From Cannabis sativa (lineage: Eukaryota; Streptophyta; Magnoliopsida; Rosales; Cannabaceae), in NCBI RefSeq assembly GCF_029168945.1, contig NC_083603.1, forward strand, positions 44,082,396 through 44,146,395: DNA of 64,000 nucleotides, given 5' to 3'. The notes beneath the pieces were generated by a model. It was given only the letters and a program-made list of their open reading frames with translations, searched no databases and had not been told where the DNA came from. Position numbers and translations under genes: made by a program. Positions 1 through 64,000 of this stretch are shown here, piece by piece. The first letter of the stretch is position 1, and the number at the start of each line of letters is the position of its first letter.

Positions 1-560
1 ACTTGTATTAGAAATTATGTTGGTCTATTTAAGAAAAATAGGTTAGTCCGAATAAAGCACGACACAAAATTATCGGACTTGCGGGCCGTGTTCAGGGTCG
101 GCCCAAGTATTGGGCAGCTTGGGCCATTGCACAAGACCCCTATTTTTTTAAGGCCCAATTTTTTTCTTTTTTCTTAAAGAAAAAACCTATTTTTTTTTTC
201 TATTATATATACATAAATAAAAAATTTATAATTGAAAATTTATGAACGATTTTTTTTTTTTTTTAAAAAAAAGCTAGTAATAGAATTGTAGTTTTAATGT
301 ACACTTTTTTTTAAAAGCCCAATTTTAAAATTTTGCACAAGGTATCCAAAATGCTTGGGCCAGCCCTGGCTGTGTTGGGCCTACCCTATAAAATTATTAC
401 ACGACACAATACAACCTATATTTTTTATGGCACGACATGACACGACCCATATTTTTTTATGGGTCAGCACAACATGATCTGTATTTTAAAAATCCAAAAA
501 ATATGAATCAAGCTAGTACGACACACACATATTTACAACTACGATTCTGACTTCAAACAA
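1..560. repeat. Degenerate intergenic repeat debris
   Basis: No gene is visible. Scattered copies of words such as GCACGACAC and GGCCCA lie at 55-130 and 390-470. A T/A-rich stretch (140-330) is bracketed by related sequence: TTGGGCCATTGCACAAG near 120 and TTGCACAAGG near 335. This looks like one old repeat inserted in another. I cannot assign a family from sequence alone. Confidence 0.35.
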
Positions 561-885
561 CCTCTAATCAACATTCGAATCACTTGTTAAATAGAAACAA
601 CTATCTAATTGTTATCACTCTCTCACCATCATCACACCATCACCATCTCGACCCAAAGGGAGCCTCACCCCTCCATCATCTCGGCCCAAATGGGGCATCA
701 TGCCTCCATCACCTCGAACCAAATGGCGATCATCACGCCTCCATCACCTCGGACCAAAATGGTCATCTCGACTTCAACGTCATCTTGGCCCAAAAGGGAA
801 CCTCGTTACCTCGACCCAAAGGGGCCTCACACGTCCATCACCTTGGCCCAAAGAGGGCCTTAACATGTTTGTCTTTACGACGTAA

Positions 886-890
886 GGAAA
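886..890. repeat. Target-site duplication, left (Gypsy-1)
   Basis: GGAAA directly precedes the left LTR and recurs directly after the right LTR at 10377-10381. A 5-bp duplication is what a Gypsy integrase makes. Confidence 0.9.
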
Positions 891-3753
891 TGTAACGCCC
901 TAAATAATTAGGCACGCTACCCAAAAAGCTTATGAAACCCTAATCCCCTAATCGGGATTACTAATTAAAATAACGCAGAATTTAAACTTTTATATTAATC
1001 AGAATGAAAATAAACTTGTAATATATTTAAACTTTTCAAAATAGTTGGGATCCCAAAAATAATTACAAACTTATTACAAGTCTTTTCTTTCTAGCCGACC
1101 TAAGCGGCAAAACAGAATTCAAAAGTTCAACACTGATAGACCCTTAACCCGCTTGGTCTGATATGGCTTGAACATGTACATTCTTCGTTTTGCTCCTCAA
1201 ACTCATGGTTGATCAGCCACTGACTTACCCTTTCCTGCACAGTAGAGCACCCGTGAGCCAAGCCCAGCAAGACAGTATAAATCATAACAAATATAATATG
1301 CTCATCATGCTATTTAAACAGTTATGCCATTCATATATGTCTGTGTGTCACAGACCTGCATGTCACACTCACATGCCTATTTATGTCTACGTGGCGTAGG
1401 CCTATGTGTTGCGCTCACACATCTATATATATCTACGTGGCGTAGACCTACGTGTTGCTCTCACACGTCTAATTACAATAAGGCCTTAGAATAGTTCATC
1501 TCGGCTCTAGATACCGAGTCCAACTTGATTATGCCTTGACACATAACCCTTAATCTCAATATGTAACACATAATTATTAGTGTCACCGCACTATTTGTCT
1601 ATTTGCTATAGACCTGCATGTTACGCTCACATGCCTATTTATGTCTACGTGGCGTAGACCTACGTGTTGCTCTCACACGTCTATATACAATAAGGCCTCA
1701 GTAGGGTTTACCTCGGTTCTGATTACCGAGCCTAACCTAGTTATGCCTTGCTCGCATAACCCTATTCATGTATATACGTAATCCATGTATTACGTTCTTT
1801 CGGTGGTTTATCCTGGTGATACATACCAGGTCTAATCCAGTTATGTCTTAAACACATAACTTCTAACATACATGCGTGTATTCAATATTTACTACAACAT
1901 ATATAATCTTAGGGTAATAACCCTAACTTGCATACTATGTAATCACGCATATAATACATTTCTATATACTTAGATGACATTTACTAAGATTATCAACCCT
2001 GACTCATGCTTTCACTGGACTCATAATATTCTAGGGTAATAACCCTGTACCGCATTAAAATTAAACTCAAGGTACTAGCTTACCGAGTCTAGTTTAATTA
2101 TGCCTTAAGCGCATAATTCATAATTCCAATATATAGATATATCCGACATGGCATAGTATTACACAACATATATCACTAGGGTAATAACCCTAGGCTATTA
2201 AACCGCTCATGTTAGGGTAATAACCCTAATCCTGGTTGCAATTACTCACATATATCACATTCAACATAAGTGCCACCACGCATACTCTACGTGCAAACTA
2301 CTGTCTTACCTGTTGTCCCGCAATAACAGAGATTCCAAACCCCGGGTGCTCCTGATCAGGTGCCGGTAATCCTAGTCACACAATCCGGGATTTTACAAAT
2401 AGGGTTAATCCCCAATTTCACTTTCACAAAATATAAACATGGCATTCAAAACACAGATAATCAAATAGAGCTCGGAACGAGCTTTCCAACGATATAAAGA
2501 ACGTCCCAAACGGAGTCCCGAGTCAAAAGTTATGGCCAAAACAAAATTGAGAAAAACAGAATTTCTCACTGCCAAATCCGGTCATGACGGCAATGAAAAT
2601 CCCGTCATGACGACTGGGTTTAGAACACCCCAAAACTCCATTTTTAAGGTCTTAAAATGCCAACCTTTCCTAGATTTCGAACCCCAACCAAACATAGGGT
2701 AAAAATACAAAATTCATGCATTAATCCTTAACCAAAATCGATTTAATCAATATAAAAATTAACCTCCAAACATTGAGCTAAATTTCCCACTAATTCAAGC
2801 TCAAACCTTGAATCTTTAAATTCAAACACAAGCTCAAGAAGAACATACAATTCAGAGCTGCATAAGATAATGGAAACACCAAAACAAACTCTAATAATCC
2901 CACACAACATTCAAGTTGCAATCCATATGGTCTCAATAGCTCAAACACATTAAAAATTACCAATATCACCACTAATTCACCAACATGCATCAAATCTCTA
3001 ATGAACATCAAGAACATCAAACCTAAAGTCAAAAAATATTCACATACCAGAATTTAATCATTAAACAAAAAGGATCAAGAAGTTTTACCACAAATTTCTA
3101 AGCTCCAAGCACCAAAATCACCCAAACTCCTTAACTTTTCTCCAATCCAAGCCTTAATTTCAAAGTTGTAAAATATTGAAGATGATAAAGAGAGAGGAAG
3201 AGGGGGTCGGGTTAAGGAGAGAGAGAGAACCCAGAATTTCTAATTTCATTTCCTCAAAATTCAGCTTTTATTAAAGTAAATCAAATAAGGTCAAAAGACC
3301 ATTTTGCCCCTAAGGCCAATTTTCACCTATTCACACATACAAGGGCATTCTAGTGAATTCATACTCAATTATTTTCAAATAAAAATTCAGATTATCACCC
3401 ATAAATAATAATGCCAAATAAATCAATCCAATTTATATTTCGGGCCGAACCCTGTTCGAAATACCCGGTTGTGACTATACCGCGCCAACCTGTCAGAACA
3501 CCCCTGAAAAGACAACACAGTCATACTACATGATAATATAGTTCCATTAAGCACGTAATTAAATTAATTTCATCATTTTACCCTTCTCGGGTCATAATTA
3601 CTAAAATGCCCCTGGCTCACCAACGGGGTCTTAACATATAATTAATCAAATTAATTCACATATACTGAATTATATAATAATATAATTCCTCAATTATTCA
3701 TAATTATCTAATTAGGGTTTTTCTAATCCATTCCTTAATTCTAGGGTACTACA
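891..3753 (-). repeat. LTR of Gypsy-1 (3' LTR relative to coding)
   Basis: It starts TGTAACGCCC and ends GGGTACTACA, giving TG...CA ends, and is nearly identical to 7508-10376. It contains several copies of the imperfect dyad AGGGTAATAACCCT (1911, 2033, 2178, 2214) and tandem copies of a unit containing TCTACGTGGCGTAG (about 1385-1475 and 1647-1683). Open frames inside it, such as 2790-3032, occur identically in both LTRs and are not genes. Confidence 0.92.
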
Positions 3754-3767
3754 ATTACCCCCTCCTT
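3754..3767 (-). other. Polypurine tract of Gypsy-1
   Basis: On the minus strand AAGGAGGGGGTAAT sits directly against the LTR beginning TGTAGTACCC. This is the expected position for plus-strand priming. Confidence 0.8.
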
Positions 3768-3788
3768 ATAGAAATTCCGTCCCGAAAT

Positions 3789-6180
3789 TTACCTGAACAA
3801 CTCCGGATATTTCTGCTGCATATCCGTCTCGAGTTCCCAGGTTGCCTCTTCTACTTTACTGTTTCTCCACAGTACTTTCACCAGTGCCACTGTCTTGCTT
3901 CTCAAGACTTTTTCTCTTTTATCAAGTATCTGCACTGGTTGTTCCTTGTATGACAAGTCCGGCTGAAGTTCCAATGCTTCATAACTCAGAACATGGGACG
4001 AGTCTGAGACATATTTCCGAAGCATTGAAACATGAAACACATTATGTACAGCTGCCAGCGCTAGGGGCATAGCCAACCTGTACGCTACTTGCCCTATCCT
4101 CTCAAGGATTTCAAAAGGTCCAATGAACCTCGGGCTAAGCTTTCCTTTCTTCCCAAAGCGTTTTATGCCTTTCATCGGAGATATTCGGAGAAATACCATG
4201 TCCCCGACCTGAAAATCAATATCTCGACGCTTTGGATTAGCATAACTCTTCTGCCTACTCTGAGCTGTGAGCATTCACGCTCTAATCTTATCAACTGCCT
4301 CACTTGTTTTCTGAACAGCTTCGGGACCCAAGAACTTTCTTTCACCCACTTCATCCCAGTGTATGGGTGATCTACATTTTCTTCCATATAAAAGTTCATA
4401 AGGAGCCACCCCGATTGTTGCCTGATAGCTGTTATTATAAGAAAACTCGATTAGGGGAATGTACTTTACCCATGATCCCTCAAAGTCAAGCACACATGCC
4501 CGTAGCATGTCCTCTAAAATCTGAATGGTCCTCTCGGATTGTCCATCCCTCTGAGGATGAAAAGTTGTGCTGAACTTTAACTGAGTACCCATAGCTCGAT
4601 GCAGACTCTCCCAGAATCTCGATGTAAACTTCGGATCTCTAACCGACACAATGGACTTGGGGACACCATGCAGACGCACAATTTCTCTAACATATAACTC
4701 AACATACTGATCAATGGAGAAATTCGTCCGAACAGGTAAAAAGTGAGCAGACTTTGTAAACCTGTCCACTATGACCCACACAGAGTCAAATTGTCCCGTG
4801 GTTCTAGGCATACCTACCACGAAGTCCATAGCTATATCTTCCCATTTCCATTCTGGTGTTTTCAGTGGTTGCAGCAACCCTGCAGGTCGTTGGTGTTCAG
4901 CTTTCACTTGCTGACATGTAAGGCACTTTGCAACATACTCAGCGATGTCATTCTTCATGCCTGGCCACCAAAACATGGTTTTCAGGTCTTGGTACATCTT
5001 TGTCGACCCTGGATGAACTGAATAAGGAGTCGTGTGAGACTCATCCATGATCTCTTTCTTGATGTTCTCATCCATAGGCACACAAACTCGATTCCCAAAT
5101 CTCAACATTCCCGTTTCATCCACTGAAAAAAAAAATCACTAGCTTTCCCAGCCAAAACCCTAGCTTGGGTTTTTATCAATTCCGAATCTTGCTTTTGTGC
5201 TTCTTTAATTCTCTCTAGAAGAGTGGATTGCAGAGTAATATTAGCCAATTGCCCTACAACCAACTCAATCTGAGCTCGAGTCATTTCATTTGCTAACTGT
5301 TGAGAGATTTGCTTCACAGTACTCAACTGACTCTGACCCTTTCTACTTAAGGCATCAGCAACCACATTGGCCTTACCAGGATGATAAAGGATTTCACAAT
5401 CATAATCCTTCACCAACTCTAGCCAACGCCTCTGTCTCATATTCAGGTCTTTCTGGGTAAAGAAGTATTTCAGACTTTTATGATCAGTGTATATCTCACA
5501 TTTCTCGCCATAAAGGTAATGCCGCCAAATCTTTAGCGCAAATACCACTGCTACGAGTTCTAAATCGTGAGTAGGGTACCTCTGCTCGTACTCCTTTAAC
5601 TGCCGAGAAGCATAAGCTATTACCCTCCTAGCCTGCATAAGCGCACAGTCGAGACCCTGTCTCGAGGCATCACAAAATACCACAAACTTTTCCTTATCTG
5701 AAGGAAGAGTTAGTACAGGAGCGGTAATCAAGCATTGCTTTAACTCTAGGAAACTTTTCTCACACCGATCTGTCCAAACAAACTTCAGGTTCTTTCGGGT
5801 CAGCCCCGTTAAGGGTACAGCAATCTTTGAAAAACCCTCAACAAACGGGCAATAATACCCAGCTAATCCCGTAAAAGCTCCTAACTTCAAGAATCGATTT
5901 TGGTGTTGGCCGATCCCGAACAAACTTCAATTTTAGCCGGATCCACCATGATCCCATCTTTATCTACTACGTGCCCCAAGAAAGAGACACAAGATAACCA
6001 GAATTCACCAAGATGTCATCGACTAACACGATCACACATCTGATTATGTAATCCTAGAACATCCGATTCATATAATCCATATCAAATATAATATGCAACC
6101 TTGGCTCATCATTCACCCTAATGGAAATATTGCATTTTGAATATTCTAGATATGATTTGAAAGAGGATCCTTTACCTTGA
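3789..6180 (-). pseudogene. Gypsy-1 pol remnant: RT scraps, RNase H, integrase
   Basis: Read right to left. 6180-5930 keeps only fragments of reverse transcriptase, including an LVDDILV active-site box (canonical F/YxDD region) and an FLGHVV box, with the sequence between them deleted. 5923-5102 encodes the RT thumb and RNase H ([24 protein letters not shown]). A frameshift lies at an A run near 5125-5135. 5123-4275 is integrase (HPGSTK, CLTCQQVKAEH, AMDFVVGMP, QSERTIQ). In the IVSVRDPKF box the aspartate of the usual SDRD is valine, so a catalytic residue is lost. An in-frame TGA at 4275-4277 precedes the last segment 4274-3789 (integrase C-terminus, chromodomain-like tail). That stop fits a CGA to TGA change. 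Confidence 0.85.
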
Positions 6181-6188
6181 CAGCCACC

Positions 6189-7172
6189 TCAATTTCCCTG
6201 AAGCTTTCTAATACTCCCTGATGTTCCGGAAGCCTCAGCCTTCCATTTGTGATTAGGGTTGCCACTGTCGGTCCCCTTACTGACATTACCACTAGCAGGA
6301 GGATTCGATGCCGTGGCGGCATCCTTTGCAGTCTGCTCTTTTGCTACATGTTGCTCAGCCTCCTTAGCAATCAAGGCTAGCTCTACCACTTTCTTATATA
6401 AAGCGTCATGTGACGTGGTAATCTTCAAGTCCCGACTGATTGTGGCATTCAATCCTCTCACATATTTCTGTTTCCTAGTGAAATCTGTGGGCACCAGATC
6501 ACCAGCAAACTTAGATAACCGGTCAAATTCCAGGGTGTATTCGGCCACTGACATCTTTCCCTGAGTAAGCTTCACAAAGTCTTCCATGTGTGAACTTCTC
6601 ATAGCGATGTAGTAAAACTTTTCCTCAAACAAACTTTTAAATTCTTCCCAGGTCATTATACTGACATCCCGGGTTTGGCCCACGATATCCCACCAGACGC
6701 GGGCATGATCTGGTAACATGAAGGCTGCACAGTTCACTCTTTCAGTTCCCGTCACTACCATATTATCCAGGATACGGGTAATAGTGCTCATCCACTGCTC
6801 GGCCTTAATTATATCAAAACCTCCCAGAAAATTCGGAGGTTGCAGCTTCACGAACTGCTCAAATACCGAGTCCCTATGCGGCATAACAAACCCCTGGTTA
6901 CCCACCACTGGCATAGGTGCTGGTGGTAACACTTGATCAACAGGGGCAGGCAGTGCCGGTTGCTTTAATCGTCGCAACTCTTCTTCTTGACAAAGTATGA
7001 CACTTCACATTTCTTTAAACATCTGCTGCTATTCAGCAGGAGGATTAGCATTACCAACCCCCGCATTATCCCCTGGATCCTACGGAGGTGGAGGCGGTGC
7101 CGGTGGATTGGTTTGGGCAGCCCCAGGCTCTACTTGCTCGCCCTGTGGTCTAGATGATTGCGGAGGGTCCAT
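6189..7172 (-). pseudogene. Gypsy-1 gag, with two nonsense codons
   Basis: The frame opens at an ATG (minus strand, 7172) with a proline-rich start (MDPPQSSRPQGEQ). It has in-frame TAG at 7029-7031 and TGA at 7005-7007, then stays open to 6189. The long part has the retrotransposon gag fold signature (FEQFVKLQPPNFLGG, ARVWWD, YYIAMRSSHMEDFVKLTQG, YTLEFDRLSKFA). It ends soon after a Ser/Gly/Asn-rich linker, and no CCHC zinc knuckle or protease follows. Both were probably lost in the internal deletion. Confidence 0.8.
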
Positions 7173-7489
7173 TACTAGTACCCATGTAATCAACAACCCC
7201 AGCGAATTAAGCACCAATACCACACTTACGCACTTATTTCCTTAAACCCTAACTCAACTATTTACCCCATACAAATATTTATTAATCAAATAGCATTTAA
7301 AGCATGGCATCACATAACACATACATACTTTAGATGCTTGCATACTGCCTAAAATGGAAAGCGGTAAACAGATGATCACACATACAGTCAAGTATTTACT
7401 CTCAATACTTACTGCACCATGAGTCGAGCTTCTCTCTGACGACGAATGTACATGTTCAAATTTGGCCTACGGGGAAGTTTAAAAACCTT

Positions 7490-7504
7490 GGCGCTCTGAT
7501 ACCA
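7490..7504 (-). other. Primer-binding site of Gypsy-1
   Basis: On the minus strand TGGTATCAGAGCGCC begins 3 nt inside the LTR. It is complementary to the 3' end of initiator tRNA-Met, the usual plant retrotransposon primer. Confidence 0.85.
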
Positions 7505-7507
7505 AAT

Positions 7508-10376
7508 TGTAACGCCCTAAATAATTAGGCACGCTACCCAAAAAGCTTATGAAACCCTAATCCCCTAATCGGGATTACTAATTAAAATAGCGCAGAATTT
7601 AAACTTTTATATTAATCAGAATGAAAATAAACTTTTAATATATTTAAACTTTTCAAAATAGTTGGGATCCCAAAAATAATTACAAACTTATTACAAGTCT
7701 TTTCTTTCTAGCCGACCTAAGCGGCAAAACAGAATTCAAAAGTTCAACACTGATAGACCCTTAACCCGCTTGGTCTGATATGGCTTGAACATGTACATTC
7801 TTCGTTTTGCTCCTCAAACTCATGGTTGATCAGCCACTGACTTACCCTTTCCTGCACAGTAGAGCACCCGTGAGCCAAGCCCAACAAAACAGTATAAATC
7901 ATAACAAATATAATATGCTCATCATGCTATTTAAACAGTAATGCCATTCATATATGTCTGTGTGTCACAGACCTGCATGTCACACTCACATGCCTATTTA
8001 TGTCTACGTGGCGTAGGCCTATGTGTTGCGCTCACACATCTATATATATCTACGTGGCGTAGACCTACGTGTTGCTCTCACACGTCTAATTACAATAAGG
8101 CCTTAGAATAGTTCATCTCGGCTCTAGATACCGAGTCCAACTTGATTATGCCTTGACACATAACCCTTAATCTCAATATGTAACACATAATTATTAGTGT
8201 CACCACACTATTTGTCTATTTGCTATAGACCTGCATGTTACGCTCACATGCCTATTTATGTCTACGTGGCGTAGACCTACGTGTTGCTCTCACACGTCTA
8301 TATACAATAAGGCCTCAGTAGGGTTTACCTCGGTTCTGATTACCGAGCCTAACCTAGTTATGCCTTGCTCGCATAACCCTATTCATGTATATACGTAATC
8401 CATGTATTACGTTCTTTCGGTGGTTTATCCTGGTGATACATACCAGGTCTAATCCAGTTATGTCTTAAACACATAACTTCTAACATACATGCGTGTATTC
8501 AATATTTACTACAACATATATAATTTTAGGGTAATAACCCTAACTTGCATACTATGTAATCACGCATATAATACATTTCTATATACTTAGATGACATTTA
8601 CTAAGATTATCAACCCTGACTCATGCTTTCACTGGACTCATAATATTCTAGGGTAATAACCCTAGACCGCATTAAAATTAAACTCAAGGTACTAGCTTAC
8701 CGAGTCTAGTTTAATTATGCCTTAAGCGCATAATTCATAATTCCAATATATAGATATATCCGACATGGCATAGTATTACACAACATATATCACTAGGGTA
8801 ATAACCCTAGGCTATTAAACCGCTCATGTTAGGGTAATAACCCTAATCCTGGTTGCAATTACTCACATATATCACATTCAACATAAGTGCCACCACGCAT
8901 ACTCTACGTGCAAACTACTGTCTTACCTGTTGTCCCGCAATAACAGAGATTCCAAACCCCTGGGTGCTCCTGATCAGGTGCCGGTAATCCTAGTCACACA
9001 ATCCGGGATTTTACAAATAGGGTTAATCCCCAATTTCACTTTCACAAAATATAAACATGGCATTCAAAACACAGATAATCAAATAGAGCTCGGAACGAGC
9101 TTTCCAACGATATAAAGAACGTCCCAAACGGAGTCCCGAGTCAAAAGTTATGGCCAAAACAAAATTGAGAAAAACAGAATTTCTCACTGCCAAATCCAGT
9201 CGCGACGGCCGAAAATCCCGTCGCGACGACTGGGTTTAGAACACCCCAAAACTCCATTTTTAAGGTCTTAAAATGCCAACCTTTCCTAGATTTCGAACCC
9301 CAACCAAACATAGGGTAAAAATACAAAATTCATGCATTAATCCTTAACCAAAATCAGATTTAATCAATATAAAAATTAACCTCCAAACATTGAGCTAAAT
9401 TTCCCACTAATTCAAGCTCAAACCTTGAATCTTTAAATTCAAACACAAGCTCAAGAAGAACATACAATTCAGAGCTGCATAAGATAATGGAAACACCAAA
9501 ACAAACTCTAATAATCCCACACAACATTCAAGTTGCAATCCATATGGTCTCAATAGCTCAAACACATTAAAAATTACCAATATCACCACTAATTCACCAA
9601 CATGCATCAAATCTCTAATGAACATCAAGAACATCAAACCTAAAGTCAAAAAATATTCACATACCAGAATTTAATCATTAAACAAAAAGGATCAAGAAGT
9701 TTTACCACAAATTTCTAAGCTCCAAGCACCAAAATCACCCAAACTCCTTAACTTTTCTCCAATCCAAGCCTTAATTTCAAAGTTGTAAAATATTGAAGAT
9801 GATAAAGAGAGAGGAAGAGGGGGTCGGGTTAAGGAGAGAGAGAGAACCCAGAATTTCTAATTTCATTTCCTCAAAATTCAGCTTTTATTAAAGTAAATCA
9901 AATAAGGTCAAAAGACCATTTTGCCCCTAAGGCCAATTTTCACCTATTCACACATACAAGGGCATTCTAGTGAATTCATACTCAATTATTTTCAAATAAA
10001 AATTCAGATTATCACCCATAAATAATAATGCCAAATAAATCAATCCAATTTATATTTCGGGCCCGAACCCGGTTCGGCCCGAAATACCCGGTTGTGACTA
10101 TACCGCGCCAACCTGTCAGAACACCCCTGAAAAGACAACACAGTCATACTACATGATAATATAGTTCCATTAAGCACGTAATTAAATTAATTTCATCATT
10201 TTACCCTTCTCGGGTCATAATTACTAAAATGCCCCTGGCTCACCAACAGGGTCTTAACATATAATTAATCAAATTAATTCACATATACTGAATTATATAA
10301 TAATATAATTCCTCAATTATTCATAATTATCTAATTAGGGTTTTGCTAATCCATTCCTTAATTCTAGGGTACTACA
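7508..10376 (-). repeat. LTR of Gypsy-1 (5' LTR relative to coding)
   Basis: It is the partner of 891-3753. Differences are few and many fall at CpG sites; for example two GTCGCGAC words near 9200 are GTCATGAC in the other LTR. A GC-rich palindrome at 10058-10086 (GGGCCCGAACCCGGTTCGGC) is shortened in the other copy. The LTR ends at the right duplication GGAAA (10377-10381). Confidence 0.92.
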
Positions 10377-11144
10377 GGAAATGTCCTCATCTCAGCTGCA
10401 AGTGCCTCTCATGACTTACCAACATGACCTTGAAGATATATATTCAACTTTTATCATTATTCTAGATATTTATTTTGGAATATAATTTTTGTTATCATTT
10501 TGTATTTTAAACCTAACCCGTCCATAGTTACAGAAAGGTGCTTCTGAGGTTAAGAGATTTTAAAATTTAACTGTGTTCTAGATGAAAACCTATATAAGGG
10601 GAATGGAGTCACTTGTAAAGGGACCCAAATTTTGATTATCACAAAATTATTCTCTTGAGCTCTCACTCTATCATTCTAATAACTCACTTATGGATTGAAC
10701 TCTTGGAGAACATAACTCTGGAGAACCCTCCTCAAGTATTGGGATCAATAACACTCCAAGTGGACTAGCCTATTACTGCTGAAAATGGGTGAACCACTAT
10801 AAATCTGTATTCATCTTTGTCAAAAATTTATTTCACAAAGCAGTGTACTTTAATTTACAATTGCTCGTGTTCATCTTGTTTGATTACAATATTCTTAAAT
10901 CCTTTGACGAAAAACCGCGTCAACACTAACCAAAGGGAAAACTCTTGGTCAACCACCTAAGATTTAGTTCACATGCCAAAAATCATTTTAGTTTATCCTG
11001 AGATTTTTCACACCTTCTTTTACTCCCTAAATATAATTATGAAAAAGAATTGTAAAAACACTAAAATTGTTCAAAAAAATTAAAATAACAACAAAAAAAA
11101 AAAATTATAAAACTTATATTATATAGCAAAACCTTGTAAAGGCT

Positions 11145-11266
11145 ACCTTAGTGGTGAAGGATGGATGGGAAAAAGGAGAGGTCATGGGTTCGAACTCAGG
11201 ACCTTTAAGCTATTAAGCTAATATATGATTGTAAAATACCATTACGCTACACTAAAAAAAAAAAAA
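11145..11266 (+). mobile_element. tRNA-derived SINE
   Basis: This is a 120-bp unit flanked by a 15-bp direct repeat, AACCTTGTAAAGGCT (ending at 11144 on the left, 11267-11281 on the right). It has an A-box-like TTAGTGGTGAAGG near its start and a B box GGTTCGAACTC at 11187-11197, and ends in an A run. These are the hallmarks of a Pol III SINE copied by a LINE machinery. No tRNA cloverleaf is preserved, so it is not a tRNA gene. Confidence 0.8.
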
Positions 11267-11281
11267 AACCTTGTAAAGGCT

Positions 11282-11831
11282 TATAGAGAGACGTTTTAAC
11301 ACTCTAATCACTTTGAGAAAATAACTATTACAAATCAAACCATATGTGAGTTCTTACCTATCATTATCATCCCTTCTTGGGTAACAAGGTACCTCCCTTT
11401 GTGCCACTTTATCATTTTGAATTTGAAAATTTAAAAGATATTGGTGGCAAAATTATCTTAACTAAACGATTTGTGATACTTAACCACATAAATTAATTTT
11501 TTTTTTTTGGTAAAACTCTTCAAATCTTACTTTTGTTAGCTATTCACTTCTTCCGTTCAAAAGACTTTGTTAAGTGCCATAGTAGGCATGTCACAGTGTT
11601 ACTGATGTACACGTGACAAATTTTTAGTGTCCACATAATTTTAATTGTTTAAATATTTTAAAAAATAATTTAAAAATTATAAAATAAAACAATAATTAAA
11701 TAAATAAAAATTATTTTTTTCTAAAAGAAATATTTTTTTTTTCTTTTTTATTTGTTTGTTTTTCTTGTTTTTCCCTTTCTTTTTCTTCTTATTTTCCTCT
11801 GGAACCATCAAGACCAGTAGGACCGGGGTTC
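11282..11831. other. AT-rich intergenic DNA, no gene seen
   Basis: It consists of A/T-rich low-complexity sequence. I see no coding potential beyond short chance frames and no clear repeat ends. Confidence 0.6.
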
Positions 11832-11907
11832 CTTCTTCTTCTTCTTCTTCTTCTTCTTCTTCTTCTTCTTCTTCTTCTTCTTCTTCTTCTTCTTCTTCTT
11901 CTTCTTC
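11832..11907. repeat. (CTT)n microsatellite
   Basis: About 25 perfect CTT units. Poly-Ser, poly-Glu and poly-Arg frames over this stretch are products of the repeat, not genes. Confidence 0.97.
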
Positions 11908-12010
11908 CCTTGCAATTGGAACCAGAGTCATTCCTCCCCCGCGATAAACCCAACAACCCCAATGAACCCCATGCGACGAACACCAGGTCTGACTACTCTC
12001 TTTCAAATTT

Positions 12011-12011
<1 letters not shown>

Positions 12012-12059
<48 letters not shown>
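12012..12059. repeat. (CT)n microsatellite
   Basis: About 24 uninterrupted CT units, 100 bp from the CTT array. The following 12060-12684 has no recognisable gene. Confidence 0.97.
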
Positions 12060-12063
<4 letters not shown>

Positions 12064-12684
12064 TTTAGCTCAGCCCAACACTAAAGGGTTGTCACTGGTC
12101 ACTGTTGGGTAAACGGTGGTCTCCACAGTGCTCAGGGACCCTCAAAATCCCAAACCCCAACATCCATGAGTTTTAAGAGGAGACTTTGAGTTTGAGAGAG
12201 AAAGGGATTCAGAGATGGAGAGAGAAGTATAGAGAAAAGAGAGAGATTGGGCTTGAGTTTTGTATGAAAAATCTTCTGTGAATGATAAAAATTCTTGACT
12301 AAGTGTGAGAGTTGAAACACTTTAAGAGAATCTAACAAAGAATCCTCTCGACTGTATTATACATGTTATTGTTCAATCAATAAAGAGAATTTGGTAGTAT
12401 TGCAGAACTAGAGTAGAGTCATAGATCACATCAATCTATCGAACTTGAACCAATCTATATCTTGAAGTTAATTTATCATTTTATTGCTTTAATTATTTTT
12501 AAAATTTATAATATTCTATTCATTCTTATTTTTTTTTTCAATTATTATTGCGTGTTTGTTATTCTTATTATTACTAATTAAATGATGATTAAATTTTAAT
12601 TAATATGATTATCCACTTTAGTCTTAATTTTTTTCACATATACTATTAGAGTTTGTCACACATTACTAATGCATAGAAATAAAA

Positions 12685-13511
12685 GGGAAATTTGATTTTC
12701 TATACTTACATATACCTAATATTTTTTCCCTAAACTAATAATTTCTACATTGATAATATATGACCACTTTTCCAAAACCCAAAAAATATCCCTCTCAAAA
12801 ACTCTTTTTTTTTTTTTTCAATTTTTCTGGGCTTTTAAGGGGTCGGGTCCGATGGGGCCCGATGCCCGTCCGATGCCCGCCCGATGGGACATGTTTTTGG
12901 ATTTTTGAAATCGGGTCCGATGGGCCCGATGCCAAATTTTTGGGGTCCGATGGGTTTTTTGGATTTTTGAAGTCGGGGGCCCGATGGGCACGATGCCCCG
13001 TCCGATGGGCCCGATGCCCGTCCGATGGGGTCCGATGGGATCATACCCCACCTTAAAAACCCCAAAAAAATGAATTTTTTGCGCGGCATCGGACCTTCTT
13101 CTTCTCCGGTGGTGTTCGGCCGACGTGCGTGCGTGAGTTCGGTTGAGATGGCGTGCGTGCGTGCGTGCGTGGGTTCGGTCGAGTGGGCGTGGGTTCGGTT
13201 CGTGGATGGTGCTTTGAGTCTCCATCGGTGCGTGTTTACGGTGTTGTGGACAGTGGTGAGGAACCGGCATTTTGGGCGGTAGTGAGGAGCCGAGGCTTTG
13301 GGCGGTGGTGAGGGGGATTGGGGGTTGTGGTTTGGTCGGTTGAGAGAGAGATAGACGAAGAGAGAGATGGGGAAGAGAGAGAGATAAGGTTGAGTTATGG
13401 GAGGAATAGTATTAGGTTTTAGATAAAATTGTCACATATTTTCAATTTTTATATGTATTCAATTAGGGAAAAAATTATCCTCCAATTAATGCATAGATAT
13501 TCAAATTTCCC
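12685..13511. mobile_element. Pack-MULE-like non-autonomous element with GC-rich core
   Basis: The ends are inverted copies: the left starts GGGAAATTTGATTTTCTA, and the right end read in reverse starts GGGAAATTTGAATATCTA. The 8-bp word AAATAAAA flanks both sides (12677-12684 and 13512-13519). The outer parts are AT-rich, but about 12835-13330 is strongly GC-rich, with repeated CCGATGGG/CCCGATGCCC words and GTGCGTGCGTGCG. No transposase is present. A terminal-repeat element carrying a GC-rich internal segment is what a Pack-MULE looks like. The source of the core is unknown to me. Confidence 0.6.
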
Positions 13512-13701
13512 AAATAAAATGTGATATATAAGATGAATAGACTACTCCTCAATTAATTTTAAAATTGAACCTTATTCATCTTATCTCCAAATTCTACCAT
13601 AAACATCACAATTAAGAAAAATAAAAAGTCTACCTTTAGTAACATTAATAATCATAGCCGACCACTACAGAAAATCTTACGGACCCACTAGAAAGATAAG
13701 A

Positions 13702-13710
13702 TGACGTGGC
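13702..13710 (+). promoter_or_regulatory. ACGT-core motif upstream of the WD40 gene
   Basis: TGACGTGGC lies about 290 bp upstream of the start codon at 14001. It matches the ACGT-core class bound by plant bZIP factors. Function is inferred only from motif type and position. Confidence 0.3.
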
Positions 13711-14000
13711 ATATTTCCATTGGATTAGAAGAAGGAGAACACTATCAAAAGAGCCAGAATACCATAACAAACTTTGTCGCATCTGACAATACCAAGTGCC
13801 AAGTGTCGTTCATTCCTTGCAAGTGTTCTGTTTTTGCATGCAAAGCAAAAACGCTCTTAAATAAGTTGTCGTTTCTTTCTAGTATGTTTTCCTTATTTAT
13901 TAGTATAATATAATAATCTCCATATCTCTCCACACTACAAAAAAACCAAACGAAAGACATTCTTTTCTTTACAGAAAATTAAGAGACAAGAGAATAAATT

Positions 14001-17000
14001 ATGGGTATGGGTAATAGTGATGAAGCTTTGGTAGTGTGCAGCAACAAGAGCTCGGCAACAGGGATGAGTATAATGGACATGAGCACAGGGGAACAACTCC
14101 TTCACATACCAACTTGTGCTTCTCCTCCTCATGGCTTGTGCTGCTTGAGAAATCACTTCCTTTTTGCTTCTCAGATTCATAGGCATGGCTCCGTTGGAGG
14201 AGGAGCCATCTTCATGTGGCACTTAAACAAGGTCTGTTTATATATATATATATATATATAGATAATTATTATATCATTTTGATAAGAGATTGATTAACTC
14301 TTCTTAATGCTATACCTCTGTTTTCACAACATTAATTGGCCTTTGTTGTTGTTTGTTCGTCCATTGAGGTGTTAATTGTCATTTTGATTTATAGAGAGTT
14401 GCATTAGATTTGATCATTTGAAGTAACAAAGGTAGAGGTTGTACGTACCCATATGAGCCAACCCACTAAAGAGAAATAGACACAAGAAAAGACCAATAGA
14501 CTAAACCAACCATACAAAAACGAAAAAGTCACTCCGCAATCAATTATCTACAATATCAAATAAATTATCTTTATTTTTGGTAAATTTATCAAGAGTTATA
14601 GTCATAGTTATTCTCTTGTTTTCAGAATTGAGGCTTCTATTCTTTTTGTATGATATTTTTTCTTTTCAAATGAGTTTTTCTAATATAAAAAAAAATGGGA
14701 AATTTACATGGTATACTAACTTTTGTCATTTTCTTACAAAAATACTGTTAGGCGGAATTTTTAACTTTTTTACTGTGTTTTTTCATAAGTTTCATACTGC
14801 AGTATACTGTATTAAGTTTTCACTGGTGTTCTACTGGTGTTTTACTAGTGTTCTACTGTTGTTTTGAGTTGTTCTGCTTTGTGTTTTACTGGTGTTTTAC
14901 AAAAACACAGTATTTTTGAAAAGATTTCCGTATGACAGTATTTTTGTAAAAGTTAACTCAAATTCCAGTATTTTTGTAAATTTCCCAAAAAAATTATGTT
15001 AACTCAATTCGGTAACATCTCCAATTGAAGTATAAATAAGTGGTGAAAAGCTAAAATATAATTCATTTAACAAAAAGTGTGCTCCAATAATGTGCAAAAA
15101 AGTATGTAAATTTGGCACATAGCAAATTTTGTGCCAAATTAGGCACAATATTTGCTATAATGTAAAATTTATACCACAATAAATGCACTACTTTTTATTT
15201 ATATTTATGTCATTTCTATTATTTTATAAGTATATTTAACTATCACATTAAATTATGAAATATTTATATTATTTTTTTTTTATTGTCTTACATATTAAAA
15301 TAATAATAAAATTGATTATAAAGTTATTAAATTTTATTTTTTTTTAATAAAACATTAATTAGATATTAAATTTTATATCAAAATTTTATAATTGTGTATT
15401 GGAAAATAAAGTTAAAATTTAGTGTAAATTTACTACAAAATTATTTTTTATGCTAAATAATAAATATAATACTATTTTTACATTTCCCAAATAGAATTAT
15501 ATGTCATTTTCTATTCTTAATAAGTATTTGTTTTTTCTTTATTTAATGCTAACTCTAAGGTGGCATTTAGTATTGTAATATCATTGACTTTTCTATTAAT
15601 TCGGTGAAATGAATGAATAATTGCTATTATACATACTAGTATGCCTAGTAAGTATATATTGGCCGTTATAATCGGTCAAAAGTCAAATCTTATTGTTTTG
15701 GAATGTTATGATAGCTTTCTAAATAAATAAATTATTTAGTCAATGAAGTCAAGGATTTGAGTGAGAAAAAAAAAATAGAAACCTAATTAATTAATTCATT
15801 GCAAAATTTGTGAAAATGTAACCGATAAAATATAAGTTTATTTGAGGAAGCTAATAGGTTAAGAGAGGTTGGAGGATGAGAAGTTAACCTTGAATAAGAG
15901 AAATGCAAATCTAGCACCTTCTAAGATGATGGGCCGTCATTAGGCATAAGTGGGCTAAATTCGCCTTTAGGGCTCACTCATTCTAGAAATCCAAATAAAA
16001 AAATATATTTTAAAAAACATACATATTTTTTTTAATAATTTTTAAAAATATTATTTATCTTTATATAATAAAAGCTCAAAAATTTGCTCGCGGTGCTTGT
16101 TTTTGGTCTGATCGTCTTTTTACTGAGAACAATGTTTCTTCTGCTCTTCAGTCTATTGTGATAGCGGATATTGCTATTTAATGAATTATTTTTGTTCAAA
16201 AAAATAAAATAAAATTAAGAGCTCAATTTTTTTTTTTTTTACTTATGACCTAATATCGAGTTTTATATTTTACGAGTTTTATGAGTAATACAAATTAAGT
16301 ATGACATAACAATATATTCAAAATTTCAGCCTCAACCACCTCTTAGAAGCTATCCATTGGAAGCCATTGGACCACTTTCTTGCACAAAAGATGGTGTATA
16401 TCTTTCAGGTGGAGCTCTATCTGGAAATGCTTATATATGGGAGGTTGGTATAATTAATTAACTAGCACAACAAAAACACTTATAATTATAATAAGTATTT
16501 TTCATATTGAAAATTTCTGATAGGTTTGTAGTGGAAAACTGCTTAAGACTTGGCGAGCACATCATCGATCTTTGACATGTATGTTGTTTTCTGATGATGG
16601 GTCTCTTTTCGTTTCTGGTTCAGAGGATGGCATCATATGTGTTTGGTCTATGATTAGGTAATGATTGACGATTATTATAAGTTTCAATTGCTCTTAATTA
16701 TTTAATTAAATAAAGTTTAAGAAAGAAAGAAAGAAATCATAACTAAACAAGTATATATATACTATTAATAAAAAGTTTGCTAGATGTGGAAGATTTAAGC
16801 TCAAGTTCAATATTGCATTTCACTTTGGAGCATAGTTCTTCACCTATAACAGGTCTGTCAAGTACATCATCAGTCAGCTCAAGTTCAGGTTTAGTATCAA
16901 GCTCCAAAGATGGCACATGCAAGGTAATAATAACCACCATTTTTTTTTCTTATTATCGTACGATTTTGTTACAGTCGTACTATTTTAACTATTAAATATT

Positions 17001-18438
17001 TATTTAATTAAAAAAAACTAATTTAATTTTTCTATTTAAATTTATATATTTTTAATTAAAAATAAGATATATAATAATTAGTTATTACGTGTGCTTTAAT
17101 AATATGTCTCAATGGGTTTTTGACACACTTAACAACCAAAAGTAAGAATATATATAAAATGTAGATTTTAATGTAAAGATTAAAAAAAATAAAAGTAAGA
17201 ATTTATAAAAGAAAAACTAAAATGTAAATATGTATATTTGTTTGGGTGTGTTTTTTTGTAGGTGTCAGATTTAGTGTTGGGAAGGATCACAAGAACTATT
17301 ATTTATCCACAATCGATAACTGAGATAGTTGTTCACCCAACTGGGCAGATTCTAATATGTGGAACTGTACATGGAACAATTTTCATCAATAACCTCCATT
17401 TTGAAGATCAACTAGTAGAGCTACAAGGACACAAGTAACACTTCCTACCCTTTAGTTTCAAATGCATAAATTTTTTATCAAAGTCTAAGTTAGCCTTTAG
17501 AGATGTTGCCCCATTAGAGATGCTCTAGCCTCTAAGGCTATCCATTTCTACTGTGTGTGTGTTTTTTTTAAGAATCAATACTACTCTGTTCTGATCATTA
17601 TTTTCAAAAAAATACTACTCTGATCATTATTTAGTTGCACAAGTTATTGGTTCATGCAGTGGGGCAGTAACTGCATTGACCTTCAGTCAATCAAGTTTGG
17701 TATCTGCATCTGAGGATTGCACCATCTGCATATGGGATATCACTACATGGAAAATCAAACAAAAATTCAACTACCAAAAAGGTGAAGAAGATCAACAGTT
17801 AATATGATCACTCTCCTATTATTAACTATTTTCTTACTATATGCTGTTTATTTAAAGCAGGAGCAGTAACCAACTTGGTTGTAATACACCAGTCTTGGCT
17901 ACTTCCAATGGCGAATAATAACCGAAAATCGATGAACTCATTTCGGGTTTCATCTTCACTAGACAAGTATCCTCAGCATCAGAAATTTTCCAAGGAAACA
18001 ATCACTCTTATTCCCAACTCATCATCATCATCAAGTTTTCAAAGCATCAGTACTGGTTCATGCCAACAAATACTCAAGTTGCAGCAATCACAGGTTAATT
18101 TAGTTTTAGCTAGCTTTGTTGTGAGTTCATGTTATGTGTTTTTCTTTTAATTTTTTATTTTTATTTTTGGGGATTAGAAAGAGTTGACACCAGAAGCAGC
18201 AGCAGCAGCCATGCAAATGGAAGTGGAAAAATGTATGAAGAATAGGATTTGGGCATTGAAGATGACAAAGCATGTTATGGAGATGAATAGGCATTTACAA
18301 TCACGTTTACTTGACTTAATGCAGATTAGGTTCTTAAGCTGTAGAGAAAGAAGAAATCATAAGCTTTTTCTTGATCAGAGTACTTCTTCTAACAATAACA
18401 ATGGATCACCATCACAAGATCATGACCACCATCAATAA
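14001..18438 (+). CDS. RID3-like WD40-repeat protein (IPI3/WDR18 family)
   Basis: Exons read as 14001-14231, 16330-16443, 16524-16657, 16776-16923, 17262-17434, 17660-17781, 17861-18093 and 18178-18438. All reading phases close and give about 471 residues. The protein starts MGMGNSDEALVVCS, has WD-type blades ending in YIWE, CVWSMI, CIWDI and similar, and ends with a charged helical tail (MQMEVEKCMKNRIWALKM). That matches Arabidopsis ROOT INITIATION DEFECTIVE 3, whose relatives IPI3/WDR18 act in 60S ribosome maturation in the nucleus. A Ser-rich insert (SSSVSSSSG) sits mid-protein. The exon 4 acceptor AAAAAG at 16771-16775 is weak but is the only one keeping frame. Intron 1 is about 2.1 kb and full of transposon debris. 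It could be a diverged paralogue of RID3 rather than the orthologue. Confidence 0.85.
14697..14986. mobile_element. MITE with GGGAAATTTACA ends, in WD40 intron 1
   Basis: The left end is GGGAAATTTACA and the right end is TGTAAATTTCCC. Both are flanked by AAAAAAAT (14689-14696 and 14987-14994). The element is 290 bp, with inverted internal copies of CAAAAATACTGT-like words. The 8-bp duplication suggests hAT or MULE class. The A-rich flanks make the exact duplication uncertain. Confidence 0.65.
15040..16080. other. Remainder of WD40 intron 1, AT-rich
   Basis: This is AT-rich intron sequence. A local inverted pair surrounds 15112-15146 (TTTGGCACA ... TGTGCCAAA). Other MITE-like debris is likely, but no clean ends or target duplications were found. 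Confidence 0.4.
16084..16217 (+). mobile_element. 5'-truncated LINE 3' end in WD40 intron 1
   Basis: The frame through 16084-16182 resembles the C-terminal end of a plant LINE RNase H region (WSDRLFTENNVSSALQS) and stops at TAA. A short tail and A-rich end AAAAAAATAAAATAAAA follow. Related AGCTCAA words flank both sides and may be the target duplication. Confidence 0.5.
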
Positions 18439-18727
18439 TCAGAGTTATATATATGTATAATTTTTGGAACAAAGATTGTATATGGTTTATTACTTACATA
18501 GTAGCAGCCATGAATATGATGGAAATTAAGGTTCATTTCTGTGTTTGTTACTAGTTACTTCATAATTAGTAATGAGGCATTTTATTTTTTATAATTACTC
18601 CAGAAATTAAGACATTTTCATATGATCATTTACCAAAATAATGACTTTGATTTTACAAAAAGCTATCTAAAATATCAACAATAATATGTTTACAAATTAA
18701 ACTGTTACATACGTATATGTGGAAAAG

Positions 18728-18910
18728 TGAAGGAAATCCGTGACTTTTGTGTTATCAATCAGAGTAATATATACAAGATACAAGCATAATGGTAGGCTAC
18801 AAATTAGCTAACTGATTGCTAAATTAATGTAATAAATATTGATTAACTAAATAAAGATATATATATATATATACAATAATAAAAGAATATATGCTAAATA
18901 TATTCTAACA
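18728..18910 (-). repeat. Left LTR of the Copia element
   Basis: It runs from TGAAGGAAAT to TATTCTAACA (183 bp, TG...CA). It is matched by the split right LTR, whose outer end is TTGTAACA. Confidence 0.85.
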
Positions 18911-21523
18911 CACCCCTCAGTTGAAGCAAGAGACTCTCGTATGCTTAGATTGTCCCTAAAATCATTAAATAGAATGTGTAGAAGCCCTTTTGTAAAAATA
19001 TTAGCAATTTGGTAACAGGATGGCACATGAAGCACACAGACTTTGCCACGAGCCACTTTCTCACGAATGAAATGAATATCCATCTCAATGTATTTGGTCT
19101 GTTGATGTTGAACAGGATTTTTGAATAAGTATACCGCACTTACATTGTCATAGTAAACTAGAGTAGCCTTTTGAATGGGACAATGCAACTCTAGAAGCAA
19201 GTTTCCGATCCAGTAGGAATCAGAAATAACATTATCCACACCTTTGTATTCCGCCTCTGCACTGCTGGAGAAGAGAGTTGGCTGCTGTTTGGAAAACCAA
19301 GAGACCAAATTATCCCCGAGGAAAACACAATACTCAGAAGTGGAACGACGAGTGTCAGGACACCCACCCCAATCAGCATCTGTATAAGAGATTAGTCTAT
19401 CAATTGTGGATTTGTACAAATGCAAATCGTGGGATAAATACCCTGAAAGTAGCGTATGATAAGCTTGAGAGCACTCATATGCTAATTTGTCGGAGCATGC
19501 ATATGAAGACAAATTTATTGCACGTCATAAGATATATCAGGCCCAGTGAAAGTAAAATATTGAAGAGCTCCTGGAAGACTACGATATTTAGTTGGATCAT
19601 CAAAAGGAGCATTGCTAGTGGCACTAAGTTTGGACTTAGTGTCAACAGAAGTAGGACATGAGCTGTAGTTAGACATGCATAAGATATATCAGGCCCAGTG
19701 AAAGTAAAATATTGAAGAGCTCCTGGAAGACTACGGTATTTAGTTGGACCATCAAAAGGAGCATCACCAGTGGCACTAAGTTTGGACTTAGTGTCAACAG
19801 AAGTAGGACATGAACTGTAGTTAGACATGTCGACACTTTCAATAATTTTTGCAACATATTGTTTTTGATATAAAAATAGACCATGGGTATGACGAGTAAC
19901 AACAATACTCGAAAAGAAACTCAGAGGACCTAAGTCCTTCATAGCAAACCCAAAACCGAACAGAGTCATAAAATGCTTAGGAAGGTGATCAGATGAAGCC
20001 GTAAGTATAATGTCATCTACATACAACAGAATATAAGCAGTGTTAGTACCATTTTTGTAAATAAATAAAGAGTGATTGGACTTATTATGAGAGAATCCAA
20101 TGGTAGCAATAAAATCAACAAACCTTTGATACCATGCGCAAAGAGCCTGTTTCAAACTATATAAAGATTTTTTTAAGAGGCAAACATGATTTGGATGATT
20201 TTAGTCTCAAAAATTCATGGATTGATGCATATAAACTGTTTCATTAAGATGACCATGTAAAAAAATATTTTTGGCATCCATTTAATGGATAGACCAAGAT
20301 TTAGAGACAATAATACTGAGAACTGCTCTTATGATAGCAGGTTTAACCACGGGGCTAAACCTCTCATCACAATCAACTCCTTGCTCTTGTAGTTTCTGTC
20401 ACCTACAAAACGAGTCTTATAATGCTCAAAAAAACCATCAAAATTATATTTATAGCACAAAATCCACATAGAACGAATAATATTCACATCTCCTGGCCTA
20501 GGCACTAATACTCAAGTCTTATTATCAATTAAAGCAATAAATTCATCCAACATTGCATGATTCCAATTTGAGTCACGACCTGCACTAACATGATTTTTTA
20601 GAATAGGAAAAATGTCCTTAGTGGTGGTTGCATGACAATTGGTAGAGTACTTAGAATTTGGCTTATATTGATAGCACAAGTTGTCATGCGGTGTAGCATG
20701 GGGTTATTAGGCCTAAGAGAGGAGTGTGGTGCTGACATTGATGTATGTGACGATAGAATTCGGGCCAGGGATTGGGCCATGTGAGGTGGGTGAGGCCAAG
20801 ATAGGAGAAGAAGTTGGAGGGGGCTGCTGCAGCATCTAGGCTACATGAGGAGTGGGCCTGGACTTAGCAGCATGAGAAGTGGGGGTGGCTGGGCTCGTGT
20901 GAGCGTGTGCCTCATTGTGAGGAATAGGTGGAGAGTTGGGTCGTTGGGTTGGGTCAGGTTGTGGATTTGGTGGTGCTAGATTCTGAGAGAATAACATTCA
21001 TGATTGATGGATCAATATTATCACTCAGAAAATCATAATTTGTAGGAGTGGTTTTGTGTAGGGTCAAAAATGGAAATTCAATTTCAACAAAATGCACATG
21101 ACGAAAAATTATTATCTTTCCACTAGACATATCATAGAAATTTGAGCCACAATGGTTTGGAGCCGGACTAAGATAGGCACAAGGGAAAGACTGTTCCTAT
21201 AATTTGTTGATAGTAGTGGAGGAAAATAATGAAAAACATAAACAATAGAAAACATGTAAATTCGAGTAAGAAGGGTCACTTTGATAAATGATTTGTGCAG
21301 GTAATAAATAATCTAAGACCTTAGAAGGAAGGATATTTAGAAGATATATCGCCATAGATAGAGCATAATGCCAAAAGGATGGTGGCATTGAAGCATGAGC
21401 TAGAATGGTCCGAATGATATTATTGATAGATTTTATGTATCTTTCGACTTTACCATTTTAATGCGATGTGTGTGGACAAGAAAGACGAAAGACTATGACG
21501 ATCAATAAACTGCTCAAGTACCA
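18911..21523 (-). pseudogene. Copia pol remnant (integrase part, RT, RNase H)
   Basis: 21523-21190 resembles the integrase C-terminus (MPPSFWHYALSMAIYLLN). 20155-19475 holds reverse transcriptase with the catalytic YVDD box (ILLYVDDIILTAS) and a conserved KDLGPLSFF stretch. 19512-18930 holds RNase H (YTDADWGGC, SSAEAEYKG, IFTKGL). A 152-bp tandem duplication (19526-19677 and 19678-19829) repeats part of the RT and shifts the frame. Stops and frameshifts elsewhere rule out a working protein. Confidence 0.85.
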
Positions 21524-22426
21524 TGAAGGAAATTCATTTTGTGACTTTTGCATTATCAATCATAGTAATATAAACAAGATACACGCATAATGTTAGGCTA
21601 TAAAATTAACTAACTGATTGTTAAAATAAGAGTTTTTTTGCAGTTAAACCATCTCAACTATCACTTTACTTGTACTTAACCCTCTAAGCTCAAATTTTGA
21701 CGGTAAAACCTTCCAAACTACTGAATTACTTGTAAATTTAAGGTGTCATCTATTTTTTACAGTTAATTGCCAATATAGACTGCTTATGTGTATACTTTTG
21801 TGCATGTGTCAAATTTATATTGGTACATTTAATATTATTATTTTAAAAATATAAAAATTAATTCAAAAATTATAATATTTTTTTATTTTTTTTAAATATT
21901 TTATTTTATTTTATTATCATTTTATTTAATTTTAAAAATAAATTTTAAATAATAATATTAGGTGTACTAATATAAATAGGTCATGCGTACAAGAGTGTAC
22001 ACATAAGTAGCTCATAGTGATAGTTAACCGAATGACACCTTAAATTTACTACTAGTTCATTAGTTTAAAGGATTTTACAACTAAAATTTGAGCTTTGAGG
22101 ATTAAATGCAAGCAAAACAATAATTAAAAGGGTTTAACTATAAAAAAAACTCTTAAAATAATGTATCATATATTGACTAACTAAATAAATATATATACAA
22201 TAATAAGAGAATATATGCTAAATATATTCTAAGTAATATATACTAAATATATTCTAATTATTGTTAGAATATATTTAGCATATATTCTCTTATTATTGTA
22301 TACATATTTATTTAGTCGGTCAATATTTATTATATTATTTGCTAAAATAATATAATAAATATTGAATAACTATAAATAGAGATAGATATAATAATTAGAG
22401 AATACATCTAAATATATATTGTAACA
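21524..22426 (-). repeat. Right LTR region of the Copia element, interrupted and folded back
   Basis: LTR sequence runs 21524-21629 and resumes at 22162 after the MITE, reaching TATTCTAA near 22232. Then 22262-22345 is the same LTR sequence in reverse orientation (TGTTAGAATATATTTAGC). A second direct, diverged copy then leads to TTGTAACA at 22426. The target duplication AAAAG right after 22426 shows that the whole composite is inside the element. Confidence 0.75.
21630..22152. mobile_element. MULE-type MITE inside the Copia LTR
   Basis: The ends are inverted: GAGTTTTTTTGCAGTTAAACC on the left, and its complement (GGGTTTAACTATAAAAAAAACTC) on the right. A perfect 9-bp duplication TTAAAATAA flanks it (21621-21629 and 22153-22161). 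It is 523 bp with no coding capacity. A 9-bp duplication is typical of Mutator-like elements. Confidence 0.8.
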
Positions 22427-22431
22427 AAAAG

Positions 22432-22857
22432 ACCATGTACATTCTTACACCATTTCAAGATGGAGTACTAAAAATGGAGTTATAGTAATAATTACACTTA
22501 GCCATCTAATCATAAAATTTGAGGGAATAGTAATCTTAAATTTTTTGTTATTGTTGCAATTGACCCATTTCCACTGTTAAGTGCCACTCAAGAATATAAA
22601 GTGACAATATAATGCCAACATATTATGTCTATTCTCATTTATTTTGAAGTAATAATAGCATTGGTTTTATTGGAGGAATAAAATAAAATAATATAGTGTA
22701 ATATTCCTTCTTTTTCCCTGAATTACGTAAAGCATAAGCATATTAGTTTTTTTTCCTCCATTTCATAAAGAAAGGAGAAAGGAGAGAGCCTTGGAAAAAT
22801 TACATTTGATATTGTTTTTAAAGAAAAAAAAGTTTGTTTTATAGAATGTAGTACTTA
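22432..22857. other. Intergenic, no gene seen
   Basis: AT-rich spacer between the Copia element and the Harbinger-type MITE. No coding or RNA feature could be supported. Confidence 0.6.
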
Positions 22858-23129
22858 GGTGGCGTTTGGTTAGAGGTAAAAGAATGAAAAGGAAACAATT
22901 TTTATTCCATTCCTTTGTTTGGTTGAATTTTGAAGTATTGGAATAGCATTCCAATGGAATGCTCTTTCTACCATTTTGGTGGAATGACTATTCCATTTTA
23001 AAAAAAAAAGAATGACTATGACTATCAAATTTTTTTATGCATTTTAAATTTTATTCCATTCCATTCATATTCCTATTCTTATTCTCATTCTCATTCTTAT
23101 ATTTTCATTCCTCCCAACAAAACGCTTCC
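22858..23129. mobile_element. PIF/Harbinger-type MITE
   Basis: The left end is GGTGGCGTTTGGTT and the right end, read in reverse, is GGAAGCGTTTTGTT. The flanking duplication is TTA on both sides (22855-22857 and 23130-23132). The interior has inverted GGAATG/CATTCC words. TTA duplications and GG...GTTTGGTT ends are typical of Tourist/Harbinger MITEs. Confidence 0.75.
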
Positions 23130-23132
23130 TTA

Positions 23133-23740
23133 ATGTAGAAACATATAACAAATGTTTATAAATTTGTAAAAACTATTTATAAATCTGTAGTTGTTTACAA
23201 AAACAAAAATTGAATTATTAACAACTTTCATTTTATTTGAATACACACCCAAATATGTAGTCATGCATTATAATGAAGTCCAACTATTTATTATGGGAAT
23301 CCTTTATCATATATTATTTTTATTTAAACATTTATATATTACAACTATATATAATTTAAGACTCGAATATCGAACAACATACCTTATCATGTTACAACAA
23401 CATTTTTGCCTTTTGTAATGAAATCGTATGTAAGTTTTATATATTTTTTTTTTTGAATTAAGCATTTATATATTACAATGCATAACCTGAGAATTAAACC
23501 CAAGACCTCCAACATACACACCTCCTCAGATAGCCTTACATACGGTTATATGTAAGTTCTACATACATAAATAGCCTCTATGTTACACACGTGATTATAT
23601 ATATTTTTTTTTCTTTCAAGGAAAAATATATTCTATCAAAAAAGAGGTGGATTCCACTGCTCTAGTCCACCTGCATATTATAGTAGAGATTCAATGAAAT
23701 TATAGGTTGAAACGACACCCTCTCCTCTCCTCACACATTC
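23133..23740. other. Upstream region of argininosuccinate synthase
   Basis: Mostly AT-rich. 23447-23540 contains a T run followed by a reverse-strand GGTCTTGGGTTTAATTCTC word, possibly a decayed minus-strand SINE. A TATA-like TTATATATTAAATATATAG lies at about 23743-23761, 75-95 bp before the start codon. Confidence 0.4.
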
Positions 23741-23767
23741 CTATTATATATTAAATATATAGCTTTC

Positions 23768-23833
23768 ATGTTTGGACTCATTGTCATAAAACCCTATTCT
23801 TTTTCTTCCTCAGAAAACAGAGAGAGATTGTAA
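23768..23833 (+). other. Upstream open reading frame before argininosuccinate synthase
   Basis: A 21-codon frame ([11 protein letters not shown]...) ends with TAA just 2 nt before the main ATG at 23836. If transcription starts near the TATA-like box at about 23743 it could be in the leader and affect translation. The leader has not been mapped, so this is only a candidate. Confidence 0.3.
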
Positions 23834-23835
23834 AA

Positions 23836-25707
23836 ATGGCCACTGAACAAAGAGGCTTAAGAGGTAAACTGACGAAGGTGGTTCTGGCTTATAGTGGTGG
23901 CTTGGACACTTCTGTCATTGTTCCATGGCTAAGGTACTATGTTTAATTTGGAAGAAACAAAGAAAGAATCGTATTTTACAATAATGGGATATTTTCATTA
24001 ACAAAACTATGGAATAAAATATCTTAAAGTTTTGAACTTTGAATTTGTATTAATATATGCAGGGAAAACTATGGTTGTGAAGTTGTTTGCTTCACTGCTG
24101 ATGTTGGTCAAGTATGTGTTTCTAATTTGATTTTTTTTTTTTTGTTGGAATGTTGTTTAGATGGTATTAATTAACAATTGATGGGTTTGATTCTCTGTAT
24201 TGCTTTCCTGTACTTGAACATGGAATTTTTATAGGGTATAAAGGAATTGGAAGGGTTGGAAGAGAAGGCCAAGGCTAGTGGGGCTTGTCAGTTGGTAGTG
24301 AAAGATTTACAAGAGGAATTTGTAAGTGATTACATATTCCCTTGTTTAAGAGCTGGTGCTATTTATGAGAGAAAATACTTATTGGGTACTTCAATGGCCA
24401 GACCTGTTATTGCCAAGGTGAGTTTTTCTTCTCACAATGAAAGAGTAACTGAACAGAAATATACAATGTTATGTTGTTGATTGATTCATGTCATGATGTA
24501 TTTATGTAACATATTGATGAAATTAAACAGGCCATGGTTGATGTTGCTAAACAAGTTGGAGCTGATGCTGTTGCTCATGGATGCACAGGAAAAGGAAATG
24601 ATCAGGCATGTTTAACAATTTTAAGCATTTGAAAACATGAATTAAACATTCATTGTGCTTATTTTTTTTACTCAGTTCTGTTTTTGTTTCAATTTATTCA
24701 CTTCAGGTTCGGTTTGAGTTGACTTTCTTTGCTCTAGATCCCAAACTACATGTTGTGGTTCCTTGGAGGGAGTGGGATATTACTGGTAGAGAGGATGCTA
24801 TTGAATATGCCAAGAAACACAATGTGCCTGTACCAGTGACTAAGAAATCCATTTATAGCAGAGATGGTAACTTGTGGCACCTTAGTCATGAGGTAATATT
24901 TGTTACTCGCATTGATAATAAATCTGTTCATGGTCTAGCTAAGCATGCCTTTAATTAAAGTCTTTTTTGGTAGGGTGACATCCTAGAAGACCCTGCAAAA
25001 GAGCCCAAGAAGGATATGTACATGTTAACAGTTGATCCAGAAGATGCACCAAATGAACCTGAGTAACTTTCTTCCTGAGCACCTTCACATTGATTTTGAG
25101 TTAATTATTGTCATGGTTTTACCACTAACATACATATTGTTTTTATCTTTGAAGGTATTTGGAGATTGGGATAGTCTCAGGGTTGCCTGTTTCAGTCAAT
25201 GGAAAGGAGCTTTCCCCTGCATCACTACTCAAAGAGCTCAACCAAATTGGTGGAAAGCATGGAATAGGCCGAGTTGACATGGTTGAAAATCGCCTTGTTG
25301 GCATGAAGAGCCGTGGTGTGTATGAAACTCCTGGTGGCACCATCCTCTATGCTGCTGCCCTCGAGCTTGAATCGTTGACACTAGATCGAGAAACAATTCA
25401 AGTTAAGGACTCTCTAGCACTCAAGTATGCAGAGTTGGTGTATGCAGGAAGGTGGTTTGATCCACTTAGAGAATCTTTAGATGCTTTCATGAAGAACATA
25501 ACAAAAACTACAACAGGTTCAGTGACTCTAAAACTGTACAAAGGCTCTGTGACTGTAACAAGTAGAAGTAGTCCCTTTAGTCTTTACAGACAAGACATTT
25601 CATCTTTTGAGAGTGGAGACATATATGATCAAGCTGATGCTGCTGGCTTCATTCGGCTCTATGGGCTTCCAATGAGAGTTAGAGCAATGCTTGAGAAGGG
25701 TATGTGA
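23836..25707 (+). CDS. ASS: Argininosuccinate synthase
   Basis: It joins citrulline and aspartate with ATP, the penultimate step of arginine synthesis. Exons read 23836-23933, 24063-24111, 24235-24417, 24531-24605, 24707-24892, 24974-25062 and 25155-25707, giving 410 residues with all phases closed. The ATP-binding P-loop AYSGGLDTS is at residues 16-24, followed by [16 protein letters not shown] and the C-terminal synthase domain through [12 protein letters not shown]. All core family blocks are present and the length equals the bacterial enzyme. The N-terminus is only [12 protein letters not shown], with no chloroplast transit peptide, whereas plant synthases are normally imported. A splice-acceptor-like TTCTTTTTCTTCCTCAG ends at 23813, so an unseen upstream exon is possible. 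Intron 4 has a GC donor (24606-24607). Confidence 0.93.
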
Positions 25708-26090
25708 TGTGATATAATATAATAGTCTTTCCTTTCAATAACAGTGCTGTTTGCACTGAGTCAGGGCATTTGAGGTTGTGTTCATGCAATTCTCATATGA
25801 TGCTTTAGCTTTCTTTCTTTTTACTTCTGAGCTTTGATTACTAATGTTGTAATGAAGGCCAGGTGTAACTCTCCTTTGTTTGAGAAATAAATGCAATTAG
25901 TCTTAAAAGTTGTCTAAATTAAAATGCATTACATGTTTTTAAATCTCTTAATTCAGATTATAAAAGTTAGAACTGTAAATTTTATTGTATTTTCTTTTAA
26001 TAATGAACATATCATTGTACAAATAAATTTATCTAAACAAGTTTCTAATCCACCCTGAACACTTGAACACCAAATGGTGAACAAGCTGTA
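25708..26090. other. 3' region of argininosuccinate synthase and spacer
   Basis: T-rich 3' UTR-like sequence. An AATAAA word lies at 25886-25891 and is a plausible poly(A) signal. No further gene was found. Confidence 0.45.
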
Positions 26091-26269
26091 AGAGCATCTC
26101 TAAATGGGGCAATACCATAGCTTTCAAAATACACACATTATTTTAAAATATATATTTTTTTATTTTCTCTTTTATCTACATAAAATTTGACACATTTTCC
26201 TATAAAAATTACTCTAACGTGGGCAACTTCAAAAATTGTCCACCATAATCTTACATACCACTTTTTTAA

Positions 26270-27402
26270 TTATTTTTTTATTAAAGGAGAAAAATTTATT
26301 AATCATGACAGAAAATACTACATAAATCGGTATCTACAAAACAACAAAATGCAGACTTATTTATATGTTACAAACAAAATCAAAGATTTGTTGATCCCTC
26401 TTAAAAAGATTCCTCCTATTAAGAAGTAGTAATCTCATTTTAAGTATAATTCTAATCAAATTGTTCACATAAGAAATCAAAAAAATATTTTGCTCAAAGA
26501 TACAAGCATTTCGATTCCACCAATTAAATAAGTTGCTATCGCACAAATAGCCGCAACAACCCTATGAAGCATGCTGTGATCTCGATTAGCATTCAACTAC
26601 AAAAGTCAATTCAGATAAGATTCTAGCCAAATAGCAATACCAAACCAAGAATGGATAGTGTGCATGAGATGCTGGGGAAAAGAACAATCAAAGAAAAGAT
26701 GATTATGATAGTCAACACCAACCTCACAAACTGGGTAGCTAGTAGATTTCATGGCAATTCCTCTTGCCAAAAGGTGATTTCTTGTTAATAAGTTATTATG
26801 AGAGGCTTGCCAGAGAATAAATCTATGTTTTGGTATGGATAATCTACACCAAATTATTTTGTAATTATCTACTTTAGCATAAAGAGTAAGAAGAGAATTG
26901 TAAAGTTTACTGACCCAAAATCTTCCCCCTTTTCTAGCATCTAGAACTGTGTCTTGAGTGAAAACACTTTTAAGATTAAGAAGTTTGCGCCAGTTACAAC
27001 TCACATCACCTTTCTTATCAACCACCTAAAAATCTTAGTTTTTTAAATAAATAGCATTGATCCATTTAACCCACAGATTATCTTGTTTTGTTGAAATAGC
27101 CCAAATGTATCTAGCAATCGAAGCTTTGTTCCACTTGGCTCCTTCCCGGAAACCCAAACCTCCATAATTCTTAGGTTTGCAAAAAAGATCCCAAGAAGCT
27201 AGATGCATCTTACTAGAATTACCTTTCACATCCCACAAAAAGTCTCTGCAGAGTTTATCAACTTCCTTGACTATTTTCTTTTGAAGCATAAAGATACTCA
27301 TCCAATAACAACGAATGTCCAGTAACACCGATTGAATCAATTGCACTCTACCTACGAGAGATGCCTGCTTGGCCAGCTGTGAAGTTTCAATTGAATCTCC
27401 GT
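26270..27402 (-). mobile_element. LINE fragment, 3' piece
   Basis: Read on the minus strand it begins in the RT C-terminal part (VQLIQSVLLDIRCYW, CRDFLWD, WDLFCKPKNYGGLGFR). It passes through the zf-RVT region (GRFWVSKLYNSL, WCRLSIPKHRFILWQ, CEVGVDYHNHLFFDC) and ends in a 3' tail with an A-rich terminus (poly-T on the plus strand, 26259-26290). Frameshifts and stops are present, for example at 27360 and 27030. It stops abruptly at about 27402. The opposite-strand piece at 27990-31660 carries the complementary 5' part. Confidence 0.75.
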
Positions 27403-27710
27403 CTAAATGGGGAAGGGGGCAGGGACGGAGATTATTTTTTGTCCCCGAATGTTAAACGGGGCGGGAACGGGGATCACACTCCCCGTCCCGACGGGAACCC
27501 GTTTAGTATTTCATCTTATATTTTTAATAATATTTTATAATTTATAATTTATGTTTGCATTTTTTTAGTATATTAGTATCTTTTTTATGAATTTTAAGTT
27601 ATATATTGGATAATAATTAGTTTATTGAATAATAATTAATATTTAAAACAAAAAGTACCAAAAATAATAAAAAAGAGTGATAAAATAAAATAGAAAAATT
27701 CTACAATGAA
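27403..27710. repeat. GC-rich repeat scrap between the LINE pieces
   Basis: 27410-27510 has GGGG/CCCC-rich words (GGGGCGGGAACGGGGATC, CCCCGTCCCGACGGG) of a kind common in plant repeats, followed by AT-rich DNA. No gene is present. The family is not recognised with certainty. Confidence 0.35.
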
Positions 27711-27816
27711 ACGAAACACTTTTATTTGTTTTGTTATCCGAAATACATTTTTAGTTAATTTTTTTTATAGTTACGTACGTTATAATTATTTAAGATATTC
27801 TGTAAAATTTAAAAAA
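27711..27816. repeat. Direct repeat flanking the LINE 5' piece, left copy
   Basis: About 100 bp from AACACTTTTATTTGTTTTG to ATATTCTGTAAAAT recurs at 31658-31757, directly after the LINE 5' piece breaks off. Similarity resumes downstream (TTAACATCC at about 27820 against TTAACACCC at about 31975). Confidence 0.6.
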
Positions 27817-28124
27817 ATTTAACATCCAAAAATAATATCCAAATAGTTTGCTACAAGTGTGATTAATTTATTTAAAAAAAAAAAACAAAAGAGAATGCTC
27901 TAAGCTAGTAAGCCCAACAAAATTTTTCTCCAAAGTTTTTTTTTTTTATTCACATAAGTTAAAAAGAGCGTACTGCCCATGTTCATGCTCTGTGGCAGTT
28001 TTTCAGTTATTTTCATGGTTAATTTGAATTTCCAACTCCCCATGTTCATCTCGATCCCCCACTACCCTTGAATTCCTGATCTCTATTGTATAATTCTGTG
28101 TCTATTTCTTGTTTATATCTACCA

Positions 28125-28973
28125 ATGAATCCTCTTTTGAACAAAATGAAGTCCACTATGACTTTATCTGATAATGAAAGCACCGTTTTTGCCATTACTG
28201 AAGATGGCACTGATATTGAAACTCCAGAGGAATTTATTTTGATTGCCCGTGTACTTACAACAAGGAAAGTCTGGTTATCTACTTTCCAACGACAGATGGC
28301 TGAGCATTGGGATGGAAGGTTTAAGGTTAATATCAAAGAACATCATTCTGATTTGTTCTTATTGTGTTTCGGCTGTGAGGGAGATCGAATCAGAGCTTTA
28401 GAAAAAGAGCCGTGGCACTTCCAAAATAACCACATTATCCTTCTTGATCCATCATTATATCTTACTATTACTCCAGACATTATGATTTTCTCTCCTTTTT
28501 GGGTCCAAGCCTATCGACTTCCTTTTCTAAGTAAGTCTCGCTCATTGGCTAAATCATTGGCTTCCATCTTGGGTGAATTCCTGGCTGTCCATGATGATTC
28601 TTTGAATGAAGGTTGGGGGCCTTTTTTAAGGTTCCGGGTTAAAATGGATATTACCAAACCACTGCTGCGTGGTCGGATGATTACACTTCCTAAGATCAAG
28701 GACGAGTTTTGGGTGGAGTTTCGTTATGAACGGTTACCTAACTATTGTATGGAATGTGGTTTGATTGGGCATCTATATCAAAAGTGTAATGTGTTTCTTG
28801 AGAAGTTGGACCAAGGAGTGGAACCTGATCTACCATACGGGCCTGAACTAAAAGGATCAAGATTACCAACTAATTCCTATGATCGTTACCGAACGGATTT
28901 TCCAAAGGGTAATGCTTGGCCTTTACTCACTCGATTGGCAAGAAATACTTTAGTGACCTTCTACTACTCTTGA
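28125..28973 (+). pseudogene. LINE ORF1: DUF4283 domain and CCHC knuckle
   Basis: The first ATG in frame is 28125. The protein has the DUF4283 pattern ([40 protein letters not shown]) and a zinc knuckle [14 protein letters not shown]. The frame is lost near 28970. ORF1-like sequence continues in other frames to 29705. The family is a nucleic-acid-binding gag-like protein of plant LINEs. Confidence 0.75.
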
Positions 28974-29701
28974 TCAATCCCCAAAGCCAGATCACATCCT
29001 TTTATTCGGTCATCAAACACTAAGCCTCGATAATACCACCGGTTTAAGTCTCATATTGTTCCTGAAGTTTGGTTTTAATATCGGTTGTCTAAACCACAAA
29101 CTTCTCAATCTATACCAATGTCCATTTTCACTCCTCCTTCCCTTAACAATTTTTCCTTTAACAAAGCCACAGATATCTCATCCACCAATACCTCAGCCAT
29201 TACCGATCCTATCATCAAAAATAAAGGAAAAGCAATTCTTCCATCTAGCAGTAACCCAACTTCCTCTATACGACTTGATGTGTACACGCCAGATGTGGAA
29301 CATAAACCAGTTGGACAATCAACTTATTCACCTAGTGTGTTTGCAACATACCCACCAATGCCTAACCCGTCCATTTGGCAAGACACGACCCCTTCCTTTT
29401 CCCCACCTAATCTTAACCTTTGTTATGCCCTGGGCGATTAATGCACTGCGCTCTGTGCTTTGCATACTATGAGAACAACATCTCAAGGCCAAGAGAATTC
29501 TCATCCGAATCGTACTTTCAAGAGGCAATTTGATACTAACTCCATGAGGCAAACACTTAAAAGGTGCCGCGCTCACCAAACTGAAGTGACTTCTTCTTTG
29601 TCAGATGAAATCACTCTGCATCAGTCCGTTTCTACCACTTCAGATTCTGCTGATGTTCAAGACAAGCCAGCGGTGATTGCTCAGCAATCCCGCGGTTCGC
29701 C

Positions 29702-30616
29702 ATGAAAATAATCAGTTGGAATGCACGTGGTTTGGGGAATCCAAGTGCATTCCGTCGTCTTCGCTTGCTGGTTAAAGAGCAAGCTCCTCATGTATTGTTT
29801 CTTATGGAAACTAAAATTTCGGTTAATTCTCTTTCTCGTTTTAAACAGTCTTTAAATTTTAGTAATGGTTTAGAGGTCCCTAGGACTGGTTTAAAGGGTG
29901 GAATCATGTTGTTATGGAAAGATGTTGTTCATGTAACTCTTCTATCAATGAATGTTAATTATTTTGACTGTTACTTGATGAGTACTGATGGACCACGTTG
30001 GCATTTATCTTTGGTTTATGGCTTCCCTGAAACTGAAAATAAAAAGCACACATGGACTCTTCTTAAGCGATTACATGATGTGTCTCCACTTGATCCTTGG
30101 ATGGTTTTAGGGGATCTTAATGAAATTTTCTCCCACATGCACAAAAATGGGGGTCCCTTGAGACAAGATAATCATATGGCTGCTTTTCGAACAACTTTAG
30201 ACCAATGTTGGTTGAATGAATTGCCTTACTTAGGTGATGATTTCACTTGGACTAGAAGTAAAAAGAATCCTACTGCTCTAAAGGAGAGATTGGATTGGTG
30301 TTTGGTTAACAATGTTTGGATGGATTCTCATTCTTTGCCTACTGTAACGCATCTTGACTACTATGGTTCTGACCATAGGGCAATCAGTGTGGTTTTAAAT
30401 TTTTCTGATCAGTTGGAAAATGATAGAAGACGTTCAAGATTTCGGTTTGAAAGACTTTGGCTAAATGATGCAGAATGTTCGGACATTATATCAGCAAATT
30501 GGAATACAAATTCTGCTCTTCATGGTGATATTTTTCAACAATTGGCTGACAGTCTTAATGCTTGTTCAACTAACTTACAACGGTGGCACAATGGCAAGTT
30601 TGGTCATATGAAATGA
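29702..30616 (+). pseudogene. LINE ORF2: AP endonuclease domain
   Basis: It starts [14 protein letters not shown], with [21 protein letters not shown] and the SDHRAI active-site block in the right order. The ATG at 29702 overlaps the TGA ending ORF1 (ATGA), suggesting termination-reinitiation in the live ancestor. A frameshift at about 30610 ends the frame before the RT domain, which continues at 30760. Confidence 0.8.
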
Positions 30617-30759
30617 ACCGCATTAAAAGAGCCTGATACGAGAGTTAATGACTCGATAAGCATGTTGCACCGGATTCACTTTCTCCACGACGTGTGCAAT
30701 CATTGAGCAATCTTGGATAAACTTTTGACGATGAAAACATCTTGTGACGGCGATCACGG

Positions 30760-31686
30760 GTGGAATGGCTCAAATCGGGTGATCGTAATACAAAATTCTT
30801 CCATGCCAAAGCTTCATCTCGAAAATCAAATAACCGTATTGTTAAATTACTTGATGAACATGGCAATTATGTCTCTTCCAAGGATGATATTGCTACGGTT
30901 ATAACACAGTATTTTAATACTCTTTTCAAAGCTTCGGATGAAGATCATTGGGCTCTATCGCATGTTCTTTCAACAATTCCAACCACCATTACTGAGGAAC
31001 ACAATGACTTTCTTCTTCATGAGTTTACTCCTGAAGATGTTACTACTGCATTAAACTCTATGGGGGCGGATAAAAGTCCTGGTATTGATGGTTTTTCAGC
31101 AATGTTTTATCACCATAACTGGGAAACAGTTGGTCCTTTGGTCACGCGAGTTGTTCTAAATGTTTTAAATTGTGGAGGCAACCCTGCTGCATTGAATAAA
31201 ACTCTTATTACTCTCATACCAAAGATCAAGAAGCCAAAAACAATGAAGGACTTTCGACCTATAAGTCTTTGTAATGTTGTGTATAAACTGATCTCCAAGG
31301 TTTTGGCTTTGCGTTTAAAACATGTTCTTCCACATGTTATTTCAGAGACTCAGAGTGCTTTCCTTCCAAACAGACTAATTACTGATAATGTTTTGGTGGC
31401 CTTTGAGATGGTTCATAGTTTGAAGAATCGAAAGCGAGGAACAAAGGGATATGCTGCTTTAAAACTAGACATGAGTAAAGCCTTTGATCGGGTGGAATGG
31501 TCTTACTTGGCTGCGGTAATGGGCAAGATGGGTTTTAATATTCGATGGATTTCCCTCATTATGACTTGTTTGCATACAACTTCATTCTCATTCCTTGTTA
31601 ATGGAGAAATCAAAGGCTCAGTTATTCCTGAACGTGGACTTCGACGAGTCCTCCCCCGTGCCACACTTATTTGTTTTGTTATTTGA
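30760..31686 (+). pseudogene. LINE ORF2: N-terminal reverse transcriptase
   Basis: RT blocks present: [59 protein letters not shown], and [19 protein letters not shown]. The expected QGDPLSP and YADD blocks are absent because the sequence breaks at about 31650. It is therefore not a working enzyme. Confidence 0.82.
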
Positions 31687-31757
31687 AATATTTTTTTAGT
31701 CAATTTTTTTTTATGGTCATATACGTTATAATTATTTAAGATATTCTGTAAAATAGG
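31658..31757. repeat. Direct repeat flanking the LINE 5' piece, right copy
   Basis: Partner of 27711-27816. After 31757 about 210 bp of other sequence intervenes before similarity to the left copy resumes. The intervening sequence has two diverged tandem copies of a roughly 55-bp unit containing CAGCGCTAGTTRCAATAGGG (31826-31920). Confidence 0.6.
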
Positions 31758-32164
31758 GGAATTATTCCATATACTGTTTTTTAATTTTTTTTTTCAAATT
31801 TATGGTTTGAGTTTCTGAAGTGGTTACAGCGCTAGTTACAATAGGGATTTCTATACGATTTTTTGTTGCAATTTAGGTTGCAGCGCTAGTTGCAATAGGG
31901 GTTTCTGTATAGAATTTTGTAAAAATATAAAAAATAATTGTTTTAAAGTGTAAAAATCAAAAAGCCCAAAAGTTTAACACCCTGAAAATAATATTCAAAT
32001 AAATTAAATTGAGAAGTAAAAACTTCAATTTAGTAAGTAAAAAAAAAAGAAGAAACTTGGGAAGAGGTGCAACCGTTATTCTCCGTTATTCTCCAGTACT
32101 ATATAACCGCCACTCACTCCTTTTCTAATTTTTCAAATCATTTCTTCAAAAATACAAAACAAAA

Positions 32165-32788
32165 ATGGCACATGATCACAAACTTTTACAGAAGATTTTC
32201 CGAGAATTAGAATCCCAACTCAGCCAAGTACTTGCTTCTAATTCATCGGAAGATCACCACCACCACCATCATCATAATCCCTCCGACATCGTCGATTTCG
32301 AACAGAGATTGGCTTTCTTCAAAACTCTCTTAAGGGCCGAACTGACTCTTCATCACGAACCCACAGAACCAGACCACTTGATCGAAATGTCTCACAAAAT
32401 TAAACATCTCGAAGCCTCTTATCGAGACTCTGATTGTTCTTGCTTAAACGACAACGGAGAGGCCCAAAAAAACTTGCAAAGTGAAAATGATAATAGCAAT
32501 AATAAGTTAATGATGGTGAAATTTGACGGAGGGAGTTTGACCGATCGTCACGAAACGATGTCGTTTAAGGCGGTGGAAAATCTCGATTGTTTGAGTGGGG
32601 AGAGTGAAAACGACGACGATGATGATGTGATCAAAATTGGAAGAAGAGGGAATAGTATTATTGGTGGGATCTCATTCTCAGGGGCTTTGGCCTGTGGAAT
32701 TGTTCTTGGAATGGCGTTTTCTGGTTTTCTCTTTCACTTTCAGTATGGTCACACTCAACACTATGGAAATTTTCTCACTCCTACTTAG
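32165..32788 (+). CDS. Small plant protein with C-terminal membrane segment (DUF7610-like)
   Basis: This is a single-exon gene of 207 residues with an A-rich leader before the ATG. The N-terminal half is predicted helical (MAHDHKLLQKIFRELESQL), contains a His run (residues 32-38) and an acidic DDDDD run near residue 150. Residues about 167-190 form one hydrophobic segment (GGISFSGALACGIVLGMAFS), a likely membrane anchor with a short C-terminal tail. It resembles the plant-specific family I remember as DUF7610, but I cannot check this. No biochemical role is known to me. Downstream AT-rich sequence to 33020 fits a 3' UTR. Confidence 0.75.
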   Translation: MAHDHKLLQKIFRELESQLSQVLASNSSEDHHHHHHHNPSDIVDFEQRLAFFKTLLRAELTLHHEPTEPDHLIEMSHKIKHLEASYRDSDCSCLNDNGEAQKNLQSENDNSNNKLMMVKFDGGSLTDRHETMSFKAVENLDCLSGESENDDDDDVIKIGRRGNSIIGGISFSGALACGIVLGMAFSGFLFHFQYGHTQHYGNFLTPT

Positions 32789-33028
32789 GACTTACAAATA
32801 TTATTCACATGTAAATATAATATAAAACAGTGTAGATGGAAGAAATTATAGGTGATGTGATGAAGATTTATTTCTTGTATTTATGTTCATCAATGTAATC
32901 GATAAATTATTAGTGTAATTTTTGTTAATTATATAAATATTGTTAACAAATATGACTTCTGTAGGGGAATTCTAGTTTGTATTATAATAATTTTGAATTG
33001 TCCCATTTCAATAATATTATAAAAGAAA

Positions 33029-33280
33029 GGGTAATTAGGATTTTTGCCCCTAACTTTTAAGGTCATTGAAAATGACCCTGAATGAAAGTTCAGGGGACAT
33101 AATTTAGTACATGTCTAAGGAATATGGTTTAGTACATAAACAATCATTGAAGTAGTAAAATTGAATAAAATTAGACAAAAGTCCTTAAATCCAACAATCC
33201 CAATAGTTCAGGAGTATTTTCAATGACCTTAAAAGTTCAGGACACGATTTGGTACATGTCAGCGAAAATACTAATTAGCT
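33029..33280. mobile_element. MULE-type MITE with 9-bp duplication
   Basis: The left end is GGGTAATTAGGATTTTTGC; the right end read in reverse is AGCTAATTAGTATTTTCGC. A perfect 9-bp TAAAAGAAA flanks it (33020-33028 and 33281-33289). CTTTTAAGGTCATTGAAAAT is repeated in inverted orientation inside. It is 252 bp and non-coding. Confidence 0.8.
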
Positions 33281-33464
33281 TAAAAGAAAATACTAATTAA
33301 GATTTGAGACTTCCAAATCTGGATAGGTGATTGCACTTGCATTTTGTATGGTATGGAAAACTCAATTGTTTTAATGAATTAAATGCAAATATTGAGATTT
33401 GAGATGTATTATTAGAGATATTATGGATTGTTGTAGTAAGTTTATTATTATTTCTTTTGTTTAT

Positions 33465-33690
33465 GTTTCTAGACTCACTAATAGTGCAGCTCATATTTTG
33501 GTTAAGCTTGCTTTTACTTTAGATAAATACCATATTTGGTTGTCTAGTGGTCTTGATTGAAAACATTATTTAATTAATGATATCTCTTGGTACTCTTTCT
33601 TTCTTAAGCTTTATCTATTGGGTTTACTCTAGAAGTTTTAGTAAGGTCATTTTTCTCAAAAAAGGAAAAATGCAAAAACAAAAACAAAAA
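33465..33690 (+). mobile_element. LINE RNase H 3' fragment
   Basis: The frame SRLTNSAAHILVKLAFTLD, followed by YHIWLSSG and a stop, resembles the RNase H C-terminus found at the end of plant LINE ORF2. A-rich sequence at 33656-33692 may be the tail. It is heavily decayed. Confidence 0.5.
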
Positions 33691-33962
33691 CAATCCACAA
33701 CCTTACAGGAAAATCATAAAGACTTGTTGATTGATATTTCTCTTTAATTTACAAATTGATGTATATTCAAATAGTATGGTCTTACCCTGCAGTGACTTCT
33801 TGTTGAAGAATACAAGGAGACAGAGATCTATGTTATAATTAAAACAAGAAAAAATGAATCATATTATTTGTTCTTATAAGAACTGCCTAGATTGAACCTC
33901 CTCATTTCACATGTCCTTCTACTTCAAGCATGTCAAATCTTGTGGTTTCATGGAGTACCTCT

Positions 33963-36903
33963 TTATTTTTGTTCACTATCTGCTGTTGCTTGTACTTGAG
34001 TTGCATACTGCAAATTCCAAAGTATGTCTTCAAAAGATGGACGACTTGCATCTGGAGATATGCATTTCTGCATTATGGAGATCACAATCGACAGTGACTC
34101 TTGTGAGCTTGTAGCTAGAACAATTGGTTCAACTATTCGCTTCCGCCCATCTTGGCTCTGCAGAGTTGTCTAGACAAATATGCATTGATATATCAGTGTT
34201 TATTGCACAAATATGATCAGAATCAGATTATGTTACTCTTGAAGCACATACCATTTCTTTGAGCAGAAATGCCTCTCTGCTAGCAGATTGGGAAGGCCCA
34301 ACTACTGCTTCTAATATTATATAGCCAAAGCTGTATGCATCATCTTCTAAACTTGTCATTTGCCTGAAAATTAAGATTTCCCATTGTTAAATGTTAAACC
34401 GAAAATTGGTTACATACAAAACTCCATCTAGTTTAGATAGTTGAGAGTTTATACAAAGTTTTCCTCAAGTGAATAAACAATCAATACATGAGAATAAACA
34501 TTTGAGTGAATAAACTGGTTTACATGAGAGAAAATCCTTACCATGATTTATAATTGTCTCCTTTTGCCTACAAATTAAGGAAATAGAAGTTAAAACCAAA
34601 GAATGAGCGAAATAATTATGCTAGATAAAAGAACTAATCAATTGATATGAAGAACCTTACCACAAAATTTTCAGTTCCTTCTGAGATTATTGACATTCCA
34701 TAATCACTCAATTTCGCCATTTGATGCTGGTCGAGCAAGATGTTATCTGACTTCAGTCTGTTGTTGAAGAAACCAGGTATGATTCCAGTATGAAGGAAGT
34801 GTACGGCTTTGGCAACACCAATTAGTATTGTCAGTCTTTGTGGCCAGTTGAGCACTTCTCTCAGGTTGTTCTCTACACATTATCAGTTATATTGTCAGAG
34901 AAAACAACAGTAGTTTACAATGCTTGTACATTTTAAAATGAGAATGAATATCAGATACAAAAGAAATAACATTTCTTACAAAAAACTTTGGAACTAACCA
35001 GAAAGATGGTCACGAAAAGTCCCATTTGGTACAAATTCAGATACAAGGTAGACCTTGTTCAGATTGTAATCTCCTTGGCCACCACTATCTAGACAGTGGC
35101 CTAAATGGCGTACCAAATGTGGGTGCTGCAGCTTATAAAGAAGATCCAACCTGAGTCTTACATTTCGAATCGAAAATTTCTTTGATAATTGCAGGCACCT
35201 TATAGCAACTTCTGCCCCATTCATTAGCCTTCCTTTGTATAGCTGCATGAAAAAAGAACTATTAACTAAAGATCCTTGGGGATATCAATGTTTTTCATAT
35301 CATACATCCTATATGAGAGCATTACCTGCCCATAAGATCCTTCTCCCAAAAAGGAAGAGTTGTCAAAGTTGTTAGTAGCTTCTATTAACTCTTCTAAGGA
35401 AAAGGACTGACATACTTGGTGACCTTGTCTGGCTAAATTTGCAGCTTGAGAAATAAAACCTGTAAGACAAAAAAGATTGGCATCATTATTGGTTGATCAT
35501 CATCCTTGTTGAATCTGTGTTACAATTTTGTTATTGGACAACCTACTTGCATTTGTCGAAAGCTCGAAGGAGTATCCTGAAACCGAGCTATCTTGTACAG
35601 CTTTGTGCAGTAAGTGTTGTTCAGACATTCCTCGATGACAGAAATGTTTTAACAAAATAAGCAAACCTATAATCAAAAGCACAGAAAGCACAACTATTCC
35701 CATAATAACACCAACTAGAATTGCTGTATTGCCTCGAGATTGTTTATTACTCTTCTGGTTTTTCACTTCTTCACAATGTGATTGTTCATGCTGATTCTGC
35801 ATATCTATTGATAGACAATTCCCATCAAACTCAACAAGTCTTTTATCTGATTTAGAGCTTAAACAAGTAGGCAATCCACCTGTGAACTTGTTATTCGATA
35901 TATCTACGAACTCTAGCTTACTCCCACAACTTAGATGGTTCGAAAGTGAACCTCTTAGCATGTTTGATGCTAAATCCAAGTAACTGATATTAGGCAAAGA
36001 GAAAAGTTTAGCTGGAGGCATGCCTGTTAGATAATTGGATGATAAGTCAAGGTTTTGAAGGCCTTGTAATTGGCCATATTGCTGTGGAATCTCACCTGAG
36101 AATGAGTTGTTGAAAAGAAACAGCATGACCAACCCTTTTGGCATTGGAGATAGTGATGAGGTAATTTTGTTCCCACTCAAATCTAGCACATAAAGGCTTC
36201 TTAAGGCACTAAGATCTGGTAATTTCCCTGATATATCATTGTTAGCTATAGTAAGATTGGTGAGAGTGGTTATTTTCTGAATTGAAGATGGAATTGGACC
36301 TGTCAATTTGTTGTTGCTCAAGCTTAAAATACTCAGATCAATTAATGAATCAAACCAACTTGGAACAGTTCCATTCAAGAAATTGTTGTCCATTATAAGA
36401 GTTTGAAGCTTCACCATTTCTGAGATTTTAGGTGGAATTGAACCAAAGAAAAAATTTGAACTCAAGTCTAGATATTCAAGGGAATAGAGTCTATGAATTT
36501 TGTCTGGAATTGGACCCCAGATGCCCAAAGACACAAGGCTAAGAACTCTCAGATTATTAAGCCTTGCCAGTGTGGTAAAGAAAGAATCAATTGAAAATCT
36601 CTCTGACAAAGTTTGATTTGGAATAGCAAAGCCATTAAAATCACTCACCTTAATTGACTTATCTCCAATAATTCTGAGCTCAGTGACAACATTGTCCTGA
36701 CATGTGAGGTTAACTTGTGTACTTGAAGAAATGAAGCAATAATCTCTGCTATGATCTTGCCAAATTTCTAACTCTGTTGGGTACTCCAAATGCTTTCTTA
36801 GCTGTAGAAGAACTTGGGTTTGAGAGGACTGAAGTTGGTAAGTACCCAGAAAAGAAAAACTCCAGATAAATAAGAAAATCAAGAGCATATTACTACACCC
36901 CAT
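33963..36903 (-). CDS. LRR receptor-like pseudokinase (At3g03770-like, LRR-VI)
   Basis: Exons on the minus strand: 36903-35547, 35459-35326, 35242-34999, 34872-34661, 34567-34542, 34363-34252 and 34169-33963. All phases close, giving 763 residues. There is a signal peptide (MGCSNMLLIFLFIWSFSFLG), about ten leucine-rich repeats (LEYLDLSSNFFFGSIPP and similar), and one membrane segment around residue 400 (AILVGVIMGIVVLSVLLIIG). A kinase-like domain follows. The VAIK lysine is Arg (EVAIRCL), the HRD loop is replaced (PGFFNNRLKSDN) and DFG is DYG, so catalysis is unlikely. This matches the inactive LRR kinases At3g03770, At5g14210 and At1g14390. The role is probably plasma-membrane signalling by scaffolding. 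Exon 1 holds the whole ectodomain and membrane helix. Confidence 0.93.
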
Positions 36904-37480
36904 TAAAGGATCTCACTTTTTCTTGTTATGACCCAAGAACTCAATAAAGACCTGTCATTTAATGGAAACGCAAACGAGACCAATATAATATCAGTGGAAT
37001 ATTGACAAACTCTTCAGGAATATGGTGGCAAGTTCAGGCTCAATGATTGAATCTTCTTCGTTTTAGAAAAAAAGCAGCAGAGTAAGAACGACCAGTTTTA
37101 CCCCACAAGCTCAAAAACCAAGCTTTTCCAGCAATTTACTCAGAATAAAGGCAGAGACTTTTTTACTCTTTCACAGAGCTTACAAAGCACATGTCACATT
37201 TGATTTAAGTAACAGAGACAAAACCCACAAGGAAGAAGGTAAGTTCCAAAGATTTTGTTTAGTAGTAGTTGAAGATGATAAGTGGGGTACCTGGATTTAA
37301 TGCAGTATTGCATTTAGTGCTCTCACATGGTGCTTTTTTGAAGCCAGTGAAGCATTAATGGCTTAGACTTTTGCTCTTCAGAAGAGAAGATAGGAAGAGA
37401 GAGACCGAGAGAGAGAGAGGAGTCTACTTTGAATACTCTTCAGTCTTTTGAGCAAAGAAAAAATCTAGAGAGAACTCAAT
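36904..37480 (-). promoter_or_regulatory. Leader/upstream region of the LRR pseudokinase gene
   Basis: On the minus strand this region lies directly upstream of the start codon at 36903. It includes a CT-rich run (GAGAGAGAGA on the plus strand at 37408-37419), common in plant 5' leaders. No splice sites or TATA box could be fixed with confidence. Confidence 0.35.
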
Positions 37481-37972
37481 TAAGATGTCAACAAGAAAAT
37501 GATATTATAACATTTGTTTTGGTTCAAAAACAAAAAGAAGAAAATGAAAAAGATAACTTTCTTTCTTTAGTGGCTAGTTGAAGCATGAATGACTGTCTTA
37601 CTGTCTTTTTCATTTGTTGTTGTTGCTTTTTTTTTTTATTTTTTTTAGTTTGAGAAATAATGATCATAATAGGATAAGTTCACAATGTCTTTCTCTAAAC
37701 AATAGTATCAAACAAATCAAAATGTGCTGGCTACCACAGTAGCATGTGTGGGAAATATCAAATTGGGCAAAGAGATCATGAATATGGAGACAATAATACT
37801 ACTGACACTGTCTATACTTCTGTTTCTTGGGATAGAGAGAAGAAGAGAGGTCATGGATCCGTTTCCAATGGTTTTCATAGTTGGTGTATTCAATACAAAT
37901 ACAATATACATTATAACATGTCATTTGTTTGGTATTTTTAAATGAGAAAATGCTAACCTTTCAAAATGTAAT

Positions 37973-38424
37973 ATAGTAAAACCTCTATCTAAGAATACAC
38001 TTGGGACCAAGTAAATTATATTCTAATTGGGAGGTTATAACTAAATAGAGTTACACTAGAAAAAAAAAATTAAAAAAACCAAAAAATATCAATGTAACAA
38101 TAATAACAATAAATAATCATTAATACTATATCATAATAAAAATATTTTAGAGTAAATATAATTTCATACATATATTATAATTTAAAATAAAATTATTAAT
38201 TTTACATAAATAAATTTACAAAATACATGTACATATTTTATTAAGATGTAATTATTCTTATATAGAGATATACTTTGTTAATACGGGACTTAAAAAATGT
38301 ATAACTAATTACAATTTAGAGGTTATTCTTATTTATAACTGACCCAAATCGGGACTTGATTTTTTTATAACAAATTAGAGGTTATTCTTGAATAGAGTAT
38401 TCTTAAATAGAGGTTCTACTCTAT
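37973..38424. mobile_element. Terminal-inverted-repeat element with AACCTCTAT ends
   Basis: The left end is TATAGTAAAACCTCTATCTAAG; the right end read in reverse is TATAGAGTAGAACCTCTATTTA. Internal GAGGTTAT words are also inverted (38030 and 38380). It is AT-rich and non-coding, about 450 bp. A TA duplication is possible. Sequences with AACCTCTATAAATTAATA-like ends are common plant repeats. Confidence 0.55.
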
Positions 38425-38797
38425 AACCATTAGTATAATTAAGAATTAAATTTCATATAATTTAAAAAAAAAATACTAAAATATATTATTGGTATTTAAT
38501 ATTTTTTTTGATGTCATATTATTATTAGTATAATTAAATATTTAGTATCGTATAACTTAGAAAAAATAACTTTTTCATCACTAGTGCCTAATAATTTTTA
38601 TAAAGTATCAGTAACTAATCACAAAGTGCCATTTTTAAGTAATGTCAATAGTATTATGTATTAAATTAAATTATTTGAAACTTAATATTTAATTGTATCA
38701 ATAATAATATAACATTTGCTATTAAGCATCATAATCTTTTAGTTGTTTAAGATTAACAAATTTTTTAGGGTAATGAGAAAGTGATCCTTTGGAAAAG

Positions 38798-38872
38798 GGA
38801 AATTTCAATTTTTGACCCTAATAATACAACCTATATCAAAATTTATACCCCTTTATAATTTGTACAAATTTA
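38798..38872 (+). repeat. Left terminal inverted repeat of the MULE
   Basis: It starts GGAAATTTCAATTTTTGACC and is nearly identical, in reverse, to 47383-47458 over about 75 bp. Similarity fades further inward. Confidence 0.92.
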
Positions 38873-39430
38873 TTCCTATAATTTTAAAAGTTTCCTAAAA
38901 TACCCCCTAAATTAAAAATTCCCTCTCTCAGACGTTCCCTCTCTCTTTCTGACGCTCCCTCTCTCTCTCGCTCTTCACGATCACGAACCCCCCCCCACAT
39001 TTCCCTCTCTCAGACGTTCCCTCTCTCTCTCATTCTCTCTGTTTTCCTCACGAGCACGAACCACAACCCACAAGCCCTCACGAACCCACAACCCGCTCCC
39101 ACACTCACGAACCCACAAACCAGACTTCCCCTCTCTCTCTCTCTCTCTCTGTTCTCCTCACGAGCACGAACCCACAACCCCTCACGAACCACGACGAGGA
39201 CGATCCAGGACCACGACGACGACGAAGCACTGAACTTCACTGAAGTGAACCATTGAACCACGAAAAGGTAAGTTTTTTTCTGTTTAAATTTTAGAAATTT
39301 CAATGCGAATTTGTGTATGTGCTTCAGATTTTGTGTGTTTTAGATTGTATATGCGAATTTAGATGTCAATAGTTGCATGTTGTATGTGTTGGATATGTTT
39401 CAATGGTGTTTTCTGTGTTTTTACTTATTT

Positions 39431-39907
39431 GTCGATGAAATGTCGATAGGATGTCGATAGGATGTCGATATGTGTAGGTATCTGGTGCTTGAACATTGTT
39501 GTCGACAGGTTATCGACGTAATGTCGACTACTTGTCGATGGTTTTACCATTGTTTTGATGTTGTGTAGTTTTGCTTACTAGAATGTCGACAATTTGTCGA
39601 CCGTATGTCGATAGTTTTGTCGATAATAAGTTGCGGTTCATTCTTTTGCAAGTTTATCGTTGTGATGTCGACAATTTGTCAATCGTATGTCGACGGTTTG
39701 TCGATTATAAGTCCCGCTCATTTTGTTGGTAAAATGTCGACGATTTGTCGACTGTATGTCGATAACTTGTCGATGTTGGTAGTTTGTCAATGCTCTTATG
39801 GTAATGTCGATAGAATGTCGATTGTATGTCGACTGTTTATCGACCAGTTATGAATGTTTGTTAATGTCGACAGAATGTCGACATGATGTCGATGTTATGT
39901 CGACATT
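39431..39907. repeat. RTCGAY array, left: seven four-unit blocks
   Basis: The palindromic core RTCGAY (GTCGAC, GTCGAT, ATCGAC) recurs every 11 bp in runs of four, about 44 bp each. Spacers of roughly 16-40 bp unlike the core separate the runs. I count seven such blocks. The array lies between the left leader with its GTAAGT donor (39268) and the DUF1985 start at 39955. Because 11 is not a multiple of 3 the array is not coding; frames over it such as 39605-39853 are shadows. Confidence 0.88.
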
Positions 39908-39954
39908 TCTTAACTTTTTTGACATTTAAATTTGTTTGGTTTTTGTTTTTTCGT

Positions 39955-42770
39955 ATGGCTCCTGCACTCATTATTCCAAAGACCCGAGCATTTCACGGCC
40001 GCGTCACATATAGGGCACCGGAATTTTTGCCAAAATTAAAGCTCGGCTTTGAGGAGTTCAACCTTAACAACACGACGAAGGAAAGCCGTTTCGGAGCTTC
40101 CGGAATGCCGTACCACCGACATTCTCCTCTGTTATTTCACTGATGCTCCACAAAATGAAAGTGGATGCTCGGGAGGAGTCGAGGATGAGGTTTTATGTTG
40201 GTCGGAAGGAGGTCCGATTCGGGGTCTTGGAGTTTGCACTCATTACGGTTTGGACTTCTCCTGGGGCCACTGTAAGAGGAGAAGGCTGCGCAGTCGCGCG
40301 CTCGGGGGTCGACCGACCGATCAACAAATATTTCAACCGGCTCGATAGTGTGAAGACAGAGCACTCCAACTTCGCTCACAACCGCGAACCCGAAGACTTG
40401 TACAAGCCCTCGGCTTGTGCTTGTTTGTGGAGTCGTGCTTCCGGGGCCGCGAGGCCAACGCGCCGATCACGCCTCACATCATTAGATATGTGGAAGACCT
40501 CGAGTTCTTCTTCCGGATTCCTTTGGGGAAGCACTCATTCGCCGACTCATGCACTCGCTTCGTAAAGACATGTTGAAACGAAGGCCAACTACGAGAAGAA
40601 GCCGAGTTCGGATGTTCGCGAGTGCAAATACACGGCATGGCTTCGCACCCGCAGTTCAATATTGGGCGTACGAGGCCATTTCGTGAGGTTGGCAAGAGGT
40701 ATGGCACGAACCACGGGATTCGGTTCCCGTGATGCCTTATTGGACGAGCAAAGGCGATATTGGGAAGAAAGACGTCGGCCGCATTATTTTCTAGACGGCA
40801 TGATTTTCACTTATGTTCCGAATAATTATTTAACATAAATGCTTGTAATAAATGCTAAATGGTTTTATTTTGATATTTGTTAAACCATAAACGTAAATGC
40901 GGAAGTGGTGAAGGGGCTCCTTCCACGGACGAGGAGGAGGCATTTGTGAGGACAATTTCTTACGATGGTGTGGAGAACACCGGTTGATGCTTGTGGATGA
41001 CACAGAGGCCGTGAGGCAGTAGTCAGTACCGTAGACTCAGTCCCGTACACTCGGGAAAGAGACACTCAGTACCAATTTTTGGAACTTTTTTTTATGTCTT
41101 CATTTTTTATTATTTTTGTTTTGTGATATTTGTTACATTGTGGAATTATCGTATGCTTACCGTATTTTTTTGATATATATTTTTTCGTGCCATCGGTTCG
41201 TAACCTCGGCCCAGGTGCACCATCTTCATCGAGGCGTTCGGGTGCCGAGTACACCGATTTAGTGGCTCGGTTGGATAGGATCGAGGCCGACACTCGTGTC
41301 CGTATGCCGCTGGCCGAGTCAAGAAGGCATACGAGACCACCATGGTAGCCGAAGGGTGGTCGAACGTAATTATGGAGCGAGCTCGTACACATATTGGCCA
41401 TGTTGAATCGTCCGCCAACGACGGCCTTCAAGACCGAGGCCCCCGGCAGATCCATCTACCCCACCACCACCGCTTCACCCCGTAGAAGAGGATGAGGTCT
41501 TCCCCGACGATTACGATCCTTATGAGGGAGCTCCAAATGCCGACTCCGATCGAGGCACAACCTCTTATCCATGTACATGACACCGAGTCGCAGGGTGAGA
41601 TTCGTCCATAGAGGCACAACTGCAAGGTTAAGAGTCGGAAGAGGAAGAGAAAGCCTCCCGTATGGTTCGGTGACTATACGGGAGATGAAGAGGAGACATA
41701 GGCCATCTTCGACTTTTGATCCCCGGAGCCACCGGACGAGAAATTGTTAACCACTTTCCGAAAGTGGTGTGTTGGACTCATTCCGAACCACCGACTTCGG
41801 ATTCGAGAAGTGGTGATTACTGGCCCAGATTCTTTTGGATAATGCTCACACCAAAGGAATGGCTTACGGAATGACGTAAGTAAAGTATTTTATAATATTA
41901 CTTCACTTTACAACTTTATGTGCAATTAATATATTTTTCGTGTAATCGATATTTCCGTTTATATGCAAGATATGATGCGGCAATGCATATGTTTGAGGAG
42001 GCGACGCACCGACTATCCACCGACATTTCTGTGGTGGTATCATTCTCTCCACATTCGTGACCGCCATGATCAAGAAAGGCATGGACGAGCCACAGGGGTC
42101 CGAGGAAAAACTTTAAATGGGAGGAATATATCCCGGACTACCGCACGTGGTTTCATAAGGTATTGTTTTAGTAAGATTTTAAATGTTAATTGTTTGGGAA
42201 GATTATTATGGTTTGTTAATTGTTTCGTTGTTCTCCGTAATTACGGTCCCAAGTCTTTGAGAGATGGAGGGGTAACGAGTTTATTTACTTCGTTCGCACC
42301 TTCCCCACGGCAAGACACCGGGTCACGCTGAAGTGGACATGTAGCCGTGGAAAATTAATGTCTACGACCGTGATTCCGCGTCCGTCATTTGGACCGCCAT
42401 GGAACCCATCTTGAAGGTTTGGTCGAACCGCCGCCCTCGCTAATCCTTGCAACCGGGGAATTTCCACATAACAACCGCATCATGGCGTTAGCTAACGGTG
42501 ACATCGCGGTGCTTCCAAAAATGCACGCGAGTCGAGCCACTCACGACTTAGTTCCGAAGTCGGCAAACTGTGCACATAGCGATAAAAAAGTACTATAGTA
42601 TTAAAATATGTTTTACGTTAGATCGACTTTACATTTTATTTTGCATTTAGTGGTGATTGTGGCGTGTATTCCATTGAGTATGTGGAGCATCTCATGATGC
42701 AACGTGGATTGACCGATGTGACGCCGACCGGATAGCCATGTTTCGTCGACGGTGGTGTGTCGATTTATTT
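39955..42770 (+). pseudogene. DUF1985 / Ulp1-like peptidase gene of the MULE
   Basis: It starts at ATG 39955 (MAPALIIPKTRAFHGR). 40143-40270 has the DUF1985 pattern (RFYVGRKEVRFGVLEFALIT). 40640-40730 has AVQYWAYEA and GKRYGTNHGIRFP. 41940-42770 holds Ulp1 C48 peptidase traces: an HRVTLKW box at about 42317 (canonically HWVTLKV), then VYDRDS, and GDCGVYSIEYVEHLMMQRG at 42656, which keeps the catalytic Cys. Several frameshifts and stops separate these parts, so it is inactive as it stands. Ulp1 enzymes cleave SUMO-type conjugates. In Arabidopsis VANDAL elements DUF1985 proteins (VANC) act as anti-silencing factors; a similar role in the live ancestor is my inference. Confidence 0.75.
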
Positions 42771-43009
42771 TACCAAAATGTCTACTGATTATATTTTTAA
42801 TTATTGGGACATTGTATATTTTGTGTAATTAACATTACGGTTATGTATATATAGATTTTCTTTTCGTTCAAATTTTGATAATTCTACGTGGTTTCAAATA
42901 TAAAATATCAACATTATTCAACAAAAATAACTATTAAACCTAACAATAATTAAAATATTTGAAAAATATTCAACCTCAACAAAAATAACTATGACAAAAT
43001 ATGCGTCAT

Positions 43010-45617
43010 TACAATATATCAAATTTCCCAACGAATACGTACAAGACGCCTCGGATGCGGCTTTGCATGTTGCTCCGTTGTGGCCCTGAGCACCACGCGC
43101 CGCACGGCTTCGTGGGTACGTAACCTTTTATCACTCGCACGGAAACGGCTTCTCCCGTCTTCTTCCGCGTTGCTTTTTCTTGGACGACTTCACAGCTTCT
43201 TTTCCACAGTGCCCCAACTTTCATATTCTCGATGTGTTCCGGAGAACTCAATCATCCTCGTCACCCGAGATTGATGGTATCATCGTAAATCGTCCTCCAC
43301 GTTTCTTTTGAATAATAAGGTGAGCAAAGCGTGTACACACTTGTGTTCGTTTTCAATGCCGCGCACATGCATGAAGGCAAGGAGTTTCAATAACGTGAAC
43401 ACGCCGCGCAGTGCATGTTTTTTCAACTAGATTCACATCACCACCTCTTTCACCCAGGTCCTACCAACGTTATACAAATTGGCTCCATTTCGTTGGACGC
43501 GCCCGTACCTTGCATTTTCATGAATTTTTGCCAAGTTTTTTTCGAAGAGCGTGGCCAAAGGGGTGGCACATTTGTCGGCATTTTCGAGGCGATCGGCGAA
43601 CCACGATTGGAGTGTGAACCTCGATAAATTCAACCAAAGTAGTTATTGGATATTTCGAACTCTTGTGACACTATTGAAGCTTTCGCAGCGTTGCTCGTCA
43701 TGATGTTGTATCTATCGCCCAAACAATAAGGGTGAGCCCACTTCTCAAACCCTATACTCTCCACATATGCGGCGATGGCCGATTCATCTTTCTAAGCTTC
43801 TCGAACTCTATCGCATTCAGTCTTCGACCCTGCGTAAGCAACATTATATATTTGGTTGTGAAAAGCATCGTCTTGAATTTGGCGTTCACGTTCATAACAA
43901 TGTGGTGATAGCATGCACGATTAATTCGGCCGGAAAAACGAGTTCAACAAAGATGATCAATGCTTTGATGCCTATCCGACACAAACACTAAGTTCTCAAC
44001 CACGCCAATCGCTACCCTCAACTTCCGTAAGAAATACGTCCAGAGTCGTTATTCTCACCGTCAACGATACCATAAGCAACCGCAACAATTGGTTGTTCGC
44101 ATCGTATGCCACAGGCAACTAACATTATACCGCCGTACTTCGTCTTCAAGGTGCCATCGATACTCAAAACAAGACGACAAAAAGAAAAGCCCCTTCTACA
44201 TGCACCGAGTGATATAAACAAGATTGAACCGCTCATCCTCTAAGTACAAGTCGGTAATGGTACTGGATTCTTCGTTCCAAAGATGTACAAGTACCGGGAA
44301 GCTTCATGTATGAAAACTCGGCGTACCCCTAGCATACGTAAGTCCCATCTCCCCGCACCTCCACGCCTTCACATAACTCATACCGATACCGTAGTTGTCA
44401 AACATGTCCCTCTCGTATGTCTTTAGCCTTGTACTTAGTTCCGTCTGGTGTACTTCCCTTAATAAGGTGGCCAACTACCCATGGTGCCGCTCGACTTGAT
44501 CCGAACGTCTCGCATTCAAGTTACATGTGTGTTCATTGTGAAATACAAAGGACCTCAAAGTTGTCGAATGCATCTTCTTCCTCCCCTCAATCTCCATTTA
44601 CAATCCGGAGCCTTGCATGTAACGTACAACACATCGGGGGATGACTTCTTCACCATCCACTCGAAATTGTTATTAAGGGCAAACCTACCCACAACTTGTC
44701 TCGCCTCTTCCTTGTTTTCATAAAAATTACCAAGCTCTATCACCCATGCTTCCTTACTTTGTAAACAAGTAGTTAGCTCATGATTTTCCATTATATCTTC
44801 CTTTGTCCACATGGGAGCTTTGAACTTGGTACAAACTTCGAAAGAGGAGAACGTTGAGAACGTTGCATGACGAGCATGTTCTTCGAATCCCGCCCGGTCG
44901 ACTACCGCTAGTTCCGGGTGTAGTGCGATTTTCACTACGAGGTTGTCGTTCTGCCGTGTACCTTGGTTACTCGGTACACACTCTAACCTCAACGATGGTC
45001 CCGCTACGGCTTCATCGACTGCCAAATCATGTTCATCGTCCATATTCAAATCTACAATAGGATCGTTATTGTAGAAGGGTGTATCGAACTCTTCAAACTG
45101 ATGAAATCCTGTCGCTTCGTTCTTGCCCTACATTGGCTCCGAACATCGAATTGGCTCGGAACACCTCTAAATTGGCCGGAACCTCCTCATTCACACCAAT
45201 CCCAACATCCGTTTCGGAACGCAAGACCCTACCACACTCCGAGGAGAGGATTAGTAGGCGGCGTAGGCTCCGAATTCCCAACTTTTCTCACCTTGGTCAC
45301 GAATAATGGCATAAACTCGTATTTGACATTGTTGCCCTCATCTCTAAAAACGTTCTCGCCTTGGCGTTCTCTTAATAACCTCGGCGCAACCATTTTTCCC
45401 TTCATGTACAAGGAACAAATCTCCAACTTTAAATCATACGCTACGGATCAACTTCCAACTCTTCATATAAAATTTGTCGCAGCTTCTTGTAGGGTTGTCT
45501 CGGTTGTAACATCAACGTCAAGCCGCTATTTGCTTTGTAGATCCAATTATAATTCTCACATAACCAAACACCATCGTACGATACAACAAGGAACACTTTG
45601 TCTCCTGCAATGCAAAC
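43010..45617 (-). pseudogene. MURA-type MULE transposase, decayed
   Basis: Minus strand. An acceptor TTTGCATTGCAG at about 45618 precedes an N-terminal domain (VFLVVSYDGVWLCENYNW). 45049-44555 is the MuDR DNA-binding domain (FYENKEEARQVVGRFALNNN, YVTCKAPDCKWRLRG). 44236-43700 carries the MULE catalytic domain, with the first Asp in LSIDGTLKTKYGGIMLVACG, an SDRHQSID block and an EFEKLRK block. 43410-43300 resembles the zf-SWIM pattern (HVIETPCLHACA). Many frameshifts and stops are present. The live enzyme would cut and rejoin element ends in the nucleus. Confidence 0.8.
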
Positions 45618-45659
45618 CAAAACAAGGTGAGTAAAGGAAAAAACACCAAAAAATAAACA

Positions 45660-46031
45660 TCGACATCCCATCGATATCAATGTACATAATGTCGAGAAGC
45701 ACAATACCAGTAAATTAGCATCGATTGTCGACATTGTGTCGACATAATATCGACATACAATCGACAAAAAAACAACCATGCTCGTCATCGACATACTATC
45801 GACATACCATCGACATTATATCGACAATAGAAACGGTTGCACATTAAATGTTAATAAATTTTACATACGTTCCCAACAACCCTTCTCAATCGAAACGTTG
45901 CATGTCGACACGTGTCCTATCGACAACATATCGACATGAAGTCGACATGTCGTCGACAAATGTGGTTGCAGTGACACTAAATTGGCATGTTGTCGATAAG
46001 ATGTCGACATAGTATCGACATTCTGTCGATA
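45660..46031. repeat. RTCGAY arrays, right inner: five four-unit blocks
   Basis: Three blocks lie at 45660-45831 and two at 45902-46031, with the same 11-bp spacing and four-core structure as the left array. The first block has one degenerate core. They sit between the divergent starts of the transposase coding exon (minus, 45617) and the small plus-strand frame (46214). Confidence 0.85.
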
Positions 46032-46113
46032 AATACGCCATTTCATGCGTTTTTCCCTGTACAGTTACGCATTTAATGACCATTAAATTTTCATACATTC
46101 CCAACATTTTTAC

Positions 46114-46121
46114 TGCTCTAT
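46114..46121 (+). promoter_or_regulatory. TATA box before the small MULE reading frame
   Basis: CTATAAAAGC at about 46115 is a near-perfect plant TATA box, about 95 bp upstream of ATG 46214. A pyrimidine-rich leader lies in between and two RTCGAY blocks lie immediately upstream. Confidence 0.5.
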
Positions 46122-46213
46122 AAAAGCAAAGGGAAATCTTATTCATAAGTGCTCTTGTATTCTACCTATCTCTTACTCTTAAAATTTTCTCTTATTCTCT
46201 TAAGTTTCAAATA

Positions 46214-46600
46214 TGGCCCCAAGAAAGAACGGCAAATACCCCATCCTAACTCCCGAGGAGCCGAAGCGGGAGGATGATGTCATGGTTACTCCCGCAATGC
46301 GAAAGTTTTGATGCCGCTCGAGCTTTCGAAAGAGAGCGAAACTAAGAACGAGTTCGTGTTCATGCAACTTGAAAGAGAATTTGCAAAATCGGCGAATGGC
46401 CGGCTCCACCACCCGGGGTTCCCCGAAGGATGCCGTCGTTGCAAACTCGGCATCTTCAACCAGAACCAAGAAGCTCGGAACATTATGCAAGTATTGCGTT
46501 CACTCGCCACAAGCCAAAGAATTTAAAAAAAATAATTTCTTATGTTATGGTTTGCTCAGGGGTTTTATTTAATGTTTTTTTTTTAATTTTTATGAACTTT
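46214..46600 (+). pseudogene. Small unknown gene remnant of the MULE
   Basis: The frame MAPRKNGKYPILTPEEPKRE ends at a TGA near 46309. Open sequence continues in other frames to about 46570 (NEFVFMQLEREFAKSANGR in one, KLGTLCKYCVHSPQAKEF in another), suggesting one or two frameshifts in a short basic protein. I recognise no family. Its position, as third gene beside a transposase and a DUF1985 gene, recalls VANB of VANDAL elements, but no sequence likeness was established. Confidence 0.4.
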
Positions 46601-46701
46601 TATTTTCTGTTTTTTTTTATGTTTTTTTTTTGTTATTTTTAATGAAGTTTATTTTCTGTCAATGTTATGTTTATGTTTTATCTACGGTATTTTTCCATTG
46701 C

Positions 46702-46955
46702 ATCGATATTTTGTCGACATGATGTCGACAAAATATCGATAACTTCTCAAAAACAACAAAATGCTCGTTGTCGACATTCTCCGTCGACAAACATGTCGAC
46801 AAAATGTCGACAAATAGTTAATCCCAAAGTTGGTTGCATGATGTCGATAACATGTCGACATCATGTCGACATAACGTCGATAATGGTCGTCACTGACCTT
46901 TCCTCCATAATCATCGACAAACCATCGACATTTCATCGACATATCATCGATAACA
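46702..46955. repeat. RTCGAY array, right outer: four four-unit blocks
   Basis: Four more blocks of four cores, mostly 11 bp apart (the second block has 12- and 13-bp steps). They lie inside the right leader, whose minus-strand GTAAGT donor is at 47098, mirroring the left array. Confidence 0.86.
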
Positions 46956-47382
46956 CTGGAAAACCCGTAAATCGATCGAAAACCGGATCTCCGCGTATCT
47001 CAAATTTTCGTACCAAAACAAATAGCTCCAACAATAAACACACGTATAACAATTTTAAACTACATAAAGTCAAACAAAATGCTTAAAATGCAACTTACCC
47101 ATTATAATGGTGTAAGATTCTTGAGTGATGTTGTATTGTGCTTCGGTTTTCCACCAACACCCACCGAGAAAACAACCATGCAACAGCAAATAATATCGTG
47201 TGGACGGATTTCACTTCGTTTTTCATAAATTTTTCAAATTTTTTCCTGTAGAGAGAGTGGTGCACGAGAGAGAGGGAAGAGGGAAGAGAGAGAGAGAAAT
47301 ACACTTTCAGATTTTAGCTTTTGTTTTTTATTTTATTTTTTTAAAAAAAGGGTAAAATGGGAAGTTCATGTAATTAATGGAC

Positions 47383-47458
47383 TAAATTTGTACAAATTAT
47401 AAAGGGGTATAAATTTTGATATAGGTTGTATTATTAGGGTCAAAAATTGAAATTTTCC
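47383..47458 (-). repeat. Right terminal inverted repeat of the MULE
   Basis: Read in reverse it starts GGAAAATTTCAATTTTTGAC and follows the left repeat almost base for base to TTTGTACAAATTTA. Confidence 0.92.
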
Positions 47459-47467
47459 TTGGAAAAT

Positions 47468-49551
47468 GTGATTGTCATTTACTAAGATGCATGTGTATTG
47501 ATGGAATAAACAATTGGATACTCATACAAAGACATTTGATAGGTACTTATTTTTAGGTACTCTTTTTTTCTACTAGATTTGTCATTGACTGTTTAATGAG
47601 GTTATTTTTCTATTAAAAAAGGTATTAAGCTAAATTCACCACTTAAAAAAAAGCCTAAATTCACAATTTTTCAAGGGAAATTCAGATTTTTTATGTGCTA
47701 TGTTTTCATGCTGTTTTATTAGCACTTACGTGTCATATTTGAAGTCTAATTTATATTCGTTTTTTGTCTTATTCTCCTTATACGTATTGTTATTGTTTGT
47801 TTTTTTCCTTAGAACAAATTATTCTCATTTAATTTTTTTTTAATAGAAAAAGTTTTATTATGCAAAATTTGTGCTTTTAGGTTGACAAATAATAATAATT
47901 TACATTTCCCTAGTGGTAAAAACAATTGATCTTTCTTCTTCTTTTTGAAAGAGAAAAACAATTGATCCTAGTAACTACCATTGCTCAAAGTAGAAAAACA
48001 CTCATTGGGCAAGCTGTAGACTTTATAAGCAATATCTATTAAAACTCCTATTAAATAAAAGAGACAATGGTACTGTAGAAGCTAATAATATATACTTTGC
48101 ATCATTAGGATATGATGATAATTAATTATGCATTGATGAATGATATCATTGTCCATGATGAGTTGAATACCAGAAAGGCATTATATATATGTATAAAGTA
48201 GTGCCCTCACATTAGTGTAAAGTTAGTAATTGGTACCCCATGCCATGAGTGACAAGGACTTTACCAATATCTATTTTTCAACTTTTCTTAATTCAAAATC
48301 CCTGATATTAAGGCAACTCAAATCTTCTCCATAATTATGTTAGGAATCAAAATTATTTCAAATTTAATGTGCACCAAATCAAAAATAAGTTCAAGCAACA
48401 TTTAGTGTCTTCTTTGATCACTTTTGAAACTTTGCTTTTCAACACTAATTTTTTTGATAAAGAAGTGAGTTGTTAAATTTTATGAATGACAAGTGTTGGT
48501 AAATAAATAGGTGAGTCCATCAATTTTTTTTTTCTACACCTTTTCCATTAAAACAAAAGGGTTAAATGGGTGGAAGTAAAATGGTGAGGACAAATTTTAA
48601 ATGTAATAATTGAAGAGGAAAATAGATTTGATTGAAGTGAGTTGAATGAGTCATAACAAATTGACTTTACAGCCAGATTCCCCTTCAAATCAAAACAAAG
48701 ATGGGACCAATGATTTCTTGGTTTTGCCTTAAGCATCATATGGTATGTCTTTATCTAATAATTAAAAATCAATAGAGGTGACTTAATTTATGATGAGGAT
48801 TTATTCATGACTAGCTTTAATCACACCCCCAAAACACCAAAATAAAGAAAAATAGTATCCATCACTGATTATGATAAATGGGTATTGGGTAGAATTGAAA
48901 GATCAACTTTGTTTTTTTTTTATTTTTGGTTGGAAAAAGATCAACTTTATTAAACCCATGATTTTTTTTTTCTTTTTTTCTTTCTCAACTCATTGATCGA
49001 GACATCTCAGATGAACATTTAGAAATTCACATTAAAAGAAACAAACTTTTTTTTCCAAAAAATAAAAAATTAAATTAGTGCCTTTAGCCACCACCACTAG
49101 GCCTTGCCTCATTAAACCCAAAGTAGGGCTTGTTTATTATGAATATTGTTGTCAAAAACAAAAATTACAAATATTTTAATATAATGGCATGGTATTCTAT
49201 TCACCTGGGAAATCTCTAGCCTTCTCTTTTTGTCCATGTTATTGTTCATGCTCATGCAGATGCTAGTGCTACTGATGTAGAAATACCCTCTGCCCATGCC
49301 TGGGCGGGATTTCTACACCTCAGTGAGGAAGGAAATTTTTCCTGTCGCGACATGGGAGAGAGGGGCACTCCAACCCTGTCTCCTAATTGTCATATAATAC
49401 AATATGAAAGTCTTTTCTCTATCCCCTTCTATTTTCTGTTGTAAGTTTTGAAATCTTTTTAGGAGTGGGAGGCTTTTTTACATCCTTTTTTTTCTAAGTA
49501 TTTTTCAATTAATGAACCCCGTTGAAGTTAAGACCATAACAGGGGGCTTTC
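47468..49551. other. Intergenic region, no gene seen
   Basis: AT-rich DNA with poly-T and poly-A runs. The last 300 bp (49260-49550) is less AT-rich and, joined to 54802-54900 across the Gypsy insertion, may be part of another old repeat. No coding region or RNA could be supported. Confidence 0.5.
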
Positions 49552-49886
49552 TGATACGAATGTGAGGCCTCCTATTAAGTTTACTTATGCTAGAAGGGGT
49601 AAGCAAGGTAAATTGGCTTAGGAGGGGGTATTTTGGTAATTGTCTTTAGCAGTGAGCTACCTTTTGTATGGGAAAGGATTGTGATTTTCAGTTATGCAAT
49701 TTGTAAGAGAAAACTACCTCTTCTGCATCAGGTGAGAGCTGCCATAGCTCTCTACCTTGTGTGGAAGCTTATTTCCTCTGTTTTGATATTCAATAATAGC
49801 TCCTACTGTGAATTTCACTACTGTGCCTACTGTTACTTTGTTGTGTGTGTGCTGGTTATTATTTGAACTGCTACAGGTGCCCATCA
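49552..49886 (+). repeat. 5' LTR of Gypsy-2
   Basis: 335 bp, TG...CA ends, identical in length to the right LTR. It differs from it at CTTTAGCAGTG/CTTTAGTAGTG and CTTTGTTG/CTTTGCTG. Confidence 0.95.
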
Positions 49887-49888
49887 TT

Positions 49889-49900
49889 TGGTATCAGAGC
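49889..49900 (+). other. Primer-binding site of Gypsy-2
   Basis: TGGTATCAGAGC starts 2 nt after the 5' LTR and matches initiator tRNA-Met. Confidence 0.9.
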
Positions 49901-49929
49901 CGGCCGAATCTGGTGAATGTCGTCGACGA

Positions 49930-50905
49930 GGATGGAGAAAAAAGTTGAAGGGATTGAAGTCGGTTGGATAGCGTGAAGCAGGACATTCATAACATCAAGT
50001 TGATTCTCGGAGAATCCAAGGAATCCCAGGAACGAACTGTTACGGGACTTGCTGAACAAATCCGATTGTGCTTGAATGGCCAGGCGAGGATGGCCGATGA
50101 GTTTTGTGCACTCCGAGAGAGCCAGATGCCGACGCAGAGCTCCGGTCGGCGATCTGTAAATGAAAGACCTCCATCGCCGGCAGTGGTTGGGTCGAATGGG
50201 AGAGATGGAGACGGAGGAAGGCGTTCGGAGTTTCGGGCAAGGAAGATAGAATTACCTGTGTATTCAGGCGACGATCCCGACGAATGGACTTACAGAGCCG
50301 ACCGTTACTTTGGGTTGCAAAGGTTGACGCTGGCGGAGCAATTAGAGGCGGCGATAATGTGTTTAGAGGGGGCGGCGCTTAATTGGTTTCGTTGGGAGAA
50401 TTCCAGGAATACTATCGGTTCATGGGACGAATTGAAATTAATGCTGGTACGCCGATTCCGATCTGCTCACGAAGGGACAATCTATGATCGGTTCTTCGCT
50501 CTCCGCCAAACCGATTCCGTGCAAGAGTATCGTCGGAGGTTTGAATCTCTTGCAGCTGCTATGGGAGCAATGGGAGACCAAGGGTTGCAGGCCGTGTTTG
50601 TTAATGGGCTGAGAATGGAAATCCAAGGCCCATTACGCCTATTACATCCTAATGGGCTCATTAGGGCCATGGAACTTGCTGAGTCAATTGAAGCAAACCA
50701 AACTCTTGTGAGAAACTATAAAACCGGGTCTAATAGATTAATTCATAACCGGCCCAGTTCATTGAGTGTGCCTGAGACACGGGTTCCACACGTAATTTCT
50801 TCCCCAACATACTCAACTCAACCACTTCAGTCAATAGTAAGACTACTTCGGCATCATCATCATCTTCACCAACTAGCTTCAAACGTTTCACAGAGGCCGA
50901 ATTGA
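49930..50905 (+). pseudogene. Gypsy-2 gag, frameshifted
   Basis: The likely start ATG at 49930 (MEKKVEGIE) runs into a TGA within 15 codons. The real gag frame continues one base off, from about 49960 (DSVKQDIHNIK). Gag signatures follow (RKIELPVYSGDDPDEWTYR, ALNWFRWEN, SVQEYRRRFESLA, FVNGL). A second frame slip lies near 50825-50835, after which the pol frame carries the linker into the zinc knuckle. These could be true mutations; sequencing or assembly errors should be excluded. Confidence 0.8.
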
Positions 50906-53900
50906 GAGAAAAGAAGGAACGTGGTGTGTGTTTCAAGTGTGATGGACGCTGGTTTCGGGGACATGAGTGTAAGGAGGCTGAGCTAGTGGTGGTGGTTGTC
51001 CAAGATGAGGCCCAAGAAGAACCCCCGGACGACTATGTTGCTGAGATGGTTGGACTTCCTCCGGTGGGAACAGCCACAGAAGCCCAAACAGTTGAAGTCT
51101 CTCTACATTCCGTGGTGGGCTTAACTCCTCCAAAGACAATGAAAATGTTGGGATCAATCCATGGACATGATGTGGTGGTATTAGTGGATAGCGGGGCGAC
51201 TCACAATTTTGTTACTTTGGATCTTGCCACCAAATTGGCGCTTCCAGTCACAAGTACAGAGGCTTACGGAGTGCAACTTGGGAGCGGGCAAGCAATTAAA
51301 GGTACGGGGGTATGCCGTGGAGTTCCATTGACTTTGCAAAGTATTGATATTGTGGATGATTTTCTTCCGCTTCCGTTGGGCAATACGGATGTGATTTTGG
51401 GAGTTCAATGGTTGAATACATTGCAGAAAACCACACACGATTGGCAAGAGCATACCATGGAGTTTCATCTTGGCAACAAACGAGTGGTTTTACAAGGGGA
51501 TCCCACCTTGCATAAAACACCAGTTTCTCTGAAGTCCTTAATGGCTACTTTACAAACCGAGAAGATTGGTGTTTGGGTGGAATTGGGACATTCGGCAGTC
51601 ATGGCAGCAGAGGAAGAACCATCGGAAGCCATCTCCGCCTTGCTACAGCGCTATAATGCCGTGTTTGAGGAGCCACGGTCTCTACCACCACCTCGACAAC
51701 ATGACCATGCCATCGCCTTACGACCGGACGCAGCACCAGTTAGTGTTCGGCCGTATCGATACCCCCAGATCACAAAGGATGAGATTGAGCGGTTGATTGA
51801 CCAAATGAAAAGTGCAAAGATCATTCAAGATAGCAACAGCCCCTTTTCTAGCCCGGTCTTGTTAGTCAAAAAGAAGGACGGTAGTTGGCGGTTCTGTGTG
51901 GACTACCGTTCCCTTAATCGAGCCACCATTCCAGATAAGTTTCCTATACCGGTCATTGATGAACTCTTGGATGAATTACATGGTGCTCAAGTGTTCTCTA
52001 AAATTGATCTGCGCTCAGGTTACCACCAAATCAGAGTTCGGCCTAAAGATGTTCATAAGACGGCTTTTCGCACTCATGAAGGCCATTATGAGTTTTTGGT
52101 CATGCCGTTTGGTCTTACTAATGCTCCTGCCACCTTCCAATCTCAGATGAACGCACTTTTCAAGCCTTGGCTGCGAGAATGTGTTCTGGTATTCTTTGAT
52201 GACATCCTGGTCTATAGCCCTGACGAAGCTACACACATACAACACCTAGAGCTTGTGCTTCAAACTCTCCTTAAGCATCAGTTTTTTGCTAATAAGAAGA
52301 AGTGTTCTTTTGGGCAGCGACGGATTGAGTACTTGGGTCATGTAGTGAGTGGCCACGGGGTTGCGGTGGATGATACAAAAATCAAAGCCATGGTGGATTG
52401 GCCTCTCCCTACTTCGATTAAAGCTCTACGTGGGTTCCTAGGTCTTACAGGGTATTATCGCAAGTTTGTCAAGAATTATGGTTCTATTGCTCGGCCTCTG
52501 ACAGATCAATTGAAGAAGGATAGTTTTGCTTGGTCCTCGGCAGCAACCGAAGCTTTTGAGTCTCTCAAAACAGCAATGACTACGGTTCCCGTGTTAGCCC
52601 TTCCTGATTTTACCAAGCCATTTGTGGTTGAAGCGGATGCCTCCGGATATGGGTTAGGAGCGGTTTTGATGCAAGAAGGGCGACCTATTGCTTGCTTCAG
52701 TCAGATTCTGAAACCGCGAGCTCAACTTAAGTCCATCTATGAGAAGGAATTAATGGCCATTGTGTTGGCGGTCCTTAAGTGGAGGCCATACTTACTAGGT
52801 CGCCGCTTTATTGTCCGTACCGATCAACAAAGCTTGAAGTTCCTCTTGGAACAACGATTGGTCACTCCGGAACATCAGAAATGGTTGGTCAAACTTTTAA
52901 GGTATGATTTTGATATCCACTATCGGCCGGGGGTGGGTAACCGAGCTGCGGATGCTTTGTCTCGAGTGCAGCCTGTAGAATGCTCTATCCTTACTACTAC
53001 TACTTGGTTGGATTGGACGGTGATTGAACAAGAAATTAAGCAAGATCCTTTCCTCTCTCGAGTAGTGGCAGATTTGGAACAAGGAAAGGATGTCTTGGGT
53101 TTTACCTTCGAGAAGCAGCGTCTGTTGTATCGGAAACGACTTGTTCTGGCTGCCACATCATCCTTGATTTCACATTTCCTTCGGGAATACCATAGCTCTC
53201 CAATCGGTGGTCATTCGGGAGAGTATCGGACTTACCTTCGCCTTCGGGAAGATGTTTATTGGGTCGGTATGAAAGCGCAAGTGGGGAATTTTGTGCGCGC
53301 TTGTGAAGTGTGCCAACGGAACAAGCACTTGGCCATGTCACCGGGGGGTCTCTTGCAGCCTTTAGATCTACCCGCACAGGTTTGGGAGGACTTGACTATG
53401 GATTTTATTGAGGGGTTGCCAAAATCAGAAGGTGTTGACACAATCTTAGTGGTTGTGGATCGTTTGAGCAAATACAGTCACTTTATTGCCCTCAAACACC
53501 CTTTCACAGCTCGCACAGTTGCCGAAGCCTTCCTTCATCAAGTGGTCAAGTTACATGGGGTTCCTCGGACCATTGTCTCGGATCGTGACCGCGTCTTTCT
53601 CAGTCATTTTTGGGCTGAGCTATTCCGCCTCCAGGGCACTGAACTCCACCATAGCACCGCCTACCACCCGCAAACTGATGGCCAATCCGAAGTGGTAAAT
53701 CGTTGCCTCGAGACTTATCTTCGTTGTTTGGCTTTTGATCGGCCTAAGGCATGGGCCAAGTGGTTGTCTTGGGCAGAGTACTGGTACAATACTACTTTCC
53801 ACTCCTCCTTGGGTTGTACTCCATTCAAGGTGTTATATGGGCGTGACCCACCAGCATTAATTCGGTATTCTGAGGGATCCACTTCTGTCTTGGCACTCGA

Positions 53901-54480
53901 GCAGTATTTGGAAGAACGAGATGGGTTTTTGGATGATCTCAAAATGCACTTGTTGCGTGCTCAACACAAGATGAAGGCAGCATCTGATTCTTCTCGTCGA
54001 CATGTTGAGTTTGCAGTTGGCGATCGAGTCTTCCTTAAGCTACGTCCTTATCGGCAGAAGTCCTTAGCCCTCTGCAAGAATGAGAAGCTGGCTGCTCGTT
54101 TCTATGGGCCCTTCACTGTTCTGAAACGGATTGGTGTCGTCGCTTATCATTTGGACCTTCCCACATCATCAGCGGTTCACCCCGTCTTCCATGTGTCCCA
54201 ACTCCGTGCGGCGGTTGGTTCAGCTCACTCGTCCCCTACCATACCTCCTACATTGACTGCTGATTTGGAGTTGTTGGTCGAACCTGCGGAACTTTTGAAT
54301 GTGCGTCAACGGCCTACACCTACGGAAGCTCCTATCGAAGTGTTGATTCGTTGGAAAGATTTGCCTCTTTTCGAAGCTACTTGGGAGAAGTTTGACACCA
54401 TTGCAACCCAGTTTCCAGATTTTAACCTTGGGGACAAGGTTCGGGATTTTGGGGGGGGGGGGGTAATGATACGAATGTGA
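50902..54480 (+). CDS. Gypsy-2 pol polyprotein (PR-RT-RH-IN)
   Basis: An open frame of about 1190 codons. In order: zinc knuckle [14 protein letters not shown] (residues 10-23); aspartic protease [12 protein letters not shown] (about 93-104); reverse transcriptase with [15 protein letters not shown] and the catalytic FFDDILVYS; RNase H ([34 protein letters not shown]); integrase with an H-H-C-C finger (ending CEVCQRNK) and the DDE residues in [16 protein letters not shown] and [10 protein letters not shown]; and a chromodomain-like tail ([18 protein letters not shown]). All catalytic residues are intact. It begins without its own ATG because it is the downstream part of a gag-pol frame. The TGA stop lies 12 nt inside the 3' LTR, after the G-rich polypurine tract. 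Confidence 0.93.
54440..54466 (+). other. Polypurine tract of Gypsy-2
   Basis: The segment GGGATTTT, then 13 G, then TAA directly precedes the 3' LTR. It also encodes the final Gly run of pol, so slippage in the G tract would alter the pol C-terminus. Confidence 0.7.
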
Positions 54481-54801
54481 GGCCTCCTATTAAGTTTACT
54501 TATGCTAGAAGGGGTAAGCAAGGTAAATTGGCTTAGGAGGGGGTATTTTGGTAATTGTCTTTAGTAGTGAGCTACCTTTTGTATGGGAAAGGATTGTGAT
54601 TTTCAGTTATGCAATTTGTAAGAGAAAACTACCTCTTCTGCATCAGGTGAGAGCTGCCATAGCTCTCTACCTTGTGTGGAAGCTTATTTCCTCTGTTTTG
54701 ATATTCAATAATAGCTCCTACTGTGAATTTCACTACTGTGCCTACTGTTACTTTGCTGTGTGTGTGCTGGTTATTATTTGAACTGCTACAGGTGCCCATC
54801 A
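54467..54801 (+). repeat. 3' LTR of Gypsy-2
   Basis: Partner of 49552-49886, followed by the CTTTC duplication at 54802-54806. Confidence 0.95.
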
Positions 54802-54806
54802 CTTTC

Positions 54807-55535
54807 CTGCCCTCCCTTTACCGGGATTAGGCGGAGGTCAAGGATGGAGCAAGTGAAGCATTCCTTGAAACTCCCGGCTCCTATGTGCATCCCTACCTAT
54901 GACATTATGACACTAATGTTGATTTAGACCATAACCTAAGCACCACACTGCTGAATCCAAACTATCCTAAAAGTAAACACTATTGTGAATCCAACTCTAT
55001 TAACAATATATATTTGATACTCATATAACATTAATATTCATAAATGATCCACTTTTCATATTATCAAACATCTAATACAAAATTCCATACAATCTAATTG
55101 TCTTTCAATTGTGAATACTTATTAAGCATTGTAAAGCCTAATACAAAATTAAGTAATTAATTATGTTATAAATATCATAGTATTAGAATGTCATGTAAAT
55201 AATGTATAAATACGATGAATTGTGTTTATACAAAAAGGTAGTGCTTATCTCATTCTCCATCATGGGGAAATACTCAAGAGAAAAGAAAGTTTATTTTTTA
55301 GAAGATTCAAAACCTTCTTTGTAACCTCCAACAATGGCGACAAATTAGGGTATCTTTGGTAACCATTTTAAAAATGGTTTTTTGTTTTTAAAATTGAAAT
55401 TTTGAAAACACCAATAAAAATTGTGTTCGGTAACTTAGTTTTACTTTTTATTTTTAAAATTAAGAAACAAATTATATTGAATTTTAAAAACAGTTTTTAT
55501 ATGATTTTAAAAATTTTTAAAAACACTTTTATCTT

Positions 55536-55537
<2 letters not shown>
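54807..55537. other. Intergenic region, no gene seen
   Basis: 54807-54900 is moderately GC-rich and may continue the repeat interrupted by Gypsy-2. The rest is AT-rich with no coding signal. Confidence 0.5.

Positions 55538-55616
<79 letters not shown>
55538..55616. repeat. (CT)n microsatellite
   Basis: 79 bp of uninterrupted CT. Shorter CT tracts lie at 55728-55757. The Leu/Ser and Arg/Glu frames across it are artefacts of the repeat. Confidence 0.97.
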
Positions 55617-55620
<4 letters not shown>

Positions 55621-55816
55621 CAATCACCTTCATCAGAGGAGAGCTTCATTTCCATGGCTTCAAAGGTAAATCTCTTCCTCACTGTATATTTATTTGGTTC
55701 TATATTCCTCTCTCTCTATAGATCTCGCCTCTCTCTCTCTCTCTCGCTCTCTCTCTCCCCTTATTTCTCAGATTTTTTTTTTGTTATTCCTTCATTCTCA
55801 GATCCGAAAATGAAAA

Positions 55817-55871
55817 ATGAGAAGAGAATGACAATGAAAGTTGTTTCTTAGAGAGAAATATTTTTTTTGCT
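55817..55871. repeat. Copy of a segment also present at 58063-58118
   Basis: The stretch GAGAAGAGAATGACAATGAA through TTTTTTTTGC is repeated nearly exactly at 58066-58118. It is one piece of the local duplication pattern around the TFIIE beta promoter. Confidence 0.7.
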
Positions 55872-55909
55872 TTTTAACCATAAGTGAATTTTTGCCTTTC
55901 AAAAAATAA

Positions 55910-56281
55910 GATAAATTTGAATCGTAAATACTTAAGTTTAACTATCGGTTACAAATAAATATCCAAGTTTAATTTTTAACGGTAATAATACTTAAGTTAT
56001 ATTTTTAGAACTTCCGCAAGTACCTATCCATTAAGTATCACGCTATTATTGACGTGCTATTTTCTTATTAATATATTTAAATTCATTTTTAATTAAAAAG
56101 TAAAAATTTAATGACGTGAACGTATTTAGGATGCCACGTGGTGGTTGACTTAACACTTAACGATCATGTGCTTACAAAAATTTTAAAAATATAATTTAAG
56201 TATTGTTACCGTCAAAAATTAAACTTCGATATTTATTTTCAACCAAGAGTAAAATTTAGGCATTTATGCCACAAATTACTC
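55910..56281. mobile_element. MULE-type MITE with about 100-bp inverted repeats
   Basis: The left arm from GATAAATTTGAATCGTAAAT and the right arm, read in reverse from GAGTAATTTGTGGCATAAAT, align over about 100 bp. Shared words include AAATAAATATC and AAGTTTAATTTTT. The flanks are A-rich, so the target duplication is ambiguous. The right arm resembles the truncated element at 63887. Confidence 0.7.
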
Positions 56282-56389
56282 AAAATAATATAAAAAGAGG
56301 GGTTAAATTGTCAGAAAAAACTTTATGAGTAGCCATTTCTTGAAATAACTCTAATTTTGTGGTTTGTGAAATAACAAAGGTCGGTCTTT

Positions 56390-57049
56390 TATTTTTCTAT
56401 TTCTCCTATTCTTCTTTCTTCTTCCTTCCTTGTACTCCTCGTGTCCAGCTTCACCGCCATCAATCTCCACAAACCCCAAAGCTCTAATCTTTCACGGTGG
56501 GTTTTTGCTGTTCTTCATCTTTTTCATCATGGCATTTATTAAATTTCATATGCAGTAATTTTCGTTAACTACAACTTTCTGAATCTATGTATGTTTGAGA
56601 TATCTATGAAGAAATGGAAAATTTTGAATCTTGTTATCTTAAAAATTATGAATGTTTACATTAGATTATCAATGGTTTTGGTCTCTTTATCTCAAACCCC
56701 TAATTGTCCCTCTTTTTTTGATTGATTTGAATTAGTAGCAATGTTGTGATCCTGTTTAGTATTTGGTCCCATTTGGGTTTATGTATGTCTGACCTTTTTA
56801 TTGCTTTAATGGTTTCTGCTAAAGAAGGATATGTAAAAAAGGGGTCTTTTTTAATCTCATTTCTCTGTTCTTGTAATGGTTTGGAAGTTGAGAAAATTAT
56901 GATCTTTTTTCTTTAGTATTAGAATGATGCTGTATAAATTTTATTTAAGAGGACTCAAAAAAGGTAGCTGTAAGCCTCAAATGGTTAGGTATGTGATGAG
57001 CCCCTGGTCTGATGCGTCTACCAAAAGGACAGCCATAAAGGTCAAGCTT
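56390..57049. other. Leader-like and intron-like sequence, no coding gene
   Basis: 56400-56495 is pyrimidine-rich and ends at a donor-like CACG/GTGGGT, followed by T-rich intron-like DNA. It could be a non-coding exon of a gene I cannot identify, or debris of a duplicated leader. No coding exon was found. Confidence 0.3.
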
Positions 57050-57057
57050 AAGTTTTA

Positions 57058-57240
57058 GAGCATTGTTATTGGGAACCAGTGGTGCCCGACACCTTTTGTA
57101 GGTGGCACTCCACGATTGGTTAGCGATATTCTCTAAAAGCTATTTTCTTAAGTTAGATGAGACCTGATATTTAATTACATCAATAGCGGTATGACACCTC
57201 GGAGGGTGCTAGGCACCAGTGATGCCTTTTAGCAATTCTC
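57058..57240. mobile_element. hAT-type MITE
   Basis: 183 bp with inverted ends (left GAGCATTGTTATTGGGAACC; right in reverse GAGAATTGCTAAAAGGCATC, both continuing to ACTGGTGCC or AGTGGTGCC). A perfect 8-bp duplication AAGTTTTA flanks it (57050-57057 and 57241-57248). Confidence 0.78.
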
Positions 57241-57680
57241 AAGTTTTATTACAGCAAGTGATTCAGTTTTTAGTCTTTGTTTTGGTTAGTAGTTGTTGCT
57301 GATGTAGCAAGCTTTATTCTCTCTCTCTCTCTATATATATATATATAGCGAATTAGAACTTGGTTTCAGTCATGTTGAAAGAGTTTAGAATTGAGAGAAA
57401 TCTCTTGGGAGAGATATCTACACCTCTTGAAATGTTAGAATAGGAGAGAAAGCCTATCGAAGAGCTATTTCGTGTAATTCTTTGGTGATTAATAAAAGCA
57501 TTCGGTTGGGATTTCAATATTTGTGTATGAATTCTTTCTAATCTAAGAAAAGTCTATCAGTATGTGCTCTCAAGGTCTTAGATTTGAGCTCTTCATACCT
57601 ACTTGGCGATTCACATATAGTTTTCTGGTTCTGAAACATTAGAGGTATTGAATAAGAGACTCTACTTGTATATTTATAAC

Positions 57681-58028
57681 CAATTACTTTATAATATTTT
57701 TCTCATATTTTATAATTTCTTTTTAAATTTTGCTATAAAATAACATAACTCTTTTGAAAAAGAAATACATATTTTTACAAACTTATAACTTAAAAACCAT
57801 GAAAATAGGTTCCCCTCGTATTTAATTGAGTTAGCCCATACGAGGCCCAGTTACAAAACCAAAGGTGTGTTTCAGACATAATTCTCTTCATCCTTCCAAA
57901 GAGTCTTTTTTTCTTTATTTTATTTTATTGATTATTGATAAGCACATCCTTCCAAAGTCGTAGCACAACTCCTTGGCTCTCTCTCCGTTACTCAATCTCG
58001 CCTTTCTATCGCCCCTTTCTCGCCCGAA
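57681..58028. repeat. Upstream copy of the TFIIE beta promoter/leader segment
   Basis: About 345 bp, from ACCAATTACTTTATA to CTTTCTCGCCC, recurs at 59463-59810 with few differences. The second copy is at the start of the TFIIE beta transcription unit. In this copy the sequence then jumps to another short repeated piece (AAGGTGTGTTTCAGAC, also at 57865 and 59646) instead of the gene. Confidence 0.85.
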
Positions 58029-58125
58029 GGTGTGTTTCAGACATAATTCTCTTCATCCTTCCAATGAGAAGAGAATGACAATGAAAGTTGTTTCTTAGAG
58101 AGAAATATTTTTTTTGCTATTACAG

Positions 58126-58208
58126 GCAGAAGATTGAAGTACCCACTTCAGGCACCTTGCTGGGTTCTCGGCACCTGCTTCATCTTCCTCCTCTTGGCAT
58201 CACAGGTT
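58126..58208 (+). other. Exon-like segment of unknown origin
   Basis: It is bounded by TTGCTATTACAG on the left and CATCACAG/GTTTCT on the right, so it looks like a spliced exon. One frame reads LKYPLQAPCWVLGTC and then a hydrophobic run, but I find no partner exon in a compatible phase. The ATGGCTTCAAAG/GTAAAT at 55654 does not fit. It may be a non-coding exon or gene debris. Confidence 0.25.

Positions 58209-58210
<2 letters not shown>

Positions 58211-58256
<46 letters not shown>
58211..58256. repeat. (CT)n microsatellite
   Basis: About 22 CT units directly after the exon-like segment. 58257-59462 beyond it is T-rich, intron-like DNA with no recognised coding exon. Confidence 0.95.
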
Positions 58257-58259
<3 letters not shown>

Positions 58260-59462
58260 GGTTAGTTTCATTATCTCTTTTCCTCGTTTTTTTTTTGGTG
58301 TATGAAATCATTGTTTTAGTTGGGTGAAGATAGTTCGGATTTTCCGTTTTAATTTCTAGTGATTTCCACGTTCGTGTTATCCATCACTAAACATGGAGAA
58401 GAATCAATTTTTGTATCTGATATGCATTCTATCTTTGTATTTTGAGGTTTCCTTCTCACTCTCTTTCCAACTCTTGTGTAAACTTTCTTGATTTTTCTGT
58501 TTTGGTCTCACATTAATAATCAAGTGGTTTTTGAGTTTTGAATGTTGGATTTAATTATGATGGGTAGGTTCAGTTTTATGATGTGTGTATTGCTCCAATT
58601 TTGGTGAAATTTTGGCTCTATTATGATGCCAATAATGATGAAGGGTGTGCTTCTTAAATGGGTTTATGGAGTCTAAATTGTTCCAGATATATGTGAAACT
58701 TTGAACAATGATGTTGGTAAAGAGTGATGAATCCTTTGGTGCTGTTAATGATTGAAAATGTTAAGTCTGATCACTGTTTGAAATTTGAATGTTATATAAA
58801 GTCCCAAAATTTCTTTCAGTGGTTGTGGTTGTTAAGTCTGATCAATAAATTTTGGATCTTTATTGAGCTCTGTCCTGCTAATTATTGAACTTTAAGCAAC
58901 ATCTCTTTTTCTTTTCATTTTTTCAACTTCTTTTAGTCAAATATGCACCGAGCTGTGTAGAACTTGGAAGCCTTGACAATTGGCTACACGTACTTAAATG
59001 AGGAACTTTAATAATTCTCTAGTGACCTAGTGCTTGTAGCTATGGCTGTATGTAAACAATTAATTAAAACTAAATAAATAAACAAGGGCCTAGCTGAGGT
59101 GAGCTGGGGTAGAGTGCCCTTTCATCTCAAATATCTTGTTAATCGTGGCCAACACTACTACATATGGGTCATGGTGTAGTGCTGGAGTTTGCGTGTATGG
59201 CCCTACTAATTCAGTGTAATTAGAAAAAAGAACTAACAAGAAGAGGTTCTAGATAGTTACCTTCTATATATAAATTCTAAAATACACATGTATATGGAAT
59301 TTAATAAAATCTGACTATGCAAATATTTTTTTTTATACCATTTCTGTAAAAATATAGCTTTTTTTTTCAAAATAATTATTTTATGAGAAAAATTTAAGAA
59401 AAAGTTGAAAAATATAAGAAAACCAAATAAAGTAACCTTAAGGTAAGGTAACTAGATGGGTA

Positions 59463-59810
59463 ACCAATTACTTTATACTATTTTTCTCATATTTTATAAT
59501 TTCTTTTTAAATTTTGCTATAAAATAACATAACTCTTTTGAAAAAGAAAGACATATTTTTACAAACTTATAACTTAAAAACCATGAAAATAGGTTCCCCT
59601 CGTATTTAATTGAGTTAGTCCATACGAGGCCCAGTTACAAAACCGAAGGTGTGTTTCAGACATAATTCTCTTCATCCTTCCAAAGAGTCTTTTTTTCTTT
59701 ATTTTATTTTATTGATTATTGATAAGCACATCCTTCCAAAGTCGTAGCACAACTCCTTGGCTCTCTCTCCGTTACTCAATCTCGCCTTTCTATCGCCCCT
59801 TTCTCGCCCT
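59463..59810. repeat. Downstream copy of the duplicated promoter/leader segment
   Basis: Partner of 57681-58028. It leads without break into the non-coding first exon of TFIIE beta, so this is probably the original copy. Confidence 0.85.
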
Positions 59811-59945
59811 AACTCATCAGCTCTACCCTAGATAAATTATCAACCTCGTTCACAACTCATCGGGGACCGGAGATCGGAGATCGTAGATTAGGAATTCCTT
59901 TTCAATCATTGGCCGCCGGATAAACAATTACTGCACTCACAACAG
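59740..59945 (+). promoter_or_regulatory. Non-coding first exon of TFIIE beta
   Basis: It is a pyrimidine-rich leader (CTTGGCTCTCTCTCCG) ending at a good donor CAACAG/GTACTG (59945/59946). The following T-rich intron ends at GTATACAG (60834), 5 nt before the ATG at 60840. The transcription start is not defined by sequence. Confidence 0.5.
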
Positions 59946-60839
59946 GTACTGTATGTAATTACGGTTTTGTTGAGGCTTCTAATGAGGATTAAATACAAAG
60001 AGTCGATGGAAAATGTGTTTGTTTGTTTGAGTATTCTCAAGTTATTATATCTGATTTGTATAGAGTTCTACTTGGGCATTCTACAGGGATATGATTTAGC
60101 TTTTATCCAATTCTCTTTTCTTTTTTTTTTCTTCTTTTTAATAGTAGTTAGGTTTTATGATGTTTAGTTGTAAGATTTAGAAATTGAGTATATTATTACC
60201 ATTTAAAACGTTACAATACGAATTTATGTTTATAATCATAAGATATTTTGTTCTAATCTTGATGTTTCCGAGATTTTGTCCTCATTCTTTGGATTTGAAA
60301 CTTAAGGGCCAGGGCCAGTGAAACTTTCATAATTTTCTGATTTTGGTTCAATAATTTTTATTTTCTGTTTCTTTCATGTGAATCCCTTGTGTATGGTATT
60401 TGTTCCTGCATATATTTTATTTCAGTAGTGTGTTTAAGTTTGGGATAATTCTATATCTTGATGTTGATCATGAAGTGTTTGGTGACATTGAGAAACTTCT
60501 CTCCAAATAAAATCTAATTTATGGTGTTTCTAGGCGAATTGTAATTATTTTAGCAACTCACAGTGACAAATAAGTTGCCTGAACAATGTTGTGTTGTTGA
60601 TTGGAGAGATATTTTGTAGTTATTCCAAATTTTATCCTGTATTTAAATAGGAGAAGAAAAATAGGCAATGCTTCATTGAAGAGTTACCATTTATTAACCT
60701 GTAGAAGTTTTGAACCAAAATGGACAATGCTTAATTGAATAGCTACCAAATAATGTTTAGAGAAGTTATGAACAATAATTGTTTATTCATATGCATCTCT
60801 TCAGCATTGTTGTTTGGTCAATATGTGTATACAGATCAA

Positions 60840-63199
60840 ATGGCGTTGCAAGACAAGTTGGACAGGTTCAAGAGGCAGCAAGAGAAGTGCCAATCAACCC
60901 TCACCAGTATTGCAGCATCTTCTAAACCTAAACCAGCTCAGACTCAGACTCAGACTCAAAGATTCATGCACGCTGATCTTCCAGCCAGTGTCAAACCTCC
61001 TGCTCCTGCTGTCAAATTTTCTAGCGATACAGATAGACTTCAACACATTAACAGCATTCGGAAAGCCCCAGCTGGAGCTCAAATCAAGCGTGTTATTGAC
61101 TTGCTATATGAGGTTGGTTCAAACACAAACTTTGTTTCATGTCTTGATGAATTGTGGTCATGTTTACTAATCCATAATAAACTGTGATGGGTAATAAAAA
61201 TAAGTGAAGAAAGATGGGTTTTAATGAATTTCTTCCTTAATAAGTCAGAATAGAAAGTGATAACTTGAGCTTTTATTCTTTTGTCATTCCTTCATAAGTT
61301 CTATTCATTTCAAATTAGTAAACATCTCCCTATGATAATTAATTTCTAGCTTCCTAATAAATTATCACTGGGTTTCCTCTTCTTATTAGTATTATAATTT
61401 TTGAAATTATCACTGGATTAAAAAAATCTAGGTAGAACTAGTCTAGAAGTATGAGTTAATGACTTGCTGTGGTTATATTTGTTTGCAGACAAGGCTAGCC
61501 CTAACACCAGAGCAAATAAATGAAGCATGCTATGTGGATATTAATGCAAATAAAACTGTCTTTGACAGCTTGAGGAAGAATCTTAAAGTGAGCCATGATG
61601 GAAGACGCTTTTGTTACAAGGTTAGAAGAGTGTCAGTTAGTTATTTTATTTTGCATTTTAATAAAATTAATACGTCATTCATTCATTTCAAGAAAATAAT
61701 TTGACATGTGTTGGTTCTTTGATGTATAGTCTAAGCATGACTTAAAAGACAAAAGCCAACTTCTTTACTTAGTACGGAAATTTCCAGAGGGCATTGCTGT
61801 TATTGATCTGAAGGATTCATACCCAACTGTGATGGAGGACTTGCAGGTTTGTTTGATTTGTTAATGATTCTTTTCTTTTGTTGTAAAAATATTGGCCATC
61901 ATGTATTGAGCATACTGCATTTTTTCTCCATCTGACTCGTCACAAAATTTATAGAGTATAAAAAGATTTGTTCAAGAGAGAGAGAATAAAAAGATTGGTG
62001 TGATATTAAAGAAACCTGTAATGTGTAAACAAATCCTTCCATTCCCACCTCTTTATTTGTCAACCAAATGCTCTTTCATTTTATGTTGATTTTTAGAATA
62101 TGAGGATTTGGACCAACAATACCCTACTGAGCTTAGCTAATTGATTGCTGTTAGGTGTGATCATTTAAACTTTTTTTTTTTTAACTTGTGTGAATACACA
62201 CACATATATAAACTTTCCCTTTTTCTTCTTATGTTGCTTTGTGGGGTATGATGATTAACCAATTCATGTTAGAGTTTGTGATGATTTGTGATAGAAACCA
62301 GCCTCAGTCATCCTAATGGGATAGTGTAGTTGTTGAAAGTTCTTGTCCTGAACTTCCAGCATGGTTTTATGTTTGGATCGGATTGAATGAGAAGCATTAG
62401 TTTCAGTGACCAAAGGGACAGTTGATAAATGTAAATGGGATTTTAGCATTCTTTCTCTTTCTTTTTCTCATTTGAATGATTTCGATTTTCTTTGATGATG
62501 TTTTTGGCTTTACCTTACCAGAGAAGACTGCAATATTTCTCTTTTTTAGCCAAACTATGAGCATACATTCTATGATAAGGTTTATGAACCAAGATAGTGG
62601 TTGTGTTGGTATATTAATGTTATGGAAGAGTGATTAGTGGAATAGACAATTCTTAAAGCCACTTTGCAAAATGGTCTTAATTATTATTGTCGAGTGTGTC
62701 AAAGTTTATTTTGCAAAGAATTATCAAAAAGAGATTATTGTGCAGAATGACTAAAAACAAATTCACTTTTCCAAGCAACTCTATTAAGAAAATAGCTTCC
62801 AGATTATAAGTAGATTTATCATTACATTGGAGGAATGAACATTAAGAAACTGTTCTTTTCCAGAGTCTGAAAGCTGCTGGTCAGATCTGGCTGCTATCAA
62901 ACTTGGACTCTCAGGAGGACATTGCGTACCCAAATGACCCCAGGGTTCCCATTAAAGTAGACGATGACCTTAAACTGTTGTTTCGAGGAATTGAATTACC
63001 TCGCGACATGCTTGATATTGAGAAGGATCTGCAGAAGAATGGTATGAAGCCTGCAACCAACACTGCAAAGAGGAGGGCCCAGGCACAGGTCCAAGGTGTT
63101 ACCCCCAAGAACAAGACCAAGAAGAAGAAGCATGAAATCAGCAAGAGGACTAAGCTAACCAATGCCCATCTTCCAGAGCTATTCCAGAACCTTAAATAA
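60840..63199 (+). CDS. Transcription initiation factor IIE subunit beta
   Basis: TFIIE beta, with TFIIE alpha, recruits TFIIH to RNA polymerase II at promoters in the nucleus. Coding exons: 60840-61112, 61489-61620, 61730-61846 and 62864-63199, all in phase 0, total 285 residues, the usual plant length. It starts MALQDKLDRFKRQQEKCQ, then a Pro/Gln-rich linker with (QT)n repeats. The winged-helix core follows (INSIRKAPAGAQIKRVIDLL, GRRFCYK, HDLKDKSQLLYLVRKFPEG, VMEDLQ). After it come a second domain (AAGQIWLLSNLDSQEDIAYP) and a basic tail (KNKTKKKKHEISKRTK). ATG 60840 is chosen because the family starts there; sequence upstream is open but is intron and leader. It appears intact. Confidence 0.95.
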
Positions 63200-63886
63200 T
63201 GATATATATTTTTTTTTTTTTTTCTGAAACTTGGGTCCAGCCTTCATTGGACTTGCAATGAGCAAAGTTGTCTTTCGGTTGATATACAACATAATCTTGC
63301 TCTGGGTAATGGATTGTGTAGATATGAATGATATACAACAAAATCAAATTAATCATTATTGAGGATTGAATACGTTATAGTCAATATTACTATTTTTTTT
63401 TCAAAAAAAAGAGACTCTACAAATCTATCACTCCTTATTTATTTTTTCTCTTCTCTATACACTGTACCATTTTCATCAAAGATCATCTCCATTTCGTCAT
63501 TGTGATATTCTTCCTCGTTGAATAACTTCATAGCCAAACTAATATTTTGTAGTCAATTAAATTTTTAGAAATGAAAATCAATCTTTTCGTTGAGCCCTTC
63601 TATCTTGAGTTTAATAATGTTTTTATAGATTTATTATGTAGTGGTTGAGTTTACTACTTATCTTGTATATATTTATGTTTTTTTTTGTACATAATTATAG
63701 AGTTGTTTCTGGTTCTTTTAATTTATAATCTGTTCTTATTATAAAACAATAAAGCTTTACAAAAATTTTGTGCATGTGAAGTGTTTGACGAAATTCCTCA
63801 ACAAATTGTATTTTACTTCAAAATGTTTTGTTATATAATGTGTTTGATGTATGTGTGTCATGGCTGAAATAGAACCTTTAAAAAGA
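63200..63886. other. TFIIE beta 3' region and AT-rich spacer
   Basis: T-run and AT-rich sequence after the stop codon; no further gene visible. The AATAAAG at 63749 is far from the stop and may not be its poly(A) signal. Confidence 0.45.
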
Positions 63887-64000
63887 AGGGTAAATTGCGG
63901 CATAAATATCTAATGTTTCTGATTTTATATACTTAAATACCTAATGTTTATTTTTGGTGGCAAAAATACTTAATGTTACAATTCTCTTATACTGTTACTA
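63887..64000. mobile_element. Left end of a MULE-type MITE, cut by the window edge
   Basis: It starts GGGTAAATTGCGGCATAAAT and continues with repeated AATACCTAATGTTTATT / AATACTTAATGTTACA words. The start matches the reversed right arm of the element at 55910-56281 (GAGTAATTTGTGGCATAAAT). The other arm would lie beyond 64000. Confidence 0.5.

Follow-up and report, generated by a model that had tools for sequence, protein, structure and literature searches.

VANC proteins, which have been studied in Arabidopsis, are rare sequence-specific anti-silencing factors encoded by transposons. Sasaki et al. (EMBO J, 2022) reportedly found that the sequence, density and helical periodicity of the motifs set VANC target specificity. 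Passages of Hosaka 2017 (PMC5735166) describe VANC21 and VANC6 as binding regions with dense short motifs in the non-coding parts of their own VANDALs; according to the same passages, the VANC21 motifs lie in a single orientation, and both proteins cause loss of methylation. By their titles, PDB entries 9lnj and 9lnk belong to the VANC21/VANDAL21 system, and PMC8756742, a meeting report, refers in one passage to a crystal structure of VANC21 that was unpublished. Degenerate TIRs are named as a VANDAL feature, with no threshold given in the section consulted (PMC10398659). Finally, the KIU (Kaonashi-type) genes, as introduced in part of PMC13317346, are VANC-like genes with a Ulp1 domain that reside in MULEs and recognise non-coding motifs of their own kind.

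The window that we analysed, a 64-kb stretch of Cannabis DNA at G000:C3:44082396-44146395, holds 88 RTCGAY sites, 72 of which fall within 38800-47400. The element found there is organized as follows:

38789-38796 and 47459-47466: target-site duplication of 8 bp, TTGGAAAA, read by eye
38797..47458, no strand assigned: whole MULE copy, from the TIR match and inspected ends
38795..38883, plus strand: left TIR, 89 bp, 95.5% identity to the right TIR
39431..39904, plus strand: left array, seven blocks of four WTGTCGAY at 11-bp steps, directed toward the VANC-like gene; one decayed unit in the fourth block and one 12-bp step
39955..42788, plus strand: VANC-like gene, decayed and frameshifted in the window copy; limits approximate, set by eye
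43030..45620, minus strand: Mutator transposase gene, decayed, with DBD_Tnp_Mut and MULE pieces; limits approximate
45659..45825, minus strand: right array 1, three blocks located 5' of the transposase gene, the first with only two exact units
45904..46030, minus strand: right array 2, two blocks plus one extra site at 45904
46213..46526, plus strand: third, small gene; 3' limit approximate
46702..46951, minus strand: right array 3, four blocks
47372..47460, minus strand: right TIR, from the TIR match

A transposase stretch used as query against the genome matched all 40 of the candidates scored, out of 758 at first look. These matches comprise 41 alignments (one copy lies in two pieces), with the window at 100% identity and the others at 91-95%. 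Seven further copies were examined in full, namely L046, which was picked by array coordinates, and L047-L052, which represent six of the 39 other transposase matches; together with the window copy they make up a set of eight with pairwise identities of 88.5-95.9%. The first-pass annotation had called the element a MULE, and copy L052 bears this out, as its transposase occupies an open 889-aa frame with MULE (3.1e-26), DBD_Tnp_Mut and SWIM domains. With a MULE transposase domain and a short target duplication, the element belongs to the Mutator superfamily. The target duplication of MULEs is usually ~9 bp; those observed here measure 8 bp, with the form TTNNNAAA, in the window copy, L048, L049 and L052 (read by eye in the four of eight copies for which a script located both ends). 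Recognisable TIRs of 86-112 bp are present in all eight copies, and their identity spans 75-97% overall (75-78% in three copies and 82-97% in five).

Inside the element there are 72 RTCGAY sites, among which 41 pairs are spaced exactly 11 bp apart and exact runs of four number 12. Across 300 dinucleotide-preserving shuffles of the same sequence, the mean was 12.9 sites, no shuffle exceeded one such pair, and no run of four appeared. When all 256 RNNNNY words were scanned at lag 11, TCGA alone reached 41 pairs, while the runner-up word reached 5. Genome-wide (770.7 Mb), three successive RTCGAY units occurred 6457 times at 11-bp steps, versus 2 times at 10-bp steps and 0 times at 12-bp steps; the reversed controls gave 1 and 2 for the 11- and 12-bp steps, respectively. 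Thus, the phased arrays and the 11-bp spacing described in the first-pass annotation are real, and all 16 of the blocks that it had placed in this copy were recovered where it put them, seven on the left and nine on the right. Its assertion that every block consists of four sites held as a rule for the family, as detailed below, and failed for individual blocks: that at 39667 contains one decayed unit, and that at 45659 comprises two exact sites together with decayed ones. An extra exact site precedes the blocks at 45727 and 45919, by 7 bp and 15 bp, respectively.

We likewise examined the bases that flank each core, the unit having been described at first as a palindrome. Over the eight copies, T was present at position -1 in 229 of 229 left sites, compared to only 129 of 229 for the opposite flank; similarly, A was present at position +6 in 269 of 271 right sites, compared to only 158 of 271 for the opposite flank. 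As the flanks are this strongly one-sided, palindromic recognition of RTCGAY was rejected. The conserved unit is therefore directional, an 8-mer of the form WTGTCGAY, and any protein that binds it would read direct repeats, which within a quartet lie on one face of the helix. The left arrays lie on the plus strand and the right arrays on the minus strand, such that both point inward. Every RTCGAY core is centred on a CpG.

The eight copies contain 134 clusters of at least two exact sites, of which 104 have four exact sites. If a decayed internal unit is counted, 117 of the 134 clusters have four slots, the remainder having 2, 3 or 5, and 341 of 368 steps measure 11 bp. Slots just outside a block score at background level, 2.0-2.4 of 6 letters, in 82 distinct blocks; selection of these blocks required a four-slot frame with three or more exact units, and for this reason their inner-slot scores are high. 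Since block edges are this sharp, we infer that the four units may constitute one cooperative assembly. Nine clusters occupy the right side in all eight copies, while the number of left blocks per copy is 7, 8, 7, 7, 9, 8, 8 and 7, indicating that the arrays vary by tandem duplication among related copies. In L049, L050 and L051, some left blocks were duplicated together with their spacer. Because blocks duplicate in this way, part of the constancy of four may have been inherited via whole-block copying. The rule of four is based on these eight copies together with two short elements, L001 and L007. It is not invariant, as had been supposed, since the RTCGAY units of L001 (1068-2102) are grouped 4-3-3 by 13-bp joints.

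Alignment of the right arrays of the eight copies, performed as two alignments, revealed a mean pairwise divergence of 0.0036 and 0.0037 for the TCGA core, 0.082 and 0.070 for the outer R and Y, 0.099 and 0.078 for the bases between units, and 0.061 and 0.079 for the spacers. The cores are thus more than 20-fold less divergent than the bases between units, which vary in sequence at constant length, as would be expected if a protein contacted the DNA at fixed angular positions. Divergence of CpGs outside the cores was 0.055 in one alignment (10 sites) and 0.000 in the other (3 sites), compared to 0.007 for core CpGs, the non-core sites being too few for a separate test. Within a single copy, most pairs of blocks have little in common beyond their cores, which together with the divergence between core and between-unit bases rules out a simple satellite. 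Passive tandem repeats, spread by slippage and bound by no protein, are an extremely improbable account of the arrays: block-and-spacer duplication speaks for it, and part of the number four may be copied, but neither the contrast between cores and neighbouring bases, nor the fixed length of the variable sequence, nor block pairs alike only in their cores, nor a rule of four common to opposite arrays fits it. Taken together, these findings indicate that the arrays are real, conserved and functional-looking, and that related copies retain them while spacers drift, as the first-pass annotation had anticipated.

We next consider which protein might bind the quartets. In Spm, TnpA sites are subterminal and serve end pairing and self-regulation. 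Comparable subterminal sites for the Mutator transposase or a TnpA-like helper would account for arrays on both sides of the element and for a transposase with a MuDR-type DNA-binding domain as well as MULE and SWIM domains. They would also suit the short relatives, in which arrays are kept in or between inverted repeats. One of these is L001; the other, L007 (1410-2287), is a non-autonomous element related to the right end of the window's family, at 74% in the comparison with L052, and has 246-bp inverted repeats containing quartets, some of them decayed. TnpA and MURA are likewise linked to demethylation, according to a portion of PMC10398659. However, the arrays at 45659-46030 are located 1.4-1.8 kb inward of the right end, close to where the transposase gene is inferred to start, and the family has a homologue of VANC21, which in Arabidopsis binds arrays of this very kind. 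We therefore regard the transposase or a TnpA-like helper as an unlikely reader of the quartets.

That homologue is a DUF1985+Ulp1 protein, and its similarity to VANC21 lies in the first-exon protein. The gene is laid out as a DUF1985 exon, a putative coiled-coil and basic stretch, and Ulp1/C48 exons. DUF1985 is weak and below the cut-off in the window copy (E 0.073) and clear in L050 (2.1e-20). Peptidase_C48 was matched at 3.4e-9 in P0023, a public gene model of the same family, and the protease H, D and C contexts are present by eye in the frames of L052. Separately, the N-terminus of P0023 resembles translated array sequence by eye, which is probably an annotation artefact. The family thus encodes a likely DNA-binding protein, in line with the binding by a protein that the first-pass annotation had suggested. 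The third gene, located between right arrays 2 and 3, encodes a 109-aa protein with a CxxC..CxxC arrangement that is full length in four of eight copies, with 32 codons open in the window copy. Its position and retention would fit a model that assigns the quartets to this protein, or else to a host transcription factor, and other targets to the VANC-like protein. We consider that model very unlikely, as the small protein matched no family in Pfam or NCBIfam, and its relatives were confined to Cannabis and one further record.

The arrays are probably target sites of the VANC-like protein of the element family itself, since the arrays, together with the VANC21 homologue that the family encodes, fit the Arabidopsis system. 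The DUF1985 region would read one 8-mer per helical turn, and four protomers or two dimers would fill one block cooperatively, so that even a short motif could be bound tightly and specifically. Many blocks filled in this manner, close to where the transposase, VANC-like and small genes begin, would then remove silencing marks or keep them off, such that autonomous copies, and short relatives bearing the same quartets (L007), could be expressed and mobile. A more elaborate version, which we offer tentatively and regard as rather doubtful, holds that the VANC unit is an obligate four-protomer assembly on four one-turn direct repeats, and that methylation of the core CpG gates this assembly to create a bistable switch between a silenced and a self-demethylating state.

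Several observations weigh against the reading as VANC-like targets. The transposase and the 109-aa protein are other candidate DNA-binding proteins of the element, the TIRs are recognisable whereas degenerate ones are noted for VANDALs, and the constant four may be due in part to the copying of whole blocks. A further counterpoint comes from DUF1985 loci that lack arrays. No RTCGAY array was found within 1.5 kb of any of the 30 best-scoring DUF1985 loci (L016-L045), which have 0-3 single sites each, and in the 2.8 kb upstream of 11 other loci (L053-L063) a comparable array was absent from 10, L055 being the only one to have one. Thus, a DUF1985 gene need not adjoin a visible phased array. Lag tests covered 11 of L016-L045 in one set; a second set comprised L053-L063 and 6 of the L016-L045 loci. 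The lag-11 peaks obtained were weak. They were near or below the shuffle maximum at L016, L022, L040 and L043, and that of L038 exceeded it slightly (0.51 vs 0.49) and was not taken as an array. L056 (lag 11 at 0.55 vs 0.49) was rejected, as many other lags were also exceeded in this T-rich sequence and no word was repeated at lag 11; the excess over shuffles at L057 and L058 came from simple repeats, and they were rejected as well. At L055 (G000:C1:15489697-15492697), CGACC units at 10/21-bp steps lie at 1284-2441, upstream of the DUF1985 stretch, in a ~91-bp tandem repeat of ~12 copies. This locus represents a different DUF1985 lineage with a different motif in helical register, and it is the one case among the 11 loci L053-L063 that may bear on motif differences between VANC lineages. 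As to the size of the repertoire, all 150 scored DUF1985 stretches matched, of 1690 candidates in the genome, pointing to a large number of VANC-like genes. Beyond Cannabis, relatives at 43-51% identity are present in hop.

If the arrays are indeed VANC-type targets, then this family would extend the VANC system to Cannabis, in many copies (40 of 40 scored, from 758 first-look candidates), and would show how many units (four) and what spacing (11 bp) the protein-DNA assembly naturally uses, with the target CpG inside the recognition motif. A single 50-bp probe would then suffice to test the stoichiometry and methylation sensitivity of VANC binding directly, and tools for targeted demethylation might use the quartet as a compact address.

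Compared to the systems introduced above, the Cannabis family is closest to VANC21/VANDAL21, referred to as Hi. In both, a MULE encodes a transposase and a DUF1985 protein, the first-exon protein of the Cannabis family being homologous to VANC21; according to the passages of PMC5735166 consulted, both also have a short, dense motif in one orientation in non-coding parts, with repeats gained and lost between copies. The first-pass annotation knew of no description of such an arrangement, a claim that is not supported, since the same passages (Hosaka 2017) report dense same-orientation motif arrays in VANC-encoding MULEs. For quartet arrays, no paper was found among the matches listed for the open-licence literature. 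The Cannabis motif, WTGTCGAY, differs from the Arabidopsis YAGTATTAY, which lacks a CpG, and the Cannabis family is further distinguished from Hi by its 11-bp quartets, Ulp1 domain and recognisable inverted repeats. An Ulp1/C48 domain in the VANC-like gene of a MULE is shared with KIU; in contrast, KIU carriers are described as non-TIR MULEs, unlike the Cannabis elements with their TIRs of 86-112 bp, and quartet arrays do not figure in the part of the KIU description consulted (PMC13317346). As with Spm TnpA and MuDR MURA, for which an excerpt of PMC10398659 records the link, an element-encoded protein would be connected with methylation loss, by analogy in the case of Cannabis; the protein families are different, and the Cannabis arrays are helically phased quartets that also lie deep inside the element. 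With a DUF1985 homologue, a dense same-orientation motif in non-coding sequence and turnover by tandem duplication, the Cannabis family is filed, on these sequence features, as a putative VANC-type system; assignment to the VANDALs is withheld, since its TIRs are recognisable (75-97%), as opposed to the degenerate TIRs noted for VANDALs. Taken together, these comparisons suggest that the strict four-part layout looks new, while the kind of system is already known from Arabidopsis.
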